Shown: one piece after another, positions 1 to 64,000 of the stretch
Layout of the letters: each line of letters starts with the position of its first letter
Position numbering within the stretch: position 1 is the first letter of the stretch
From: a virus
Reading direction: 5' to 3' (one strand)
Virus record (IMG/VR): IMGVR_UViG_3300030060_007423
Coordinates: 106,802 to 170,801 of that record
Length of the DNA: 64,000 nucleotides
Notes under the pieces: generated by a model
Database searches by the model: none
Told to the model about the DNA's origin: nothing
Seen by the model: the letters and a program-made list of their open reading frames with translations, nothing else
Position numbers and translations under genes: made by a program

Positions 1-1
1 C

Positions 2-655
2 CAAAAACAAAAAGTTTTATTGGCTGGATTGATAGAGGCATTAGGAATAGACTCTGGTGAATTGATGATGTTAGTAAACAAAATCAAAAAAGGACTTAAG
101 ACTGAAGATAAAGAAGAACAAGATGAAGTTGGATTGCAAATGCCATTCGTAATGGTTTCTTCTGTAGATGAAGGCAAATTAAATGAAAGTATGATTGGTA
201 TAAAAACTAAAGCAAACTTCAAACCTTTACAACTTAAAGGAGCATTGGAAAGAGCTGGAATTAAAGGTTTTCAGATGAATAGATTATCTGTGACTCTAAC
301 AGCATTAAAATTAGATAAAAAATACTTTAAGAAAGCTAAAGAGATTGTTGATAAGTTAGGACTTTCTGTTATGATGGCAAAAGAATCTGTAAATGAAGCT
401 ACTAATCTTTGGAAACACTTCGATGCAAAGATGAAATTACAAGATACTATTATGGACCTTGAATATGATATGAAAATGATAACTAAAGATATAGCTCAAC
501 TTCATAAAGATATGGAACAAGAGGCAGAACCAGAAGGCGGTCCTAAAGCTACTAGATATGGTAGAGACATCGAAAAGAAAGAAAAAGAATACAAAAAGAA
601 AAAAGCTGAGTTCAAAAAACTTATGGCTAAATTGGATAGAATGGAACAATACTAA
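2..655 (+). CDS. 5'-truncated hypothetical phage protein
   Basis: The reading frame is already open at the first codon of the window and no convincing start is visible; a TTG at 20 is the first possible start. The gene therefore most likely begins outside the window. The visible ~217 residues have no recognised fold. The last ~85 residues are rich in Lys and Glu with heptad-like spacing, suggesting a charged coiled coil. The stop is immediately followed by the PAP2-like gene, so it is part of the same transcription unit. No function is assigned. Confidence 0.7.
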   Translation, partial: QKQKVLLAGLIEALGIDSGELMMLVNKIKKGLKTEDKEEQDEVGLQMPFVMVSSVDEGKLNESMIGIKTKANFKPLQLKGALERAGIKGFQMNRLSVTLTALKLDKKYFKKAKEIVDKLGLSVMMAKESVNEATNLWKHFDAKMKLQDTIMDLEYDMKMITKDIAQLHKDMEQEAEPEGGPKATRYGRDIEKKEKEYKKKKAEFKKLMAKLDRMEQY

Positions 656-1881
656 TGATTAGTTTGGTTGACATAGTAAACCTTAATAAATTGGTGTATT
701 CAGAAGACATCAAAAAGAAACATTTGGATGTAATAAATAATCCATCTCCTCTTTTTGAAAAATTTGATTTAACACAATGGATGGGAACTCCTCCTCCACA
801 AAATGGTAGTAGAACAACATTTAAGGAAATACTTCAGATAGATAGTATTCCAATGGATAGTGAATTTATTCATAGTGGTGATAAAACTATAAAATATTTT
901 GAAAATTGGTTTATTGAAAATACATGTGGATGTAATCATACATTTCCAAAAGCATATATAAATAAAATAAAAGATGCAACAAGACCTTTAATTCTAAAGT
1001 TAAAATATCATTATAATCGTCCAAGACCTATACAGGTTGCAGAAACACATGGATTAAAGTTTCATGAAGAACCATTGGAGAGTGCAAAAACTCCAGCATA
1101 TCCAAGTGGACATGCAACACAAGGAATGTTAATAGCTATGGTTCTATCTGAAATGTACCCAGAACATACTGGTGAATTAATGAATTTAGGTACTGATGTT
1201 GCAAACTCAAGAATGGTTGCAAAGGTACATTATCCATCTGACACAAAATTTGGATGTGATTTAGCAAAAGCATTATTTAATCATATTAAACAAAATTCTA
1301 ATATGAAAGAAAATATTGTAGAAAATAAAATTGTCAAAACCAAAAAACTTACCCTTAAGAATTTATTATCAGAAAATTATGATTTAGACAATCATCCAAA
1401 AAAGAAATGGATAAAGCAACAACTATCTTCAATAGATAAAAAAATAATGGAGTATTTGTTCAAACAGTACAAAGCAGTTTACTCGGCAGAAGGAATGGAC
1501 TTATCAGCGTTTAGTGCAAGTGAATTACAAAGTAGTTACCAAGTAGTAATGTTGATTGATGTTGACAAAGATCCTATGCCAGATGCATTTATATTTACAA
1601 GAGGTAATCGTGTAAAGTTATTAGCAACTGATGGACAAGGACCAAGTAAAAGTGCTGTAGTTAAAAAAGTTGTTAACATGGTAAAATCAGAAGGATACAA
1701 CTTAGAAGCTAGTAAAAAAATGAATGACATTATGATAGGTAAAGGCGCACCTGTTATAACTGATAAAAATAAAATTGAAAAAATGGTAGGACCAAAATTT
1801 ATAAAACACCTTGACAATGGATATTATGAAAGAAAACTTAAAAAAGGTGGTAATGTTGTAAAAAGAATGTATGGGAAATAG
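655..1881 (+). CDS. PAP2-superfamily (class A acid) phosphatase with extra C-terminal domain
   Basis: The three-part PAP2 signature is complete: K115-x6-R122-P123, P150-S-G-H153 and S185-R186-x5-H192-x3-D196. In the family these residues bind phosphate and form the phospho-histidine intermediate, so an active vanadium-haloperoxidase-fold phosphatase is expected. No membrane segments or signal peptide are seen, which fits the soluble class A type rather than lipid phosphatases. Residues ~225-408 form a second domain I do not recognise. It opens with an LxE-type motif (LKNLLSE) like the N-termini of genes just downstream. The start overlaps the previous stop (TAATG). Substrate is unknown; a virion-associated role is inferred from the neighbours. 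Confidence 0.85.
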   Translation: MISLVDIVNLNKLVYSEDIKKKHLDVINNPSPLFEKFDLTQWMGTPPPQNGSRTTFKEILQIDSIPMDSEFIHSGDKTIKYFENWFIENTCGCNHTFPKAYINKIKDATRPLILKLKYHYNRPRPIQVAETHGLKFHEEPLESAKTPAYPSGHATQGMLIAMVLSEMYPEHTGELMNLGTDVANSRMVAKVHYPSDTKFGCDLAKALFNHIKQNSNMKENIVENKIVKTKKLTLKNLLSENYDLDNHPKKKWIKQQLSSIDKKIMEYLFKQYKAVYSAEGMDLSAFSASELQSSYQVVMLIDVDKDPMPDAFIFTRGNRVKLLATDGQGPSKSAVVKKVVNMVKSEGYNLEASKKMNDIMIGKGAPVITDKNKIEKMVGPKFIKHLDNGYYERKLKKGGNVVKRMYGK

Positions 1882-1883
1882 AT

Positions 1884-3161
1884 ATGGCTAAAATAAAAAA
1901 AGGTAGTATTGTAATACCTAAAATCGGTGTACACAAAGGCGAAAAGCACACTGTAATTCATGACTTTGGAAATGGTACATATAATATACAACCAATGGGA
2001 TTTAGAAACAAATACCACTTAGGAGCAGCTGGTGCAAAGGCAAGTGACTTAAAATTGGTTAAAGAAGACAAAGACATTGGCCATCAAGATGATGAACCAA
2101 ACATGTTAAAATCCACTGCATTGGAAATAATGGAGTATGGTAAAAAACTTATGGATAAGTTAGATAAGTATGATGATATGGAAGAAGAAGTTGATTTTCC
2201 TAATTGGTGGCAATCAAAGCTTATTATATCAAAAGAATATCTACAAAAAGCTTATCACTATCTAGATTCTGAAGAAAAAACTAAAGAAGATAAAGTAGAT
2301 GAATCAACAGAAACTGATGAGCTAAAAGTATTACTACGTGATTTAATACAGAAAGAAATGGAAGAAAGAGCCGTAGTATCTAAAATACCATCAGCTTATG
2401 GATATGACGAAGATGTAGCAGGAATATCTGTTAATGGTTCAGATGTTGAAGAATCAACAAAAGAGTATGGTAAATCTCTCAAAAAAATAGCATTGGATAA
2501 ACAATTAAAAATGTTATCTAAAAAAGATAAAGAAACATTGTTAAAAATTGCAAAACTAATGGGTAAAGAAAAACTCAAAGAAGTTATTGAAAAAGCCAAT
2601 AAATTAAATGAAGCAAACAAGTACCCAACAGTTTCAAACAAGTTTAAGAACGCATTAGACAGATTACCAGAAAAACATTTTCATAGAAAAGGTGTAAAGG
2701 CATTAATCAAAAAACTAAAAGAAAAAGACCCAGAAGCTGCAATGGCATATACAATGGCCGCATTTGGTTGGATGAAGAATATGAAAGAAGGGTTTGCTAG
2801 TTATGCACAGCAAAAAGCAGCATACGCTAGTGGATACAAAGGCAAAGGAAAGAAAAAAAGAAAAAAAGAATCTATGGCTAGTCACCCAGTTGTTAAACAA
2901 GGATTTGCAATAGGTAAAGCTAGTACTGTTGGTGGTGAGGAAATGTCATCTGCATCTGGAATATCTGATAGTGATGAAGACCCAACAGATAATCATTCTA
3001 AAAAAGTTAAAGAAATTGTAAAAGCTGAACTTAAAAAGGCAGGTCTTGAAGATGATTATAATATTTTAGATGTAATCACATCCTTAGGTTTAGAAAATAC
3101 AAATGAGTCAAAATTTATTAAAGTAGTTAGGGAAGAAATAAATAAACAGTTGGAGTTGTAA
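1884..3161 (+). CDS. Lys-rich hypothetical protein, possibly virion-associated
   Basis: Residues ~1-60 look like a small beta-rich (SH3/KOW-like) module. The middle is acidic and helical. A Lys/Arg cluster (GKGKKKRKKE) lies near residue 320, followed by a Ser/Asp-rich stretch. Such mixed charge is seen in DNA-contacting capsid cargo, but no family was recognised. It sits two bases after the PAP2 gene, and its stop overlaps the next start, indicating translational coupling. Confidence 0.65.
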   Translation: MAKIKKGSIVIPKIGVHKGEKHTVIHDFGNGTYNIQPMGFRNKYHLGAAGAKASDLKLVKEDKDIGHQDDEPNMLKSTALEIMEYGKKLMDKLDKYDDMEEEVDFPNWWQSKLIISKEYLQKAYHYLDSEEKTKEDKVDESTETDELKVLLRDLIQKEMEERAVVSKIPSAYGYDEDVAGISVNGSDVEESTKEYGKSLKKIALDKQLKMLSKKDKETLLKIAKLMGKEKLKEVIEKANKLNEANKYPTVSNKFKNALDRLPEKHFHRKGVKALIKKLKEKDPEAAMAYTMAAFGWMKNMKEGFASYAQQKAAYASGYKGKGKKKRKKESMASHPVVKQGFAIGKASTVGGEEMSSASGISDSDEDPTDNHSKKVKEIVKAELKKAGLEDDYNILDVITSLGLENTNESKFIKVVREEINKQLEL

Positions 3162-3883
3162 TGGTTTTAAGAATGACATTTAGTGGTAGCCAGCAAATCA
3201 TTGAAGAAGTCTGTGAACATTGTGGTGAAAAGATTGAAGATGTACAACACAGTGAAATAATAGTACAGAAAGATACTGACAAGCGAAGATTGAGAATGCA
3301 GGATAGGGATGGACAGAGAAGAGAACTATTTAAGAAGGCAGATAAAATTGCAGGTATAAAGGCATCAGCATCTGCACAAGGAATGTATGATAGAGCTATT
3401 GATGGAGATGACTTAAAGTATAGTGTACGTGCAGAAAGAATGTGTAGTTCAAGTGATGGCACAACTACTCAATTTTGTTATAGGGTTACAAATCCAAAAT
3501 TTTTAGCAAAGACTAAGGCAGATGGAACAAGTCTTAGTGCTAGTTTTTTTGATCCAAATGAACCATTAATAAACGAAACCGGTTCAAAGGTTGGATTAGA
3601 TAGGCGAGGAAATGTTGTTAGATTAAAAGAGGAAACTAAAGAAGGTGGTAGTAGAAGACAAAAGGGAGCCTTTGGAGTTACTTGGTTTGCAAATTTAGAT
3701 GCTAGGCGACAAAAAACTGTGTTGGAACAATATCGTGGTTGTAGCTACATGTTAAGATTAGGTGCACAACAAGCAAGTGCTGAAGATGTCCCAGGATTTC
3801 AAAAAGGTGAAATGGGTGAAGGATTGGCAACATTTAGATCTTTAGAAGAATTTAAGTTAGCACACAGTAGATACTGTAGTTAA
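3161..3883 (+). CDS. Hypothetical protein with N-terminal CxxC
   Basis: A 240-residue protein. C-E-H-C near residue 18 could be half of a zinc site, but no clear second pair is seen nearby. The body is rich in Arg, Lys and Gly, with scattered Cys. The start ATG overlaps the previous stop; a second ATG four codons in is an alternative. I do not recognise the family. Position within the virion/accessory operon is the only functional hint. Confidence 0.6.
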   Translation: MVLRMTFSGSQQIIEEVCEHCGEKIEDVQHSEIIVQKDTDKRRLRMQDRDGQRRELFKKADKIAGIKASASAQGMYDRAIDGDDLKYSVRAERMCSSSDGTTTQFCYRVTNPKFLAKTKADGTSLSASFFDPNEPLINETGSKVGLDRRGNVVRLKEETKEGGSRRQKGAFGVTWFANLDARRQKTVLEQYRGCSYMLRLGAQQASAEDVPGFQKGEMGEGLATFRSLEEFKLAHSRYCS

Positions 3884-3895
3884 GAGGAAATAATT

Positions 3896-4228
3896 ATGGA
3901 AAAAATATTATATAGAAATGAAAATTTAAGACTTGAAATATACGAGACGGCTGAACCTATATTGTTTACTGAGGCTGAATATCAAGGTCGTAAAGTTAAA
4001 CTTAACAAGATAATGCAAGGTGATGCAAAAAAGTTTAAGGTATATGTTAAAAATCCAAAGGGAAATGTTGTTAAAGTAAACTTTGGACAAGGTGGTGATG
4101 CTAAAGGTGGAACTATGCGTATAAGAAAAAATAACCCAAAGGCCCGTAAAAACTTTAGGGCTAGATTTAATTGTGATACACCAGGACCTAAACACAAAGC
4201 AAGGTACTGGGCATGTAGAACTTGGTAG
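3896..4228 (+). CDS. Small conserved T4-like phage protein with Cys/Trp-rich C-terminus
   Basis: The 110-residue protein ends in a strongly patterned block: RKNFRARFNCD, then PGPKHKARYWACRTW. From memory, this block recurs in many marine T4-like phages, both as a free small protein and as the C-terminus of larger structural-region proteins; its function is unknown. A good ribosome site (AGAGGAAA) precedes the ATG. Two Cys and several His/Lys could form a metal or nucleic-acid binding surface, which is inference. Confidence 0.7.
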   Translation: MEKILYRNENLRLEIYETAEPILFTEAEYQGRKVKLNKIMQGDAKKFKVYVKNPKGNVVKVNFGQGGDAKGGTMRIRKNNPKARKNFRARFNCDTPGPKHKARYWACRTW

Positions 4229-4237
4229 GAAATTATT

Positions 4238-4933
4238 ATGATAAAACAAACATTAAAAATAATTGAAAGAATTGGTTCAACTACATGGTCTGGGTATACA
4301 GAAAAAGGTCGCTCATTAGACAATACTGTAGGTGGACAGCCAGCTGGCAAATCTCTTAAGAGACGTGTTGCAGATAATACAGTACCTGACCATGATGGAA
4401 AATCTGCACCGTATGGTTCAGCATATAAAAAAGTAAAAGACTTAGATGAGATGAGTGCAACTGCCAAAAAACATGGTAAGTTTGGTCTTACAAATGTACC
4501 ATTTCCAACTGAAGAACCAAATGAGTTTGCATATTTAGATTTTGTAAAGTATGTTAAGAAAAATGAAAAGAAAATCATGAAAGCATTATCAAATGTTAGA
4601 GGTGAAAGAATGTTTAAGGCAATTGAATCTGTATGGTCTAACTGGGATGATAAAGCAAATAAAGGAGCTTTTTCAAATATTCGTGGTAATAAGTTTGGTA
4701 GAGCATTAGTCTTAATGTTAAGAAAAGACGATTTAGTTTTTCAAAATACTGGAAACAAAATAACTAATCTAAAAGAAAAATATAATATTAGAAAGCAATC
4801 TTGTACACAATCTGATGGAGACAAAGGAAATACAGTTTTATATTATACAACTAAAAAGGGTAAAAAACGTAGTAATTGTCATACATCAAAAAAGAATGCA
4901 AAAGACCAGATTGCAGCAATAGAGGGACCATAA
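4238..4933 (+). CDS. Hypothetical protein with capsid-targeting-like N-terminus
   Basis: The first ten residues, MIKQTLKIIE, match the length and [LI]-x-E end of the capsid-targeting sequence removed by the T4 gp21 prohead protease (T4 IP proteins begin MKTYQEFIAE). The remainder is a 221-residue basic protein. A C-terminal block with two Cys (residues ~188 and 214) and many Lys resembles other small conserved marine-phage proteins. Inference: the protein is packaged into the prohead and processed after Glu10. No enzymatic motif was found. Confidence 0.65.
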   Translation: MIKQTLKIIERIGSTTWSGYTEKGRSLDNTVGGQPAGKSLKRRVADNTVPDHDGKSAPYGSAYKKVKDLDEMSATAKKHGKFGLTNVPFPTEEPNEFAYLDFVKYVKKNEKKIMKALSNVRGERMFKAIESVWSNWDDKANKGAFSNIRGNKFGRALVLMLRKDDLVFQNTGNKITNLKEKYNIRKQSCTQSDGDKGNTVLYYTTKKGKKRSNCHTSKKNAKDQIAAIEGP

Positions 4934-4935
4934 TC

Positions 4936-5472
4936 ATGATAAAGAAAACATTACAACTTTTTGAAGATAAAAAATCATCCAGTGCAGATCCAAAAAAATC
5001 ACCAGAATATTACAAAGGACTTTCTGCAAAAGAAAAGAAAGAAAGATCAAATGTAATTGCACGTAGAAGTAAAATGGACGATGATGACCCAGAAGCATAT
5101 GCAAAATTTAGAAGTGATGCTGGTGAAAAAACTAAACCATCAAAGCATACTAATAAATTCAAACAAATGTTTGGTGAAGAAAAGTGGAATACTCTTAAAG
5201 AAGTATATGAAATGGCAAAAGGCCTAAATGAAATGAGTGCTGCTGTAAAAAAAGCATTAAAGAAAAAAGCTGATAAATCTGGAATGCCTTTAGGTGTACT
5301 AAAGCAAGTATTTAACAGAGGAATGGCTGCATGGAAAACTGGACATAGACCTGGTGCAAGTCAACAACAGTGGGGATATGCAAGAGTAAATAGTTTTGCA
5401 ACAAAAAGTCCAGGTACTTGGGGTAAAGCAGATAAAGATTTAGCTAAAAAGGTTAGAGGAAAAAAGAAATAG
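4936..5472 (+). CDS. Conserved phage protein (DUF5824/DUF5872-like domain), capsid-targeting-like N-terminus
   Basis: The start is the ATG two bases after the previous stop; a longer frame starting upstream would overlap that gene. MIKKTLQLFE again ends in L-x-E at residue 10, as in T4 capsid-targeting sequences. Residues ~95-170 carry a recurrent phage block (KSGMPLGVLKQVFNRGMAAW, then TGHRPG, QQWGYARVNSF and TWGKADKDLA). I recall this as a DUF5824/DUF5872-type domain of unknown function, but am unsure of the exact accession. The central part is charged and probably disordered. Confidence 0.75.
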   Translation: MIKKTLQLFEDKKSSSADPKKSPEYYKGLSAKEKKERSNVIARRSKMDDDDPEAYAKFRSDAGEKTKPSKHTNKFKQMFGEEKWNTLKEVYEMAKGLNEMSAAVKKALKKKADKSGMPLGVLKQVFNRGMAAWKTGHRPGASQQQWGYARVNSFATKSPGTWGKADKDLAKKVRGKKK

Positions 5473-6164
5473 TGATTAGCCTTAAACAAATATTAGAAGG
5501 TAGCAGTAATACTTCAACATACACAGCCGATAGTGGTGAACCTGATACAGGATTTTTACCAGGTGGAAAGGCAAGACGTCTTGGTATGAGAAAGGGTAAA
5601 CCTGAACCTTGGTTTGAAAATGGAGGATACACACAGGTTGATTTTCCTAAAGGTGATTACATATATGGAAAAAGAACACGAGCCGAATTTAGTGTAAAGA
5701 AACGAAACGTTAGAATGGTTGTAAAATTAAAAGAATCAAATAAACCATTGAACGAAAGATTTATTGTTGAATCATCAAAATCTGAAATTATGGATGTAGT
5801 CAATACAGTATATCCATATATAGTAAAAGATTTAGGTGGAAGAGCCGTAAAGGTTGAAGTACACAACAATATTTACAAAAGACTTGGTGCTGTTGGTGAA
5901 GAAGATTTAATGGTTGATAACAATCCTTATGGTGAATATGATTGGGATAAAAGAAAGATATATCTATACGCATCAGCAATAAAGAATACTGAACAAATAA
6001 TTAGGTCATTACTACATGAACATACCCATACATTACAGAGTAGAAAAAAGTTCAAAGCTGGATATGATAGTGGAAAATATGATTACAAAACTCATCCATA
6101 TGAAAAAGCTGCAACACAAGCTGAAAGAAATTGGAAAAAATATTTGAAGTACCTAAATGATTAA
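5472..6164 (+). CDS. HExxH zinc metallopeptidase-like protein with capsid-targeting-like N-terminus
   Basis: The start is GTG, overlapping the previous TAG by one base. MISLKQILE followed by Gly matches the [LI]-x-E/G prohead-protease site. H182-E183-H-T-H186 is a zincin signature. A downstream H-P-Y-E211 gives a plausible third zinc ligand, as in gluzincin-like phage and toxin peptidases. A second candidate site (F-I-V-E100/S) lies just before the peptidase part, so residues 10-100 might also be removed. Inference: a protease packaged in the head and delivered with DNA. Substrate is unknown. The stop overlaps the next start by 8 bases. Confidence 0.75.
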   Translation: MISLKQILEGSSNTSTYTADSGEPDTGFLPGGKARRLGMRKGKPEPWFENGGYTQVDFPKGDYIYGKRTRAEFSVKKRNVRMVVKLKESNKPLNERFIVESSKSEIMDVVNTVYPYIVKDLGGRAVKVEVHNNIYKRLGAVGEEDLMVDNNPYGEYDWDKRKIYLYASAIKNTEQIIRSLLHEHTHTLQSRKKFKAGYDSGKYDYKTHPYEKAATQAERNWKKYLKYLND

Positions 6165-6678
6165 ACTAAAAGACATATTACATGAAGGTATTACTCTCAG
6201 TATATTTGACTTTGATGATACATTGGCAAAAACTGATAGTTGGATATATGTTATTAAAAATGGACGAGAAGTAAAAAGATTAGACCCGGCACAATTTGCA
6301 ACTTATACTCCAAAGGTTGGTGAAACATTTGATTTTAAGGATTTTGATAAAAAACTAAAAAACCCTAAAATCATAAAGAAAAACGTTGATTTATTACGTA
6401 AACAACTAAGTAAAGGTGGCAGGAAAGTGACTATATTAACTGCCAGAAGACTTGGTGCACCCATAAATTCTTTTTTCAAAACTCTAGGTATTCAGCCATA
6501 CATTGTACCATTAGGTGATGCAAATCCACAAAAGAAAGCAGATTATATAGAAAAGCAAATAAGAAAAGGAAAGTATAATCCTATATACTTTATGGATGAT
6601 AGTCCAAAGAATATCAGAGCAGTTGACTCACTAAAAAAGAAATATCCTAGAATCAAACTAATAACCAAGCTTGTATGA
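6157..6678 (+). CDS. HAD-superfamily phosphatase with capsid-targeting-like N-terminus
   Basis: After MIKLKDILHE/G, which has a T4-like L-x-E/G cleavage site at residue 10, the protein is a HAD hydrolase. Motif I is D18-F-D20-D-T22. Motif II lies in ILTARR. The acidic motif IV is DDSPKNI. At 173 residues it resembles the small Fcf1/T4-Pnkp-like HAD enzymes found in phages, for which polynucleotide or nucleotide phosphatase activity is typical; the substrate here is unproven. The HAD core begins right after the putative propeptide, supporting the idea that the first ten residues are an added tag. Confidence 0.8.
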   Translation: MIKLKDILHEGITLSIFDFDDTLAKTDSWIYVIKNGREVKRLDPAQFATYTPKVGETFDFKDFDKKLKNPKIIKKNVDLLRKQLSKGGRKVTILTARRLGAPINSFFKTLGIQPYIVPLGDANPQKKADYIEKQIRKGKYNPIYFMDDSPKNIRAVDSLKKKYPRIKLITKLV

Positions 6679-6681
6679 TAA

Positions 6682-7050
6682 ATGTCAGATATAAAAATCA
6701 TAAAACTAGACACTCATGCTCAAGGCCTTATTGGTTGGATTGCAGTACAGAATGACCACACTTTAGGGCATATATTCATGTCCGTTGAACTCGAAATGAA
6801 AATAAAGTTTTTAGATGCTTGGGTACATGAGGAGCATAGGAGAAAAGGTATATTCAGAAAATTGTGGAATACCAGGTGGTCATTTGTTCAAGAAAATTAT
6901 AATGGCTATAAAGTATACGCATGGGCATTACCAAAAAGTTTGCCACTCCTATTAGAAAAGGGCTTTATAGAGGGTGACACTTGTGTATATGTTGAAAGGC
7001 AAGTTGAAGACTTGAAGCCTCCTGGAGAGCAATGTTTTGTCTCTTGTTAA
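6682..7050 (+). CDS. GNAT-family N-acetyltransferase
   Basis: The core reads LDAWVHEEHRRKGIFRKLW, which fits GNAT motif A: a beta-strand, then an R-x-x-G-x-[GA]-type acetyl-CoA loop (here R-R-K-G-I-F). ALPKSLPLLLEKGF matches motif B. At 122 residues it is a minimal single-domain enzyme. The substrate cannot be read from the sequence. It lacks the L-x-E N-terminus of the preceding genes and closes this gene run; a 107-base gap with a promoter-like element follows. Confidence 0.8.
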   Translation: MSDIKIIKLDTHAQGLIGWIAVQNDHTLGHIFMSVELEMKIKFLDAWVHEEHRRKGIFRKLWNTRWSFVQENYNGYKVYAWALPKSLPLLLEKGFIEGDTCVYVERQVEDLKPPGEQCFVSC

Positions 7051-7142
7051 AGAAAAATTAAGAAATAGCATAATAAAGTGTATAAATGCTATTAGCATAG
7101 CTTAAATAAATCTCCATATTTTACTTTATATTAGTTGAATTT

Positions 7143-7153
7143 TATATTTATTA
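7143..7153 (+). promoter_or_regulatory. Short-form TATATTTAT promoter-like element
   Basis: TATATTTATTA lies a few bases before the ATG of the next gene in a 107-base gap. It matches the TATATTTATA core repeated ahead of other genes in this window. A GCTAT/ATAGC inverted repeat lies upstream near 7087-7100. Otherwise the gap appears empty. Confidence 0.45.
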
Positions 7154-7157
7154 GTAT

Positions 7158-7403
7158 ATGAAAGTAATAACTCATAGATTCAAAAGAAGTGTAGCGGATG
7201 ATAGTGATATTGTCTACTTAGTAAATTTAGTAGATTTCACTGGCAGACCGCTTGAAAGTTATATTGCAGAAACAACAGAAGAAAGAAATAATAAGTCAAA
7301 TAGTTTATTAAAAAGACATAATGTCAATGTTGTACAACACAATCAAGGTTTTAGTATTAGGACAGAAAATTCTACAGAGATTGTAGATAATGTTACTATC
7401 TAA
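7158..7403 (+). CDS. Small hypothetical protein
   Basis: An 81-residue soluble protein with no recognised motif. It stands alone between two promoter-like gaps, so it may be expressed as a single-gene unit. The ATG follows the TATATTTAT element by only a few bases, leaving almost no leader. Confidence 0.55.
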   Translation: MKVITHRFKRSVADDSDIVYLVNLVDFTGRPLESYIAETTEERNNKSNSLLKRHNVNVVQHNQGFSIRTENSTEIVDNVTI

Positions 7404-7450
7404 ATAATCAATATTTTATGGTATAAAATTTTTTTAATTCAAGATTTTTA

Positions 7451-7462
7451 GTTATATTTATA
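7451..7462 (+). promoter_or_regulatory. GTTATATTTATA promoter-like element upstream of the OM barrel gene
   Basis: A perfect copy of the GTTATATTTATA core found in many gaps here, preceded by a T-rich stretch but without the CCCAAT box. About 75 bases separate it from the barrel-gene ATG. That leader holds a small CTCC/GGAG inverted repeat and a purine-rich ribosome site. Confidence 0.55.
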
Positions 7463-7538
7463 ACTTAAAGAAATAACTCCACTATTAGGAGCTATGCATA
7501 CAATTTAGAATAGAGGTTAGAAAAAAAGAGGAAAATAC

Positions 7539-7952
7539 ATGAGAAATTTAATTTTAACAATTGCTTTAGTATGTGGATTAGTTTTCACATCACAAGCACA
7601 AAACGCTAAAGGCGACTGGTATGTTGGAACTGGTGATATTGCTAATATCGCTTGGACTGACTGGGCAATAAACCCAACAATTGGATATGCAGTACATGAC
7701 AACCTTATGGTTGGCGCATCTGTATCACAAGCAAATGAAGAAGCTGATTTAGATATGGATTTCCACGCTAGATATTTCTGGAACGGATATTTCGGATATG
7801 TAGCGACTGATGGACTTAGCACTGATGGCATGCTATTAGGTGCTGGTAAAATGTTTACACTACGAAAAGGTGTCTATGTAGACCCTAAAGTAGTATATAA
7901 CTCAGGAGATAAGACAACGAACCTACAGTTAGGTTTCGGTCTTACATTTTAA
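7539..7952 (+). CDS. Phage-encoded outer-membrane beta-barrel protein
   Basis: The N-terminus (MRNLILTIALVCGLVFTSQA) is a Sec signal peptide, with likely cleavage before Q21; the SQAQ style is typical of Bacteroidetes. The remaining ~117 residues alternate polar and hydrophobic positions with Gly/aromatic girdles and end in LQLGFGLTF. A terminal Phe of this kind is the usual beta-signal for BAM-dependent insertion. The size suits an 8-strand OmpX/OmpW-like barrel. A good site (AGAGGAAA) precedes the ATG. Likely roles are surface modification or superinfection exclusion (inference). Confidence 0.8.
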   Translation: MRNLILTIALVCGLVFTSQAQNAKGDWYVGTGDIANIAWTDWAINPTIGYAVHDNLMVGASVSQANEEADLDMDFHARYFWNGYFGYVATDGLSTDGMLLGAGKMFTLRKGVYVDPKVVYNSGDKTTNLQLGFGLTF

Positions 7953-8013
7953 TTATTAATTAAACCCTCTAATCTAAATTATTTTATTAACATTAACAAA
8001 GAAGGAGAAAACA

Positions 8014-8238
8014 ATGGATTCAGTAATTAAATACGTAACAGGTTTTTTTGGTGGATTGTTATCAATTATGATGGCAGTTTTACCAGTTACTATCGTTTGG
8101 CAAGTATTGACAGGCGGAAATGTATTTGGAATGGATGTTGTTGCTAATTTATCTGCTCTTGTAGAATCACTAGGTAATGGTGGTTTTGTAGGACTAGTAG
8201 TATTGGTAATAATTGCGTCATTCTTTACTAAGAAATAG
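8014..8238 (+). CDS. Small two-helix membrane protein
   Basis: 74 residues with two hydrophobic helices (about 8-33 and 55-71) separated by a short polar loop, ending in KK. An AAGGAGAAAAC site precedes the ATG. It lies between the OM barrel gene and a strong terminator, so the two genes form a compact membrane-protein unit. Size and topology would suit a holin or an inner-membrane partner of the barrel, but no family was recognised. Confidence 0.65.
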   Translation: MDSVIKYVTGFFGGLLSIMMAVLPVTIVWQVLTGGNVFGMDVVANLSALVESLGNGGFVGLVVLVIIASFFTKK

Positions 8239-8261
8239 TTTTATTTGATAATAATCTAGTT

Positions 8262-8297
8262 AAACGGCTCTGAAGAAATTTGGAGCCGTTTTATTTT
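8262..8297 (+). terminator. Rho-independent terminator
   Basis: AAACGGCTC and GAGCCGTTT form a 9-bp stem around a ~12-base loop, followed by a T-rich run. It closes the barrel/two-helix protein unit and is the clearest intrinsic terminator in the window. Confidence 0.85.
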
Positions 8298-8299
8298 TA

Positions 8300-8327
8300 T
8301 TTGTCAATTATTTTTGTTATATTTATT
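8300..8327 (+). promoter_or_regulatory. TTTGTCAAT-type phage promoter element
   Basis: TTTGTCAAT, spacer, then GTTATATTTATT. This is the variant of the repeated element in which GTCAAT replaces CCCAAT. It lies between the terminator and the next short gene. Confidence 0.6.
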
Positions 8328-8344
8328 AAAAAGAAAATCAAACT

Positions 8345-8509
8345 ATGGAAACAATAGCAATTATTTTATTTGGAGCAGCTTGCTTCGCAATGGGAATGTA
8401 TGTAACTACTCAGATAAGTTCATGGATAGACAGTAGGATACAACATAAAAAGTTTATGAAAAACTTGGAAAACTTTGATAAAGACAAAGATGGAAATAAA
8501 AGCGTTTAA
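8345..8509 (+). CDS. 54-residue single-helix membrane peptide
   Basis: METIAIILFGAACFAMGMYV begins a single transmembrane helix, followed by a charged tail rich in Lys and Asp. It is the first gene after the promoter and its 3' end overlaps the next start by 20 bases. Function unknown. Confidence 0.6.
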   Translation: METIAIILFGAACFAMGMYVTTQISSWIDSRIQHKKFMKNLENFDKDKDGNKSV

Positions 8510-8678
8510 TAAAGGATTAAAGGTTATAAGTAGTTGTAAGAATTATTCTCAAATTAGAGGAGCTTATAATTATGTACATAACTATAGAATCTTGTTTGGT
8601 AAAACAAAATTATGGAAAGACCTCTATAATTTTTGTGGTAGAAAACGAGAAATGTTAGGAGACTATGATGGAAGATAA
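8490..8678 (+). CDS. Small basic hypothetical protein
   Basis: 62 residues from the ATG at 8490 (MEIKAFNKGLK); an upstream in-frame TTG is less likely. Basic and aromatic-rich, no known motif. It overlaps both neighbouring small genes, typical of a cluster of phage micro-genes. Confidence 0.55.
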   Translation: MEIKAFNKGLKVISSCKNYSQIRGAYNYVHNYRILFGKTKLWKDLYNFCGRKREMLGDYDGR

Positions 8679-8742
8679 GTATTGGGTAACAACAACTACA
8701 GCTGGTGATTACGAAGTTGTATATCATATAGTGGAGAATTAA
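8668..8742 (+). CDS. 24-residue micro-ORF
   Basis: MEDKYWVTTTTAGDYEVVYH starts a 24-residue frame that fills the space between two genes, overlapping the first and ending one base before the next ATG. The tight tiling supports translation, but the length makes this tentative. An ATG one codon upstream is an alternative start. Confidence 0.35.
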   Translation: MEDKYWVTTTTAGDYEVVYHIVEN

Positions 8743-8743
8743 T

Positions 8744-8962
8744 ATGGGATTTCATAAAAGATATATTAGTAATGACCAAATAATGAAAATGTATACCAAT
8801 GATGGAATGCAAAAGGTTTATGATTGGTATACAAAAGGTGTTGACGCATTAATTACAGAGACGGGCCTTGCATCAGATGTTGGAGATTTAATAGGAACAA
8901 ATGATGACTGGAATAAAATGTCAATATTAATATCAACAGCTGCAATTAAACAGGCAAAGTAA
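8744..8962 (+). CDS. Small conserved-type hypothetical protein
   Basis: 72 residues. MGFHKRYISNDQI and KVYDWYTKGVDALI resemble a short protein I have seen in marine T4-like phages, with no assigned function. Its stop overlaps the next ATG (TAATG). Confidence 0.6.
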   Translation: MGFHKRYISNDQIMKMYTNDGMQKVYDWYTKGVDALITETGLASDVGDLIGTNDDWNKMSILISTAAIKQAK

Positions 8963-9477
8963 TGTCAGATATAGTTAGGAAGAGACATAGTAAAAGACCA
9001 CTTCTTCAGGCAGAACTTGAAGTTGCAATGAAAAATAGCAAATCAAATAAAGGTGCAGCTAGATTTTTAGGAGTATCGTATAACACATATAAAAAATATG
9101 CAAAGTTATATACAGATGAAAGTGGTACTACTCTTTTTGACAAACATCGTAACTGGTATGGAAGAGGTATTCCAAAAGTTAGAGACTTAGGAAAGATTCC
9201 ATTGGAAGAAATACTTGAAGGTAAACATCCAACATATCCAAGATGGAAACTTAGAGAGAGATTAGTTAAGGCTGGATATTTGGAAGGTGCATGCCAAAAT
9301 TGTGGATATTGTGAAACACGAATCACTGACGGGAGAAGTCCACTGCTTCTAGAATTTAGTGATGAAAATGTAAATAACTTGAAGGTAGATAATCTATACG
9401 AATTATGTTATAATTGTCACTTTCAATTAATAGGTGGATTAAATCAGAAAAAATCAAATAAATTACATGGAATTTAA
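8962..9477 (+). CDS. HTH plus zinc-binding HNH-like DNA-binding protein
   Basis: Residues ~25-50 (KGAARFLGVSYNTYKKYAKL) read as a Fis-type helix-turn-helix. The C-terminal third has C-Q-N-C, then L-x-F-x-D-x-N, then a DNLYELCYNCH block. That is the layout of treble-clef HNH nucleases and their inactive zinc-finger relatives. Because the catalytic His of classic HNH enzymes is not obvious, a site-specific DNA-binding or homing-like role are both possible. Located in the early/accessory block. Confidence 0.65.
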   Translation: MSDIVRKRHSKRPLLQAELEVAMKNSKSNKGAARFLGVSYNTYKKYAKLYTDESGTTLFDKHRNWYGRGIPKVRDLGKIPLEEILEGKHPTYPRWKLRERLVKAGYLEGACQNCGYCETRITDGRSPLLLEFSDENVNNLKVDNLYELCYNCHFQLIGGLNQKKSNKLHGI

Positions 9478-9488
9478 TAGAATTAGTT

Positions 9489-10094
9489 ATGAATAAAATA
9501 GATAGAAATAAATTAAATCCAAACAAGGTTGTTGGATTTACAGCAGGAAATTTTGACCTACTACATCCAGGTTATATTTATACATTTGAAGACGCAAGAA
9601 AACATTGTGATCACTTCATTGTATTTTTACAGAGAGACCCTTCAGCAACACGGTTTACTAAATATAAACCTGTGATACCATTGTATGAAAGATATAGGGC
9701 ATTGATGTCAATACAATATATTGATGAAGTATACATTTATCAAACTGAGGAGGAACTTTATGAATTAATTAAATTCTTCAAACCAGATGTAAGAATCCTT
9801 GGAGAAGATTATATTGGTAAACCTTGCACAGGAGATGATCTTCCTCCAAAAATTATTTATACAAGTAGAGCTCATGGTTGGTCAACAACTAAGTTAAAGG
9901 ATTTAATTACAAAGCAAACTGTAAAACAAAATCCAGATATACTTAATAATGAAAAAGATGAAGAAGACATGAGTGATGAGGTTGATAGAGAAGCAGAATG
10001 GTTAATTGACCAACATAATAGAAATAGACCAGCTGAAGAACATATTGATAACATTGATGATTTGCCACAGAATAATCAAGCATTTGGAGATTAA
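9489..10094 (+). CDS. Cytidylyltransferase-like nucleotidyltransferase
   Basis: GNFDLLHPGYIYTFEDARKH matches the nucleotide-binding start of TagD/RfaE-type cytidylyltransferases. RYRALMSIQYIDEV, ILGEDYIG and WSTTKL match later family motifs. The canonical HxGH is H26-P-G-Y29 here, so the second catalytic His is replaced by Tyr. The last ~55 residues are an acidic, probably disordered tail absent from the bacterial enzymes. A CDP-sugar or glycerol/ethanolamine activation role is typical of the family; activity of this variant is uncertain. Confidence 0.75.
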   Translation: MNKIDRNKLNPNKVVGFTAGNFDLLHPGYIYTFEDARKHCDHFIVFLQRDPSATRFTKYKPVIPLYERYRALMSIQYIDEVYIYQTEEELYELIKFFKPDVRILGEDYIGKPCTGDDLPPKIIYTSRAHGWSTTKLKDLITKQTVKQNPDILNNEKDEEDMSDEVDREAEWLIDQHNRNRPAEEHIDNIDDLPQNNQAFGD

Positions 10095-10096
10095 TT

Positions 10097-10420
10097 ATGA
10101 AACATCCGTATTATGACAGTGATAGAAAAAAGAGAACAGAAAGATTTGCAATGGCAGCATGTTCCTTTAGCATAATTGGAATAGTTATCTTAATGATAGT
10201 TGCTTCATTCCTAAATTCTTGTAAAGATGCTCCAGAACCAACATTAGGCGATTTTCTTTCAGGTGATGAAAAAAATTTATTAGATACATTACAATCTATA
10301 ATACCAAATGGTGTTGGAATAATTGAATATGAAGATGGTACATGTGATAGTATAAGATACACTGAATCTGATGAAGATGTAAAGTGGATTGGAAATGATG
10401 GGGTAGAGTTTTATGATTAA
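10097..10420 (+). CDS. Membrane-anchored hypothetical protein
   Basis: After a charged N-terminus, residues ~18-40 form one transmembrane helix ending in FLNSCKDAPEP. The Cys right after the helix is lipobox-like, but the long positive N-terminus argues for a simple type II anchor. The rest is an acidic ~65-residue exterior domain. The next gene overlaps its end. Confidence 0.55.
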   Translation: MKHPYYDSDRKKRTERFAMAACSFSIIGIVILMIVASFLNSCKDAPEPTLGDFLSGDEKNLLDTLQSIIPNGVGIIEYEDGTCDSIRYTESDEDVKWIGNDGVEFYD

Positions 10421-10574
10421 AAAGACATGGGCAAACATATTATTTGTTTTAGCTTGTATTATAACAATACCAGTAGCAATAGGAATGACAGTATTTTTAT
10501 GGGTACTTGGTTCAGTTGCAATAGTATTGTCATCAATATTAACAACAATAGAAACATTAAGGAATAAGAAATGA
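10413..10574 (+). CDS. 53-residue two-helix membrane peptide
   Basis: Nearly all of the 53 residues are hydrophobic, reading as two transmembrane helices (ILFVLACIITIPVAI and FLWVLGSVAIVLSSI). It overlaps the stop of the preceding membrane protein and shares ATGA with the next gene, so the three are translationally linked. Function unknown. Confidence 0.6.
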   Translation: MIKKTWANILFVLACIITIPVAIGMTVFLWVLGSVAIVLSSILTTIETLRNKK

Positions 10575-10789
10575 AAGTACATATTTACATACATAGAGAT
10601 GATGCAGCCACTGAAACTCTTGACCCTAAAACATATTGCATAAATCAACCTCCACAATACACTGAAGGTAAAAGTGATTATGTAATGGTTTCAATAACAA
10701 CAGACGAGTTTTGTGAGTTGGAAGATATGAGAGGTGATGCGACAGTTCAGGGCGACATATTAGATTCTGAAAAGCTACAGAATATTTAA
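10571..10789 (+). CDS. Small acidic hypothetical protein
   Basis: 72 residues, acidic and soluble, with no recognised motif. The start is within the ATGA overlap with the upstream membrane peptide. An AAGGAATAAGAA purine stretch serves as ribosome site. Confidence 0.55.
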   Translation: MKVHIYIHRDDAATETLDPKTYCINQPPQYTEGKSDYVMVSITTDEFCELEDMRGDATVQGDILDSEKLQNI

Positions 10790-10831
10790 CAATAGATTAA
10801 CATTAGATTAATATAATTGTAGCATATTTTC

Positions 10832-10842
10832 TATATTTATTA
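10832..10842 (+). promoter_or_regulatory. Short-form TATATTTATTA promoter-like element
   Basis: TATATTTATTA immediately before the ATG of a 25-residue membrane peptide. It has the same placement and core as other short-form elements in this window. Confidence 0.4.
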
Positions 10843-10844
10843 AT

Positions 10845-10922
10845 ATGGAAACCAAAAAACTTGATATAACTCCTGCAATTTATGTAACAATAATGATTGT
10901 TGTATTCCTATTAGCACTCTAA
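10845..10922 (+). CDS. 25-residue transmembrane micro-peptide
   Basis: METKKLDITPAIYVTIMIVV continues hydrophobic to a stop, giving a single predicted helix with a charged N-terminus. It sits alone between two promoter-like elements. Translation is plausible but unproven because of its length. Confidence 0.4.
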   Translation: METKKLDITPAIYVTIMIVVFLLAL

Positions 10923-10975
10923 TTGTTAATAACTTTTTTAGCTTTTTTTAGAAAAAAGTCTCCCAAAAATTTTTT

Positions 10976-11003
10976 TTTCCCAATAATTCTAGTTATATTT
11001 ATA
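10976..11003 (+). promoter_or_regulatory. TTTCCCAAT-type phage promoter element
   Basis: Complete long-form element: T-run, CCCAAT, AATTCTA, then GTTATATTTATA. A GTTAATAACTTT copy lies ~50 bases upstream at 10924, where ACTTTTTT and AAAAAAGT can pair as a weak hairpin. The start codon of the deoxyribonucleotidase gene follows after ~26 bases. Confidence 0.65.
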
Positions 11004-11029
11004 TATAAATAATTGATAATACTAAAACT

Positions 11030-11485
11030 ATGATAATATACATTGACTTAGACGGTGTACTTGCTGACTTTCAAAAGGCTGCATCACAACATCCAGATTA
11101 TGGAACAAAAGGTTTCAGACCAGATTTAACATTAGATTTTTCTAAATTTGATATAATTCCTGGAGCAAAAGATGCGGTAAAACAAATACTAGATATGGGA
11201 CATGATGTTTATATTGCAAGCACGGCTCCTTGGGACAATCCAAATGCTTGGACTCAGAAGAGAGAATGGGTAGGAAAAAACTTTCCAGAACTAAAAAGAA
11301 AAGTATTTTTAACTCACCACAAAAACCTGCTTAAAGGTGACATTCTTATTGATGATTCAACATACAGAGGACAAACTGAGTTTGAAGGAGAATTTATGAA
11401 GTTTGACCCTAGCATTGGTTACGATTGGGATTTCATGGTTAAGTCAATTGATAATATGACTAAGTTGTTAAAAATAATTTGTTAA
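11030..11485 (+). CDS. 5'(3')-deoxyribonucleotidase-like HAD phosphatase
   Basis: MIIYIDLDGVLADF carries the D6-x-D8-G-V motif of the NT5C-type deoxyribonucleotidases. IASTAPWDNPNAW gives motif II and the nucleotide-recognition loop. LIDDSTYR gives the late acidic motif. Its 151 residues suit the small phage members of this HAD branch, which dephosphorylate (d)NMPs. Its role is probably nucleotide-pool control. Expression is likely driven by the long-form promoter just upstream. The stop codon is part of a GTTAATAACTTT repeat. Confidence 0.8.
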   Translation: MIIYIDLDGVLADFQKAASQHPDYGTKGFRPDLTLDFSKFDIIPGAKDAVKQILDMGHDVYIASTAPWDNPNAWTQKREWVGKNFPELKRKVFLTHHKNLLKGDILIDDSTYRGQTEFEGEFMKFDPSIGYDWDFMVKSIDNMTKLLKIIC

Positions 11486-11519
11486 TAACTTTTATAAAAA
11501 AGTTGTGAAAATAGTTTTT

Positions 11520-11547
11520 TTTCCCAATAATTCTAGTTATATTTATA
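11520..11547 (+). promoter_or_regulatory. TTTCCCAAT-type phage promoter element
   Basis: Near-identical to the copy 540 bases upstream. A GTTAATAACTTT copy at 11481 overlaps the preceding stop codon, and AACTTTT/AAAAGTT can form a small hairpin before the T-run. This makes a terminator-then-promoter arrangement plausible. Confidence 0.65.
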
Positions 11548-11581
11548 TATAACAAATTGGTAATAATAATAAATACTAAAT

Positions 11582-11923
11582 ATGAAAATAGATAAATCTA
11601 TCGCTACAAAGTTCAGAGCAGACTTTCAGAAAACTGTTCAAAAGTTAGAAAAAAAATACGGAATGAGAATCTCTTTAGGTAACATTCGCTATGATTCAGA
11701 AGAATTAAAGAGTACTTTGACAGCAATATCTGTTAAAGGTGGTGGTACCAAAAGACTTTCAATGTCTGATATATTTATTGGTGACAAGGTTTTGATTAAC
11801 CACAGAAAAACTAAAGGTCAATCATTTGAAGTTACTAAGAAAGCAATCAAGAATGTACAAGTTCAAAACACAAAAACTGGTGAAAGGTTTACTGTAGCGC
11901 CAAGTTTATTAATTAAAATATAA
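11582..11923 (+). CDS. Hypothetical basic protein
   Basis: 113 residues, basic, with a predicted helical N-terminus and a beta-rich C-terminus. No known family recognised. It directly precedes DNA ligase by three bases and shares the upstream promoter, so a DNA-related role is possible but unsupported. Confidence 0.55.
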   Translation: MKIDKSIATKFRADFQKTVQKLEKKYGMRISLGNIRYDSEELKSTLTAISVKGGGTKRLSMSDIFIGDKVLINHRKTKGQSFEVTKKAIKNVQVQNTKTGERFTVAPSLLIKI

Positions 11924-11926
11924 TAT

Positions 11927-13207
11927 ATGAAAGAATTAAAGCAGTTTATAGATGAAATGAAAAATACTTCTTCACTTAATGAAAAGAAGAAGATTATTGA
12001 AAAGTACAAAGACAATAAATTTATTATGAAGGTTATACAATATACTTATGACCCTTATAAGAAATACAATGTCACAAGTAAAAATTGTAAAAAGCTCTCT
12101 CATATTTGTGATGAAGATTGTGGATTTGTAGATTTGTTTGAATTGTTAGATGATTTAGATAATAGAACTTATACAGGACATGATGCAATTGCAATGGTTA
12201 ATGGATATATCTTTCAGAATTCAGATTATGAAGATGTAATTTTTGGTATCATTGACAGAAATATTGAGATTCGTGCAAATGCCAGTGTATTCAATAAAAT
12301 AATTCCAGGACTTGTACCAACATTTGATGTTGCATTAGCAACTAAATATGAATCAAGATTTTGTGATTTTGATAATGAAGAGTGGTATGCAAGTAGAAAA
12401 CTTGACGGTGTAAGATGTATTGTTAGAAAGGATGGAGATACTATTAAAGCTTACTCACGAGCTGGTAATGAATTCACAACTTTACAAAAAGTATTGGATG
12501 ATGTAAAGTTAATGCCTGGTGATTTTGTATTAGATGGTGAGATTTGTATGATGGATGAAAATGGCAATGAAGATTTTCAAGGTATCATGAAACAAATCAA
12601 AAAGAAGAATCATACTATTGAAAATCCAAAATTTGTTATATTTGATTACTTAAGTCTTAGTGAATTTGATAATAAAACTAGCCAAATGATTTTATCAGAA
12701 AGACTTAATGAACTCAAAGGAGAAATTCCACATGATGGGTATTATGATTACTTAACTTTACTTCCTCAGCAACTTGTAAATAGTGAAGAAGAACTTTTAG
12801 AGATGACAGCTGAAGCTGAAACCAATGGTTATGAAGGAGTTATGTTAAGAAAGAATGTTGGTTATGAAGGTAAGAGAAGCAAAAATCTTTTGAAATGTAA
12901 AAAATTCCATGATGCAGAATATAAAGTTATGGGAGCTACCAATGGAGATATTAGAATTATTGAAGATGGAAAAGAAAAGACAATAAATTGTTTGAGTATG
13001 ATTACAATAAATCATAAAGGAACTCAAGTTGGTGTTGGTTCAGGATTTAATTTTGACCAAAGAAAAGAATTTGGAAAGGATCACAGTAAAATTTTAGGTA
13101 AGACAATTACCGTACAATATTTTGAAGAAAGTAAAAATCAATTTGGAGAATACTCATTGAGATTTCCAGTAATTAAACATATATTTGAAAATGGAAGAAA
13201 TGTCTAA
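11927..13207 (+). CDS. ATP-dependent DNA ligase
   Basis: The adenylation motif is K158-L-D-G-V-R, with K158 the expected AMP-linked lysine. Downstream are DGEIC (motif III), EGVMLRK (motif IV) and LLKCKK (motif V), followed by a C-terminal OB-fold-sized region. At 426 residues it is a little shorter than T4 gp30 (487). An N-terminal ~120-residue domain precedes the catalytic core. It seals nicks in replication and recombination. The next gene starts within its last codons. Confidence 0.92.
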   Translation: MKELKQFIDEMKNTSSLNEKKKIIEKYKDNKFIMKVIQYTYDPYKKYNVTSKNCKKLSHICDEDCGFVDLFELLDDLDNRTYTGHDAIAMVNGYIFQNSDYEDVIFGIIDRNIEIRANASVFNKIIPGLVPTFDVALATKYESRFCDFDNEEWYASRKLDGVRCIVRKDGDTIKAYSRAGNEFTTLQKVLDDVKLMPGDFVLDGEICMMDENGNEDFQGIMKQIKKKNHTIENPKFVIFDYLSLSEFDNKTSQMILSERLNELKGEIPHDGYYDYLTLLPQQLVNSEEELLEMTAEAETNGYEGVMLRKNVGYEGKRSKNLLKCKKFHDAEYKVMGATNGDIRIIEDGKEKTINCLSMITINHKGTQVGVGSGFNFDQRKEFGKDHSKILGKTITVQYFEESKNQFGEYSLRFPVIKHIFENGRNV

Positions 13208-13727
13208 TATGAAGATAGCATACCTACATGGATTAGAAAGTAAAGTTGGTGGACCAAAAGTAGATTGGTTAATGAGTCTTGGTCATAAAGTTATATTTCC
13301 AAAAATGGACTATAGTGATGTAAATGAGTTTAGAGATACACTCCACCTTTTAGAAATGTATAAGCCAGATTTAATTATTGGTTCAAGTATGGGTGGTTGG
13401 TTTGCATGGAATATTGGAAAGATATTAAAAGTTCCAGTATTATTGTACAATCCTGCAATACTTGCACCTACATTAATTGATGTACCATTATGGGACAGTA
13501 AAGTATTTTTGGCATTAGGTACAAGTGATGAAGTAATAAATCCTAATCAAACAATTAAGTTATTGAACATGATTGATAAACATGATTTCAATATGAACAA
13601 TGTTTGGAAAGGTCCACATGGACATCAAACTCCACTCGATGTATTTCAATCAGCATTTTTATATTTTCAAAACAATATAAAAGCAAATATTAATCTATAT
13701 AAAAGACATAAACATGATAAAATATAA
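13200..13727 (+). CDS. Alpha/beta-hydrolase (YqiA-like esterase)
   Basis: IAYLHGLES provides the oxyanion-hole strand and IIGSSMGGWFAW the G-x-S-x-G nucleophile elbow. GTSDEV and the late GPHGHQ supply plausible Asp and His. At ~175 residues it is a small single-domain hydrolase like E. coli YqiA (UPF0227). I chose the ATG at 13200, which has GGAAG five bases upstream; 13209 is an alternative. Substrate unknown. Confidence 0.75.
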   Translation: MSNMKIAYLHGLESKVGGPKVDWLMSLGHKVIFPKMDYSDVNEFRDTLHLLEMYKPDLIIGSSMGGWFAWNIGKILKVPVLLYNPAILAPTLIDVPLWDSKVFLALGTSDEVINPNQTIKLLNMIDKHDFNMNNVWKGPHGHQTPLDVFQSAFLYFQNNIKANINLYKRHKHDKI

Positions 13728-14019
13728 AGGAATTGCTCCACCAACATTTATGGAATTAAATGGTAAAAATTATTTAATGCCAGGTTTTACAGAAGTACCA
13801 CATTCGTGCGGTGTACACAACTGGAATGATTACATTGTTTGGGAAAGAATTGAAAGTAAAGATTCTCCAAGTGATAAGTGGACAGTTGAAAGTTCATCAA
13901 CAGCTGGAATATTTTACACTGTGAAAAAAGTTGGAGAAAATTATGAATGTGATTGTCCTGGCTATAGGTTTAGAAGAAAAGAATGTAGACACATTAGGGG
14001 AATAAAAGAGTCAGTATAA
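13714..14019 (+). CDS. SWIM-type zinc-finger protein
   Basis: The C-terminus has C-x-C (YECDCPGY) followed by C-R-H (RKECRHIRG). This CxC...CxH pattern is the SWIM zinc finger, usually a DNA- or protein-binding module. The N-terminal ~60 residues are unassigned. The gene overlaps the end of the hydrolase gene. At 101 residues it is a stand-alone SWIM protein. Confidence 0.75.
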   Translation: MIKYKGIAPPTFMELNGKNYLMPGFTEVPHSCGVHNWNDYIVWERIESKDSPSDKWTVESSSTAGIFYTVKKVGENYECDCPGYRFRRKECRHIRGIKESV

Positions 14020-14042
14020 ATCACAAATTGAATGTATAACTT

Positions 14043-14054
14043 AATATTTATAAT
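14043..14054 (+). promoter_or_regulatory. Short-form ATATTTATAATA element abutting a start codon
   Basis: AATATTTATAATA ends two or three bases before the ATG of the next gene, leaving essentially no leader if it is a -10-like element. It has the same form as the elements at 37,880 and 55,777. Confidence 0.45.
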
Positions 14055-14056
14055 AA

Positions 14057-14368
14057 ATGGAGAACTTTAATATGTTTAACTTTAATTCAGATAATGACAA
14101 ATATGACGAAGTTGATTTACAAGATATCTTATATCAACTAAGAGGTGATGCAATGGAAAGAGGATTTGAAATTGTAATGGAAGAAGGAATTTCTGGATTA
14201 AGAGACTTAGGAAGTAATAAACCAAGGTTAATAGTAGAAAAAATGATAAAGTACTATTCACAGCCCGACATTGAGGAATATGAAAAGTGCGCCGAACTCG
14301 TTAAATTGTTACGTAATGACAAAATCAAAGAAGCAACGCTACCACAGAACATATCTAAAACTAGCTAA
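14057..14368 (+). CDS. Hypothetical acidic helical protein
   Basis: 103 residues, acidic and predicted helical, no known motif. A second ATG five codons downstream is a possible start. Its last 53 bases overlap the dCMP deaminase gene in another frame. Confidence 0.55.
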   Translation: MENFNMFNFNSDNDKYDEVDLQDILYQLRGDAMERGFEIVMEEGISGLRDLGSNKPRLIVEKMIKYYSQPDIEEYEKCAELVKLLRNDKIKEATLPQNISKTS

Positions 14369-14738
14369 AGAGTGGTCCAAACTTTCTCATGCAAAGAGAA
14401 TGCAAGTTGGAGCCATTATGGTTAAAGATGGAATGATAATTTCAGACGGGTACAATGGTACTCCATCAGGATTTAATAATTCTTGTGAAGATAGTGAAGG
14501 CAATACAAAACCAGAAGTATTACATGCAGAGGCCAATGCAATACTTAAGTGTGCAAAACATGGTACAAGTTGCGAAGGTGCAACATTATACATCACATTA
14601 AGTCCATGTCAAGATTGTGCAAAATTAATTCATCAAGCAGGTATTAAAGAAGTAATCTATGAAGATGAATATAGATATGGAAATGGCTTAGAATTCCTAA
14701 AAAAATGTGGTGTCAATGTTAAAAAAATAGCAAAATAA
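14316..14738 (+). CDS. dCMP deaminase (zinc-dependent)
   Basis: H70-A-E72 and P-C98-x-x-C101 form the zinc site and proton shuttle of the cytidine/deoxycytidylate deaminase family. VGAIMVKDGMIISDGYNGTP matches the conserved dCMP-deaminase substrate loop. It converts dCMP to dUMP for dTTP synthesis. I start it at the ATG at 14316; the longer open frame reaches further into the preceding gene. Length 140 residues, compared with 193 in T4 Cd. Confidence 0.9.
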   Translation: MTKSKKQRYHRTYLKLAKEWSKLSHAKRMQVGAIMVKDGMIISDGYNGTPSGFNNSCEDSEGNTKPEVLHAEANAILKCAKHGTSCEGATLYITLSPCQDCAKLIHQAGIKEVIYEDEYRYGNGLEFLKKCGVNVKKIAK

Positions 14739-14749
14739 TTTTTTTATAT

Positions 14750-14771
14750 CAAAAAAAATGGTTATATTAAT
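14750..14771 (+). promoter_or_regulatory. Weak GTTATATTAA promoter-like element
   Basis: A T-run, ATC, A-run and GTTATATTAA stand where the long-form element occurs elsewhere. The CCCAAT box is degenerate. Confidence 0.35.
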
Positions 14772-14792
14772 TAAAAATTTAGAATAAAAGTT

Positions 14793-15167
14793 ATGATAAA
14801 CGAGAGAAGATACGAACAGTTTAAGAAGTACAAAAGAACAGTATTAAGAATGTTTCCACATGCAGAGACAAAGATAAGACCAAATGGCAAATTTACTGTT
14901 GAAGATGGCTTTGGTAGATGTATATTAAGACATTACCCTGATGTTGCAATGTGTGACAATATTTTCAATGCATGGAAAAATATTACAATTGTAAAGCATT
15001 GGGATAGAATTGAACAACGAAACATTAAGAAGTCAAGAATTGATGTTAAAAATGTTGTAGGAAATACATCAAACATGCCAAGAAAAGAAGGCTGGGAGTA
15101 TCAAGATAATAATATATCAAATACTGGAGAAGTATATGATGAAGCAAATCAATATTCAAACGATTAA
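14793..15167 (+). CDS. Hypothetical protein
   Basis: 124 residues. The N-terminal 80 are basic and aromatic-rich, and the C-terminal 40 are polar and low in complexity. No family recognised. It starts a run of closely spaced small genes. Confidence 0.55.
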   Translation: MINERRYEQFKKYKRTVLRMFPHAETKIRPNGKFTVEDGFGRCILRHYPDVAMCDNIFNAWKNITIVKHWDRIEQRNIKKSRIDVKNVVGNTSNMPRKEGWEYQDNNISNTGEVYDEANQYSND

Positions 15168-15184
15168 AAATAGGAGAAATAGTT

Positions 15185-15400
15185 ATGAAAATGTATTATG
15201 TAGCAAATGTAAGGTTTACAGACGATAGTCGTAAAGGTGCAAAACAATTTACCAAAGAATTTTTAGTAGAAGCAGTAAGTATCACAGATGCTGAAACAAC
15301 TCTCACAAAAGCATTAAGAGAGGAAGGTACTGTTTTAGACTTTGAGGTCAGAGGTATAAGAGCAAGTAGAGTTGAAGAAGTTTATGCAAAACCTGAATAA
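15185..15400 (+). CDS. DUF4494-like small protein
   Basis: 71 residues. The pattern YYVANVRFTDDS, KEFLVEAVSITDAE and DFEVRGIRAS resembles DUF4494, a family I associate with Bacteroidetes genomes and their phages: two strands, a helix, then ANY/RAS-like C-terminal strands. An AGGAGAAAT site precedes the ATG. Function unknown; the family match is from memory. Confidence 0.6.
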   Translation: MKMYYVANVRFTDDSRKGAKQFTKEFLVEAVSITDAETTLTKALREEGTVLDFEVRGIRASRVEEVYAKPE

Positions 15401-15416
15401 TAGAATTGAAATAGAA

Positions 15417-15524
15417 ATGTCAAATGTAACTGTTAAAGATTTTAACAATTGGCATGAAGGACTAAGTCCAATAGAATTATGGATGTATAATAAATTAATA
15501 AATAAAAATGGCAAAGAAAAGTAA
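15417..15524 (+). CDS. 35-residue micro-ORF
   Basis: MSNVTVKDFNNWHEGLSPIE continues to a 35-residue product. An upstream in-frame ATG at 15384 would overlap the previous gene. Its end overlaps the next start, a common tiling here. The HEGLSPIELWMYNK segment reads like real protein. Confidence 0.45.
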   Translation: MSNVTVKDFNNWHEGLSPIELWMYNKLINKNGKEK

Positions 15525-15894
15525 ATATCAGAGAAGACGAGCTATCGAATGTAAGATAGTCGAAAAGAGTAAAAAGAATCCAGGTTATTGTAAGTATGAT
15601 ATTACAATACAGGAATTGGATGGAAAAGTACATACTCAACCAGCTTATGGTACAGATATGCAAGATGCATTATCCAGATTAATGAATACAGAAAGAACAA
15701 CAAAGATAGAAAAGAAATTAGAGAAAAATCCTTTAATATTCTTTCTTATGTGGTTAGGACTTATGGCATTGCCAGTTATATGGCATGGTGATATAACATA
15801 TACTCCTTGGTTTATATTGTATATGTTTGCTAGTTTTGCTGCAATGTTTTTATTCGCAGGATTGTGGCAAAGTTATTTGGAAAAGGGAAAGTAA
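15508..15894 (+). CDS. Two-helix membrane protein with basic cytosolic domain
   Basis: Residues 1-75 are basic and soluble. Residues ~76-95 (IFFLMWLGLMALPVIW) and ~103-122 (FILYMFASFAAMFLFAGLW) are two transmembrane helices. Function unknown. The stop overlaps the next ATG. Confidence 0.6.
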   Translation: MAKKSKYQRRRAIECKIVEKSKKNPGYCKYDITIQELDGKVHTQPAYGTDMQDALSRLMNTERTTKIEKKLEKNPLIFFLMWLGLMALPVIWHGDITYTPWFILYMFASFAAMFLFAGLWQSYLEKGK

Positions 15895-16208
15895 TGAATT
15901 ATGTTCCAATACCTAAAGGTGCTGAGCCACCAATGTTGAGATTTGAAACGGATATGGAGTTTCATCAAGAATTATCAAAGTATGAACATGAAATTCATAT
16001 TAGAACATTATATGCAATTCAATACGCATATGATACAAATTTTGAAGATGATGTAACAATTGCATTTATGAATGATGAAGAGACTATACTAAGTGTACCA
16101 AAGGATTGTTGGAAAGAAAATCTAGAGAATACACTTAAGTATTTTATTGATATAGAAGATTACAAAAAATGTAAAGAAGTACAACAATTAATGGATAAAG
16201 TAAAATGA
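15894..16208 (+). CDS. Hypothetical acidic protein
   Basis: 104 residues from the ATG overlapping the previous TAA. Acidic and helical, no recognised motif. Its stop overlaps the next start (ATGA). Confidence 0.6.
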   Translation: MNYVPIPKGAEPPMLRFETDMEFHQELSKYEHEIHIRTLYAIQYAYDTNFEDDVTIAFMNDEETILSVPKDCWKENLENTLKYFIDIEDYKKCKEVQQLMDKVK

Positions 16209-16510
16209 AATTGGATATTAACAAAATTGATTTAGACCAATTGGCTCATGATTTTAGAATGGAAAGTATAAAGTGGTATGATAAAGAATACTTTATATGG
16301 TTTGTCAAATCAGTGGTATTATGTAGAGATGTAAAGCAAACAGGTGTACCGTTTAGGCGAATGTACAAGAATGCTAATAACTTTATGTTAGTTAAAGATA
16401 AGAATACAGCTCTTCTTGATTATAGAAATAAAGGTCAAGATAACTGGGATTGTATACCTACACATCTTTTACATGGTGAAAAATATTATTTGTGTTGGAC
16501 ATATGAGTAG
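16205..16510 (+). CDS. Hypothetical protein
   Basis: 101 residues, rich in Trp, Tyr and Lys, possibly a small nucleic-acid or protein-binding domain, but no family match. It shares ATGA with the preceding gene and overlaps the next one by 8 bases. Confidence 0.6.
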   Translation: MKLDINKIDLDQLAHDFRMESIKWYDKEYFIWFVKSVVLCRDVKQTGVPFRRMYKNANNFMLVKDKNTALLDYRNKGQDNWDCIPTHLLHGEKYYLCWTYE

Positions 16511-16781
16511 ACGGGATAGATTTTATATTGTAATTAAGTGGCATTACAACCCAACAACAAATGAAGTAGGTAAAAGAAAAAAGCTACCAGTGTTGATGAT
16601 GGATTCAGATGGTAACCCGTTAGAGTTTGATACATTAACATCGGCAGAAGAATTTACAGAGATTATGAACTTCAATACTAATCAAGGATTTCATTATGAG
16701 ATACGAGAATTAGGAAAGAAGTACTTAAAGGTCAATAACAATAGTAGTAACAATGATGGATTTGATGACAGGTGCGGCTGA
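16503..16781 (+). CDS. Hypothetical protein ending at the GC-rich element
   Basis: 92 residues from the ATG overlapping the previous stop; a longer open frame upstream lies inside the previous gene. The body reads as a small beta-rich domain. The final residues (NNNSSNNDGFDD, then RCG) run into the GC-rich patch, so the native 3' end may have been altered by whatever placed that element. Confidence 0.55.
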   Translation: MSRRDRFYIVIKWHYNPTTNEVGKRKKLPVLMMDSDGNPLEFDTLTSAEEFTEIMNFNTNQGFHYEIRELGKKYLKVNNNSSNNDGFDDRCG

Positions 16782-16792
16782 CCCCCGCCCGG

Positions 16793-16820
16793 CCCGGCGA
16801 AGTTCGCACATGCGATGTCG
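16793..16820 (+). repeat. GC-rich inverted element, left copy
   Basis: This 28-base segment is part of a strikingly GC-rich patch (about 16,769-16,826) in an AT-rich genome. Its reverse complement matches 23,321-23,348 at roughly 22-23 of 28 positions, sharing CATCGCATGTG and ACTTCGC. A GCGAA-G-TTCGC palindrome lies inside it. The two copies flank a 6.5-kb block. Confidence 0.6.
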
Positions 16821-16897
16821 CACATCAAACCCTAACCAGAAAATTGCCTTTACAAGTTATCAACAACTTTACAAGGCCAGACAAGGAGCAACAAATT

Positions 16898-17119
16898 ATG
16901 GCATGGGAAGATTTTTGGTGGGATATAACAAAAGAAATAGAAGAGTTGGGAATCAAACGAGATTTTGACAAACAACTCAAAAAAATGGATATGCAAGACA
17001 AACACAAGTATCGTGACACACGGGACAGATGGAGTTATGCACTTGACAAAGTAAAGAAGAGATTATATGCAAAGCAAAATGGCAAGAAAACACGTAAAGA
17101 TGGCAACAACAAATCATGA
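16898..17119 (+). CDS. Small basic hypothetical protein
   Basis: 73 residues (MAWEDFWWDITKEIEE...), helical with a Lys/Arg-rich tail. AAGGAG eleven bases before the ATG decides the start; the frame is open further upstream through the GC-rich element, but that part reads as non-coding. Function unknown. Confidence 0.6.
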   Translation: MAWEDFWWDITKEIEELGIKRDFDKQLKKMDMQDKHKYRDTRDRWSYALDKVKKRLYAKQNGKKTRKDGNNKS

Positions 17120-17264
17120 TATAGAACCTTGGGCGAAAGTCCTGATGTTGGAAATCGACCAGTTATTAAAGCGTGATAATAGAGATGTAACAGCCAGTGT
17201 TAGGAAAGACCTGACACGTTTTATAGATTATATAACAAACGGAGACAAAAATGGAAATGACTAA
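17100..17264 (+). CDS. 54-residue hypothetical protein
   Basis: MATTNHDIEPWAKVLMLEID begins a helical product. ATGs at 17067 and 17079 are alternatives but overlap more of the previous gene. Its last 14 bases overlap the next gene. No function recognised. Confidence 0.5.
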   Translation: MATTNHDIEPWAKVLMLEIDQLLKRDNRDVTASVRKDLTRFIDYITNGDKNGND

Positions 17265-17493
17265 ACAAATTATGGACGCCTTGTTGGCAAAGTATGAAGC
17301 AGACAAAATGAGAGCATTCGCTAATCTTCAAAATTATTTGACAAACCCAGCAGGTATTGGAGAACATCCAGATATAGTTGCGGAATGTGATAAACTAGTT
17401 AGTGATATTGATGATGCGATTGGCAAGATAGATACATTAAGACAATTATTTAGTAGTGGTGACCAGGGTGAGCAAAAAGAAGGCAATGAATAA
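17251..17493 (+). CDS. Conserved-type small marine phage protein
   Basis: 80 residues. The segment MRAFANLQNYLTNPAGIGEH followed by PDIVAECDKL resembles a short protein common in marine T4-like phages, with unknown function. A CGGAGAC ribosome site precedes the ATG. Predicted to be all-helical. Confidence 0.65.
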   Translation: MEMTKQIMDALLAKYEADKMRAFANLQNYLTNPAGIGEHPDIVAECDKLVSDIDDAIGKIDTLRQLFSSGDQGEQKEGNE

Positions 17494-17506
17494 TAGCGAT
17501 AGATAA

Positions 17507-17911
17507 ATGACAGAGAAACAACCAGACAAATTTGTAATACCAGATTGGTGTGTAGCTACATATGATTGGAATAGACTAGATATACGGATAGAATACGAGG
17601 AAGGTATGGTATATCAGTTTCATGGCGTACATCCAGATAGATGGACACAATGGAAGCAGGCTGATGATCCCCTATTCTATTATTATAGACACATCATGAC
17701 GTGTAGATGGACCTGTGAAAGCCATCCCAACTGGTCTCCTGTGTCATTACCGGTAGAAGTGGCAGGAAATGCCAGTGAATCCTCTAGTCAAAGTGATAGT
17801 GAAGCACAAGAGAATCAAATGGCTGAAAAAACTATGAGTGTGACTAGGAAGGAGCCCATTTCTGGCAGTCTGGATGATACTCATGAGCACGACACAAGTG
17901 TGGCAAAGTAA
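17507..17911 (+). CDS. Hypothetical protein, KTSC-like N-terminal domain
   Basis: Residues ~15-65 (LDIRIEYEEGMVYQFHGVHP...) resemble the small KTSC fold, where a strand pair is followed by a helix packing over it. The last ~50 residues are Ser/Glu-rich and likely disordered. The match is weak. Base composition is visibly less AT-rich than in the genes before 16.7 kb. After the stop, about 115 bases hold no convincing gene before the next promoter element. Confidence 0.5.
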   Translation: MTEKQPDKFVIPDWCVATYDWNRLDIRIEYEEGMVYQFHGVHPDRWTQWKQADDPLFYYYRHIMTCRWTCESHPNWSPVSLPVEVAGNASESSSQSDSEAQENQMAEKTMSVTRKEPISGSLDDTHEHDTSVAK

Positions 17912-18027
17912 TCGTTAGATAGACTATCCGGCATGGCTAGACTCACGATAAGAGTGATGGATGGTATGTCAGATTTGCCACTGGTCGTGCCACATTGTCA
18001 TGGAAAAAAGTTGTGAAAATATTTTTT

Positions 18028-18055
18028 TTTCCCAATTATTCTAGTTATATTTATA
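18028..18055 (+). promoter_or_regulatory. TTTCCCAAT-type phage promoter element
   Basis: T9-CCCAATTATTCTA followed by GTTATATTTATA, preceded by AAGTTGTGAAAATA, which also occurs at the copy near 11,505. The ATG at 18,085 follows after about 30 bases. Confidence 0.65.
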
Positions 18056-18084
18056 GTATAATAATGGTTAAAAAATATAATACT

Positions 18085-18261
18085 ATGAATGAAAAAAATC
18101 ACTTAGAAAATCTTTATGACGTTTATCTTTACTGTCCATCTATCGACTCTGCAAAGGTCTGTACTGTGGAAGCAACTCACTACACTAATGCTAAGACAAA
18201 AGCTTTGGATATGTATCCTGGTTATGTATTGCTTGAGGATCAACTGTCTACACAATGTTAA
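18085..18261 (+). CDS. 58-residue hypothetical protein
   Basis: I start at 18085 because other genes behind this promoter class begin after an AATACT-ATG type leader; the upstream ATG at 18064 would lie almost on the promoter. The product has three Cys and ends ...STQC, whose TGT-TAA overlaps a GTTAATAACTTT repeat. It is a single-gene cassette with its own promoter. Function unknown. Confidence 0.5.
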   Translation: MNEKNHLENLYDVYLYCPSIDSAKVCTVEATHYTNAKTKALDMYPGYVLLEDQLSTQC

Positions 18262-18310
18262 TAACTTTGACAATATTGTTAATAACTTTACGTAAAAGTA
18301 TAGCATAAAA

Positions 18311-18335
18311 CCCAATAAATCTAGTTATATTTATA
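18311..18335 (+). promoter_or_regulatory. CCCAAT-type phage promoter element before the AAA+ gene
   Basis: CCCAATAAATCTA then GTTATATTTATA. Two GTTAATAACTTT copies (18257 and 18278) precede it, the first containing the upstream gene's stop. ACTTT/AAAGT near 18285-18298 can pair. Confidence 0.6.
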
Positions 18336-18386
18336 ATATAATTGGTTCGGATAGAAATTAAAAATTAAAACAAAAAAACGTCGCTT

Positions 18387-19592
18387 ATGAAAAATGTAAT
18401 CTTAAAAGCTGGTCTTAACGAGAGTGGTAAACCAGTATTGACTGACAAGGTTGGCAATCAGTTTGAATGTCCTGTAAAGGATAAAGCCAACAAACAAAAA
18501 TTAACGTGGGCTGTTAAAAAAGAAGCCTATGTAAAAGTAATAATGAAGGAGGGCGGAGCCATGTCCTACTCAGTATCTAATAGTAGTACTGAAAAGGATT
18601 GGACTAAAGATGCCACGTCTATATTGACAGACCAGTGGTTGAATAAACCTGCTGCTAATGTACCTGCTGAACAGGCTGAGGTAATGGCATTCATTCAGAA
18701 ATCTCCTGAGTTAAAACCAGATACTCTTAAGATGCAAGACCTTAAATGGAAATATCTTGTTAGGTCTGCAATGAGAGGTAAAAATATTATGATGACTGGT
18801 CCTGCAGGATGTGGTAAAACTATGGCAGCTAAAACTGTTGTGAACGCATTAGACAGACCAGAATTTTATTTCAACCTTGGGGCAACTCAAGATCCTAGAG
18901 CTACCTTAATTGGTAATGTCCACTTCAATAAAGAGAGTGGTACGTTCTTCTCTGAATCAATGTTTGTGAAAGCAATACAGACTGAGAATGCTGTAATACT
19001 CATGGATGAGCTTTCACGTGCTCACCCCGAGGCTTGGAATATATTAATGACTGTATTAGACGAAGGTCAGAGATACTTAAGGTTAGATGAAGCTGATGGC
19101 TCTCCAACTATTAAAGTAGCTCCAGGTGTAACATTTATCGCTACTGCCAATATAGGTAATGAATATACAGCGACAAGAGTTATGGACCGAGCGTTATTAG
19201 ACAGGTTTATTATTGTAGAGATGGATACTCTAAATGCTTCTGAGGAGTTTGAGTTGTTAACAAAACTATTTCCTAATGTGGATACTAAAACAGTTAACGC
19301 CATATCTGAAATTGCTCATGCTACTAGAGTTGAGGTTAAGAGTGAAGTTGCGAGAATCTCTACTTCTATTTCTACCAGAGCTTGTGTTGAAATGACTAGC
19401 CTTGTTTACGACGGGTTTAGTTTAACAGAAGCTGCTGAGGTTATTATGTATCCACAATACGATGATGCGGGTGGAGCTGATAGCGAAAGAACATTCGTAA
19501 AACAACTTGTACAGAAATTCTGTGACGATGGTACCGATGAAGATTTATTCAACACTGAAGATGTTGACGGTGCTGATGACAACCAGCAATAA
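18387..19592 (+). CDS. MoxR/CobS-like AAA+ ATPase
   Basis: MMTGPAGCGKT holds Walker A with K144. VILMDELSRA is Walker B, ATANIGNEY is sensor 1 and MDRALLDRF is the arginine-finger region. The order and spacing fit the MoxR/CobS clade. An N-terminal ~120-residue domain of unknown type precedes the motor. MoxR ATPases work with VWA-domain partners as remodelling chaperones or metal-insertion machines, and the next gene encodes a VWA protein. CobS-like genes are known in marine T4-like phages. A hairpin follows the stop. Confidence 0.88.
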   Translation: MKNVILKAGLNESGKPVLTDKVGNQFECPVKDKANKQKLTWAVKKEAYVKVIMKEGGAMSYSVSNSSTEKDWTKDATSILTDQWLNKPAANVPAEQAEVMAFIQKSPELKPDTLKMQDLKWKYLVRSAMRGKNIMMTGPAGCGKTMAAKTVVNALDRPEFYFNLGATQDPRATLIGNVHFNKESGTFFSESMFVKAIQTENAVILMDELSRAHPEAWNILMTVLDEGQRYLRLDEADGSPTIKVAPGVTFIATANIGNEYTATRVMDRALLDRFIIVEMDTLNASEEFELLTKLFPNVDTKTVNAISEIAHATRVEVKSEVARISTSISTRACVEMTSLVYDGFSLTEAAEVIMYPQYDDAGGADSERTFVKQLVQKFCDDGTDEDLFNTEDVDGADDNQQ

Positions 19593-19610
19593 GCGACGAT
19601 TGCTAAGAAG

Positions 19611-19645
19611 GGGGGTGGACATTTAGAGCCATCCCCTATTCTATT
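19611..19645 (+). terminator. Hairpin terminator after the AAA+ gene
   Basis: GGGGGTGG pairs with CCATCCCC (8 bp with one G-U) around a ~10-base loop, followed by TATTCTATTGTT. The downstream T-tract is interrupted, so efficiency is uncertain. Two GTTAATAACTTT copies follow. Confidence 0.6.
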
Positions 19646-19696
19646 GTTAATAACTTTGTTAATAACTTTAGAAAATAACTATGAAATAATTTTTAT

Positions 19697-19723
19697 TTCC
19701 CAACAATAATAGTTATATTTATA
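19697..19723 (+). promoter_or_regulatory. TTTCCCAA-type phage promoter element before the VWA gene
   Basis: TTTATTTCCCAACAATAATA then GTTATATTTATA, preceded by paired GTTAATAACTTT copies at 19646 and 19658. It gives the VWA gene its own transcription start, separate from the ATPase. Confidence 0.6.
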
Positions 19724-19756
19724 TTATAAATAACGGATTAAACTAATAGAGATACT

Positions 19757-21766
19757 ATGACAAATTATTCAAGCTTTTGGTTAGATGACAATTTTGACAA
19801 TGACATTGACATTCTGACAGGTGAATCAATCGTGAAACCTGGTAAGGACCTCATCAAGCTAGCCGGTTATCAAAGAGCAATCGCTAACTTTGTTAACATC
19901 GTAACAGGTAAACACGTTCCTGTTAAATTCAAACAAAATGGTAATAGCTATACTGATGGCAAATCTATCGTGATTAGCTCAAGTCTAAAGGACAAGGATT
20001 TCGACCCTGCTGTTGGACTTGCTCTTCACGAAGGTAGCCACATATTGTTGTCTGACTTTCAATTCCTTAAAGACTTAGAGAGCCACATACCTGCTGACAT
20101 TACAAATACAGTAATGATTAAATATGATTATGATAGATACAACGCTAACTATCATATCTTAAATAATCTAAAAGATTTGTTAAACATTGTTGAGGACAGA
20201 CGTATTGACAACTACGTGTTTAAGTCTGCTCCTGGTTATAAAGGTTACTACCACTCAATGTATGACAAATACTTTAACTCTAAAATTATAGACAAAGGAT
20301 TGGCAAGTTCTGAATTTAGAATCCCAACCTTTGAAGCTTATATGTTCCGTATCTGTAACATTACTAATAACCATAGAGACCTCAACGCATTACCTGGTCT
20401 AAGAAAGATATGGAATCTAATGGACTTAAAGAATATCGGTGATGTAAAGAGTACTGAAGAGGCCTTTCAAATTGCTTGTGAAATATATAAAGTAATTGAA
20501 GAAAACATTGAGGCTCCTAAACCAGAGGATAATGATTGTGATGGCAATTGTGATGGTGATGGTAATGAACAACAAACTGAGAATAGAGATGGCGGTACTC
20601 CTAAAACACCAGAAGGAGAATCTGATGACGATGGTTCTACTACAACAGGTACTGATTGTACTAATGGTAATACCACATCAACTATTGACTTAGAGGATTT
20701 AACTGACAAACAAAAACAACAGTTAAAGAAAGCTATTCAAAAGCAAAAGAGTTTCCAGGATGGAGATATTAAGAAAGGCGGAATGAGTAAGAAAGATGCT
20801 AGTTCATTAAATGCTATTCAGCAAGGAGATGTTGAGGTTACTAATGTTGGTAATGGAGTAGACGGATGGAGAAAGACTAGTGGTGGTACTAACTGTATTG
20901 TTATTAATGGTATTACTAAAACATTGATTGATGAGAATCCATTTGACGTGTTTATCAACAAAGACTGGTATGGTAGTAGAATGGAGCAGTTTCAACACTC
21001 TGTAGACAAAGGACTTGTATTAGGACAAAAACTTGGTAGAAAGTTACAGGTTAGAAACGAGGAGAACAGCCTTAGATACACACGATTGAATACAGGAAAG
21101 ATAGATAAAAGATTGATTGCTAGTTTAGGCTATGGTGCTGAGAGTGTATTTGAACAAGTATTTACTAGCAGCCATAACGATGCCAACGTACATATCTCAG
21201 TAGATGCTAGTGGTAGTATGAGTGGCCGTAGATATAACAAGGCTATGACTACCTGCGTGGCTATAGCTAAAGCAGCCAGCATGGTTGGTAATCTAAACGT
21301 TCAGATAAGCTTCCGTACTACAGTGGAAAGTGGTGGCACTAACACACCATGTATAGTGATAGCGTATGACTCTAGAAAAGACAAGATCGTAACGATTAAA
21401 TCACTATTCAAATACTGTGTAACTCTAGGGACAACACCAGAAGGACTATGTTTCGAGGCCATTCAAAAACACATGGTACAGAGCAATGGTAGTATGGATA
21501 GCTACTTTATAAACCTCTCAGATGGAGAACCTTATTTTGAGAACCGAGATATTCAATATTGGGGCCAGACAGCTGCTAGCCATACCGCAAAACAAGTGAA
21601 AAACATGCGTGGTGGTGGTATAGAGGTACTGAGCTACTATATAGATGGTGGTAGCGACGTTAGTGCCCAATTTAAGACTATGTATGGTGCCTCTAGCGCT
21701 AGTATAGATACAAACAACCTTACCCAACTGGCCACTACTCTAAATAAATTATTCCTTGGCCAGTAG
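19757..21766 (+). CDS. Metallopeptidase-like/VWA-domain protein (partner of the AAA+ ATPase)
   Basis: H91-E92-G-S-H95 within an N-terminal domain is a zincin motif, with NIVEDRRID (residues ~130-140) as a candidate third-ligand region. This layout resembles the DUF2201-type putative metallopeptidase plus VWA proteins. Residues ~235-300 are acidic and Gly/Thr-rich linker. The C-terminal VWA domain has the MIDAS motif D483-A-S485-G-S487, with later Thr and LSDGE elements. CobT/ViaA-type VWA proteins are loaded by MoxR/CobS ATPases. Whether peptidase activity exists is open. Confidence 0.82.
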   Translation: MTNYSSFWLDDNFDNDIDILTGESIVKPGKDLIKLAGYQRAIANFVNIVTGKHVPVKFKQNGNSYTDGKSIVISSSLKDKDFDPAVGLALHEGSHILLSDFQFLKDLESHIPADITNTVMIKYDYDRYNANYHILNNLKDLLNIVEDRRIDNYVFKSAPGYKGYYHSMYDKYFNSKIIDKGLASSEFRIPTFEAYMFRICNITNNHRDLNALPGLRKIWNLMDLKNIGDVKSTEEAFQIACEIYKVIEENIEAPKPEDNDCDGNCDGDGNEQQTENRDGGTPKTPEGESDDDGSTTTGTDCTNGNTTSTIDLEDLTDKQKQQLKKAIQKQKSFQDGDIKKGGMSKKDASSLNAIQQGDVEVTNVGNGVDGWRKTSGGTNCIVINGITKTLIDENPFDVFINKDWYGSRMEQFQHSVDKGLVLGQKLGRKLQVRNEENSLRYTRLNTGKIDKRLIASLGYGAESVFEQVFTSSHNDANVHISVDASGSMSGRRYNKAMTTCVAIAKAASMVGNLNVQISFRTTVESGGTNTPCIVIAYDSRKDKIVTIKSLFKYCVTLGTTPEGLCFEAIQKHMVQSNGSMDSYFINLSDGEPYFENRDIQYWGQTAASHTAKQVKNMRGGGIEVLSYYIDGGSDVSAQFKTMYGASSASIDTNNLTQLATTLNKLFLGQ

Positions 21767-21998
21767 AGGGTACAGGCGACTCGCCACAGGCTATCTAAGG
21801 CCGTGTAGTGAACTAGCCAAAGAAAAAATCTGCAAGTGAATGCAGTGGGACTATTTCTTGTTAACAGCAAGATATGTGTGTGTAGCATTGTGCATTAGTC
21901 CATCTTTGTACAGGAGACGATTTTTTCTTGTATATAAGTGATAGTAGTAGAAGAGTGTTTAACACTATAAAAGTATAAATTAATTAAATATAGATAAT
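21767..21998 (+). other. 232-base gap with possible structured RNA
   Basis: No convincing frame was found here on either strand. It is less AT-rich than most gaps and contains several small inverted repeats: GGCGA-C-TCGCC, CTTG...CAAG and AGTGTTTAACACT. It lacks the CCCAAT element. It could be a leader, a small RNA or the remnant of a lost gene. Confidence 0.35.
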
Positions 21999-22394
21999 AT
22001 GAAAGACAACACAGAGAAATGGAAGTATAGTTATCCATATCAGACAAGGATAGCAACTATTGAACAGGAATATGGTGAACTAGGACAACAGGTACCTGCA
22101 GGATTCTACTTCAGGGATGGCGAGATAATTCGAGCTCTGCTCGATTTTGTGAAACAAAGTGGACCCTGTACATGGACTGAAATGAGCATGGAATACCACT
22201 ACCTGTTCACAAACATGGAATATCATCCAGTCAATCACCGTGGTGGTAGTTTCAGTAGTGGTCACTATCGTAGCCTAATGACACCAAGACGTAGAAGGAT
22301 AGGCAATGGCAATTATGAATATATCCGTAAAGGAGATGATGGTCTATACCGATACCATACACATGCTCTGGGTTATAGTGGTGTTAATTGTTAA
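21999..22394 (+). CDS. Hypothetical protein
   Basis: 131 residues, rich in Tyr, Gly and Arg, with no recognised family. It lies alone after a long gap and ends ...GVNC, with TGT-TAA inside a GTTAATAACTTT repeat. Composition is close to that of the neighbouring VWA gene. Confidence 0.6.
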   Translation: MKDNTEKWKYSYPYQTRIATIEQEYGELGQQVPAGFYFRDGEIIRALLDFVKQSGPCTWTEMSMEYHYLFTNMEYHPVNHRGGSFSSGHYRSLMTPRRRRIGNGNYEYIRKGDDGLYRYHTHALGYSGVNC

Positions 22395-22419
22395 TAACTT
22401 TTTCATCAATAATTTTTAT

Positions 22420-22445
22420 TTCCCAACTATTATGGTTATATTTAA
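22420..22445 (+). promoter_or_regulatory. TTTCCCAA-type phage promoter element
   Basis: TTTATTTCCCAACTATTATG then GTTATATTTAAT. A GTTAATAACTTT copy ~30 bases upstream at 22390 overlaps the preceding stop codon. Confidence 0.6.
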
Positions 22446-22470
22446 TTATCAAATAAAAACAAACTAGATT

Positions 22471-23025
22471 ATGTCAGCTATCTGTAAATCATGTCAGTGC
22501 ACTATTCCTGCTGGTCGGGTTAGTCTTGGCTATAATGTATGTGTTGATTGTAGTACCGAAGAGGCAGTGGCCTGTGTAGATATTACATATCACAAAACTG
22601 GTAATACTATTCAAATAACAGACCAAGACACTGCTAGGCGAATCAATAAGTTGGCCTCACGTAGTGGTTATGGTATCATGCGTGGCCTTCGTGGTGGCAA
22701 GTCATCAACTGACAAGACTACTCTGTCCACTACTCCTCGCAATGCTAAACCATTTCGTGAATACACTCATAGTGACCTAGAGCGTGTCCTTGAGGTTGCT
22801 ATTGATTGGATGGAGATGGATTCCCGTGACCGTGCCATTGCGCATGTCGAGAATGCACTATCTAACAAAATGATTAGTGGTATACAACGCCGACGCATTA
22901 TGGAGATACTTGCAACCATGTTCCCAGAACCTGTAGTTGAGGAGTCAAGTACTGTACAGGAAACAATAGACCCTGAAATCGAATTTACATTTCGTAACTG
23001 GCGTAATAGTAGAATCTATAAATAA
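22471..23025 (+). CDS. Zinc-ribbon protein with atypical codon use
   Basis: CKSC (residues 5-8) and CVDC (24-27) make an N-terminal zinc ribbon. VDITYHKTGNTIQI is a second conserved-looking block that I recall from marine phages. The C-terminal ~90 residues are helical. The gene is clearly more GC-rich than the window, and most arginines use CGT/CGC/CGA rather than the AGA that dominates elsewhere, suggesting recent acquisition. Function unknown; nucleic-acid binding is plausible. Confidence 0.65.
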   Translation: MSAICKSCQCTIPAGRVSLGYNVCVDCSTEEAVACVDITYHKTGNTIQITDQDTARRINKLASRSGYGIMRGLRGGKSSTDKTTLSTTPRNAKPFREYTHSDLERVLEVAIDWMEMDSRDRAIAHVENALSNKMISGIQRRRIMEILATMFPEPVVEESSTVQETIDPEIEFTFRNWRNSRIYK

Positions 23026-23031
23026 AACTAT

Positions 23032-23142
23032 ATGAAAACAATAATTGGCAAAATCAAATCATGGCATGCCTACTGGGTATGGATTGAACAGGAAAAAATA
23101 AAAGCTGCTATACATACGTGTAGTGGTACAGGTTTATATTAA
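23032..23142 (+). CDS. 36-residue hypothetical peptide
   Basis: MKTIIGKIKSWHAYWVWIEQ begins a short amphipathic, Trp-rich product. It is spaced six bases after the zinc-ribbon gene and ten before the next. Tentative because of size. Confidence 0.45.
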   Translation: MKTIIGKIKSWHAYWVWIEQEKIKAAIHTCSGTGLY

Positions 23143-23152
23143 AAACAAGATT

Positions 23153-23314
23153 ATGATTAACTATTTACTTTGTGGATTTATATTCACACTAACTATGGAA
23201 CTTATTAACTCACAACTCAGGTTGAATGTTGACTGGCCAATGCGGACGTTAATGGTCCTTGCATGGCCGTTGTGTCTGGTTGTTTGGTTGTATCACTTCA
23301 TAAAGGAATTGTAA
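23153..23314 (+). CDS. 53-residue two-helix membrane peptide
   Basis: MINYLLCGFIFTLTMEL and MRTLMVLAWPLCLVVWLYHF are two hydrophobic helices around a short polar loop. The ATG at 23153 is preferred over a longer frame upstream. The stop lies immediately before the GC-rich right-hand element. Confidence 0.5.
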   Translation: MINYLLCGFIFTLTMELINSQLRLNVDWPMRTLMVLAWPLCLVVWLYHFIKEL

Positions 23315-23320
23315 TGGGTG

Positions 23321-23348
23321 CCGCATCGCATGTGAGACTTCGCAGGGG
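23321..23348 (+). repeat. GC-rich inverted element, right copy
   Basis: Imperfect inverted copy of the element at 16,793-16,820, sharing CATCGCATGTG and ACTTCGC. The GC-rich stretch continues to the tRNA gene that starts ~24 bases downstream. Both copies sit directly after a gene's stop codon. Confidence 0.6.
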
Positions 23349-23371
23349 TGGTGGCGTGGCGGCCGTGAAAT

Positions 23372-23445
23372 GGACCAGTAGCTCAGCTGGATAGAGCAAC
23401 AGCCTTCTAAGCTGTAGGTCATAGGTTCGAATCCTATCTGGTTCA
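23372..23445 (+). tRNA. tRNA-Arg (anticodon UCU)
   Basis: A full cloverleaf can be drawn: acceptor GGACCAG/CTGGTTC (one G-U), D-stem GCTC/GAGC, anticodon stem ACAGC/GCTGT with loop CTTCTAA, and a T-arm with GGTTCGAATCC. Loop position 34-36 is TCT, so it reads AGA/AGG. CCA is not encoded. AGA is by far the commonest arginine codon in the phage genes here, so the tRNA likely supplements the host pool. Confidence 0.95.
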
Positions 23446-23460
23446 CAAAGGATAAATTAT

Positions 23461-23604
23461 ATGGTAGAATTTTTGAAACATTTTTTTGGAGTATGTGGAG
23501 AACCACATCCCAGTGTACTAACTATCCTAATGGGTACGCCTGTTGTGGGATACATAATTTACAATATAAGACAATATATAAAAGGAAAGAATAATGACAG
23601 ATAA
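23461..23604 (+). CDS. 47-residue conserved-type phage peptide
   Basis: MVEFLKHFFGVCGEPHPSVL followed by a hydrophobic segment (TILMGTPVVGYIIY). The FGVCGExHPS pattern is familiar from small proteins of marine T4-like phages. Probably membrane-associated. It overlaps the next ATG by 11 bases. Confidence 0.6.
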   Translation: MVEFLKHFFGVCGEPHPSVLTILMGTPVVGYIIYNIRQYIKGKNNDR

Positions 23605-23833
23605 GCAATGGAGAAAGTTTGGCGAGATACAATATCTTAGAGGACGACTAGATGAAATGTTTAAGATTGATACTTTACTGGATTTTGATATGAGTGGTAT
23701 GAGAAGAATAGATGCAAGGATTGCAAAGTATATGGACAAACTCAAATCAGTAGATGAAATGACTTATGAACTATATTTGATAGAGCGTGATAATATATAC
23801 CATAAGATACGTAAATTAACAAAGGATTGTTAA
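23594..23833 (+). CDS. Small helical hypothetical protein
   Basis: 79 residues, predicted all-helical and highly charged. It ends ...TKDC with the stop inside a GTTAATAACTTT repeat. No family recognised. Confidence 0.55.
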   Translation: MTDKQWRKFGEIQYLRGRLDEMFKIDTLLDFDMSGMRRIDARIAKYMDKLKSVDEMTYELYLIERDNIYHKIRKLTKDC

Positions 23834-23880
23834 TAACTTTTTTACATATTATATGAAAATAACTATGAAAATATTTTTAT

Positions 23881-23907
23881 TTCCCAAATATTCTAGTTAT
23901 ATTTATA
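23881..23907 (+). promoter_or_regulatory. TTTCCCAA-type phage promoter element
   Basis: TTCCCAAATATTCTA then GTTATATTTATA, with GTTAATAACTTT ~50 bases upstream at 23829. A TAATACT-type leader precedes the next ATG. Confidence 0.65.
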
Positions 23908-23945
23908 TATAAATAAATAACTAATACTAATTAAAAAATAACACT

Positions 23946-24473
23946 ATGCCTAGAACTAAAAAGCCTAATGAAGTAATTTACGGAATTGAAATTACTAAAC
24001 CTCATTCATCAGAAATGTATTCTCACAACCACATGGTTGCTGACGAAATGAAAGCCAATATTCTCAACAAATGGAATGCTTTGATATATGGAATTGACCC
24101 TGAAACGGATTGGGAAGATTTTGCAGATAATGAAAGTACTGTTGAGCTTCAAAAATTAGTTTGCTTTTCTGGCTATGGTAGCGGTTATACTTTAGGTGAT
24201 GTAGATAAAGAGTTTAGAAATGAACTGGAGAATATGCAGAACTATGCTATTCACGAAGAATACTCTTACGGTTGTTTTTCAGGACTTCTACCTAGAACTA
24301 GTTTTATGATGGTTGGTCACGGTTGGTCAAAGCATGACTACCACAATAAAGGAGCGGAATCTAATCTTTCTCCTCATGCACCTGTTCCATGTTCAAAAGA
24401 ATTGGATATTGAAATGGCAACTGAATCTGAAAACTTTGAATTTTTAACTGGCGAAGCCTTAATAAACCACTAG
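23946..24473 (+). CDS. Hypothetical protein
   Basis: 175 residues, acidic, with clustered His/Cys (HGWSKHDYH, HAPVPC) but no canonical metal motif. It is the first gene of a new promoter unit. Function unknown. Confidence 0.6.
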   Translation: MPRTKKPNEVIYGIEITKPHSSEMYSHNHMVADEMKANILNKWNALIYGIDPETDWEDFADNESTVELQKLVCFSGYGSGYTLGDVDKEFRNELENMQNYAIHEEYSYGCFSGLLPRTSFMMVGHGWSKHDYHNKGAESNLSPHAPVPCSKELDIEMATESENFEFLTGEALINH

Positions 24474-24478
24474 GAGAT

Positions 24479-25141
24479 ATGAATGAAACACCGTTTACAA
24501 AAACACTACAGAGAATAACAGAAGCTGAAGAACATTATGGAGAATGGATTGCTCCAAACTTACAGGCAGATGGTTGGACAGGTACATATAGTCTTGCAGT
24601 TGACCAAATATCAAAAGACATACCTCAAACTAAAAATGGTTGGAATTGGTCAAATATACTTGCAGATAGTAAAGGTCGTGGTGTAGAGTTGGCAATAAAG
24701 GTTAAAGAAGATGGTTGGGGTAAATGGGAATACCATCCACATGTTGAGAGTGTAAAGTATTATATTGCCAAGTTAAAACAAAAAGGTATAAAGGTTTATG
24801 ACTGGCAAATCATTAATGATAGCTGGGCCGTAAATGCATTAGAACGTTTAGGGCTTGAAGAAGTAACAAGGTGGTGTCAAGAAAAGGGTGGTACTCTCAG
24901 GTTCAAAGACCCTCACATGGTAAACTATAAAACCTATTACACATTTCATATAAGAACTGGCTATGTTCGTAGAACACAACATGGACCTAATCCTTGGGGT
25001 AGTGGAAAACGGTGGACATGTTATCAAATTGCTGGTACTAACAGAAAAAAGATATATAATAACTTTCCAAGAATGGTTCACAAAGCTTTAAGGTCTATTG
25101 AAAGATACCAACAAAATAACTGGGATACATTAGATATATAA
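24479..25141 (+). CDS. Hypothetical Trp-rich protein
   Basis: 220 residues, unusually rich in Trp and Tyr. It is probably a compact enzyme or binding domain, but no catalytic motif or family was recognised. It begins 5 bases after the preceding stop, with AGGAGAT as ribosome site. Confidence 0.6.
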   Translation: MNETPFTKTLQRITEAEEHYGEWIAPNLQADGWTGTYSLAVDQISKDIPQTKNGWNWSNILADSKGRGVELAIKVKEDGWGKWEYHPHVESVKYYIAKLKQKGIKVYDWQIINDSWAVNALERLGLEEVTRWCQEKGGTLRFKDPHMVNYKTYYTFHIRTGYVRRTQHGPNPWGSGKRWTCYQIAGTNRKKIYNNFPRMVHKALRSIERYQQNNWDTLDI

Positions 25142-25156
25142 TTAAAAATAATAAAA

Positions 25157-25540
25157 ATGGTAAAAAAGAAAAAGCATAAATTCAAAATAGGCGACAACGT
25201 AACATTCAAGTTCTTTGATGGTGGTACATACACTGGCGTTGTTGACAAGCTTTCATATATGGGAGAGCTTACAGGAAATGTAAACTATCAGTTACCACAA
25301 ATTAGAGTAGCTGTTAAAAATAAAAATGTCAAGTACCCTTACACTTATTATCCCATTAGCGAGCATTATGTACTTAAACGCAATGGAAAGGTTAACCCTA
25401 ATGCAATCAACCTTCCAAGCAAAGATAATAAGCCCAAGAGGAAGGCTAGTAGTAAAATTGCAAAGACTAATAATAAGTCTGAATTGCAACAAGCAATCGA
25501 TAAACAAAAAGAATTCTTAAATCACAATTATGAAAACTAA
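25157..25540 (+). CDS. Hypothetical protein with SH3-like N-terminal barrel
   Basis: FKIGDNVTFKFFDGGTYTGV is typical of a small SH3/KOW-like beta-barrel opening. The C-terminal ~45 residues are Lys-rich and likely disordered, suggesting nucleic-acid contact. The last 11 bases overlap the SET-domain gene. Confidence 0.55.
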   Translation: MVKKKKHKFKIGDNVTFKFFDGGTYTGVVDKLSYMGELTGNVNYQLPQIRVAVKNKNVKYPYTYYPISEHYVLKRNGKVNPNAINLPSKDNKPKRKASSKIAKTNNKSELQQAIDKQKEFLNHNYEN

Positions 25541-25910
25541 ATTAGAAATACATAAAGGTGTACACGTCAAAAAAAGTAAAGGTAGAGGTTGGGGTGTATT
25601 CACTAGTGAAAAAATAAATAAAGGAGATATTGTAGAGGAGTGTATTATTCCCTATGATGTTTTACCTATTGGTTCAACTGCATTACCAAACTATAGATAT
25701 GTTTGGCCAAACCGTACAAATTATACTGCATATTGTATAGCGCTAGGCTTTGGTTGTATATACAATCACAATGAAGAAAGTCCAAATATTGATTGGGACC
25801 TTGACCCTGAAGAAAGAATAATGCGGTTTACAGCAATAAAGGATATTGATGCAGGTGACGAACTAATGTTTGACTATCAATCTCCAGTATTAAACTTTGA
25901 AACTAAATAA
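25530..25910 (+). CDS. SET-domain protein (putative lysine methyltransferase)
   Basis: GRGWGVFTSEKINKGDIVEE is the SET N-terminal G-x-G block. FGCIYNHNEESPN gives the N-H-x-x pseudoknot motif. DAGDELMFDYQ is the final (D/E)-E-L-x-x-D-Y motif holding the catalytic Tyr. The 126 residues correspond to a minimal SET core without pre- or post-SET zinc domains. Such proteins use S-adenosylmethionine to methylate lysines. A host or phage target cannot be inferred from position. A GIY-YIG gene follows. Confidence 0.82.
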   Translation: MKTKLEIHKGVHVKKSKGRGWGVFTSEKINKGDIVEECIIPYDVLPIGSTALPNYRYVWPNRTNYTAYCIALGFGCIYNHNEESPNIDWDLDPEERIMRFTAIKDIDAGDELMFDYQSPVLNFETK

Positions 25911-25911
25911 T

Positions 25912-26421
25912 ATGTCAAAGAAACAAAATTTAATTAAATATATTAATAGTACACATGATGTATTTGAGCTGGGTACTATAGTTGAACAAAAGTCAAGTGA
26001 TAACTTAGATGTTGCATTTGAACAGTTAGATGATACGTATAGTAAAAAGGTATTACTGAATTCATATAATCATATGGGCCAACTAAATTTACCTGCAGCT
26101 ACGCCAGGAGTATATCGTTTATCATATTATGGTGTAGTATTCTATATTGGTTCTAGTACTAAGGATATGTCAAATAGAACAAATAGTCATAAACTGGATA
26201 TTGAAAGAAAAGATAAAAAGTTTAAGTTTGTCTGGGATATTGCAAATGACAAATTAGAGCCAGAAGGTCTAATGGTTGAATATAGACCAACGACTAATTT
26301 TATGGCACCAGCATTTGAACTGTGGTCAATTATTAAACATCAGCCTGCATGCAATAGCTCTGGTACATCTAAAACAGCAGCTGATAAAAAAAATGATGAT
26401 GGGAGTGAAAAAAGTTCGTAA
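25912..26421 (+). CDS. GIY-YIG-type nuclease-like protein
   Basis: PGVYRLSYYGVVFYIGSSTK contains G-V-Y and Y-I-G with typical spacing. NRTNSHK supplies the expected Arg/His region after it. A downstream Glu (FELWSIIKHQP) is a candidate metal ligand. The N-terminal ~60 residues are unassigned and the Ser/Lys tail is probably disordered. It could be a free-standing homing or repair nuclease. The start is one base past the SET gene's stop. Confidence 0.7.
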   Translation: MSKKQNLIKYINSTHDVFELGTIVEQKSSDNLDVAFEQLDDTYSKKVLLNSYNHMGQLNLPAATPGVYRLSYYGVVFYIGSSTKDMSNRTNSHKLDIERKDKKFKFVWDIANDKLEPEGLMVEYRPTTNFMAPAFELWSIIKHQPACNSSGTSKTAADKKNDDGSEKSS

Positions 26422-26522
26422 ACCTAGCTATAATCCCATGAGAAATGGTTATATTGAATAAATCAATAAACAATTGCATTTATCAAATATATTATTTACC
26501 AAACTTATAAAAATTATAAAGT

Positions 26523-27521
26523 ATGATTAATTATGGATACGCTTGTATTAACCTAGAGTTAAGAAAGCAAAAAATTACAACTAATCGTGGAATGATTAGA
26601 AGAACCTTCGACGCAAAGGGTCTACCCTATGTATCTGAAATAGCTATAAAAAATATTACTGACCAATTAAAGATTGTACAATGGAATATCGAAAATGGTA
26701 TTAGTGTATATCGAATGTCAGGTAGTTTATTTCCGTGGATGAGTGAATATGAATTTTCTGAATTACCCGAGTACGATACTATTAAATCTATACTTGCTGA
26801 AACAGGTAAGTTAGCTATGGATAATGGACAAAGACTATCCTTCCACCCTGGACAATTTTGTGTTCTTTGTTCACCTACACCAAAGACTGTTGACAATGCA
26901 ATTATTGAACTGGATAGACATTCACAAATAATGGATATGATGGGATTACCAATATCACCAGCTGCAAAGATTAACATACATGTTGGTGGTGCCTATGGTG
27001 ATAAAGAATCAGCACTTAAACGTTGGTGTAAAAATTTCAAAAGATTAGAACCAAATACTCAGAAACGTTTAGTTGTTGAAAATGACGACAAAGCAAGTAT
27101 GTATTCAGTACAAGATTTATATGAAGGTGTACATAAGGTTATAGGCATACCAATTACATTTGATTATTATCATCATAAGTTCTGCACAGGTGGATTGACA
27201 GAGGAAGAAGCGCTAAAGCTAGCTGCAAGTACCTGGCCAAAAGATATAAGACCATGTACTCATTATTCAGAATCTAGAAGATATGAGCAGAAACTTATGA
27301 TGGAACAAATATGTGAACGTAATGATATTCCATTTAAGGCATTAGAAGAAACGCCAGACGAATGGCCTACATTATCTAATCACCTTAAGGAATTCAAAAA
27401 AACTAAAGAGCAAGCACATTCAGATTATATATTGGAAAAACCAGATTGCTATGGTTTGGACATTGACTGTGTTGTAGAAGCAAAAGCAAAAGAACAATCA
27501 ATTATTAATTTTATTAACTAA
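26523..27521 (+). CDS. uvsE: UV damage endonuclease UvsE/UVDE
   Basis: A TIM-barrel DNA repair enzyme that nicks 5' of UV photoproducts. Clear family blocks are GYACINLELR at the N-terminus, YRMSGSLFPW, SFHPGQFCVL, INIHVGGAYGDKE, VVENDD and FDYYHHKF. These carry the His, Glu and Asp metal ligands of the UVDE family. The length of 332 residues is normal. The 100-base gap upstream is AT-rich without a clear long-form element. It fits a phage exposed to sunlight. Confidence 0.92.
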   Translation: MINYGYACINLELRKQKITTNRGMIRRTFDAKGLPYVSEIAIKNITDQLKIVQWNIENGISVYRMSGSLFPWMSEYEFSELPEYDTIKSILAETGKLAMDNGQRLSFHPGQFCVLCSPTPKTVDNAIIELDRHSQIMDMMGLPISPAAKINIHVGGAYGDKESALKRWCKNFKRLEPNTQKRLVVENDDKASMYSVQDLYEGVHKVIGIPITFDYYHHKFCTGGLTEEEALKLAASTWPKDIRPCTHYSESRRYEQKLMMEQICERNDIPFKALEETPDEWPTLSNHLKEFKKTKEQAHSDYILEKPDCYGLDIDCVVEAKAKEQSIINFIN

Positions 27522-27553
27522 GACCGGCTTGCAGCCCAACTGCTAAATTAAAG

Positions 27554-27868
27554 ATGGCAAGAAATAAATATCGTAGACAGCCTTGGAAAAAACAACAGAA
27601 AACAGTTCATAACCAACACAAACCATTTAATCCTGGTAAGTATGGTAAACTATGGGCATCAATGAATTGGGAGTGCGAATGGGGTAGAACACCTCAAGGA
27701 GATGCACAAGGACCAGTTATTGGTAAATTATGTATTGGAGGACAACAGTTTGAATTAACATGGACAGAATGTAACAGATTAATTGAAACTTTAACCGATG
27801 CAAAACACCAACATAAAGTTGGAACATCAATGGGGTTTGAAAGAGGACACGGAACTTATAGAGGCTAA
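27554..27868 (+). CDS. Hypothetical basic protein
   Basis: 104 residues with a basic N-terminus and a compact C-terminal part (GKLCIGGQQFELTWTECNRL). Similar-looking small proteins occur in marine phages, but no function is known to me. Confidence 0.6.
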   Translation: MARNKYRRQPWKKQQKTVHNQHKPFNPGKYGKLWASMNWECEWGRTPQGDAQGPVIGKLCIGGQQFELTWTECNRLIETLTDAKHQHKVGTSMGFERGHGTYRG

Positions 27869-27879
27869 TATTTATATAA
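27867..27879 (+). promoter_or_regulatory. Short-form ATATTTATA promoter-like element
   Basis: AATATTTATATAAA overlaps the preceding stop and is followed by an AAGGAG ribosome site for the next gene. Confidence 0.4.
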
Positions 27880-27892
27880 AAGGAGAAGCGTT

Positions 27893-28138
27893 ATGGAAAT
27901 TGTATTATCAATATGTTTAGGTTTAACTTTAGGTTTTGTTGGTTCATATTTTTACATGAATAAAAAACTAACAAATATGGAATCTGAATTTGAACAGTTT
28001 AAGTTTGACAAAGCATTTATTGTTAAATGTTTAAGAGATGAATTAAAAAAAGTTCAACCTAAACCAAGAAAGAAGTACTATTCAAAAAATGGCAAAAGCA
28101 AATCAACACGTAAAGAAGGTAACCGAAAGACTGCTTAA
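27893..28138 (+). CDS. Single-pass membrane protein with basic tail
   Basis: An N-terminal helix (VLSICLGLTLGFVGSYFY) anchors an ~60-residue helical, strongly basic C-terminal region. AAGGAG lies nine bases before the ATG. The next gene begins inside its 3' end. Confidence 0.6.
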   Translation: MEIVLSICLGLTLGFVGSYFYMNKKLTNMESEFEQFKFDKAFIVKCLRDELKKVQPKPRKKYYSKNGKSKSTRKEGNRKTA

Positions 28139-28418
28139 TGCGTCTGAACAAATAGACGACTTAAAAAGTGTTGGCGGTAGTGATGGACTATTTAAGGCAA
28201 TTACAAATATGGGTGAAAAGAATCTAGACTATATGGAAAAAATTGAATCAATAGAAAGACTAATGATTACAACAGAAAGTTTAGATTCTGACATTCATAA
28301 AAATGTTATTGTAAGTTCAAAAGAATATTTATTACAGAATGGTACATTAACCAAAAACATGATGTTGAGCTTAAACCAAATATATACATATTATAAAAAC
28401 ATGCGAGGTAATATATGA
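28089..28418 (+). CDS. Hypothetical helical protein
   Basis: 109 residues, all-helical by appearance, no motif. It overlaps the preceding gene by 50 bases and shares ATGA with the next one. Confidence 0.6.
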   Translation: MAKANQHVKKVTERLLNASEQIDDLKSVGGSDGLFKAITNMGEKNLDYMEKIESIERLMITTESLDSDIHKNVIVSSKEYLLQNGTLTKNMMLSLNQIYTYYKNMRGNI

Positions 28419-28606
28419 TGATAATTCCAGAACAATACAAAAATGATTTGGATAAAATATATGAAAGAACTAAAAACTCTAATGAAAAAATGTTAATGGA
28501 ATTCAAAAAGTATTTTATGAATGTTGAACCAAAGGAGTTAAATTCAGACTGGGCATGGGTAGCAACACAATGTTATCATGTATATAAAAATAAATCTGAC
28601 CGCTAG
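28415..28606 (+). CDS. Small hypothetical protein
   Basis: 63 residues, charged and helical, ending in a Trp-rich stretch. A second ATG directly follows the first. Its 3' end touches the start of the tmRNA gene. Confidence 0.55.
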   Translation: MMIIPEQYKNDLDKIYERTKNSNEKMLMEFKKYFMNVEPKELNSDWAWVATQCYHVYKNKSDR

Positions 28607-28825
28607 TACTTATGTCAGCTGCATTCTTGGACCCGGGTTCGAATCCCGGCATCTCCACTAAAACCCATTATGATATGGGGATGACACGGATTTGACAGGA
28701 TGATAAGAGCATAAGGAAGGTCACCGCAACAACTGGCGAACAAGTTGAAATGGCGATGGCAGCGTAGTACGCTCCCTGACCCGAACGGTATAAAAGAGGT
28801 CATGTCGTAAAAACCTCGGAGGATG
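28604..28825 (+). ncRNA. ssrA: Circularly permuted (two-piece) tmRNA
   Basis: The T-arm (CCGGG-TTCGAAT-CCCGG) and acceptor 3' strand CATCTCC plus A lie upstream. The 5' acceptor strand GGGGATG at 28677 lies ~20 bases downstream; the two strands pair over 7 bp with one G-U. After GGGGATG comes GGATTTGACAGG, close to the conserved tmRNA 5' region. The tag frame starts at GCA 28726 and reads ATTGEQVEMAMAA then TAG, with an AA terminus typical of proteolysis tags. GAGGT/ACCTC after the tag fits a pseudoknot helix. AAGA...CATAAG can pair with CTTATG...TCTT upstream as P2. This piece order is that of permuted tmRNAs. It would rescue stalled ribosomes. Confidence 0.87.
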
Positions 28826-28842
28826 GTAGGTAAACTATAATT

Positions 28843-29586
28843 ATGAGCATAGAAACAAAATATTTTTCAATTGACGATTTATATAACGTAGATAACAAAT
28901 CTTCGTTTTGGAAATTTATAGAGGGCGAAGTAAAAGTTGCTTTAAGTAAATCTTCAATGTCAAGTTCAAAAAAAGCAGATGCTCTTAATCTATTTAAGAA
29001 ACAATATATTAAAAAGTTTTTTATAAGACATACTAAATCACCAAGTGATTATAATAAACCTTGGGATTTAGATAAATATGACCTAGAGTCAATTAAAAAT
29101 AATACAGATGGTCAATGGGCACCACCACCTAATGCTGATGACTATAGGTTTGATTTAGAAAATGCTCAATATGTAATTGAAAAATTTATATGGATGCAAA
29201 TACACCCAGATGATAGAAGGGATTTATTTGATAATGATATTGATAAATTTGATGACTGGGTTGTAACATTATCTGAATCACAAATAGATGAAGTTGTACA
29301 AAAAATTCAAAATGGTGAAAGACTAGGTGATCTTGATTATGAAAGTATAAAGGATTCACTATATGAACTTGATGATGGTACAATCAGAGTATTTAAGATA
29401 GACGGATTAATGATTATGTCTTCACTAAATAAAGATTCGCTGGAAACAGCATGCGTAAAAATCTTTATGAAGAAAGGTATAACATTTAAGTATAGAACAA
29501 CTGAAAACTATAAAGGAAAAACTGTACACTCCTATATATTTAGGATTGACGGACGTAATGACAATAAAAATGACAATATGTCATAG
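28843..29586 (+). CDS. Hypothetical acidic protein
   Basis: 247 residues, Asp-rich, no recognised motif. It starts ~20 bases after the tmRNA and could share its transcript. The C-terminus repeats NDNKNDN. Function unknown. Confidence 0.6.
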   Translation: MSIETKYFSIDDLYNVDNKSSFWKFIEGEVKVALSKSSMSSSKKADALNLFKKQYIKKFFIRHTKSPSDYNKPWDLDKYDLESIKNNTDGQWAPPPNADDYRFDLENAQYVIEKFIWMQIHPDDRRDLFDNDIDKFDDWVVTLSESQIDEVVQKIQNGERLGDLDYESIKDSLYELDDGTIRVFKIDGLMIMSSLNKDSLETACVKIFMKKGITFKYRTTENYKGKTVHSYIFRIDGRNDNKNDNMS

Positions 29587-29647
29587 TTACTATAGTTTGC
29601 ACAGTTTTTTCAGTATATTAATTAAAGGTTATATAATGGTTATATTA

Positions 29648-29660
29648 AGTGTACTGAGTA
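29648..29660 (+). repeat. 13-bp inverted repeat, left arm (flanks the Hsp20 gene)
   Basis: AGTGTACTGAGTA is the exact reverse complement of TACTCAGTACACT at 30139-30151. The arms enclose the Hsp20 gene with its ribosome site. A GTTATATAATGGTTATATTAAG-type AT-rich promoter-like stretch directly precedes this arm. Confidence 0.7.
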
Positions 29661-29694
29661 GGCACAAAATTAAAATTATCTAAGGAGATTAATT

Positions 29695-30129
29695 ATGGGA
29701 AATTATTTTTTACATGAGCGGTTGTTTCCAACCGACTTATTTTTCAAAAACTTTTTTGATACACAAACTGAGTTTCAATCGTTTGCAGATGTTAAGCCAC
29801 AATATCCAGTTGATATTATGGTAACAGATTATGCACTAACGTTTGATATTGCATGTGTTGGTTTGGACAAAAAAGATATAACATTAGACGTTACTGATAA
29901 TACCTTACGGGTTATCTATGAAAAACCAAACATTGAATCAAATCCATCTGATGAAGATGCAGGTGAATATATCCATAGAGGTATTACTCGGAAGAGTTTT
30001 AATATGGGTTGGAAAATTGCACCACGGTATGATTTGAGTCAAATAGAAGCAGTTATGAAAAACGGATTGTTAAGTATAACAATTCCATTGTTTGAAGAAG
30101 CAAAACCAAAAACAATTAAAATTAAATAA
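29695..30129 (+). CDS. Hsp20/alpha-crystallin small heat-shock protein
   Basis: Residues ~35-135 form an alpha-crystallin domain: PVDIMVTDYALTFDIACVGL, DITLDVTDNTLRV, then FNMGWKIAPRYDLSQIEAVM and the conserved GLLSITIP near the C-terminus. KTIKIK is the usual I-x-I anchor. An ATP-independent holdase, of the type also carried by cyanophages and other T4-like marine phages. TAAGGAGAT gives a strong ribosome site. It is enclosed by a perfect 13-bp inverted repeat. Confidence 0.9.
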   Translation: MGNYFLHERLFPTDLFFKNFFDTQTEFQSFADVKPQYPVDIMVTDYALTFDIACVGLDKKDITLDVTDNTLRVIYEKPNIESNPSDEDAGEYIHRGITRKSFNMGWKIAPRYDLSQIEAVMKNGLLSITIPLFEEAKPKTIKIK

Positions 30130-30131
30130 AT

Positions 30132-30157
30132 AGTGTTTTACTCAGTACACTTTTTTT
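30132..30157 (+). terminator. Weak terminator hairpin after Hsp20
   Basis: AGTGT and ACACT pair around a ~10-base loop, followed directly by seven T's. The stem is only 5 bp, so efficiency is doubtful. It overlaps the right inverted-repeat arm. Confidence 0.45.
30139..30151 (+). repeat. 13-bp inverted repeat, right arm
   Basis: TACTCAGTACACT, exact reverse complement of 29648-29660. In a transcript crossing both, the 5' and 3' untranslated regions of the Hsp20 message could pair. Confidence 0.7.
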
Positions 30158-30160
30158 ATT

Positions 30161-30394
30161 ATGAACTATAGAATATTCAAACATAATAACAAGTTATATA
30201 AGGTATTAAGAGAAATACCACAAAGCAATTGTGACCCACGACTATATGGTATCAATTCAAATGATTTTATGAAGGTATTACATGTTTGGAAGGAATGGTG
30301 TTTAGCAGACCATGTATTACGAACTGCTAAAGGGGAAGAAATAGTATTTTTACTATGTGAAACAATACAAGAAGCTGAAATAATATCAGAATAA
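30161..30394 (+). CDS. Small hypothetical protein
   Basis: 77 residues, no recognised motif. It begins ten bases after the hairpin and T-run. Confidence 0.55.
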   Translation: MNYRIFKHNNKLYKVLREIPQSNCDPRLYGINSNDFMKVLHVWKEWCLADHVLRTAKGEEIVFLLCETIQEAEIISE

Positions 30395-30407
30395 ATTGTA
30401 TTGTTTT

Positions 30408-30419
30408 TATATTTATTAA
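30408..30419 (+). promoter_or_regulatory. Short-form TATATTTATTAA promoter-like element
   Basis: TTTTATATTTATTAAATAAAGGAG: the core and an AAGGAG ribosome site lie just ahead of the 59-residue gene. Confidence 0.4.
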
Positions 30420-30434
30420 ATAAAGGAGAAAGTT

Positions 30435-30614
30435 ATGAGATATAAGCAGAAAGTATCTGAAAATCTTGACAAGGCAACGCAAACCATGTCAACAGCAATT
30501 AAGGCATTAAATAATAATAGTGTAACGAGGGAAGAGGCATTGAGAGTATTAAAACAATGTCAACACAATATATTGGAGGCAAGCAAATTTGTATCATTAG
30601 AGAATGAAGGCTAG
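30435..30614 (+). CDS. 59-residue helical protein
   Basis: MRYKQKVSENLDKATQTMST begins an all-helical product; VTREEALRVLKQCQ resembles a helix-loop-helix. AAGGAGAAAGTT precedes the ATG. Its last 11 bases overlap the next gene. Conserved-looking but unassigned. Confidence 0.6.
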   Translation: MRYKQKVSENLDKATQTMSTAIKALNNNSVTREEALRVLKQCQHNILEASKFVSLENEG

Positions 30615-31782
30615 AATATTTCCATTTATTATTGCATTGGCTGCTTTGGCAGTGTCAGGCTCAGCGGCGTTTTACTCAGTCTTTGGATTGAGTAAATTGT
30701 TTGCAGGTGCTAGTACACAAGTTATAATAATGGCTGGTAGTCTTGAATTTGCCAAACTAGTTTGTGCTTCACTATTATATCAATATTGGGGTATTATAAA
30801 TAAGTGGTTACGATTTTACTTATCTGTAGCAGTATTTGTTTTAATGGTTATAACTAGTGGTGGTATTTACGGATTCTTATCAGGAGCATACCAAGAAACG
30901 GCAACCAAGTCAGAATTCCTAGATAAGTCATTAGCTGTATTGCAAACTAAACAGGAAAGGTTTGAAGAACAAAAGACAGACCTTACTCTAGAAAAGACAC
31001 AACTAAATACAACCATTTCTGATTTAAGAACATCATTATCAAATCCAACATCAGTATCATATTGGGATGAAAATTCTCAATCAGTAATTACAACAACATC
31101 TAGTTCTACTAGGAGAGCATTACAATCAGAATTAAAAACCACAATTGAAGATAGAGATAATATAAATCTAAAATTGGAAGCTGTAATGGATTCAGTAATG
31201 AGAATTGATACAGAACTATTAGATTTAGAAATTGGTAATGAAGAACAAAGAGAACTAGGACCACTTAAATACCTATCAGAAACTACAGGGAAAGAAATGG
31301 GACAAGTTGTTAATTGGTTTCTACTTTTAATAATATTTGTATTTGACCCATTAGCAATTGCAATGGTTGTTGCAGCTAACTTTGCATTTGCACAAGTAAA
31401 AAAACCTAAACTAGTAGAAGATGACGGTGATGAGGTTGTTGAGGTTGAACCAACACTATTCAAAGATGAAGTTGTATGTGATAAACCACCAGGGTTAGAA
31501 TATGATACACCATATACGTTAGATGAAATAAAAGAAAAGTGGGAAGCAGCAGAAAAGGAAGAAGTTCAGAAAGAAGAAACTGTTGAAATACCTGTTAGTG
31601 AAATAAAGAGATGGCGTGAAGATGGTACTGATAACCTTTATGGTGAAGACACAATATCAGACAAGAGACTAATAGAACTATCTCATGCAAACGATATAGA
31701 CACTGATGAAATTATCAGATTATTAAATGAAGGCGAAAGAGCCACAGTTATAAATTTATTAAAACAAAAAGGACGGTTATGA
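30604..31782 (+). CDS. Multi-pass coiled-coil membrane protein
   Basis: Three transmembrane helices lie in the first ~95 residues (FPFIIALAALAVSGSAAFY; IIMAGSLEFAKLVCASLLY; FYLSVAVFVLMVITSGGIYG). A ~130-residue coiled coil follows, then a fourth helix (FLLLIIFVFDPLAIAMVVAA) and a ~130-residue acidic cytosolic tail. Proteins with this start are familiar from marine phages but have no known role. The size and coiled coil suggest an inner-membrane scaffold or sensor. Confidence 0.7.
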   Translation: MKARIFPFIIALAALAVSGSAAFYSVFGLSKLFAGASTQVIIMAGSLEFAKLVCASLLYQYWGIINKWLRFYLSVAVFVLMVITSGGIYGFLSGAYQETATKSEFLDKSLAVLQTKQERFEEQKTDLTLEKTQLNTTISDLRTSLSNPTSVSYWDENSQSVITTTSSSTRRALQSELKTTIEDRDNINLKLEAVMDSVMRIDTELLDLEIGNEEQRELGPLKYLSETTGKEMGQVVNWFLLLIIFVFDPLAIAMVVAANFAFAQVKKPKLVEDDGDEVVEVEPTLFKDEVVCDKPPGLEYDTPYTLDEIKEKWEAAEKEEVQKEETVEIPVSEIKRWREDGTDNLYGEDTISDKRLIELSHANDIDTDEIIRLLNEGERATVINLLKQKGRL

Positions 31783-32375
31783 AAAACAATAGAACACCAA
31801 AAATACGAGGCGCAAAAAAATCTACATATCATAGAATAACTAAAGAACAACAAAAAAAGTTTGATAGTGAATGTGAACATACTATTGAATATAGAAAGGG
31901 TTATAAGTGGAACCAAAGACCTGATGCAATATACAGATATATGACGTGTAAAACTTGTGGTCAATTTGAACTAGTTGGTGAAACCGCAACAGCAGTGACA
32001 TGTCATGAATGTGTTAATGAACTAGTTGAACCGCCACAATATAAATCAGTTAAAAAATCTGATAGACCAGCTGGGTGGCATTTTATGAAAGAATTTGTAG
32101 ATAAGGATGGTACTGTTTATCATAGAGGAAAAGAACAACCAAAACTTAAAGGAACTCTTGAACCAACAACCATTGAGCCTAAGAAAAGGTTGACAAAGAA
32201 GGAGAAAGATAAACTTAAGCAGCATGCATCTTCACAAATCTTTGACCTTAAAAAACAATTGAAAAAAGCAAGGTGGAAAAAAGATAAGCGTAAGCTTATG
32301 AGCGAAATAAAGTACCACACAAGAGTACTTAACAATAGAATCCCTAAAGATTATCAAGAAAAAATCTCTAAATAA
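31779..32375 (+). CDS. Zinc-binding hypothetical protein
   Basis: C-K-T-C-G and C-H-E-C (residues ~57-77) form a likely four-Cys zinc site. The C-terminal ~70 residues are extremely Lys-rich and helical. It overlaps the membrane-protein gene (ATGA). Nucleic-acid binding is a guess. Confidence 0.6.
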   Translation: MKNNRTPKIRGAKKSTYHRITKEQQKKFDSECEHTIEYRKGYKWNQRPDAIYRYMTCKTCGQFELVGETATAVTCHECVNELVEPPQYKSVKKSDRPAGWHFMKEFVDKDGTVYHRGKEQPKLKGTLEPTTIEPKKRLTKKEKDKLKQHASSQIFDLKKQLKKARWKKDKRKLMSEIKYHTRVLNNRIPKDYQEKISK

Positions 32376-32380
32376 TTTTT

Positions 32381-32405
32381 TATTGTCAATTATTTTGGTT
32401 ATATT
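32381..32405 (+). promoter_or_regulatory. TTTATTGTCAAT-type phage promoter element
   Basis: TTATTGTCAAT, spacer, GTTATATTAA. Same variant as at 8,300 and 51,671. It drives the block leading to ClpP and lysis genes. Confidence 0.55.
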
Positions 32406-32440
32406 AAAGTATAATAACTAAAAAGCAATAGACAAGAATT

Positions 32441-32701
32441 ATGAAAAAAAGATTAATACACTTCTTTGGACTAATAGGAATAATATCGGCATTGTTCGTA
32501 TTAGGTTCAATTGTAATAATTATTCCATCAATTCCAATAAAAATATTTTGGAATCAAGTAATATGTAGTTTAACAGATGCTAGTGAAATGAGTTGGACAA
32601 TAGCCATTATTTCATCTGCATGTTTATGGTGGTTGTGGTTAATCTATGAAGCGGCTACAACAAAAGTTTGGAGTGAAGAAAAGAAACGATGGACAAAATA
32701 A
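32441..32701 (+). CDS. Two-helix membrane protein
   Basis: 86 residues with helices at ~8-32 and ~52-72 and a basic C-terminus. It is the first gene of the unit containing ClpP and the transglycosylase, so a holin-like role is possible but not shown. Confidence 0.55.
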   Translation: MKKRLIHFFGLIGIISALFVLGSIVIIIPSIPIKIFWNQVICSLTDASEMSWTIAIISSACLWWLWLIYEAATTKVWSEEKKRWTK

Positions 32702-32919
32702 TTTACATTAGAGGTACGTATTCCAAAGAAGTCCAAAAAATTGAATTAGATGTTACTGAAAATCTAGATGTTGATGACTTTAAGAGAGTATGTAAAAGGT
32801 TAGCAAGTGTTTTAGGATATAGTCCAGAAAGTATTAGTGAAGCATTTGATAATGAGCCAAGAGAATCTAAAACACCAATAAAGAAAATATTAAAAGATGA
32901 CTATAAGCGACAAAAATAA
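32689..32919 (+). CDS. Small hypothetical protein
   Basis: 76 residues with a beta-hairpin-like N-terminus and helical C-terminus. It overlaps both neighbours (13 and 23 bases). No family match. Confidence 0.55.
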   Translation: MDKIIYIRGTYSKEVQKIELDVTENLDVDDFKRVCKRLASVLGYSPESISEAFDNEPRESKTPIKKILKDDYKRQK

Positions 32920-33544
32920 TTTATACGACGAGCCTGTAACAAAGGAGACTCCGAAAAAAGAAAAGGAATCTGAACCAAAGGTTGTATCAATAGATAACGA
33001 CCAAATTTTATATCGTGAAATAGATTATGCTATGGACATTGGTGATAGTGTAATTTATCTTTGTGGTGAAATAGGTGACTTTGCTTCTTTTGATTTTATG
33101 ACACGGTGTAGAACAATTCTTAAGACCCGTGAAGAGAATGATAACAATCCAATTAATGTAATATTGAATTCACCAGGTGGTGACCTATATGAAATGTTTG
33201 CAATCATAGATTATATGTCAACATTAAATGTGGATGTAAATATAATTTGTAGAGGCCAAGCAATGAGTGCAGCAGCAATGATACTCGCATGTGCAACAGG
33301 CCAAAGAATAGCAAGTAAACATTCAACAATAATGTTTCATGAAGCGTCCGCATTTCAAGTTGGTAAACATTCAGACATACAGGCAGCGGCAAAGTATCAA
33401 GATATTCTAGAGAACAATTGTAATATCTTACTAGGTGAAAAAACAAAAAAAGATTCTAAGTGGTGGTCTGAAAAAACAAAAACAGATATGTTCTTAACAC
33501 CAAACGACGCATTAGAATTAGGTATAATCGATAAAATAATATAA
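32897..33544 (+). CDS. clpP: ClpP-like serine protease
   Basis: The catalytic triad is readable: S124 in GQAMSAAAMIL, H148 in TIMFHEAS and D197 in KTDMFL, followed by ALELGIIDKII. NSPGGDLYEM is the conserved substrate-binding strand/loop. Residues 1-30 are a charged extension before the core. It should form a peptidase chamber. No phage Clp ATPase is visible nearby, so it might replace host ClpP or act in prohead processing. It overlaps the previous gene by 23 bases. Confidence 0.88.
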   Translation: MTISDKNNLYDEPVTKETPKKEKESEPKVVSIDNDQILYREIDYAMDIGDSVIYLCGEIGDFASFDFMTRCRTILKTREENDNNPINVILNSPGGDLYEMFAIIDYMSTLNVDVNIICRGQAMSAAAMILACATGQRIASKHSTIMFHEASAFQVGKHSDIQAAAKYQDILENNCNILLGEKTKKDSKWWSEKTKTDMFLTPNDALELGIIDKII

Positions 33545-33545
33545 T

Positions 33546-34142
33546 ATGAAAAAATCAACACAAGTATTTTTAGCAATAGCTTTAGCAATGTTAACATCAG
33601 TATATATAATAATAACTACTGTGTCATATGAAAAAGATATTGAAAAATTAAATGAAGAAATCTTTCACTTAAAAGATGAGGTACAAACTCTTTACGTAGA
33701 CTTAGAATTTGACCATTCATATATAACCGAATTGGAATCACAATTAGATTCAATACATGCAAGGTTTATGATATTTGATTCACCACCAGGTCGTGACGTT
33801 ATAGATATATTAAATGCAATTGTACAAGTAGAAAGTGGAGGTGATCCATCTGCCCATGCTAAAGGTGAAGATGCTGTTGGAATTTTACAAATAAGAAAGT
33901 GTATGGTTGATGATGTAAACAGGATATTAGAAAGGCAAGGTATTTCCAAAAGATTTACATATATAGATAGATGGGATATTATAAAGTCATATGAAATGTT
34001 TAATATCTTTTGTGATTATTATGGACTAACAACAGCTGAAGAAATGGCTAGGTGTTGGAATGGTGGTCCAAGAGGAATAAACAACCCTGCAACATTAGGG
34101 TATTGGGATAAAGTAGAAAATATATTAGATATTAACTCATAG
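33546..34142 (+). CDS. Membrane-anchored lytic transglycosylase (SLT-like endolysin)
   Basis: Residues ~7-26 form an N-terminal signal-anchor helix, followed by a ~45-residue coiled coil. From residue 88, ILNAIVQVESGGDPSAHA contains the SLT catalytic Glu (E96) and VGILQIR the conserved Q-[IV]-x motif. ARCWNGGPRGINNP resembles the late [AY]-N-G motif. It would cleave peptidoglycan in the periplasm. A signal-anchor-release endolysin is a reasonable interpretation. It follows ClpP by one base. Confidence 0.82.
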   Translation: MKKSTQVFLAIALAMLTSVYIIITTVSYEKDIEKLNEEIFHLKDEVQTLYVDLEFDHSYITELESQLDSIHARFMIFDSPPGRDVIDILNAIVQVESGGDPSAHAKGEDAVGILQIRKCMVDDVNRILERQGISKRFTYIDRWDIIKSYEMFNIFCDYYGLTTAEEMARCWNGGPRGINNPATLGYWDKVENILDINS

Positions 34143-34152
34143 GGAAAAGATT

Positions 34153-34929
34153 ATGAAATTAACAGAAGAACAATTATTACAGAATTGGAATGACTTAATG
34201 TCAGTCATAGACAAAACATTTGAAGGTGAAAGAAAAGACAAGCTTACAGAAATGTATAACTATTTTAGAGACAGAATGATGTTTGCACCAGCTTCAGGAT
34301 TCGAACACTTACACAATTGTTTTATTGGTGGATATGTAGACCACGTATTAAGGGTTATGAAATGTGCTGAACAAAATTATATGTTATGGAAAGAAATGGG
34401 TTCAGATTGTTCAGGATATACAATGGAAGAATTAATGTTTGTTGCTCTTAATCATGACTTAGGTAAAGTTGGTGATTTAGAAAATAATTATTATGAACCA
34501 TGTACTAGTGAATGGCACAGGAAAAATCAAGGAAGACTTTATGATTCAAACAAATCTATAGGTCATCACATGCCTGTACCACATCGGTCAATATTTTTAT
34601 TAAATCATTTTGGCATAACAATGAGCCAAGTTGAAATGATTGGTATATTAACACATGATGGTTTATATGATGATGGTAACAAACCGTACTTTATGAACTG
34701 GGCAGATGAAAAAAGTCTTAAGACAAACCTACCACTTATAATGCACCATGCAGACCACATGGCATCTAGGATTGAATATGAAAGATGGAAATCACATAAG
34801 CCTGTTGTAAATGTACAACCTAAACCAAAAAAGAAATCATGGTCAAACCCATCAACTGCACCAAAAGTTTCAACATCAAATCAATCAGCACAAGATATGT
34901 TTAAGAATTTATTTGGAGACGATAAATGA
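34153..34929 (+). CDS. HD-domain phosphohydrolase
   Basis: An early His (HLHNCFIGGYVDHV), the H-D pair in ALNHDLGK and a late Asp in HHADHMASRIEYE make the HD-superfamily metal site. The family hydrolyses nucleotides or cyclic dinucleotides. A similar protein is common in marine T4-like phages. The last ~45 residues are a Pro/Lys/Ser-rich tail. An AGGGAAAAG ribosome site precedes it. Substrate not determinable. Confidence 0.82.
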   Translation: MKLTEEQLLQNWNDLMSVIDKTFEGERKDKLTEMYNYFRDRMMFAPASGFEHLHNCFIGGYVDHVLRVMKCAEQNYMLWKEMGSDCSGYTMEELMFVALNHDLGKVGDLENNYYEPCTSEWHRKNQGRLYDSNKSIGHHMPVPHRSIFLLNHFGITMSQVEMIGILTHDGLYDDGNKPYFMNWADEKSLKTNLPLIMHHADHMASRIEYERWKSHKPVVNVQPKPKKKSWSNPSTAPKVSTSNQSAQDMFKNLFGDDK

Positions 34930-35198
34930 TAACAACAATAGTAATACTTTCAATTATAGTTTGTGCACTCATATATTCAAATATTAATATGTTGAAAAAA
35001 TATGAAAGGTTAGAGGATTATGTAGATGATGCTGATGCATGGATTGATGGTTTACAAAAAACATTAACTGATTTAATTAAGGACTGGGACAAGGTTGATA
35101 GTAAAGGTGCATTTAAGTCAGACGATGAAGTTGGTACTACATATGAACAAATAAACAATCTTGTTAAAAAATTAAAAGATGGATTCGGAGATAAATAA
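34926..35198 (+). CDS. Single-pass membrane protein
   Basis: 90 residues: an N-terminal helix (TIVILSIIVCALIYS) followed by an acidic, coiled-coil-like soluble part. It shares ATGA with the HD gene, and its stop overlaps the sigma-factor ATG. Function unknown. Confidence 0.6.
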   Translation: MITTIVILSIIVCALIYSNINMLKKYERLEDYVDDADAWIDGLQKTLTDLIKDWDKVDSKGAFKSDDEVGTTYEQINNLVKKLKDGFGDK

Positions 35199-35881
35199 TG
35201 GGAAGAAAGCGAAAAAGAAAATTGTATTTTACAGAAGATACTGAACGTGCAATAATTGAATACAATAAATCAGATAGTTATGCTTATAGGAACAAAATTT
35301 ATAATAAAGAAATCCATCCTGCATTTGAAAAGTTAGCAGAAAATATGATTCATACATTTAAGTTTTATTATTTTGATGTACCATATAGAGATGTTAAGCA
35401 CAATGTAGTAACATTTCTAATTGAAAAAATGCCTAAGTATACTGAAGGAAAGGGCAAGGCATTTTCATATTTTAGTATTGTTGCAAAAAACTGGTTAATT
35501 CTAAATAACAACAATAACTATAAAAAGATTAAAGCAAAGGCACCAGTCACAACTATAGATACTAGGCGTAATGTTACAAATGAAATTATACGTCAAGAGG
35601 AAATGGAAGCAAAGCATGACTTTATGGAATACTTTATAAGTTACTGTACAAGAAATGCAAACAACTTAGTATCAAAAGAAAGAGACTTAAAGGTACTTTA
35701 TGCATTACTTGAAATATTTAGAAAACGTGATAACATAGAGAACTTTAATAAAAAAGCACTATACATAATGGTTCGAGAAATGACAAATGTTAAGACAGGT
35801 TATATTACTCGAGTTGTAAATGTTCTAAAAGCAAAGTACATTGAATTGCACAATACCTACAGAACTGGGACAAGATTCTAG
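35198..35881 (+). CDS. 55: Late-transcription sigma factor (T4 gp55-like)
   Basis: 227 residues with a gp55-type core: ENMIHTFKFYYF, then DVKHNVVTFLIEKMPKY, GKAFSYFSIVAKNWLI and a C-terminal helical region. This is the sigma region-2-like part that binds RNA polymerase and melts TATAAATA-type late promoters in T4. The arrangement fits marine T4-like homologues, which are diverged and slightly longer than T4's 185 residues. It immediately precedes the tail genes it would activate. Confidence 0.8.
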   Translation: MGRKRKRKLYFTEDTERAIIEYNKSDSYAYRNKIYNKEIHPAFEKLAENMIHTFKFYYFDVPYRDVKHNVVTFLIEKMPKYTEGKGKAFSYFSIVAKNWLILNNNNNYKKIKAKAPVTTIDTRRNVTNEIIRQEEMEAKHDFMEYFISYCTRNANNLVSKERDLKVLYALLEIFRKRDNIENFNKKALYIMVREMTNVKTGYITRVVNVLKAKYIELHNTYRTGTRF

Positions 35882-35889
35882 TTGTATTT

Positions 35890-35902
35890 GATATTTATAT
35901 TA
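35890..35902 (+). promoter_or_regulatory. Short-form ATATTTATAT element before tail genes
   Basis: GATATTTATATTAG ends at the ATG of the next gene, leaving virtually no leader. It is a candidate late promoter core. Confidence 0.5.
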
Positions 35903-35903
35903 G

Positions 35904-36275
35904 ATGGAAAAGGATTTAGAAATATTTAGTGGAAAAACATTCTCTGGTTTACTCAAAGACATTTATACAAATGCAAAAGCCAAAGAACGACAAATTGACA
36001 TTTTAATTAAAGAATTAAAACCGTTGATAAAAAATATTGGCGATGCAACAGTTATCGTTCCACTTATAAAAGACTACTTAGATATTGCAGTAAAAAATGA
36101 TGATCACTTAATTAAGATGGCTGCAATTGTTCAACGTGCTACACAGCGAACAGAAGCTGGTGAATCCTTAATTTTAACTGATGAGGAAAAGAAACAACTC
36201 CTCGAAGAAGTTGAAAAAATTGAAGAAAATATAGAGGATAAATCAAGTGGCAAAGATACTAAGACACGGGTATAG
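35904..36275 (+). CDS. Hypothetical helical protein (tail region)
   Basis: 123 residues, all-helical and acidic at the C-terminus. It is the first gene of the tail/baseplate block and overlaps the next GTG start by 29 bases. It could be a small chaperone or tape-related factor; no match recognised. Confidence 0.55.
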   Translation: MEKDLEIFSGKTFSGLLKDIYTNAKAKERQIDILIKELKPLIKNIGDATVIVPLIKDYLDIAVKNDDHLIKMAAIVQRATQRTEAGESLILTDEEKKQLLEEVEKIEENIEDKSSGKDTKTRV

Positions 36276-37308
36276 AGGAGCAGCTTCCGAAGGTAACCAA
36301 ATAAAAACAGGAGCCTCCGGAAAACTTATTGAACATACAGGTGAAATTATTTTTGCATATGTACAAGACACTATTCTTGACCCATCAAATCCAAAGTTTC
36401 ATTTAGAAGATAAGACCACATCAGTTGGTACAATACAATGTATACCTCTTAACCAAGCAACAACAACTCAGACACAGCGTTCTATTGAAGCAAGACCTCT
36501 CAATGCAAACATAAATAGATACCCAGTTAAACATGAAATAGTTTTAATTATTAAATGTATTGAAGGAGGTACAGTTGGTAACACTCGTGAAGACTATTTT
36601 TATATAGGTACAGTCAATGCATTAAACAGTCCAAACTATAACGGAGGTAATTCATATTTACCAGAACAAGACTTTAAGTGGAAAGGTGAAGACGGTGAAA
36701 CATTTGAACCTGTTGATGCAATAGTTAAATTATTACATAACGATGGTGATGTTGTATTTGAGGGAGGTTTTGGAAATGCAATAAGATTAGGTAGTACAGC
36801 ACAAGAACCATCATCAGCAAACCAATGGTCTTTGGATGGTGCAGATGGTGATCCAATAATTATAATAACAAACGGATTTAATGGTACACCTATTGAAGGT
36901 ACTGATGGAAAAGTAATTATAGAAAGTGTTGATGACGACTCTTCATCTATGTATTTTACAGGAGGCCAGTCAATACCATTGTCATTAAGTAATAATTTAC
37001 CAACAGGCATTGACCCAACAAATTCCTTTGTTGGAAATCAAGTTGTAATTAATAGTGATAGACTTGTATTTAATGCAAGAGGTGATAGTGTTATATTGTC
37101 AGGTGCTGCACAAATTGCACTATGTACCCCTGAATGGAAAGTTGATGTTACATTAATGATGGACGCAATAAAAGCAATTGCAACTGAACTTGATGCACTG
37201 TGTACAGGTAAAGCAACTCTTACAACGGGTGTTGGACCAACAGGACCTGGAACAAATGCAGGAAATACAACTAAGATTTTATCAGACTTAGGAATGTTGG
37301 AACAGTAG
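36247..37308 (+). CDS. Baseplate hub/spike-like structural protein
   Basis: GTG start inside the previous gene. Residues ~30-115 (IIFAYVQDTILDPS..., then VKHEIVLIIKCI) look like an OB-fold of the gp5/gpV type. The middle is Gly/Asp-rich beta structure, and the C-terminus is Thr/Gly-rich. Position directly before the wedge genes supports a hub or spike role. The assignment is structural inference, not a clear family match. Confidence 0.55.
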   Translation: MAKILRHGYRGAASEGNQIKTGASGKLIEHTGEIIFAYVQDTILDPSNPKFHLEDKTTSVGTIQCIPLNQATTTQTQRSIEARPLNANINRYPVKHEIVLIIKCIEGGTVGNTREDYFYIGTVNALNSPNYNGGNSYLPEQDFKWKGEDGETFEPVDAIVKLLHNDGDVVFEGGFGNAIRLGSTAQEPSSANQWSLDGADGDPIIIITNGFNGTPIEGTDGKVIIESVDDDSSSMYFTGGQSIPLSLSNNLPTGIDPTNSFVGNQVVINSDRLVFNARGDSVILSGAAQIALCTPEWKVDVTLMMDAIKAIATELDALCTGKATLTTGVGPTGPGTNAGNTTKILSDLGMLEQ

Positions 37309-37317
37309 GAGAATAGT

Positions 37318-37863
37318 ATGCCAGTTATTTGGCCAGGATTACAATCAGGTTTTACAAGTTTTTTACAAGGGCAAAGTGCAGCTGGCTTAGAGGATACTGC
37401 AAAAGAAATTGCAAAATTATATCATGATGCTGTTCAACAAGCAATGCCAGCAGTGGCACCAGGTGCAACAGTTTTAGGTCTAGACCCAAAGCCAATAGAG
37501 GATGGATTTTTAGATTCATTTCAACAAATTTTTGATGCAGAAAAAGATCTAGGTCCTGCAGGTTATTCTCTTGCTGCACTGGGTGTTGTAAATTACTGGA
37601 CAGGTAAAAGTCTAAAACCAACCCCACCACCTGGAATGACTGCAACAATATCACACACAATAACAATGGGAGGAGCTCCCTCTCCATTAGACGTACAAAT
37701 ATATTCGGCATTTAAGGCAATGAGTGAACCTGCTGTTGCATCAGCATTAGTAGGAGCTTTCACTGCACATATAGCAACAGTAATGGGACTATGGACAGGA
37801 ACAATGCCAGGACCTTCAGGAGTTATGCCGGCTCCACCCATTCCTTGGGTTGGATTAATGTAA
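37318..37863 (+). CDS. Hypothetical structural protein
   Basis: 181 residues, Ala/Pro/Gly-rich with a hydrophobic C-terminal part ending PPIPWVGLM. An AGGAGAAT site precedes the ATG. Its place between hub-like and wedge genes suggests a baseplate component. No family recognised. Confidence 0.55.
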   Translation: MPVIWPGLQSGFTSFLQGQSAAGLEDTAKEIAKLYHDAVQQAMPAVAPGATVLGLDPKPIEDGFLDSFQQIFDAEKDLGPAGYSLAALGVVNYWTGKSLKPTPPPGMTATISHTITMGGAPSPLDVQIYSAFKAMSEPAVASALVGAFTAHIATVMGLWTGTMPGPSGVMPAPPIPWVGLM

Positions 37864-37879
37864 TTTCTATTGTAGATAG

Positions 37880-37891
37880 ATATTTATAATA
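37880..37891 (+). promoter_or_regulatory. Late-type ATATTTATAATA promoter-like element
   Basis: ATATTTATAATAGAAGTAAA, then AAGT...AGGAGTTAT. Almost the same element and leader occur before the giant tail fibre gene at 55,777, which supports a shared late promoter. Confidence 0.6.
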
Positions 37892-37919
37892 GAAGTAAAT
37901 AAAGTTTAGGAGTTATCAT

Positions 37920-38381
37920 ATGAAAGCAAGTGATTTAGTTAAAATCATACGAAAAGTTGTAAAGGAAGAAATTTCTTTAGCAATACGAAAAGAGTTAAGA
38001 CCAATAATTAAAGAGGTCAAAACAAAAGCCGTTAAAAGAGTAGCTAAAAAGCCAGTAAGTAAAGTTCAATCTAAAAGTTTTACTTCTGATAATACATTAA
38101 ATAGTATACTAAACGAAACGGCTCAACAAATAGCAAGTGAAAATGGTTCAGACTGGCCAACAATGGGTAATGGTCAAATGACTTCTCAAGATGCAAGAAA
38201 TGGATTAGCATCACTAATGGGAATGAATGATCCAAACCAAATGTTTGGTGGTCAACCATCAGCACAACAAATGATACCTGATGATAGGAAAGGTGCACCT
38301 GTACCTGAAGCATTAGAAAAAGCATTAACTAGAGATTATTCAGAATTAGTTAAAGCAATGGATATTAAAAAGGGAAAATAA
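37920..38381 (+). CDS. Hypothetical baseplate-region protein
   Basis: 153 residues: a basic helical N-terminus (MKASDLVKIIRKVVKEEISL) followed by Gln/Asn/Met-rich, probably disordered sequence. It lies three bases before gp25. Similar short proteins with this N-terminus occur in marine T4-like phages next to gp25. Confidence 0.6.
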   Translation: MKASDLVKIIRKVVKEEISLAIRKELRPIIKEVKTKAVKRVAKKPVSKVQSKSFTSDNTLNSILNETAQQIASENGSDWPTMGNGQMTSQDARNGLASLMGMNDPNQMFGGQPSAQQMIPDDRKGAPVPEALEKALTRDYSELVKAMDIKKGK

Positions 38382-38384
38382 TAA

Positions 38385-38822
38385 ATGCCATACGAAGTAC
38401 CAGGAGAAAATTTATTAGACCAACAACCTGACGTTGCTGTTGGAATATCTTTGCCATTAAATACAGATGGTGATTTTGGTGCTACGTATACAACAGTACA
38501 ACAAGCTCATAGTAATTTAATAAATCTACTAATGACAATAAAGGGTGAAAGACCCATGCAGCCTGAGTTTGGAACAGATTTACACAAGTTGTTATTTGAA
38601 CCTAACACTCAAGAATTAAGACCAAGAATAGAACATACTATAAAGGATGCTGTTAAAACATGGCTACCATATATTAATATAGTAATGATTGAAATAACAA
38701 CAAAGATAGATTTGTACCAGGTGTTTATTAAAATAACATATCAAGTTAATCCTAGTCAACAACAAGACATAGTTGAGATTGGAGCTAACTTGGCAACTGG
38801 TGGATTGGCACCAGCGTACTAA
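38385..38822 (+). CDS. 25: Baseplate wedge protein gp25-like
   Basis: LLMTIKGERPMQPEFGTDLH followed by KLLFEP is the hallmark of the GPW/gp25 family. Its fold resembles T6SS TssE and joins wedges to the hub. At 145 residues it is close to T4 gp25 (132). It is directly followed by gp6, the same order as in T4-like wedge clusters. Confidence 0.92.
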   Translation: MPYEVPGENLLDQQPDVAVGISLPLNTDGDFGATYTTVQQAHSNLINLLMTIKGERPMQPEFGTDLHKLLFEPNTQELRPRIEHTIKDAVKTWLPYINIVMIEITTKIDLYQVFIKITYQVNPSQQQDIVEIGANLATGGLAPAY

Positions 38823-38834
38823 TAGGAATTAAAT

Positions 38835-40718
38835 ATGTCGTATACTAATAACACACCAACAGGAACAAAAAATATAAAGTATTTGAACAAGTCATTCAGT
38901 GACTTCAAAAATAATCTTATACAGTTTGCGCAAACATATTATCCTGAAACATACAATGACTTTAATGAGTCTTCACCAGGAATGATGTTTTTAGAAATGT
39001 CAGCATATGTTGGTGATGTGCTATCTTATTATTTAGATTATCAGTTTAAGGAAAGTTTAATTCAACATGCCGAAGACGCTGGAAATGTATATAGGGCAGC
39101 GGAAGCATTAGGCTATACACCAACAGTAGCAGCCGCATCTACAGTTAACTTAGATGTTTTTCAATTATTACCTGCAACAGGTAGTGGTGATACTGTTGGA
39201 CCGGACTGGAGATATAGTTTAATTGTTGAAGATGGAATGAGAGCAGTTTCAACAGAAAATGGAACACCTTTTACACTTAATACACCAATAGATTTTAGGT
39301 CGTCAGGTTCAAGTCAAACTGAGGTTAGTGTATATAGTGTTGATGCAAACGGTGCACCTGATTATTATATACTTAGAAAACAAGCAAAGGCAACATCAGG
39401 TGAAATTAAAACATTTGATTTTCCAGTTGGTGCAGCTCAAAGAAGTCTTAGAATTTTAATGCCATCTGAACCAATAATTGAAATAACAAAATGTACAGAT
39501 AGCGACGGTAATGTTTGGACGTATGTACCTTACCTTGCACAAGATTTAACATTTGAAGAAGTACGTGTAACAAATGCTGTTGACCCAGGGTTAGCTGACC
39601 AGTCAACAAATACACCATACCTATTAAAATTAAATAAAACAACAAAAAGATTTACATATAGAATAACAAGAACAGGAAGATTGGAATTACAATTTGGTTC
39701 AGGAACTGGCGAGCCTGATGAAACATTAGTACCTAACCCTGAAAATGTTGGTTCAGGTGTACCTGGTTCAGTTACACAATTGGATAAATCATTTGACCCT
39801 TCAAATTTTATATATACTAGAACATACGGTGAATCACCTGTAGAAACTACATTGACGGTTGAATATATTGTTGGTAATGGAATAGCCTCAAATGTAGCAG
39901 CAAATACAATCACTGGTGTTGAAAATGCAATATTAACAAATAATGAAGAAGGAATCAATACGGCATTATTAGATACTGTTAAAGGTTCAGTTGCATGTAC
40001 AAATCCAGAACCAGCGGCAGGTGGTAAATCAGCAGAGACTCTTGATGAAGTAAGAAACGCTGCACTTGCAAATTATGCTGCACAAAATAGGGCTGTTACT
40101 AGGGAAGACTATATTACTAGAGTTTACTCTATGCCTAATAGATTTGGTAGTATTGCAAAAGCATATATAACACAAGACACACAAATAACACCACAAGGTG
40201 GAACACAGCCAAACCCTCTTGCACTAAACCTGTATGTATTAGGATATGATAAAGATTTTAAGTTAACAACATGTAATTCTTCAACAAAGGAAAATCTTAG
40301 AAATTATCTATCACAATATAGAATGTTGACAGATGCTGTAAATATTAAGGATGGGTACATTGTAAATATTGGTATTGATTTTCAAGTAATTGCATTACCA
40401 ACATATAATGGAAGGCAAGTTGTTTTACAATGTATTGACAGATTAAAAACATATTTTGAAATTCAAAAAATGCAATTTAATTCTCCAATAATTATTAAAG
40501 ATATAATAACAACTCTAGCACAGACTGAAGGTGTACAATCAGTATTAGGCGAACCAGTAGTAACAAACAAATATAGTGTAAGTGATGGTTACTCTGGAAA
40601 TAGATATGTTATAGAAAGTGCAACAAGAAACGGAATTATTTACCCATCACAAGACCCATGTGTATTTGAAATTAAATACCCAGATATAGATATTCGTGGT
40701 CAAGCATCATCATATTAG
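38835..40718 (+). CDS. 6: Baseplate wedge protein gp6-like (J-like)
   Basis: 627 residues, near T4 gp6 (660). The N-terminus reads FAQTYYPETYNDFNESSPGM followed by MFLEMSAYVGDVLSYYLDYQ, the conserved start of gp6/Baseplate_J proteins. The middle contains AVTREDYITRVYSMP, another J-family block. It forms the wedge ring with gp25 and gp53. AGGAAT precedes the ATG. Confidence 0.9.
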   Translation: MSYTNNTPTGTKNIKYLNKSFSDFKNNLIQFAQTYYPETYNDFNESSPGMMFLEMSAYVGDVLSYYLDYQFKESLIQHAEDAGNVYRAAEALGYTPTVAAASTVNLDVFQLLPATGSGDTVGPDWRYSLIVEDGMRAVSTENGTPFTLNTPIDFRSSGSSQTEVSVYSVDANGAPDYYILRKQAKATSGEIKTFDFPVGAAQRSLRILMPSEPIIEITKCTDSDGNVWTYVPYLAQDLTFEEVRVTNAVDPGLADQSTNTPYLLKLNKTTKRFTYRITRTGRLELQFGSGTGEPDETLVPNPENVGSGVPGSVTQLDKSFDPSNFIYTRTYGESPVETTLTVEYIVGNGIASNVAANTITGVENAILTNNEEGINTALLDTVKGSVACTNPEPAAGGKSAETLDEVRNAALANYAAQNRAVTREDYITRVYSMPNRFGSIAKAYITQDTQITPQGGTQPNPLALNLYVLGYDKDFKLTTCNSSTKENLRNYLSQYRMLTDAVNIKDGYIVNIGIDFQVIALPTYNGRQVVLQCIDRLKTYFEIQKMQFNSPIIIKDIITTLAQTEGVQSVLGEPVVTNKYSVSDGYSGNRYVIESATRNGIIYPSQDPCVFEIKYPDIDIRGQASSY

Positions 40719-40730
40719 GAGTATTAGAAA

Positions 40731-41858
40731 ATGATATTTAGTACATTTCCACAAAAAGATGCAACGCTTTACGAAGCGACAAGAAGTATGAATACAGGCC
40801 TAGACGCAATTCTTGAATTGACTAAGCATGGCCAAACTTCATCATCTTTACTTGCAAGCGGTTCCGTATTTAACACACGTATTCTTTTACAATTTGATTT
40901 ATCAGAAATATCAAGTTCAATAACTGCAGGCACAATAGGTGCTGATGCAAAATATTATCTAAACTTGTACACATGTGAAGCAAATGATATAGCATCAGAG
41001 TATGCAATAACTGCTCACCCAGTTTCAGAATCTTGGACTATGGGTACAGGCAAATATTTTAACGACCCGGCAACAACAGATGGATGTAGTTGGAAGTATA
41101 GAATAAGTGAGGATGACGGTACAGAATGGAGACAAACTGGATTTACTGTAGGAACAACAGGTTCTGATAATGCGTTTCAATCTGAGCCAGGTGGTGGTAC
41201 ATTTTATACAAGTTCAATATGTAGTCAATCATTTAGTAATGAAACATCAGATGTTCGAATGGATGTGACTGATATTGTTAAGCAATGGATAAGCGGCTCA
41301 ATAGAAAATAATGGATTCTTAATTAAGAGAAGTGGTACAGGTGCAACTTCACAAGAATTTGACACAACGCCATACGGTAGTCTAAAGTTTTTCTCAAGTG
41401 ATACAAATACAGTATACCCACCAAGATTAGAAGCTGCTTGGGATGATAGCTCTCAAGTAACATCAAGCTTAAGTGAATTAACTGAGGATGATATATTGTT
41501 ATATATGAAAAACAACAGAGGAACATATAAGCAAGAAGCAAAGGCAAAATTTAGAGTTACTGGAAGAGAAAGATTTCCTGTTGCAACATATGCAACGTCA
41601 TCCGAAGCATTAACTGTTAAACATTTACCAACCAGTTCTTACTATTCTGTAAAGGATGCTCATAGTGAAGAAACTGTTATTCCTTTTGATACTGGAAGTA
41701 CAAAAATAAGCTGTGATAGTTCAGGAAACTATTTTAAGCTTTGGATGTCAGGATTACAACCAGAAAGATATTATCGATTTGTGTTTAGAGTTGACCGTGA
41801 TGGTGGAAATAGAATAGAATATTTTGATGACAATTATATATTTAAGGTAGTGAGATAG
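40731..41858 (+). CDS. Tail/baseplate protein with DNRLRE-like domain
   Basis: The first ~215 residues fit the DNRLRE (CBM96-like) beta-sandwich: FNTRILLQFDLSEI, AHPVSESWTMGTG and DVRMDVTDIVKQWISGS, then NGFLIKR. This domain usually binds carbohydrate. The last ~130 residues form a second beta domain ending in IEYFDDNYIFKV. It is likely displayed on the baseplate, with possible glycan contact. Confidence 0.7.
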   Translation: MIFSTFPQKDATLYEATRSMNTGLDAILELTKHGQTSSSLLASGSVFNTRILLQFDLSEISSSITAGTIGADAKYYLNLYTCEANDIASEYAITAHPVSESWTMGTGKYFNDPATTDGCSWKYRISEDDGTEWRQTGFTVGTTGSDNAFQSEPGGGTFYTSSICSQSFSNETSDVRMDVTDIVKQWISGSIENNGFLIKRSGTGATSQEFDTTPYGSLKFFSSDTNTVYPPRLEAAWDDSSQVTSSLSELTEDDILLYMKNNRGTYKQEAKAKFRVTGRERFPVATYATSSEALTVKHLPTSSYYSVKDAHSEETVIPFDTGSTKISCDSSGNYFKLWMSGLQPERYYRFVFRVDRDGGNRIEYFDDNYIFKVVR

Positions 41859-41870
41859 GAGTAAATAGTT

Positions 41871-43217
41871 ATGCCAAGTTTAACTCAACTTTTAGGAGCC
41901 TCCCCAACAATAACAACCAATATGTTTGGGTTTCCACAGTGGCTAGGTGGAAAAGGATCATCCAATGCTTGGTATGGTACACCTCCTACACCTCCAATAC
42001 CGGAATCAATTGTTAGAGCATACAATGTAACAACGACCTTTGCAACGGAAAGTTATACTGCTCGTGAAACGGCTGAGCTCGTTAATACAATGGGAGTAGC
42101 AAGAACAGATGGAGTAGGTTCAAATTCAAATGGTGAACCAAACCCAGGACATGGTGTAACGGCACAAGGTGTTGTAATTTCACGTGAAAATGATGGCGGT
42201 GTTTTCAAAATACCAAATGAAAAAGTTTTCTTTGAAAGAACATCATATGCAAATGTATTGGATACTTCTTTCAAAGAATTAAAGCCAGATATTCCAGCTA
42301 TTGAGGCACCTGATGAACCTCCATTTTTACCACCGGTTATGAGATTACGAACCGACGTTGGTGGTGACCCAAAGCCAAGTGGTATTATTGTATATAATGG
42401 AAGATTTTGGGTATTAGGTGAAGACAAGGGTTATTGGGAAAGTACAATTCCAACGTCAACAGGAAAAATGATTGTTGAAGCTGGAGCGTTTGTTGTATTA
42501 TCAGCAGATGCTTGGAGTTATAAAACTGAAGCAGGCCAGGAAATTCGAGATGACTTAACATATGAATGGGTAATTGACGGAACAGTTGTATCAACTGAAC
42601 GTGGTTTAAGAATGTTTGATATTTGGTCTCAAGGTCATGCAAAACCAGGTACTGGTATATTTAGACTTAGTAATGATCCATTTTCACCAAAGTCATATGA
42701 CATAACATTAAAGGTAACAAATAAAGTTGGTACGTCAGTATCACAAATAGGAATAATTGTTTTAGGTGGGGAAGATTCTAGTGGAAATTATATTGACACA
42801 GAAGACTTTATACCATACCAGGATAGAACCGGATTCTATATGAATTTCTATGATAGTACAAGAATCTCAGCACCATACACTGGTACACCTGTTGGTGATG
42901 AAGGATTATTTGAAGTTGTTGTAACTGATGAGCTTTTATATTATCCTAATCAAACAGCAAATCTTTTACCATACACTGGTCCACCGCAATTTAATTTATC
43001 AACAAATGGAACAACTGACTTAGGATCATTTGTTCGTGACCAAGATGGTGTATATTGGTATTGGTCTGGTATCCCAGCAATACAAACAACATATTCAACA
43101 GGTGGAGGTAATTATGCAATTGCAACAAAGGGTGCAGGTAAAGGTACAGGTGTAGGCGGCGGTGATTCATTCTGGTGGAATGAAGGTAGTGACGCAACTA
43201 ATTATAATTTATGGTAA
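41871..43217 (+). CDS. Baseplate/tail structural protein with PKD/Ig-like domain
   Basis: Residues ~223-306 (LTYEWVIDGTVVSTERG..., YDITLKVTNKVGTSV) read as a PKD/Ig-like beta-sandwich. The N-terminal ~190 residues are Pro/Gly-rich and unassigned. The C-terminus is Gly-rich (KGAGKGTGVGGGDSFWW). Such domains decorate tail proteins and can bind cell surfaces. Its position between wedge genes and the large tail protein supports a virion role. Confidence 0.65.
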   Translation: MPSLTQLLGASPTITTNMFGFPQWLGGKGSSNAWYGTPPTPPIPESIVRAYNVTTTFATESYTARETAELVNTMGVARTDGVGSNSNGEPNPGHGVTAQGVVISRENDGGVFKIPNEKVFFERTSYANVLDTSFKELKPDIPAIEAPDEPPFLPPVMRLRTDVGGDPKPSGIIVYNGRFWVLGEDKGYWESTIPTSTGKMIVEAGAFVVLSADAWSYKTEAGQEIRDDLTYEWVIDGTVVSTERGLRMFDIWSQGHAKPGTGIFRLSNDPFSPKSYDITLKVTNKVGTSVSQIGIIVLGGEDSSGNYIDTEDFIPYQDRTGFYMNFYDSTRISAPYTGTPVGDEGLFEVVVTDELLYYPNQTANLLPYTGPPQFNLSTNGTTDLGSFVRDQDGVYWYWSGIPAIQTTYSTGGGNYAIATKGAGKGTGVGGGDSFWWNEGSDATNYNLW

Positions 43218-43228
43218 TGTATTAAAAC

Positions 43229-46200
43229 ATGCAAGATATATTTGGAAATAGAATACTAAAGTATACAGACGATAACATTAAAGTTATTCGTTCACTTGTC
43301 TCTACATCTCAGTTTGGTGAATATGCAAACACTGAAACATCTGGGTCATTAACAGACACAACACCTGACTATATCTTAACAAAAGTTATTAGTGAAGGTG
43401 AAGTATTAGAATCATTTACTGATTTACCATACCAAGTTGTTGAAGGTGAAATACAAGTTGACTTAGCTACCCACTTAAGAAATAAAGGCTATTCAACTGG
43501 AATGTTTGATATTGAAATGTCATTTCATAGAAACGTTGTTGGTTCAAATCTTGATGAAACTGAAGTGGGTACAAATGATAATAAATTATTTGTAAAGGAA
43601 ATATCTCAAAAGAGATTGGAATTAAGACTAAATCCAGTTGCATATTCAGAATTAATATTTGATGAACAGATTGCATTTGGAGATTATGATCCAGTTACAT
43701 CTACAGCAAACACAGTATCAAATCCAGCCCAACCAGAGGAAGGTGCTGGACAAGAAAGTGTTGAAGGAACACCACTAACACAAACTATTGACTTTGAATT
43801 AAACATTGGCGGATATGTTTTACCAATAATAAATAAAGTATTGGACTATATAGCAAATCCAATATCACCATATGATTTATTAATAAAACTTGAAGACAAA
43901 TTACCAGCCGAAATAAAAAAGAATGAAGTTTGTTGGGTATCACGAACACTTGCTGAAAAATTTACAACAAGTATAATTTTAGAATCAACAGCAGAATCAT
44001 CTGAACCATATAATCAACTAGGTCCTGCAAACTTTACGGTGCGAACAGGAACTGTTAGAGGTTCATCAACTGGGTTTGAATCATTTGATGATTTACTTGG
44101 TGCAGAAGATGAACAAAAAACAAGAATAATAAACGAATACTTAAGTGGAAGTTTACAAGGCATAGACCTTGCAATTGACCACAGGAAATATGAAAACTTT
44201 ATACAATTTAGTTCAGCCGAAGAAAGACTTAGAAGTTTTGTACATAAGCTACAACAAATTGAATACTATGATACAAAAATTGCAGCAGTTTCAACAGACT
44301 ACCAAACAATAACTGCATTCACAGCATCAACTGATGTAACAGGTTCTGATTTCTTTTTATCCAATAAGGCAAAGTGGACAAACAAACGAAATGAAATTTT
44401 AGGTACATTTGACCATTATGATAGATACCTATATTACGAATCATCTTCATATGAATCATCTTCATTTGGAGAGTTTACACCAGCAACCTGGCCAAAGGAT
44501 AATTCAACAAAACCATATACCCTTGCACCATCTACTTCTTCAGCTGCACTAGAGTGGTTAGGAAATATACACAGTTCAGATGGTGAAGGAAAGGGACAAC
44601 TACATTCAGCATCATTATTTGATAATGAAAATCCAGCTGCACTTAGAAGTACAATTCCGCAATACCTAATAAATGATCCAGCAAATGATTCATATAAATT
44701 ATTTGTAGACATGGCAGGTCAACATTATGATATATTATTAAATTACATTAAAGGTTTAGGTAAGCTACATGATAGGGATGAAGGTTTAACAACTGGATTG
44801 TCAAAAGATACAATAAGTGAATTACTATCATCATATGGGTGGAATCCACAATTAGGATTTAATGTTGATGCACTTTGGAAATATGTTCTAGGTACAGATA
44901 ATAGTGGTAGTTATCAGGCAACAGAACCTGATGGAACATCTGTTATATTCAATCAAAGTGAGTCATTACCTAGAGACGAAATAAGTAAAGAAATCTTAAA
45001 CAGACTTCTGAACAATTTACCATACATTTATAAAACAAAGGGAACAGAGAGAAGTATAAGGGCTCTAACAAACTGTTATGGTATCCCAGATACTATTTTG
45101 GATATAAATGAATATGGAGGTCCTAGCCGTGATAAAACTGTAAATGTAAAACATAAACGTAAAAAGTTTTCATATGCACTACAGTTTGATGGTGATGATT
45201 CTCAAATTAGTGTTCCTTGGCACCCAGTGACAGGTAGTGATGGATTTTCCGGATGGCCAGTACATCAAGAAATTAGAATCAATTGTTCAGGCTCTAGTGT
45301 AAAAAGAAATCAATCAATTCTTGCAACATCCATGAGTTCAGATACTGGATTTAGAACATTAGATACATTTTCAACTTCAAGTGCAGGTTGGAATCTTTGG
45401 ATGGAACATACAGGTTCATATAGTGCAAGTAGTGACTATGGCCGATTACATTTTTATATTACAGGTAGTAATGAAACAGGCGATTCAGCAGCAACTGCAT
45501 CTTTTACATTTGATACAGCTGCACAAGGTGGTAAGATTACATTCACTTCACTTAAAGCTGATGCAGCAACATCAAGAACAAAAACATATATTGCAATGAC
45601 ATCTTCAGTTGTGAATGGTTCAGTTGCAAGTGGAAAGGTACAGTTTTCAGCATCTGCAACATTAGGTGAAATGGCAAATAACTTTGCAGCTGCCGTGACA
45701 CATAGTAATGGTCATGGTAATAGAATCTCAACAACCGTTGCTGGTGCAAAGGTAACATTGACCCAAGCCTTTTCAGGTTCAGCTGGGAATTTTCCAATAT
45801 CACAATCAGATAATTTTAATGGTATCGTTGCTGGAAATGTACCTGCAGCATTTGTTGCTGGAAAAGATTTACCTGGTAGAATGTTAAGTGCATCAACTGA
45901 TTGGATACCTTTATATAATGGTGATTGGTGGAACATTGGACTAAATACTACAACTGGAATTGAAACACATACAACACGTTCAGGTGCACCAAACGTTTCA
46001 TTCCAAATAACTGCAAAGCTGGCAGCCGACCATGCAGATGGTAAAGTTACGCATAGTGGAAGTGCTGAAATAAGTTTAACCCACATAACATCTCAAAGTT
46101 ATCTTAGAGCTTGGACATACAATAAGAGCATAGCAACAAATAATGAAAGTGCAGTTTTTATTGGTGGTGTAAATGATAGTGAATGGGTATCACATGGAAT

Positions 46201-47983
46201 TCTAAATAAATTTTCAGGTTCTATGCAAGAGTATAGTCAATACACGGAAAGACTAGAAGATGATATATTAGACATTCATACATTGGCACCATCTGCAATT
46301 GTTGGAAATCATTATACATCTTCATATGATACATTGATTAGAAGATTTCCAATGGGAACCGACTTAAATAATTTGAATCATAATACATTTACAATTATAT
46401 CATCAAGTCATCCACAACAATCAAATACAACATATGTAGGATTAGGGTCATCTGTATTTACATCACACGGTTCAGCATCAGGATTTACAGACACTGATAA
46501 TTATGAAACTGTTGATGAATACTATTTTACAACAATGCCAGATATTATTGGTGAAAGACCAATATCTCATAAAATAAGAATTGAGGATAATACATTAACT
46601 TCACAATCACTTCAACCAATATTCACTGGAATAAGTGTTGAAACTAGTTCTTTTGATACTCACCCGGTTGATTCAAATAGGTTAAGCATTGGACTTAGCC
46701 CTTCACAAAACATAAATCTTGATATTGCATATCAGTTTGGTAATCTTTCATTTGATGATTTTGTTGGTGACCCACGTGACGAATGGAAATCTGAATATAC
46801 CACATTATCAACCGTTCAAGATGCATACTTCAAAAAGTTTAGTGGTGCATACAATGTAGGTGCATTTAGTAGATTATTAAAATTCTTTGATAAATCTTTA
46901 TGGCAACAAATTGAAAACTTAGTACCTGCAAGAGCAAATACATTTGTAGGTTTAATTATTGAACCAACAATATTGGAAAGGTCAAAGGTTAAAAGAACTA
47001 AACCTTCATTTGAACACTTATATTATACAGCATCAGTTTCTGTAAGTTGTATTCATACAGCAACTGTACCATCAACAACTACAGTGACAAATAGTGGAAG
47101 TTTATCAACGGCTGCATTTAGTTCACTTGATGACAACATAGATATGTTTGTAAATGATAGTGGTCATAGTTATAAAACACAAGGTTCAATATATAAGTAT
47201 GGTGTTAACACAGGTAGTGGAGCATATGAAACGACACAATCTGTTGAAATGTATGGAGTATTAACATCCGTTACAAGTTCAAGAGTTTCTGAAACATGGC
47301 AAGATTTAGACAAGTTTTTCTATCACCCGTCAAGTTCAGGACAAGATAGACATATAGAAGCAGCATATAGTGCAGCTGCTGATAATTTCTATTCATCATC
47401 TAGAAAATTTGCAGAAGTTCAAGATTATAGACCAAGACAAATTAAAAATTTATATTATGAAGGTGTTAAAATTTTTAGTGAACTTGTAGGACATGCAACA
47501 TCATCAGGTACAGGTTCAGTATATCTTACGTTCCCTTCACACGTTGCGTCAGGTTCAAGATATGCCGAATCAACACAAGTACCAGATGGTCAACCAGTTA
47601 TTGAAATATTTACTGTAAATCCAAACACGGTTGTTGTAGGTGGAACACCAGGACAAGTATCACAGGTACCATCGGCAGTTAACAATCTTAACCTTGCAAA
47701 TCTTACAATGGCACCTCCGTCAATAACTTTGGCAACAGGTAAAGGTGGTATTGCAGGTGTAACTGCTGCCGTGAAAGGTGCAACAAGTGCTGTAGCAAAT
47801 ACGGTTTCAGTTGTTAGTGTTGCACCGGCTCCACCAAGTCCGTATGTTCCTATTGCAACACCGGTTAAAACAGCAGGTTCATCTACATCAACATCTGCTA
47901 AGTCGTCAACGTCAACAGTATCAACAGCTGCTAAGTCGTCAACACCTTCAGCACCAGTTTCATACGCTAAAGGAAAGAGTTAG
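43229..47983 (+). CDS. Very large baseplate/tail structural protein
   Basis: 1,584 residues. Residues ~590-620 (NLPYIYKTKGTERSIRALTN) match the short block of P2 gpI-like/TIGR02242 tail proteins, where a helix pair inserts in the baseplate. Soon after, FDGDDSQISVPWHP starts a region that may hold LamG/ConA-like sandwiches. The last ~60 residues are Ser/Thr/Ala/Lys repeats ending PVSYAKGKS. By size and position it could be the functional counterpart of T4 gp7 or gp10. The start follows an ORF gap of 11 bases. Confidence 0.7.
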   Translation: MQDIFGNRILKYTDDNIKVIRSLVSTSQFGEYANTETSGSLTDTTPDYILTKVISEGEVLESFTDLPYQVVEGEIQVDLATHLRNKGYSTGMFDIEMSFHRNVVGSNLDETEVGTNDNKLFVKEISQKRLELRLNPVAYSELIFDEQIAFGDYDPVTSTANTVSNPAQPEEGAGQESVEGTPLTQTIDFELNIGGYVLPIINKVLDYIANPISPYDLLIKLEDKLPAEIKKNEVCWVSRTLAEKFTTSIILESTAESSEPYNQLGPANFTVRTGTVRGSSTGFESFDDLLGAEDEQKTRIINEYLSGSLQGIDLAIDHRKYENFIQFSSAEERLRSFVHKLQQIEYYDTKIAAVSTDYQTITAFTASTDVTGSDFFLSNKAKWTNKRNEILGTFDHYDRYLYYESSSYESSSFGEFTPATWPKDNSTKPYTLAPSTSSAALEWLGNIHSSDGEGKGQLHSASLFDNENPAALRSTIPQYLINDPANDSYKLFVDMAGQHYDILLNYIKGLGKLHDRDEGLTTGLSKDTISELLSSYGWNPQLGFNVDALWKYVLGTDNSGSYQATEPDGTSVIFNQSESLPRDEISKEILNRLLNNLPYIYKTKGTERSIRALTNCYGIPDTILDINEYGGPSRDKTVNVKHKRKKFSYALQFDGDDSQISVPWHPVTGSDGFSGWPVHQEIRINCSGSSVKRNQSILATSMSSDTGFRTLDTFSTSSAGWNLWMEHTGSYSASSDYGRLHFYITGSNETGDSAATASFTFDTAAQGGKITFTSLKADAATSRTKTYIAMTSSVVNGSVASGKVQFSASATLGEMANNFAAAVTHSNGHGNRISTTVAGAKVTLTQAFSGSAGNFPISQSDNFNGIVAGNVPAAFVAGKDLPGRMLSASTDWIPLYNGDWWNIGLNTTTGIETHTTRSGAPNVSFQITAKLAADHADGKVTHSGSAEISLTHITSQSYLRAWTYNKSIATNNESAVFIGGVNDSEWVSHGILNKFSGSMQEYSQYTERLEDDILDIHTLAPSAIVGNHYTSSYDTLIRRFPMGTDLNNLNHNTFTIISSSHPQQSNTTYVGLGSSVFTSHGSASGFTDTDNYETVDEYYFTTMPDIIGERPISHKIRIEDNTLTSQSLQPIFTGISVETSSFDTHPVDSNRLSIGLSPSQNINLDIAYQFGNLSFDDFVGDPRDEWKSEYTTLSTVQDAYFKKFSGAYNVGAFSRLLKFFDKSLWQQIENLVPARANTFVGLIIEPTILERSKVKRTKPSFEHLYYTASVSVSCIHTATVPSTTTVTNSGSLSTAAFSSLDDNIDMFVNDSGHSYKTQGSIYKYGVNTGSGAYETTQSVEMYGVLTSVTSSRVSETWQDLDKFFYHPSSSGQDRHIEAAYSAAADNFYSSSRKFAEVQDYRPRQIKNLYYEGVKIFSELVGHATSSGTGSVYLTFPSHVASGSRYAESTQVPDGQPVIEIFTVNPNTVVVGGTPGQVSQVPSAVNNLNLANLTMAPPSITLATGKGGIAGVTAAVKGATSAVANTVSVVSVAPAPPSPYVPIATPVKTAGSSTSTSAKSSTSTVSTAAKSSTPSAPVSYAKGKS

Positions 47984-48032
47984 TGGTGAATGAATATATA
48001 TACAATAAAAAGAGATAAATTTAGTTGACAAT

Positions 48033-48047
48033 TATATTTATACTATA
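48033..48047 (+). promoter_or_regulatory. Late-type TATATTTATACTATA promoter-like element
   Basis: TTGACAAT then TATATTTATACTATA in the 87-base gap between two tail genes. The upstream part also resembles the TTTGTCAAT form. Confidence 0.5.
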
Positions 48048-48070
48048 TAGAAATACATTAGGGGATACAA

Positions 48071-48787
48071 ATGGGATATTTAGATAATACATCAGTAACA
48101 GTAGACGCCATCCTTACAAAGAGAGGACGAGAACTTTTAGCTCAAGGCGATGGTAGTTTTAACATAACAAAGTTTGCATTGGCAGATGACGAAATAGATT
48201 ATAGGCTTTATGATTTTTCTCATACAAATGGGTCAAATTATTATGGTGAAGCAATTGAAAGATTGCCATTATTAGAAGCATTTCCAGACGATGATGCTGC
48301 AATGAGGTATAGACTTGTTACCCTAACAAAAAATACAACACAAATTCCAATTGTTGGTGCAGGTGGTGCAACAGCATATACTGTAAATTCTGGACAAGGT
48401 ACATTAACAATATTAAATCCAACAACTACAAATGGAGTTGACCCTACATATACTGCAACAGTAAGTGATACAAATGTATTAACAATTGAAGCATTAGGAA
48501 CTGTAGTTTCTCAACCTGCAAATATGGGAACAGATACAATGGGTAATCCTGTTTCATATGCAAAAGGATCATCAAAGGGTGCTGCCACAATTACAGGTAC
48601 AACAAACGCTGTGCCAGTAACAAATACAGTTGTAACAGGTACAGGTGTAAGTGTACAAGGTACACAGTTTAGATTAACACCAGTTTATAATGCAGTTGAG
48701 GATAAAGTTGCTTCTGTAACAATAACTGGAAATGCAACAGGCGGACAAGTAGTTGTTACATTTACAGTGCTTAAGGCAACAATATAA
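48071..48787 (+). CDS. Tail structural protein
   Basis: The N-terminal ~90 residues (MGYLDNTSVTVDAILTKRGR, ELLAQGDGSFNITKFALADD) form a block I recall from marine T4-like phage tail proteins. The remainder is Thr/Val/Gly-rich beta sequence of low complexity, containing NPVSYAKG, which is shared with the end of the preceding protein. AGGGGATAC precedes the ATG. Confidence 0.65.
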   Translation: MGYLDNTSVTVDAILTKRGRELLAQGDGSFNITKFALADDEIDYRLYDFSHTNGSNYYGEAIERLPLLEAFPDDDAAMRYRLVTLTKNTTQIPIVGAGGATAYTVNSGQGTLTILNPTTTNGVDPTYTATVSDTNVLTIEALGTVVSQPANMGTDTMGNPVSYAKGSSKGAATITGTTNAVPVTNTVVTGTGVSVQGTQFRLTPVYNAVEDKVASVTITGNATGGQVVVTFTVLKATI

Positions 48788-48802
48788 TAAGGAGAGAACA
48801 GA

Positions 48803-49867
48803 ATGTCATTTAAGTTTTTTGACCCAGTAAGTGATATAGTAACAGACATAGCATCTGCAACAGTAACAACAGGACTATTTGGTCCAGGTGATAGTGCAAG
48901 TCTTGGCTTTATGACTCAAAGTTTAACACAAGGTGATGCATCTGCATCGTACTTGGCAGTTTATCAAAAAAATCCATCTTTGGATGATTCAGCTGTACAA
49001 TTTTCAATTGCATTTGGTCATAGAGCTGGAAGTGGTTCTGTAAGACAATCTGGTGCAACTAAAGGCTTTTCACCAACAAGAGCAATATTTCAACAGTATG
49101 CTAGTTTATTAGAAGATGCTCCATCATCAACAGCTGATACTGATATATATGGTGGCTCATTTACATGGGGTACCTCAAATGCTGGTGGTAATGGTGATAC
49201 TGAATTTACATCTTCGTTTTTCATAGCATATAATCGTGCAAGATATAAACAAAATCTTGAAGCAAAAAGTTTTCAACTTTGTTTAAGTGGTTCAGCATAT
49301 AATGTTGGAGGTTTAAGATTAATGGCTGATACATCTACAAAGTATACAGCAAATGGATTAATAAGATTTCCAATTAGGAGTGGTTCAGAAGATAGCCCAG
49401 TTGGAACAACACGAGCTTACGGTTGGATATATCCAGAAGTTGGTGTAGTTGTTTTAGACCCAGGTTCAATTAATGCATCATGTTCAATTGCAACTCCACA
49501 CACAGACAATACAGATGATGGTGTACCATTAAAGGTATTAAAGGCAATACAATCAGGTTCAGGACAAATGACAAATGCACCTCACACGATGCAACAAAGA
49601 GCTGAGGAATCTGTAAAGAGTACATTCTATTTTGTTCGTGCAAACAACGGTGAATTTAATTATAGTCAAAACCCGTCGTTTTCAACAGGGTCAACTGGTG
49701 GAGGTTCATTAAGATATCCTGAATTTATATCAAACCCGTCTACTTACATTACGACAATTGGAATGTATAATGATAATAATGAACTTATTGCAATTGCGAA
49801 ATTAAGTAAGCCACTTGAGAAAAGTTTTAACAGAGAAGCTCTTATTCGTGTAAAACTAGATTATTAA
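48803..49867 (+). CDS. Tail structural protein, paralogous C-terminus with next gene
   Basis: 354 residues, beta-rich. The last ~45 residues (ITTIGMYNDNNELIAIAKLS and onward to RVKLDY) align clearly with the end of the next protein (ITSVGLYNPSNELLAVGKLA ... VVRFDL). This indicates a shared attachment or oligomerisation module. AAGGAGAGAAC is the ribosome site. The exact virion position is unknown. Confidence 0.65.
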   Translation: MSFKFFDPVSDIVTDIASATVTTGLFGPGDSASLGFMTQSLTQGDASASYLAVYQKNPSLDDSAVQFSIAFGHRAGSGSVRQSGATKGFSPTRAIFQQYASLLEDAPSSTADTDIYGGSFTWGTSNAGGNGDTEFTSSFFIAYNRARYKQNLEAKSFQLCLSGSAYNVGGLRLMADTSTKYTANGLIRFPIRSGSEDSPVGTTRAYGWIYPEVGVVVLDPGSINASCSIATPHTDNTDDGVPLKVLKAIQSGSGQMTNAPHTMQQRAEESVKSTFYFVRANNGEFNYSQNPSFSTGSTGGGSLRYPEFISNPSTYITTIGMYNDNNELIAIAKLSKPLEKSFNREALIRVKLDY

Positions 49868-49888
49868 TACACTAAAGGAGGAAATTGA

Positions 49889-51244
49889 ATGTCAGTATTT
49901 AAGGACATACCCTCCGAAGATGTAAGTATAACAACTTATCTCTCTCATAAAAATTGGGAAATAAGTAGTTCAGTAGCAAGTTCATCTTATGGAGTCTTAA
50001 CGTTTTTAGCAAGAAGTGGTTCATTTGGAAAGGCTGAAAATTATACAGCACAAGGTACCACTAATACATACTATAATAAATTAGTTTGGGACTCTATCAA
50101 TCATCAATTCTATAACCCTCACAGAATAACACCAGAGTTTTTAGGTGTTGGTCAAGCATCGGCAAGTGGACAAGGTGACTTAGAATATTTAGATGGCTTT
50201 TTACCAAACACTGTAACCTTTTTGCAGGAATCTGCATCTGTCCTATCTATACCTCAACAATTATATGGTGATGAAATTAAAAAAGGAAGTTTATCTTTAG
50301 AGTCAGGTTCAGTAACACTTAGTGATGTTGACGGTAAAATCATGAGTGCATCTATTGAAGTTGGGGATATATTCTATAAACGAGGAATGGTTGTTATCAC
50401 ACACCCATCAGCATCTGTACAAGATACACTTAATACTTACAATTTAAGATTTAAGGCTAGTCATCCAATTACACAACGTGAATATACTTGCAGAATTATG
50501 GACAATGAATATAACCATACATTCAATCCAACTGCTAGAAATATTGATAATTTTGTTAGAACACGAGATGATTCTCACGTAACTGCTGGTACTAAAATAG
50601 ATTTAGATTTGGCAACACCAATATTTGGAACAACTATTTTTGGAGATAGTGGGTCAATAAATAATATTGGAGAAAGAACAGCTATTGGTGATCTTTCATT
50701 ACAAACTTCATCAGGAAGTACTTCATTAAAAATTGCTACGACTGGAAATTCAACCGCATTCTTTATACCATTTAATACAACATATAATGATGCAGCAGCA
50801 TTTCCAAACACAAAAGAAACGCACTACGCATTAAGATTTAATTATGCTTATGGTAGTGGTAGTTTTAAGGTTAGATTAATTTCAAAATCAGGTGGACCAG
50901 TTGATACACTATTAACATTAACAGGTAGTAATAATGGAAATGAAATTACAACAACATTTACATCATCTGAAAATCACCTTTCATCAATAAGATTTGTACC
51001 ACAACAAAGTGGGTCATATGGTTTAATAGACAATGTTAAACTTGAAGAGATAACTCCAAACTCAACACAAGAGCGTTCAGAAAAATTAAAAGGGTTTACA
51101 TCAAGTTCAACATGGACCCCATACATAACTTCTGTTGGTTTATATAATCCTTCAAATGAATTATTGGCTGTAGGTAAACTTGCAATACCTACAAAAAAAT
51201 CTATGGATTATGACATATCAATTGTTGTTAGGTTTGATTTATAA
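49889..51244 (+). CDS. Tail structural protein, paralogous C-terminus with previous gene
   Basis: 451 residues. The N-terminal part (DIPSEDVSITTYLSHKNWEI) is distinct from the previous protein, a jelly-roll-like region lies around residues 250-390, and the last ~45 residues are the shared module. AAAGGAGGAAATTG is one of the best ribosome sites here. Probably another decoration or fibre-network component. Confidence 0.65.
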   Translation: MSVFKDIPSEDVSITTYLSHKNWEISSSVASSSYGVLTFLARSGSFGKAENYTAQGTTNTYYNKLVWDSINHQFYNPHRITPEFLGVGQASASGQGDLEYLDGFLPNTVTFLQESASVLSIPQQLYGDEIKKGSLSLESGSVTLSDVDGKIMSASIEVGDIFYKRGMVVITHPSASVQDTLNTYNLRFKASHPITQREYTCRIMDNEYNHTFNPTARNIDNFVRTRDDSHVTAGTKIDLDLATPIFGTTIFGDSGSINNIGERTAIGDLSLQTSSGSTSLKIATTGNSTAFFIPFNTTYNDAAAFPNTKETHYALRFNYAYGSGSFKVRLISKSGGPVDTLLTLTGSNNGNEITTTFTSSENHLSSIRFVPQQSGSYGLIDNVKLEEITPNSTQERSEKLKGFTSSSTWTPYITSVGLYNPSNELLAVGKLAIPTKKSMDYDISIVVRFDL

Positions 51245-51261
51245 ATAATAGGAAATAAGTT

Positions 51262-51666
51262 ATGGCTTGGAGAAGCAAATCAAAAGTTCGTCAGAACGCA
51301 ATAAAGCATGGTTATAGAAGTGGGTTTGAACATAAAGTTGCAGACCAACTAACTGAATCCAAAACAAAATTTGAATATGAAACTACAGTTATTGGTTATA
51401 TTAAACCACAAACAAATCATACATATACAATAGACTTTACATTGCCAAATGGTATACTTGTTGAAACAAAGGGAAGGTGGGTATTGGAGGACCGTAAAAA
51501 ACATTTACTAATAAAGGAACAACATCCAGAATTAGATATACGAATTGTATTTCAAAGTGCAAAAGGTAAAATTAGAAAAGGTAGTAAAACAACATATGCT
51601 GATTTTTGCGACAAGCATGGTATAATTTGGGCAGAAAAAGAAATTCCAAAATCTTGGCTCAAATAA
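51262..51666 (+). CDS. T7 endonuclease I-like Holliday-junction resolvase
   Basis: SGFEHKVADQL supplies E23, YTIDFTLPNG supplies D58 and VETKG supplies E68-x-K70. This is the same E...D...E-x-K set and spacing as the T7 endonuclease I nuclease core. The 134-residue length is near T7's 149. It resolves branched DNA before packaging, a role played by gp49 in T4. It starts the DNA-recombination cluster. Confidence 0.85.
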   Translation: MAWRSKSKVRQNAIKHGYRSGFEHKVADQLTESKTKFEYETTVIGYIKPQTNHTYTIDFTLPNGILVETKGRWVLEDRKKHLLIKEQHPELDIRIVFQSAKGKIRKGSKTTYADFCDKHGIIWAEKEIPKSWLK

Positions 51667-51670
51667 TTTT

Positions 51671-51699
51671 ATTTGTCAATAATTTTAGTTATATTACTA
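51671..51699 (+). promoter_or_regulatory. TTTGTCAAT-type phage promoter abutting a start codon
   Basis: ATTTGTCAATAATTTTA then GTTATATTACTAT, ending right at the primase ATG. If TATATT is the -10-like part, transcription would start at or near the start codon. Confidence 0.55.
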
Positions 51700-51700
51700 T

Positions 51701-52627
51701 ATGTCAAATTCAGAACTCAAAAGCTTATTAAATTCAGTATTGGGATATGGGCGGAATCTTAAAAACAATGAAGTTTCCCACCAATGCCCATTTTGTAATC
51801 ATCGTAAAAAGAAATTACAAATTAACCTAATGTCTCAACTTTGGCAATGTTGGGTATGTGGTGAAAAGGGACGAAAACTTGTTTCACTATTTCGAAAACT
51901 AAAATTATCTTCTTCATATTTTGATAAACTTTCAGGTATACTTGGAGAAAGATTTGAGGGTACTAATAACATAGCTGAAAAATCAACTGATGTAAAACTT
52001 CCTATAGAATTTACAACATTTTTGGAAGGAAACAAACGAGACCCAGAATTTCGACATGCATTAAAATATTTAACAAAAACTAGGGGGTTAACATTAAACG
52101 ATATTGTAAAGTATAATATTGGTTATTGTGAAAAAGGTCCATATCGTGGAATGGTTATTATACCAAGTTATGATAAAGATGGAAATCTAAACTTTTTTAC
52201 AGGCAGAGCATACTATCCTAGTGCAACATTCAAACATAAAAATCCATCTGTGTCAAAAGACATAATTGGTTTTGAATTGTATATAAATTGGGATTTACCA
52301 ATAACTATTGTTGAAGGAGCATTTGATGCTATAGCAATAAAGAGAAATGCAGTTCCACTATTTGGAAAAATAATATCAGAAAAACTAAAGCTAAGAATAT
52401 TTAGTGAAGGTGTTAAGGAAATAAATATTGCATTAGACAATGATGCAAAAAAAGATGCAATTAGAATTTCTGAATATTTTATCAACAATGGAATTACTGT
52501 AAACTTTATTGAAATGAATAATAGTGATCCTAGTGAAATAGGTTTTTCAAAAATGATGGATATAATAGACAAATCAGAACCCTTAGATTTTAGAAAAATT
52601 ATGGAGTATAAACTATATGACCGTTAA
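51701..52627 (+). CDS. 61: DNA primase (T4 gp61-like)
   Basis: An N-terminal zinc ribbon (C29-P-F-C32 ... C50-W-V-C53) is followed by a TOPRIM core: ITIVEGAFDAIAIK has the catalytic Glu and NIALDNDAKKDA the D-x-D region. It synthesises RNA primers on the lagging strand with the gp41-type helicase, which is not in this window. At 308 residues it is near T4 gp61 (342). There is no obvious ribosome site, consistent with the promoter lying at the ATG. Confidence 0.88.
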   Translation: MSNSELKSLLNSVLGYGRNLKNNEVSHQCPFCNHRKKKLQINLMSQLWQCWVCGEKGRKLVSLFRKLKLSSSYFDKLSGILGERFEGTNNIAEKSTDVKLPIEFTTFLEGNKRDPEFRHALKYLTKTRGLTLNDIVKYNIGYCEKGPYRGMVIIPSYDKDGNLNFFTGRAYYPSATFKHKNPSVSKDIIGFELYINWDLPITIVEGAFDAIAIKRNAVPLFGKIISEKLKLRIFSEGVKEINIALDNDAKKDAIRISEYFINNGITVNFIEMNNSDPSEIGFSKMMDIIDKSEPLDFRKIMEYKLYDR

Positions 52628-55600
52628 AGAAATTGAACTTCCATTTGAAAAAATAAATAATATTGTACACATAGCAGACGTACATATTAGAAATTATAAA
52701 AGACACCGTGAATACAGGCAAGTATTTAGAAAACTATATAAAAAATTAAGGTCTACTCCAAAGGATACTTTAATCTATGTTGGTGGAGATATTGTTCACA
52801 CTAAAACTGATATAAGTCCAGAACTTGTACAGATGGTTAGTGATTTTTTCAATACACTTGCAAACATACGACCAACAATTGTTATAACTGGAAATCATGA
52901 TGCAAATCTAAATAACAAGTCAAGAATGGATTCTCTTACACCAATTGTTAAAAATTTAGATAATCCAAATTTACATTACTTAAAAGATTCAGGTGTTTAT
53001 GTTTTAGGTGATTGTGCGTTTACAGTTATGTCCGTATTTGATGACCCATCTGATTATCTTAAATCATCTGCAAGTCCAAAGGGTAAAACAAAAATTGCAC
53101 TATATCATGGAACGGTTCACAATTCAGAAACTGATATTGGATATGTTGTTGACAATTTAGATGTTGAATTAAAAAAATTTACTGGATATGATTATGTAAT
53201 GTTAGGTGATATACATAAACAACAATACTTAAATAAATCAAAAACAGTTGCATACTCAGGTTCACTAATTCAACAAAACTTTGGTGAAACATTTAAGAGA
53301 CATGGTATAATAATATGGAATCTTCTAGAAAAAACATCGGAGTTTATTGAAATAGAAAATGACTATGGGTATTATACAGTAGAGGTAAAAGATGGAAAAC
53401 CACTTAACCTATCAGACATTCCACCTAAACCTAGATTAAGGGTAAGAACTGAAAACACAACAGCTGCTGACGTTAAAAAAATAGTTATAGACTTAAAGAA
53501 AAAATATAAAGTACAAGATGTAATTGTATTAAGGTCAGATAAACTATCAGATAAAAAGAATCCATATTCTAACGGTTTGGAATTAACAAAAAATGTTAGA
53601 AGCCCAGAATGTCAAAATGATTTACTTAAGGAATACTTAGACAAACGATTTGATATTGATGATGAAATGCTTAAGAGAATACAGACAATAAATCGTGAAT
53701 TGAATAAGTATCTTCAGGAAATAGACATTAGTAGAAATATTAGTTGGAAACCAAAAATGTTTGAGTTTTCAAATATGTTTAGCTATGGTGATGGTAATAT
53801 TGTTAACTTTGAAAATATGAAAGGTTCTATTGGTGCATTTGCTGCAAATCATTCTGGAAAATCTGCATTACTTGATGCTGTTTCTTTTTGTATTTTTGAT
53901 AGGTGTAGTCGTTCACGTCATGGAATGGATGTTATGAACAATAAAAAGAAAACATTTTATTGTAAATTAAATTTTGAAATTGAAGGAATAGATTATTTTA
54001 TTGAAAGAAGAGGTAAAAGATTTAAGAATGGTGGTGTAAGGGTTGATACTGACTTTTGGATGATTGACGAAGCAAATGAAAAGATAAGTCTTAATGGTGA
54101 ACAACGACGAGATACAAATAAAAATATTCAAGGTTATCTTGGTACATATGAAGATTTTACTCTAACTGCTCTTTCTGTACAAAACAATAATACTGGATTT
54201 ATTGAAAAAACCCAAACGGAAAAGAAAGACCTACTTGCACAGTTTTTGGATATTACAGTATTTGAGGAATTATATCAATTAGCAAATGAAGAAATACGTG
54301 ATGTACATGTACTACTTAAAGATTTCAAAAATACTGATTTTGAAACTGAGCTTGTTGAATGTGAAAGTGAGCATGAAAAAATTGACTTACTATATAATGA
54401 AAAGACAAATCAACTTGACACATTAAAAAAACAACTTAAAAAATTAAACGACAAAGTTGCACAAAAAAATAAAAAACTAATCACAATATCTACACCGGAG
54501 CTTTCTCTTGATAGTTTGAATCAAAAACGTATATCACTAACAACTGAAATATCAGAAAACGAAAATAAGTTAGAAAAGTACAATAAATATACAGATGAAA
54601 ATAAAACAGATTTTGTAAATATAACAAATAAACTAAAAAATATATCAGAACATGATATTTTAGAAAACAAAAATAAGTATGATTTAGATGTTCAGAAAAA
54701 TAGTAAGCTAAATGTTGACTTGGATAAGTTAAAAATCATTATAACAAATAAATTAGAAAAACTTAAAGCAATTGGACAGTTTGACCCCAACTGTGATTTT
54801 TGCAAAAGTACACCATTTGTTAAAAGTGCATTTGAAATTGAAAAGACTTTACTATTAGATAAACAAAATGCCGTGCACATTAAGAATCAGTTATCAACAC
54901 TTGAAAATTTATTGCAAAATTCAAATGCAACTGATGAATACAATAACATGATAAACTTAAAGGACCGCATAAATATAATTAAGCAATATCAAAATGAGAT
55001 AAAACTTAAACGTGCACAACGTGAAATAAAAATATCAAATATAAAAAATAGTATAAACGATTGTGAGTCACAGATAAAGATTTATCATGACAATAAAAAA
55101 TCAATAAAATATAATGATAAACTTCAATCTGAAATAAATGTGATTGAGCATGAAATAACAAGTAAAGAACTAGAAATATCTGCTCACAACACAAACTTAA
55201 GAACAACATATAGTGAATTGATGGTTTTACAAAATAGAATTCAATCTATAAAAAATTCAATAGCAAAGGCTGATGAATTAGAGAAGAGGTCTAATGCGTA
55301 TGAATACTATCTAAATGCAATAAGCAGGGATGGTATACCTTATGAATTAATTTCAAATATAATTCCACATATTGAAGATGAGGTTAATCTTATTCTTTCA
55401 CAAATAGTAGATTTTAGAATTGTGTTTCATATTGACGGTAAAAATATAAATACACACATTGCATATGATAATGAAAACACTTGGCCACTAGAATTAACAA
55501 GTGGTATGGAAAAGTTTATTTCTTCATTGGCAATACGTGTTGCACTAATAAATATTTCAAATTTACCAAGACCAAACTTTTTAGCAATAGACGAAGGTTT

Positions 55601-55769
55601 TGGAAATCTTGATACAACAAGCTTAAATTCAATATTTATGTTGTTTGGATATCTTAAAACAGAGTTTGACTTTCTATTTATTATTAGTCATATTGATGTT
55701 ATGAAAGATATTATGGATGATTTGGTTGAAATTAGTGTAGAAAGAGGTTATAGTAAGGTTAATTACTAG
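52617..55769 (+). CDS. 47-46: SbcD-SbcC (Mre11-Rad50, gp47-gp46) fusion protein
   Basis: Residues 1-~340 are an SbcD/gp47 phosphoesterase: D21-x-H23, GGDIVH, GNHDAN, LYHGTVHN and LGDIHKQ. Residues ~375-1050 are an SbcC/gp46 ATPase: AANHSGKS with K415, a long coiled coil with the zinc-hook C726-D-F-C729, then LTSGMEKF signature and LAIDEGFGNLD Walker B. In T4 and bacteria these are separate chains; here one frame encodes both. The Walker A first Gly is Ala. Role: end resection in recombination-dependent replication. Confidence 0.9.
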   Translation: MTVKEIELPFEKINNIVHIADVHIRNYKRHREYRQVFRKLYKKLRSTPKDTLIYVGGDIVHTKTDISPELVQMVSDFFNTLANIRPTIVITGNHDANLNNKSRMDSLTPIVKNLDNPNLHYLKDSGVYVLGDCAFTVMSVFDDPSDYLKSSASPKGKTKIALYHGTVHNSETDIGYVVDNLDVELKKFTGYDYVMLGDIHKQQYLNKSKTVAYSGSLIQQNFGETFKRHGIIIWNLLEKTSEFIEIENDYGYYTVEVKDGKPLNLSDIPPKPRLRVRTENTTAADVKKIVIDLKKKYKVQDVIVLRSDKLSDKKNPYSNGLELTKNVRSPECQNDLLKEYLDKRFDIDDEMLKRIQTINRELNKYLQEIDISRNISWKPKMFEFSNMFSYGDGNIVNFENMKGSIGAFAANHSGKSALLDAVSFCIFDRCSRSRHGMDVMNNKKKTFYCKLNFEIEGIDYFIERRGKRFKNGGVRVDTDFWMIDEANEKISLNGEQRRDTNKNIQGYLGTYEDFTLTALSVQNNNTGFIEKTQTEKKDLLAQFLDITVFEELYQLANEEIRDVHVLLKDFKNTDFETELVECESEHEKIDLLYNEKTNQLDTLKKQLKKLNDKVAQKNKKLITISTPELSLDSLNQKRISLTTEISENENKLEKYNKYTDENKTDFVNITNKLKNISEHDILENKNKYDLDVQKNSKLNVDLDKLKIIITNKLEKLKAIGQFDPNCDFCKSTPFVKSAFEIEKTLLLDKQNAVHIKNQLSTLENLLQNSNATDEYNNMINLKDRINIIKQYQNEIKLKRAQREIKISNIKNSINDCESQIKIYHDNKKSIKYNDKLQSEINVIEHEITSKELEISAHNTNLRTTYSELMVLQNRIQSIKNSIAKADELEKRSNAYEYYLNAISRDGIPYELISNIIPHIEDEVNLILSQIVDFRIVFHIDGKNINTHIAYDNENTWPLELTSGMEKFISSLAIRVALINISNLPRPNFLAIDEGFGNLDTTSLNSIFMLFGYLKTEFDFLFIISHIDVMKDIMDDLVEISVERGYSKVNY

Positions 55770-55776
55770 ATTACTT

Positions 55777-55790
55777 TATATTTATAATAG
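55777..55790 (+). promoter_or_regulatory. Late-type TATATTTATAATAG promoter-like element
   Basis: TATATTTATAATAGAGTAAA then AAAGT and AGGAGTTAT, nearly the same as the element at 37,880. It is placed ~35 bases before the giant fibre gene. Confidence 0.6.
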
Positions 55791-55822
55791 AGTAAATAAA
55801 GTAAAGATAGGAGTTATTCACT

Positions 55823-58800
55823 ATGGCAAACTCTGCTGTTGTACGGAGGCTAGACCTCAAACCCACATACATAACAGATACATCTGACAATTCAGCGGAT
55901 TTCTTTAGGGTTACGGAAATACCTAGTGTGTTTAAGTTAGGTACAAACACCATAAAGATTAATCCAAACCCTGAACAATTGATTGCAGGTTCTACTGTTG
56001 AATTTGAAGTATTAGATTCTAGACTTTTAGCTCTTCCAGTTAAATTACTACCAGGTGTTGACGGTTCAGGAAGACGAACTGTTGAAATAGAAGTTGTAGA
56101 TGATACACCACCTGAAGAAGTAACAATTACAATCGTTGGTGATTTAAGACCAGAATTTTTACCTCGTGGATTTGATCCAGTTAGAAGTATAAAGTGGTCA
56201 AGACGAATAATAGCTGACCCACTTGAGGTAACAATTGAAGGTAGTACTTCAGGTTCATTATTGTCAGGGTCTATGTTTATTGGAAATGGATTTGATTCTG
56301 GACTTCAAATAAAGGGCGACAATGCTGGTGCATTTATAAGATCACAAGGATATTTTGGATTTGATAATGCAACAACTGGAACAGGCACAGGCTTTTTAAT
56401 TTATAGTGGTTCAGTCTTACCTAACAGTGGTGACAATTATGGTGGTGTAGGTTTAGAAATGGTTATTGACCAAAATAGCTTTTTCAAATATAGGTCATCA
56501 GATAGCTCAATAGATATACGAACTGAAAAATTCTTTTTTGGTAGCTCTTCACAATTTATATCAGGTTCAGATGGACAAATAGAAATATCATCTTCAAACT
56601 TTCACCTAAATAAAGATGGTGAAGTTATTATGCAAGGAACAATAACTGCACAAGCTGGTGGTGACATTGGTGGGTGGCATGTTGGCACAAGCATACTGTC
56701 ATCTAGTAACAATACAGTTAGGTTAGACCCAGATGGTCCATACTATATATCATCATCAGGATTTCAAGTTGATGGTGCAGGTGGTATAACTGCAAGTGCA
56801 GGCTTAATTGGTGGTTGGGAATTACCAACAGATTCTGATGGGTTATTTGCAACAGATGCAAATGGTGGAGTCGTAATGGATTCCAGTGCAAAGATTCTTA
56901 GAATATTAACTGGTAGTGCAACTACTGATGTTATTATAGGAATAGGTCAAATTGCGTCAAATAAGTATGGAATCATTGGTAAAAAGTTTGGAACAAACAA
57001 TACTACATTCAAACTAGGTGAAGACGGAAATGAAATAGCAGGTATAACGTTTGATGACGGAAAATTACACGTAGGAACAACATATCATATATCAGCATCC
57101 ACAAATGCAGAAGATGCAACTGGGTTTATAAGTTCATCACAATTCAAAGTTTCACCTAGTGGCCGAATGACAGGTTCTGAAGTTCTTCTTGGTAATAAAG
57201 CAGGTGGAAACTTTTTACAATTTGCTGGCAGTACATTAACGGTACAAGGAACTATTACAGCTGATAACATTCGTACACCAGCACAAATAGGCGGTTCACC
57301 ATCAACTGAAGCAAATGCTTCTGCATCCATAAAGTCAGATGGTTTTGCAAGATTTGTTTCAGCAAGTATTGGTGGTTGGAGTGTAAATGAAGGTACACTA
57401 ACAGATATTAGTGGAGCTGTTAAACTTGATTCACAAGGACCATATTTTATATCGTCATCAGGATTTCAAATAGATGAAACAGGTGCTATGACTGCAAGTG
57501 CAGGTAACATTGGTGGATTTGTAATAGATAGTAATTCTATAACATCAACTGGAATTGCAATTAGGTCAGGAGATGCAATAGAACTTGGAAGTGCAACGGC
57601 AATTGATTCAGGCCAAGGAATATGGTTAGGAAACAGTGGATACTTCAGAGCAGGAAATCCTGCAGGACAACAGGTAAAATTTGATGGTACAAACTTAACT
57701 CTTAGTTCATCTGCATTTTATCTTGGAGGTGGTGGCCAATTTGTATCAGGTTCATCTGGAAATATTGAAATAAGTTCATCAGGATTTCACTTAAAACCTG
57801 CAGGTGATGTTGTAATAAGTGGGTCAATAACTGCTAATCAAGGTTCAATTGCAAATTGGACTATTGCTCAAGGTTTCTTATATTCACTATCACAATCTTT
57901 AATAACGATAGGTCTTGACAGTAGTACTAATGGTGGTAGAATATTTGTGAAGGGTGGTACTTTTGGAATGACAGGTATTCAATTGGATTACAATAATGGA
58001 ACACCAAGATTCCATGTTGGTCAAGCAAATGGTCCATTTATGAAATTTGATGGTGCTGAAGTTGATATAAGTTCATCAGGATTTTATCTTGGAGGTGGAG
58101 GACAGTTTATATCAGGCTCATCTGGAAATATTGAAATAAGTTCATCTGGTTTTCATCTTAATAATGAAGGTAATATATCCGCAAGTGGTGTACACCTATC
58201 AGGTAACATTACAGCAGATGCAGGTAATATTGGTGGATTGTCAATTGGGAACTCTTCATTATCAGTTGGTACAACATTTCAAATTTCATCTTCAGCAAAT
58301 GCAGAAGATCCAGTTGGATTTATAAGTTCAAGTAAGTTTAAGGTAAGTCCTGACGGTGACATAACTGGTAGTTCAGTGTTATTAGGTGACAAGGCTGGTG
58401 GAAACTTTTTAGAATTTGCTGGTAGTACAATGACTGTGCAAGGAACTATCACGGCTGATAATATACGAACACCGGCGCTAATAGGTGGTTCAACATCAAC
58501 AGAGGCTAATGCATCATCTTCTATAAAGGCAGATGGTTTTGCAAGATTTGTTTCAGGTTCAGTTGGTGGAATAAAATTTGATACAGGAAAACTTTTTGTA
58601 CCAGGCGGTGCAGGATTTAATATATTCCACATATCAGCATCTACAAATGCAGAAGATCCAGTTGGATTTATAAGTTCAAGTAATTTTTCAATTAGTCCAA
58701 GTGGAAGGTTAACAGGTAGTAATGTATTATTTGATGGTGGTACTATTGGAGGATTTACTTTAGGAACCGAAAAGATTTCAAGTACAGGTGTACATATAAG

Positions 58801-61800
58801 TTCAAGCTACGGTGTCAAAGTATTTACACCATCCACTCCAAATACAAACTTTGTTGAAATGAAATACCTAAATGATAATGCGTATGGTATTAGGGCAGTA
58901 AGTGCAAGTAATACTGTATTTCAGTTAGGAAAGGATAACCAAATAGCTGGTTGGGAATTTGATAACGAAAAAATTCAAGGTGGTGATTTAATATTAAGAA
59001 AGGAAGGAACAATTGAGAGTGATGGGTTTGTTTCCAACTTGGCTGGTTCAGGATTTAGATTAACAGCTGTTAGTGGTGGATTTTTGGAAGTTGAAAATGC
59101 AAGAATCCGTGGTACATTATCAACGGCTGTATTTGAGAAAGAAACTGTTAATGCAGTTGGTGGACAATTATATGTTGCAAATTCAACAACATTAACATCG
59201 TCAGCAAACCATCCTGGTGCATTTCATAGTTCAACAGATACAACAATGTCAGTTGCAAATGTTTCAGGATTTGCTATAGGTGAAATCCTAAGTCTTAAAA
59301 AGGTATCACCAACTGGATTTTCAACTGAATATGTTAAAATATTATCTGCTTCACGTGATGATGCTGGAAGTGCAACAAACTTTGGTGGACTAATAACAGT
59401 TACTAGAGGATATAGTGGTTCAGCTCCACAAGGAACAGGCTCTCTAGGTGAAGCGGCTGGACCAGCACAATCATATACAGGTTCACAGGTTGTTGTATCA
59501 ACAGGAAAGGTTGGAACTGGGTACATTAGATTAAATGCTAATCCAAACGACCCAGCCACACCATATATGCAAATTGTTGAAAGAACTGGAAGTGGTATTT
59601 ATGATGTACAACTCCGTGCACAAGTAGGTGACTTATCAGGTATCACGGATAGTAGATTTAGTGATGATGTAACTGGTCATGGTATATATACTGAAAATGG
59701 TTATTTTGCAGGTAAAATTGAAATAGGTTCACAACCATCTCAACCCCCACAAGATAGATTATTACTTCACTACAATTTTGGTCAAAATACTGGAAGTAAA
59801 ATATTAAGTCAAACTCCAAATGGAATAACTGCTTCGTTTAGTACACTTACTAAAGCAGACCTTAAAAAATTAGGTGCTGTTGAAATCACAGCATCAGGTA
59901 CAGAGCTTCAAGGTCCAAAAAGTTTCTTTGCAAATGAATTTACATCATCAGCAGCGGCAGGTTCAAATGCCTTTTCTGCAGGTTATCGTTTTCAATTAAA
60001 ATCTGCAAACATTGATAAAAATGTTTTTCTTACACGTAACTATCCACGATTTGTTGTTTACAAACAATCAAATGATAGAATAAACGTTAGAATATATAGT
60101 AGTTCAATTGACCAAACATTTGGAAATATGTCAGGAAGTACACCTGCACAAACCATTAGTTTTAGTACAAGTGTAAACGACCAAATAGAGGCAGATACTT
60201 TGTACCATGTATTTGTAACAGCAAAAGAAAATGATAAAGCAGAGATTTATTTATATAATGTTGATTCAGGTTCTTTAATTGAACATGTAACAGAATCACT
60301 TTCTGGATTTAAGTTTGGTTGGCCATATCACTCAGCATCTATTACTGGTTCTATAGCATATGAAGAATGGGAACACGGTGCTCCAGGTTGGGCAGGTTCA
60401 AACAATGAAAGCCTTCAAGGATCTTTTCATGATATACGATACTATAGAAATCATGTATTAACGGCTAGGGAAACTGAAGCAATCATGATGAACCAGGATT
60501 CTACAACTGGTGGTACAATTATTGAAGGTGACCAAATAACAACAGGTAAAATAAAATCAAATAATTATGGTGGCGGTGAAGGTTCAAAATTTGACCTTGA
60601 TGATGGTACATTCAAAATGGGCGGCCGGGACAATCCTAAATTAGAATTTGATGGAAGTACACTTACCGTAGATGGAACAATATCAGCAAGTGCAGGTAAC
60701 ATTGGTGGATTTAATATTGATGCTCATAGTATATCCCACCCAACTGTTATGGAAATAAATGACTTATCACAAACACTATTTATTAGTTCAAGTAATTTTA
60801 AGGTTAGTCACTTTGGTAATGTAACTGCAAGTAATGTTGATTTATCTGGTAAAATAACAGCAGATGAAGGTGAAATTGGTGGATTTACAATTGATGCTCA
60901 TAGTATTAGGTCTGAACACGCAAGTGGTAATGTTGAAATAAATGATACTACCCAGGCACTATTTCTTAGCTCAAGTAATTTCCAAGTAAGTCATGCTGGA
61001 AATATAACTGCAAGTAATATTGATTTATCTGGAAAGATAAGTTCATCAGTTGGTTCAATTGGTGGATTTAATATTGCAGCTGGTGAATTTAATGGTGGTG
61101 CTGGAACAATAAAAATGTCGGCAGCTGATAAAGCAATCACTCTTGGTTCAAGTGATGACATTATGGTTTTAGATGCAGATGTTGGTATTCATTTAGGTAG
61201 TTCATCATTTAATGAAGCACCTTTCCATGTAAATATGGATGGAGAAATACAAGCAAGGACAGGTAACATTGGTGGATTTACACTTGGCTCAACATCATTA
61301 AATTCTGGTACTAGTGTAAAAATAGCAAATGCAAGTGATGCATCAAATTTATTTTTAAGTTCAAGTAATTTCAAAGTAAGCCATGCTGGTAATATAACTG
61401 CAAGTAATGTCGCAATGTCAGGTAATGTCACTGCAACCGCAGGTACTATAGGTGGATGGACAGTTGGCTCAACACTATCAGCTGGTTCAGGACTAACTTC
61501 AATTTTATTAGACCCGTCAACCCCAAGAATAACGCTAGGACCAAAAGGATCACTATCAGATGGTAATCACGGTGTATACATTGGAACTGATGGAATTTCT
61601 ATTGGTGCAAATGTTTCTGAAAAGGCCGTGTTTAGTATTGACGCATCAGGCTCAATGACTTCAAAAACTGGAACAGTTGGTGGATGGACACTATCAGATA
61701 CTACACTTACTGGTGGTACAATAACATTGGATTCTGCAACACCACAAATTAATGTTGCACTTGACGGAACAGAAGGTGGTGCTGGATTAGTTGGTTCAAT

Positions 61801-62803
61801 TAGAATGAAAACAGGTGTAGGTTCTACATCAAGTGGTGGACTAAAATCTCCACTATTACAATTAATAAGTGGTTCTAGTAATATTATTTGGGAAATGACA
61901 AATGAAATCCACTTTACTCCAGGTGCAGCAGCGACTGGTGATTGTGGTATTATAACAGGTGGAAATAGTAATTCAGATTTTAGACCTGCAATGATTTTCC
62001 TAAATAGTAATGTTGGTACAACAGGTGCACAACACGTTAGAGGAGCTATTTCTGCAAGAAGGTATCCTGGTGATAACCTACACTCAAATTATACAGGTTC
62101 AGTTAATGGTGTCAATGGTATATCTGCAATATTTGGTGAATACAGGCATGACCAAGGAAAGGTTGATTTACCAACAAATACTTCTCACTTTGGAACGGCA
62201 CCTGCAGCTATTTGGGGCCACCAAGAATCTATTGGTAATGATGCTCAAGGATTTAAGCATGGTGTAAGGGCAACTATTGACCAATTAGCATCTGGTGAAA
62301 ATGATTCATCTACTGCATGTTTCTATGCATACAATAATCAAATAAGTAATGATGGAGGTGAAGGAACAGGAACATATCACTTTACGTTCTATGGTGAAGG
62401 TGCATCATCAGGTGGAAGAGGTTCTGTAATGTTTAATGAGGGTACTATATTTAGTGCAGCCGATGTCGTTGCATATAGTGGAGTGTCTGCTGCATCTGAT
62501 ATAAGATTAAAGAAAAACAGAAGAAAACTTATTGACCCACTTGCAACTGTATTAAAATTAAAAGGTGCAAAGTTTGAATGGAAAAAAGATGACAAAACAG
62601 ATATAGGATTCATTGCACAAGAAGTTGAAACAATAATTCCAGAAATTGTAAAAACAAATGACTTTGATATGAACACAGGCGTCAAGGACATGAAGACAGT
62701 TGAGTATGGAAAGTTGGCACCATATTTGGTTGAGGCAATAAAGGAACAACAAAAACAAATTGATGAACTAAAACAACAAATAAAAAAATTGGAGAATAAA
62801 TAA
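55823..62803 (+). CDS. Giant tail fibre with C-terminal S74 intramolecular chaperone
   Basis: 2,326 residues. Residues 1-~135 are an attachment domain. The long shaft repeats two themes, ITASAGNIGGF-type and FISSSNFKVSHAGNITASN-type units, with ~95-residue internal duplications. A globular insert at ~1,300-1,560 (LLLHYNFGQNTGSKILSQTP..., EHVTESLSGFKFGW) resembles a LamG/ConA-like sandwich. The last ~100 residues are peptidase S74: S2225-D-I-R-L-K with FIAQEVE and a terminal coiled coil. S74 domains trimerise fibres and then cleave themselves off before the Ser. It is likely the main receptor-binding fibre. Confidence 0.9.
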   Translation: MANSAVVRRLDLKPTYITDTSDNSADFFRVTEIPSVFKLGTNTIKINPNPEQLIAGSTVEFEVLDSRLLALPVKLLPGVDGSGRRTVEIEVVDDTPPEEVTITIVGDLRPEFLPRGFDPVRSIKWSRRIIADPLEVTIEGSTSGSLLSGSMFIGNGFDSGLQIKGDNAGAFIRSQGYFGFDNATTGTGTGFLIYSGSVLPNSGDNYGGVGLEMVIDQNSFFKYRSSDSSIDIRTEKFFFGSSSQFISGSDGQIEISSSNFHLNKDGEVIMQGTITAQAGGDIGGWHVGTSILSSSNNTVRLDPDGPYYISSSGFQVDGAGGITASAGLIGGWELPTDSDGLFATDANGGVVMDSSAKILRILTGSATTDVIIGIGQIASNKYGIIGKKFGTNNTTFKLGEDGNEIAGITFDDGKLHVGTTYHISASTNAEDATGFISSSQFKVSPSGRMTGSEVLLGNKAGGNFLQFAGSTLTVQGTITADNIRTPAQIGGSPSTEANASASIKSDGFARFVSASIGGWSVNEGTLTDISGAVKLDSQGPYFISSSGFQIDETGAMTASAGNIGGFVIDSNSITSTGIAIRSGDAIELGSATAIDSGQGIWLGNSGYFRAGNPAGQQVKFDGTNLTLSSSAFYLGGGGQFVSGSSGNIEISSSGFHLKPAGDVVISGSITANQGSIANWTIAQGFLYSLSQSLITIGLDSSTNGGRIFVKGGTFGMTGIQLDYNNGTPRFHVGQANGPFMKFDGAEVDISSSGFYLGGGGQFISGSSGNIEISSSGFHLNNEGNISASGVHLSGNITADAGNIGGLSIGNSSLSVGTTFQISSSANAEDPVGFISSSKFKVSPDGDITGSSVLLGDKAGGNFLEFAGSTMTVQGTITADNIRTPALIGGSTSTEANASSSIKADGFARFVSGSVGGIKFDTGKLFVPGGAGFNIFHISASTNAEDPVGFISSSNFSISPSGRLTGSNVLFDGGTIGGFTLGTEKISSTGVHISSSYGVKVFTPSTPNTNFVEMKYLNDNAYGIRAVSASNTVFQLGKDNQIAGWEFDNEKIQGGDLILRKEGTIESDGFVSNLAGSGFRLTAVSGGFLEVENARIRGTLSTAVFEKETVNAVGGQLYVANSTTLTSSANHPGAFHSSTDTTMSVANVSGFAIGEILSLKKVSPTGFSTEYVKILSASRDDAGSATNFGGLITVTRGYSGSAPQGTGSLGEAAGPAQSYTGSQVVVSTGKVGTGYIRLNANPNDPATPYMQIVERTGSGIYDVQLRAQVGDLSGITDSRFSDDVTGHGIYTENGYFAGKIEIGSQPSQPPQDRLLLHYNFGQNTGSKILSQTPNGITASFSTLTKADLKKLGAVEITASGTELQGPKSFFANEFTSSAAAGSNAFSAGYRFQLKSANIDKNVFLTRNYPRFVVYKQSNDRINVRIYSSSIDQTFGNMSGSTPAQTISFSTSVNDQIEADTLYHVFVTAKENDKAEIYLYNVDSGSLIEHVTESLSGFKFGWPYHSASITGSIAYEEWEHGAPGWAGSNNESLQGSFHDIRYYRNHVLTARETEAIMMNQDSTTGGTIIEGDQITTGKIKSNNYGGGEGSKFDLDDGTFKMGGRDNPKLEFDGSTLTVDGTISASAGNIGGFNIDAHSISHPTVMEINDLSQTLFISSSNFKVSHFGNVTASNVDLSGKITADEGEIGGFTIDAHSIRSEHASGNVEINDTTQALFLSSSNFQVSHAGNITASNIDLSGKISSSVGSIGGFNIAAGEFNGGAGTIKMSAADKAITLGSSDDIMVLDADVGIHLGSSSFNEAPFHVNMDGEIQARTGNIGGFTLGSTSLNSGTSVKIANASDASNLFLSSSNFKVSHAGNITASNVAMSGNVTATAGTIGGWTVGSTLSAGSGLTSILLDPSTPRITLGPKGSLSDGNHGVYIGTDGISIGANVSEKAVFSIDASGSMTSKTGTVGGWTLSDTTLTGGTITLDSATPQINVALDGTEGGAGLVGSIRMKTGVGSTSSGGLKSPLLQLISGSSNIIWEMTNEIHFTPGAAATGDCGIITGGNSNSDFRPAMIFLNSNVGTTGAQHVRGAISARRYPGDNLHSNYTGSVNGVNGISAIFGEYRHDQGKVDLPTNTSHFGTAPAAIWGHQESIGNDAQGFKHGVRATIDQLASGENDSSTACFYAYNNQISNDGGEGTGTYHFTFYGEGASSGGRGSVMFNEGTIFSAADVVAYSGVSAASDIRLKKNRRKLIDPLATVLKLKGAKFEWKKDDKTDIGFIAQEVETIIPEIVKTNDFDMNTGVKDMKTVEYGKLAPYLVEAIKEQQKQIDELKQQIKKLENK
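57085..57375 (+). repeat. Intragenic ~290-bp duplication in the fibre gene, copy 1
   Basis: Encodes ISASTNAEDATGFISSSQFK ... KAGGNFLQFAGSTLTVQGTI ... DGFARFVSASIGG. It is matched with few changes by 58279-58569, and a shorter third partial copy begins near 58,630. Confidence 0.8.
58279..58569 (+). repeat. Intragenic ~290-bp duplication in the fibre gene, copy 2
   Basis: Encodes ISSSANAEDPVGFISSSKFK ... KAGGNFLEFAGSTMTVQGTI ... DGFARFVSGSVGG. Protein-level identity with copy 1 is high, and the DNA has diverged at third positions, so the duplication is not recent. Confidence 0.8.
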
Positions 62804-63519
62804 TGCCATCAACTGGGGATACATTATCTTTAGGAGCTTTAGGAAATGCTGTTGATGCAAATGCAAACAGTACTACACAAACTGCATTGGCAAAAGATGG
62901 TGCAGGAAGTCCAGGTACTTTAACAAAACTTAGTGACTTTGCTGTTTCAAGTATTACTGGACCAATAATAAGTGATACAACTCCAAATGAAGGACAATCA
63001 TATATAATAACTGTTCAATTTGGAACAGTTGGTTCAAAGTTTCTTTCAAGAATTGCTAGTCTTACTAGTAATTTTGTTTGGCAAGAGGTAAGTAATACAA
63101 GTAAATATACACTTACAATATCATCAGATTATACCGCAGGTTGTACTATGAGCAGTGTATCATCCAACCAGAGTTGTACAATTAAATGTAAATTCAATGA
63201 TGGGTTTAACCACCATGCAACAAATTGGGGTACATTTATAAATGAATCTTTTACAATTCAAAATCTAGGCGGCGGGGCCGGCGGTGGAAAGTCAGACATC
63301 AGATTAAAAGAAAATATAGATTTCATTGGTTATTCTAAATCAAATATTCCAATATATGAATTTAACTATATTGGAAAACCTGAAAGATATCAGGGTACAA
63401 TGGCTCAGGATTTATTAAATATGAATCTAGGTGATGCGGTTGTATTAGACAATGATGGTTACTTTAATGTATTGTATAATAAAATTGATGTTGAATTCAA
63501 ACAATTAGAAATAGCATAA
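62803..63519 (+). CDS. Short tail protein with S74 chaperone domain
   Basis: 238 residues. A ~150-residue beta-rich N-terminal part is joined by a Gly-rich linker (LGGGAGGGK) to an S74 domain starting S164-D-I-R-L-K-E-N. TMAQDLLNMNLGDAVVLDND follows as the second family block. The linker DNA is strikingly GC-rich. The ATG overlaps the stop of the giant fibre gene. Probably a second fibre or fibre-tip protein with self-cleaving chaperone. Confidence 0.82.
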   Translation: MPSTGDTLSLGALGNAVDANANSTTQTALAKDGAGSPGTLTKLSDFAVSSITGPIISDTTPNEGQSYIITVQFGTVGSKFLSRIASLTSNFVWQEVSNTSKYTLTISSDYTAGCTMSSVSSNQSCTIKCKFNDGFNHHATNWGTFINESFTIQNLGGGAGGGKSDIRLKENIDFIGYSKSNIPIYEFNYIGKPERYQGTMAQDLLNMNLGDAVVLDNDGYFNVLYNKIDVEFKQLEIA

Positions 63520-64000
63520 TGTCGTCATATACCAAAATAGATAATTATTATATTATAGAAAATGTAATAACAGATGTTCAGATAAATCAACTACTTGAGT
63601 GGTTTGAATCCATAGAATCCACAACAACAGTTACTCATGGTGGTGATTGGGATACGTCATCTACATCCATAGTTCGACTAGAATGTCCTTATAGAACTAA
63701 ATCTGTAATTGGTGTACCGTATGATACATTTCCATTTATGAAAGAAATATTTACCAATATGTTTGCTGCTGTCATTGATTCAGACTTTTCACTGGAAGGT
63801 CCACCGTACCTTGCTAGGTATGATGTAGGTGACAGGCATAGTACTCATGTAGATAAAAATGACACCTGGCCAAACAGACATTGGCTAGCAAGTATTCAAT
63901 TATCAGACCCTAATTTATATCAAGGAGGTGATCTTTATGTAGATAGGAGCTATGGTGACTTTACAGTTTACGGGCCACGAGATAAGGGCTGTGGTATAAT
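63519..64000 (+). CDS. 2OG-Fe(II) oxygenase (3'-truncated by window end)
   Basis: The frame starts at the ATG overlapping the previous stop and runs open to the last base. RYDVGDRHSTHVDKND contains the H-x-D iron ligands of prolyl-4-hydroxylase-type oxygenases. WLASIQLSDPNLYQGGDLYV is the following strand with the Gly-Gly-x-L motif. The distal His and Arg that bind iron and 2-oxoglutarate lie beyond the window. Such enzymes are common in marine T4-like phages next to tail genes; the substrate is unknown. Confidence 0.85.
   Translation, partial: MSSYTKIDNYYIIENVITDVQINQLLEWFESIESTTTVTHGGDWDTSSTSIVRLECPYRTKSVIGVPYDTFPFMKEIFTNMFAAVIDSDFSLEGPPYLARYDVGDRHSTHVDKNDTWPNRHWLASIQLSDPNLYQGGDLYVDRSYGDFTVYGPRDKGCGI

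Follow-up and report, generated by a model that had tools for sequence, protein, structure and literature searches.

A permuted, two-piece tmRNA gene with Bacteroidota-like sequence signatures in a T4-like phage record

Locus and anatomy

The DNA analyzed here (64,000 nucleotides, called the window throughout) covers positions 106802 to 170801 of a virus record in IMG/VR (IMGVR_UViG_3300030060_007423; 170,801 bases [170.8 kb]), whose encoded T4-like portal and baseplate proteins mark it as a T4-like phage. Here, we report a permuted (two-piece) tmRNA gene on the + strand of the window, at about positions 28598 to 28836. Its parts and the neighboring features, in window coordinates, are as follows.

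27868 to 27875, + strand: promoter-like box ATATTTAT, about 730 bases upstream of the tmRNA and directly before a small open reading frame (ORF)
28415 to 28606, + strand: 63-residue ORF (translation), function unknown; its counterpart in neighbor contig L073 is ORF 3039-3227
28598 to 28660, + strand: acceptor piece (RF04321 alignment; compensatory changes in its H2, T-stem, and acceptor pairs in 64 relatives)
28598 to 28601 (GACC), 28609 to 28614 (CUUAUG), and 28622 to 28629 (CAUUCUUG), + strand: 5' strands of H2, acceptor piece
28633 to 28649, + strand: T-stem and loop, CCGGG TTCGAAT CCCGG, acceptor piece
28650 to 28656, + strand: acceptor 3' strand CATCTCC, followed by A73 (28657) and then CTA instead of CCA
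28661 to 28676, + strand: intervening sequence
28677 to 28836, + strand: coding piece (RF04321, ARAGORN, covariation; 3' end approximate, from conservation with L073)
28677 to 28683, + strand: acceptor 5' strand GGGGATG, coding piece
28688 to 28696, + strand: D-arm analogue with GGATTTGAC, coding piece
28696 to 28722, + strand: 3' strands of H2, coding piece
28725 to 28746, + strand: resume-codon hairpin, AACU (28731-28734) with AGUU (28743-28746)
28735 to 28767, + strand: tag frame GGC GAA CAA GTT GAA ATG GCG ATG GCA GCG TAG, read as GEQVEMAMAA and stop (10 residues; ARAGORN, codon-like substitution)
28761 to 28773, + strand: tag-end helix AGCG/CGCU, over the tag end and stop codon
28785 to 28817, + strand: downstream pseudoknot, ACGGU (28785-28789) with (A)UGUCGU (28803-28808) and GAGGU (28796-28800) with ACCUC (28813-28817)
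32897 to 33544, + strand: ClpP-family protein (Pfam CLP_protease and PDB ClpP matches), about 4 kb downstream of the tmRNA

An earlier note, made by reading the sequence, had placed a circularly permuted phage tmRNA at 28604 to 28825; the locus was correct, and the gene proved slightly longer at both ends. The Rfam search that it advised gave matches to tmRNA_permuted (RF04321; gathering cut-off, 47 bits) at 28608-28767 (+ strand; 65.6 bits; E value, 2e-10) when the whole 64-kb window was scanned and at 28598-28722 (66.7 bits) in a local scan, and ARAGORN independently called a permuted tmRNA (tmRNA*) at 28566-28858. The gene order is acceptor piece, 16-base intervening sequence, and coding piece. 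As the note had described, the T-arm and acceptor 3' strand lie upstream, CATCTCC pairing with GGGGATG in a tRNA-Ala-like acceptor stem (7/7 pairs, G3.U70 wobble present). CCA is not encoded, the bases there being ACTA. Neither a T-arm nor an acceptor 3' half was found in the 1.5 kb downstream of the gene, so the one-piece alternative that the note had raised does not apply. The intervening sequence, the least conserved stretch both between the window and L073 and among the relatives, is presumably removed in processing, as in known permuted tmRNAs.

The rest of the coding piece is made up of the resume hairpin, the tag, the tag-end helix, and the downstream pseudoknot. This last, noticed earlier as a pseudoknot-like helix after the tag, is kept in relatives: its stem 1 was 98.7% paired among 64 of them, and stem 2 was read from the window sequence and the relatives. 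The tag-end helix is likewise kept (UGCC/GGCA in L073). The resume codon is placed in the loop of a covarying, conserved hairpin, unlike in textbook tmRNAs; a weakly supported 3-bp stem (CGC 28725-28727 with GCG 28736-28738; 30 members) may form a small pseudoknot with it. A two-strand co-fold of the window sequence was no better than shuffles (39/200 as low).

The 63-residue ORF, which was without a Pfam match, runs with its stop codon into the 5' end of the acceptor piece. Contig L073 has the same gene order and the same tag as the window, its protein after the tmRNA is 71% identical, and its RNA is nearly invariant outside the intervening sequence; at the tag end, the differences are compensatory in the helix and simultaneously silent in the tag. 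No riboswitch family was found beside the window gene by local Rfam scan, and blastn of the gene against cultured phages gave no useful match. The same window also encodes an AAA+ (MoxR/CobS-like) and CobT-like pair and SET-domain, HSP20, and PAP2 proteins (18387-21766, 25530-25910, 29695-30129, and 655-1881).

The ATATTTAT box looks like a phage promoter element: 41 of its 52 + strand copies in the record were intergenic (8.6% expected), with strong strand bias, and 50 of 62 relatives had it at a constant position just ahead of the RNA, where about 0.02 copies would be expected per relative. It is absent directly before the window copy; the nearest plausible box, at 27868, precedes a small gene, which makes co-transcription of the window tmRNA likely. 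Written as (TTG)ATATTTATA, the box occurs on the + strand and between genes at 27868 and other sites of the record.

Relatives, tag, and resume codon

Relatives were collected by scanning IMG/VR with patterns for the tRNA-like part, blind to the tag (71, 77, and 92 stretches matched); 41 stretches were drawn by an exact motif covering some of the tag and are biased accordingly. For this reason, all statements about codons use tag-blind members (T-arm and D-loop patterns), although those patterns themselves fix some tRNA-like letters. The pattern and motif draws together yielded 85 distinct sequences with a TTGAC D-loop, a handful without the tag of this branch, giving about 80 relatives in IMG/VR, a sample that may omit records very near the window. 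The branch signature is a UUUGAC D-loop, (U)AACU or UAAUU before GGC GAA, a G-initial tag, and mostly no encoded CCA. ARAGORN made no call for some members (L021 and L061), meaning that in annotation some of the branch goes uncalled. The gene missed in L061 (4916-5121; 64.4 bits) is a permuted tmRNA with a possible two-residue tag (GCA GCA TAA). A copy of the branch tmRNA also occurs at L279:4250-4473, in a contig binned into an archaeal (Nitrosopelagicus) metagenome-assembled genome; this is probably a mis-binned phage contig, and the copy bears on published reports of archaeal tmRNAs (19 permuted; PMC11915505).

Covariation was assessed in 64 aligned relatives with 10-residue tags, for which RNAalifold predicted 45 pairs; a few motif-drawn rows are included, and motif invariance in this alignment is partly by construction. 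Paired cells made up 97.3%, and 20 pairs (253 cells) had changed on both sides. The covariation values were reached by 0 of 500 shuffles, a control that does not allow for relatedness, and slid controls, which do, were 37 to 47% paired. G3.U70 was invariant (64/64). The AACU/AGUU helix around GGC was 99.1% paired, with U-A to A-U changes, and AACC/GGUU and AAUC/GAUU replace it in further relatives.

GGC 28735 is the most likely first codon of the tag, which then reads GEQVEMAMAA. The GCA start preferred in the earlier note (28726; a 13-residue frame, ATTGEQVEMAMAA) is readable, but the stretch from D-loop to GGC varies among relatives (34 to 41 and 45 bases) in steps that are not multiples of three, and GCA is lost in many of them, such as L021, L158, and L186; GGC is therefore the best candidate for the resume codon. 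Among 57 tag-blind relatives, the five final residues read [M/L/Y]AMAA; the AMAA amino acids never changed, although both Ala-Ala codons and the GCG/GCA codon varied silently, and all three stop codons were used. Pairwise codon differences in tag codons 5 to 10 were synonymous in 2,300 cases and of other kinds in 999, whereas codons 1 to 4 (GGC GAA CAA GTT in the window) had no synonymous change. Constraint thus acts on the protein at the tag end and on the RNA at the tag start.

Lineage, novelty, and host

Permuted tmRNAs have been described from three main bacterial clades. The earlier note had named the alphaproteobacterial, betaproteobacterial, and cyanobacterial forms, but the window gene bears sequence signatures that are Bacteroidota-like and outside these lineages. 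Among the corresponding Rfam models (RF01849, RF01850, and RF01851), beta_tmRNA scored 48.1 bits, under its cut-off of 84, and the alpha and cyano models were not among the matches listed, from which lower clan overlaps are left out. The branch signature is also found in two Bacteroidota-type one-piece genes, those two being the whole comparison: UUAACU or UUAAUU before GGC GAA precedes the tag GENNYALAA, which the Parabacteroides distasonis gene and a one-piece gene of fecal origin both encode. The P. distasonis tmRNA shares with the window gene the UUUGAC D-loop, the G-E tag start, and the lack of an encoded CCA, and its CAAUUAACU|GGC GAA context is identical to that of relative L173; it differs in being a full one-piece, nonpermuted gene with another tag body. 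Permuted phage genes of the TTCGAC type had the AACUGGCGA context in 0 of 79 loci, and CCA was encoded in 40 of 78 of them versus 9 of 84 branch members. A sequence listed as a P. distasonis plasmid (L316; NZ_OY725762.1) contains bglX along with a tmRNA of standard form; it may be a piece of the chromosome.

The sampled Bacteroidota tmRNA genes are one-piece. Permuted tmRNAs resuming at glycine are, however, annotated in GenBank in the cultured Chryseobacterium phage MA9V-3 and the crAss-like phages cr50_1 and cr114_1, so Bacteroidota phages do carry the permuted form. These copies resemble that of the window in being permuted with glycine-initial tags, and those of cr50_1 and cr114_1 also in UUUGAC (cr114_1 further in AUAACU|GGC); they differ in belonging to other phage families, in their tag bodies (GNVIDINKYVAKLEVAA, GNNFVTDYTAIGA, and GNFYVTDYTRIAA), and in their longer intervening sequences. 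The intervening sequence of cr114_1 contains a tRNA-His gene (L369:654-726); a similar arrangement with tRNA-Ala has been called unique (PMC11915505). Tentatively, the branch may be a further, independent permutation, distinct from the alpha, beta, and cyano ones, which would have arisen in Bacteroidota phages from the one-piece gene of their hosts and diversified into a phage-controlled rescue RNA with its resume codon in a conserved hairpin and tags of 10 to 37 residues. The permutation may instead have arisen in a Bacteroidota clade outside the sampled ones.

The earlier note had called a phage copy in two-piece order unusual, which was overstated because such genes are abundant in IMG/VR and already published: ARAGORN suggested two-piece tmRNAs in 53 phage genomes (PMC9004378). 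With the marine examples, such as Methylophilales phage Melnitz and pelagimyophages (PMC9004378), the window gene shares the two-piece form and a T4-like aquatic phage as carrier; the Melnitz tmRNA is alphaproteobacterial in type and linked to a glutamine riboswitch (PMC9004378), whereas the window gene is Bacteroidota-like. Compared with the RF04321 family (PMC11915505), gene order, tRNA-like domain, G3.U70, two-piece form, and a tag ending Ala-Ala-stop are the same; the lack of an encoded CCA, the UUUGAC D-loop, and the glycine resume codon inside a conserved hairpin are different. What is new is apparently a big, undescribed phage branch with Bacteroidota-type signatures: no paper describing it was found in a search that took in few subscription journals or preprints. 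Such a branch would add a lineage and suggest that phages spread or invented the permuted form.

The host is probably a member of the Bacteroidota. By portal protein, the closest cultured phages were Microcystis phage Mel-JY01 (52%), Flavobacterium phage immuto (52%), and Rhodothermus phage RM378 (34%); ARAGORN and pattern searches found no tmRNA in Mel-JY01 or in the examined stretches of immuto. Shine-Dalgarno-like sequences preceded 56 of 143 ORFs of the record (9 in control positions) versus 5 of 127 in immuto, which argues against a Bacteroidota host; in contigs of the relatives with 36- to 37-residue tags, the count was 1 of 44. A Shine-Dalgarno user, for example, a cyanobacterium or a Verrucomicrobiota member, with the Bacteroidota-like features inherited or convergent, is thus a lesser but real prospect, to which the report of Mel-JY01 from Microcystis and the existence of the Verrucomicrobiota tags GNNEEMLMAA and GEEQFALAA also point. 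Weighing the other way, the remaining near cultured relatives infect Flavobacterium and Rhodothermus, and Bacteroidota one-piece genes combined UUUGAC with AACUGGC, which none of the listed Verrucomicrobiota genes did. The record also encodes bS21 outside the window, not far from the portal gene (L327:677-1015, record positions 20677-21015); lake myophages with Bacteroidetes as predicted hosts encode it too (PMC9723584), and Flavobacterium ribosomes lacking host bS21 regain Shine-Dalgarno recognition (PMC9976891). The bS21 gene and the Shine-Dalgarno use, set against almost none in immuto, could reflect phage rewiring of translation initiation. A Verrucomicrobiota host, considered from the tag GNNEEMLMAA, was weakened by a survey of 79 genomes and 30 ARAGORN calls, in which the tags were mostly of the ANEEFALAA type, the D-loops listed being TTCGAC. 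Literature on the tag GENNYALAA, DUF805b, and Mel-JY01 held nothing informative.

Proposed function and alternatives

In tmRNA action, RNases trim the RNA, CCA is added, alanyl-tRNA synthetase (AlaRS) charges it, and SmpB delivers it to stalled ribosomes; the product then receives the tag, the ribosome is released, and proteolysis disposes of the product. We regard 28598-28836 as a functional, phage-maintained permuted tmRNA gene for ribosome rescue during infection by way of host SmpB, AlaRS, and ClpXP (probability, about 0.7). This reading is based on the anatomy and gene order, the covariation, the coding selection at the tag end, the resume context shared with Bacteroidota, and the box before most relatives.

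Processing, charging, SmpB use, proteolysis, timing, and benefit we infer as follows. A single transcript would be cut by host tRNA-processing enzymes into acceptor and coding pieces, held together through the acceptor stem and H2; CCA would be added after cleavage, and host AlaRS would charge the RNA through G3.U70. Host SmpB is assumed because the record, which may be incomplete, gave no PF01668 match, and with host SmpB the tmRNA would enter ribosomes stalled on broken or stopless messages. Translation would then switch to GGC 28735, append (A)GEQVEMAMAA, and stop at TAG, and the -AMAA end would target the product to ClpXP-type proteolysis. The gain to the phage would be continued ribosome turnover at a time when mRNAs in the infected cell are being cut; for marine phage tmRNAs, the proposed role is keeping translation running or protein turnover (PMC9004378). 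The earlier note had connected the tmRNA with a phage ClpP. A ClpP-family protein is indeed encoded, but among the PHROGs it best matches a head maturation protease, so a circuit from tag to ClpP would be speculation, and the link is weak, consisting of co-occurrence in the phage.

The phage tmRNA might instead outcompete that of the host for SmpB, its tag being poorly degraded or directed to a different protease; phage proteins would thereby escape, or host rescue would be blunted. The tag body does differ from the sampled Bacteroidota tag GENNYALAA, in line with the earlier impression of an unusual tag, branch tags diversify in sequence and length (10 to 37 residues), and a phage tmRNA lacking a tag (DS6A) is reported to inhibit the cell's own tmRNA in E. 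coli (PMC11915505). A decoy would not need the strong protein-level conservation of -AMAA, however, which fits kept ClpXP-type recognition, and we consider this explanation unlikely. It is less probable still that translation resumes at GCA 28759 and adds Ala-Ala alone, the stretch upstream being structured RNA. Such two-residue tags have been reported from a few bacteria (PMC11915505), a GCN about 11 to 12 bases past the hairpin would be at the usual distance after PK1, and the codons around GGC to GTT change in RNA-like fashion alone; yet codons 5 to 8 show silent and conservative coding changes ([M/L/Y]AM, GCG/GCA, and CTA/TTA), and GGC stands in the same context as in Bacteroidota one-piece tmRNAs.

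Tags of 36 to 37 residues also argue against a two-residue tag. Found in L204, L205, L207, L217, L256, L259, L263, L292, and L304 (e.g., GKQVNTAIASTFAFLSSIRSLSQETVVAKEQVFAMAA), they are read from the same GGC frame, are mostly conserved at the protein level, and end AMAA or LMAA. That the window gene is a chance-captured, unused copy of a host ssrA seems very improbable, even though mobile DNA often integrates at tmRNA genes (PMC11915505) and tmRNA fragments are known in prophages (PMC9004378): the covariation disfavors it, structure, tag coding, and promoter-like box are kept across many distinct phage contigs, and the order is permuted although the sampled Bacteroidota genes are one-piece.

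On the preferred reading of a working rescue RNA, the branch supplies a ready-made set of natural tags (10, 15, and 36 to 37 residues) under selection, mostly behind a promoter-like box, and a handle on rescue in lytic infection; the 36- to 37-residue tags may have a function beyond marking for proteolysis. A separate, unrelated instance of long, conserved tags was seen in permuted phage tmRNAs at six TTCGAC-type loci (L026, L027, L030, L039, L046, and L063), where tags of 28 to 31 residues share a common core, ADTFDFTAMSFTGNTV...ALAA.
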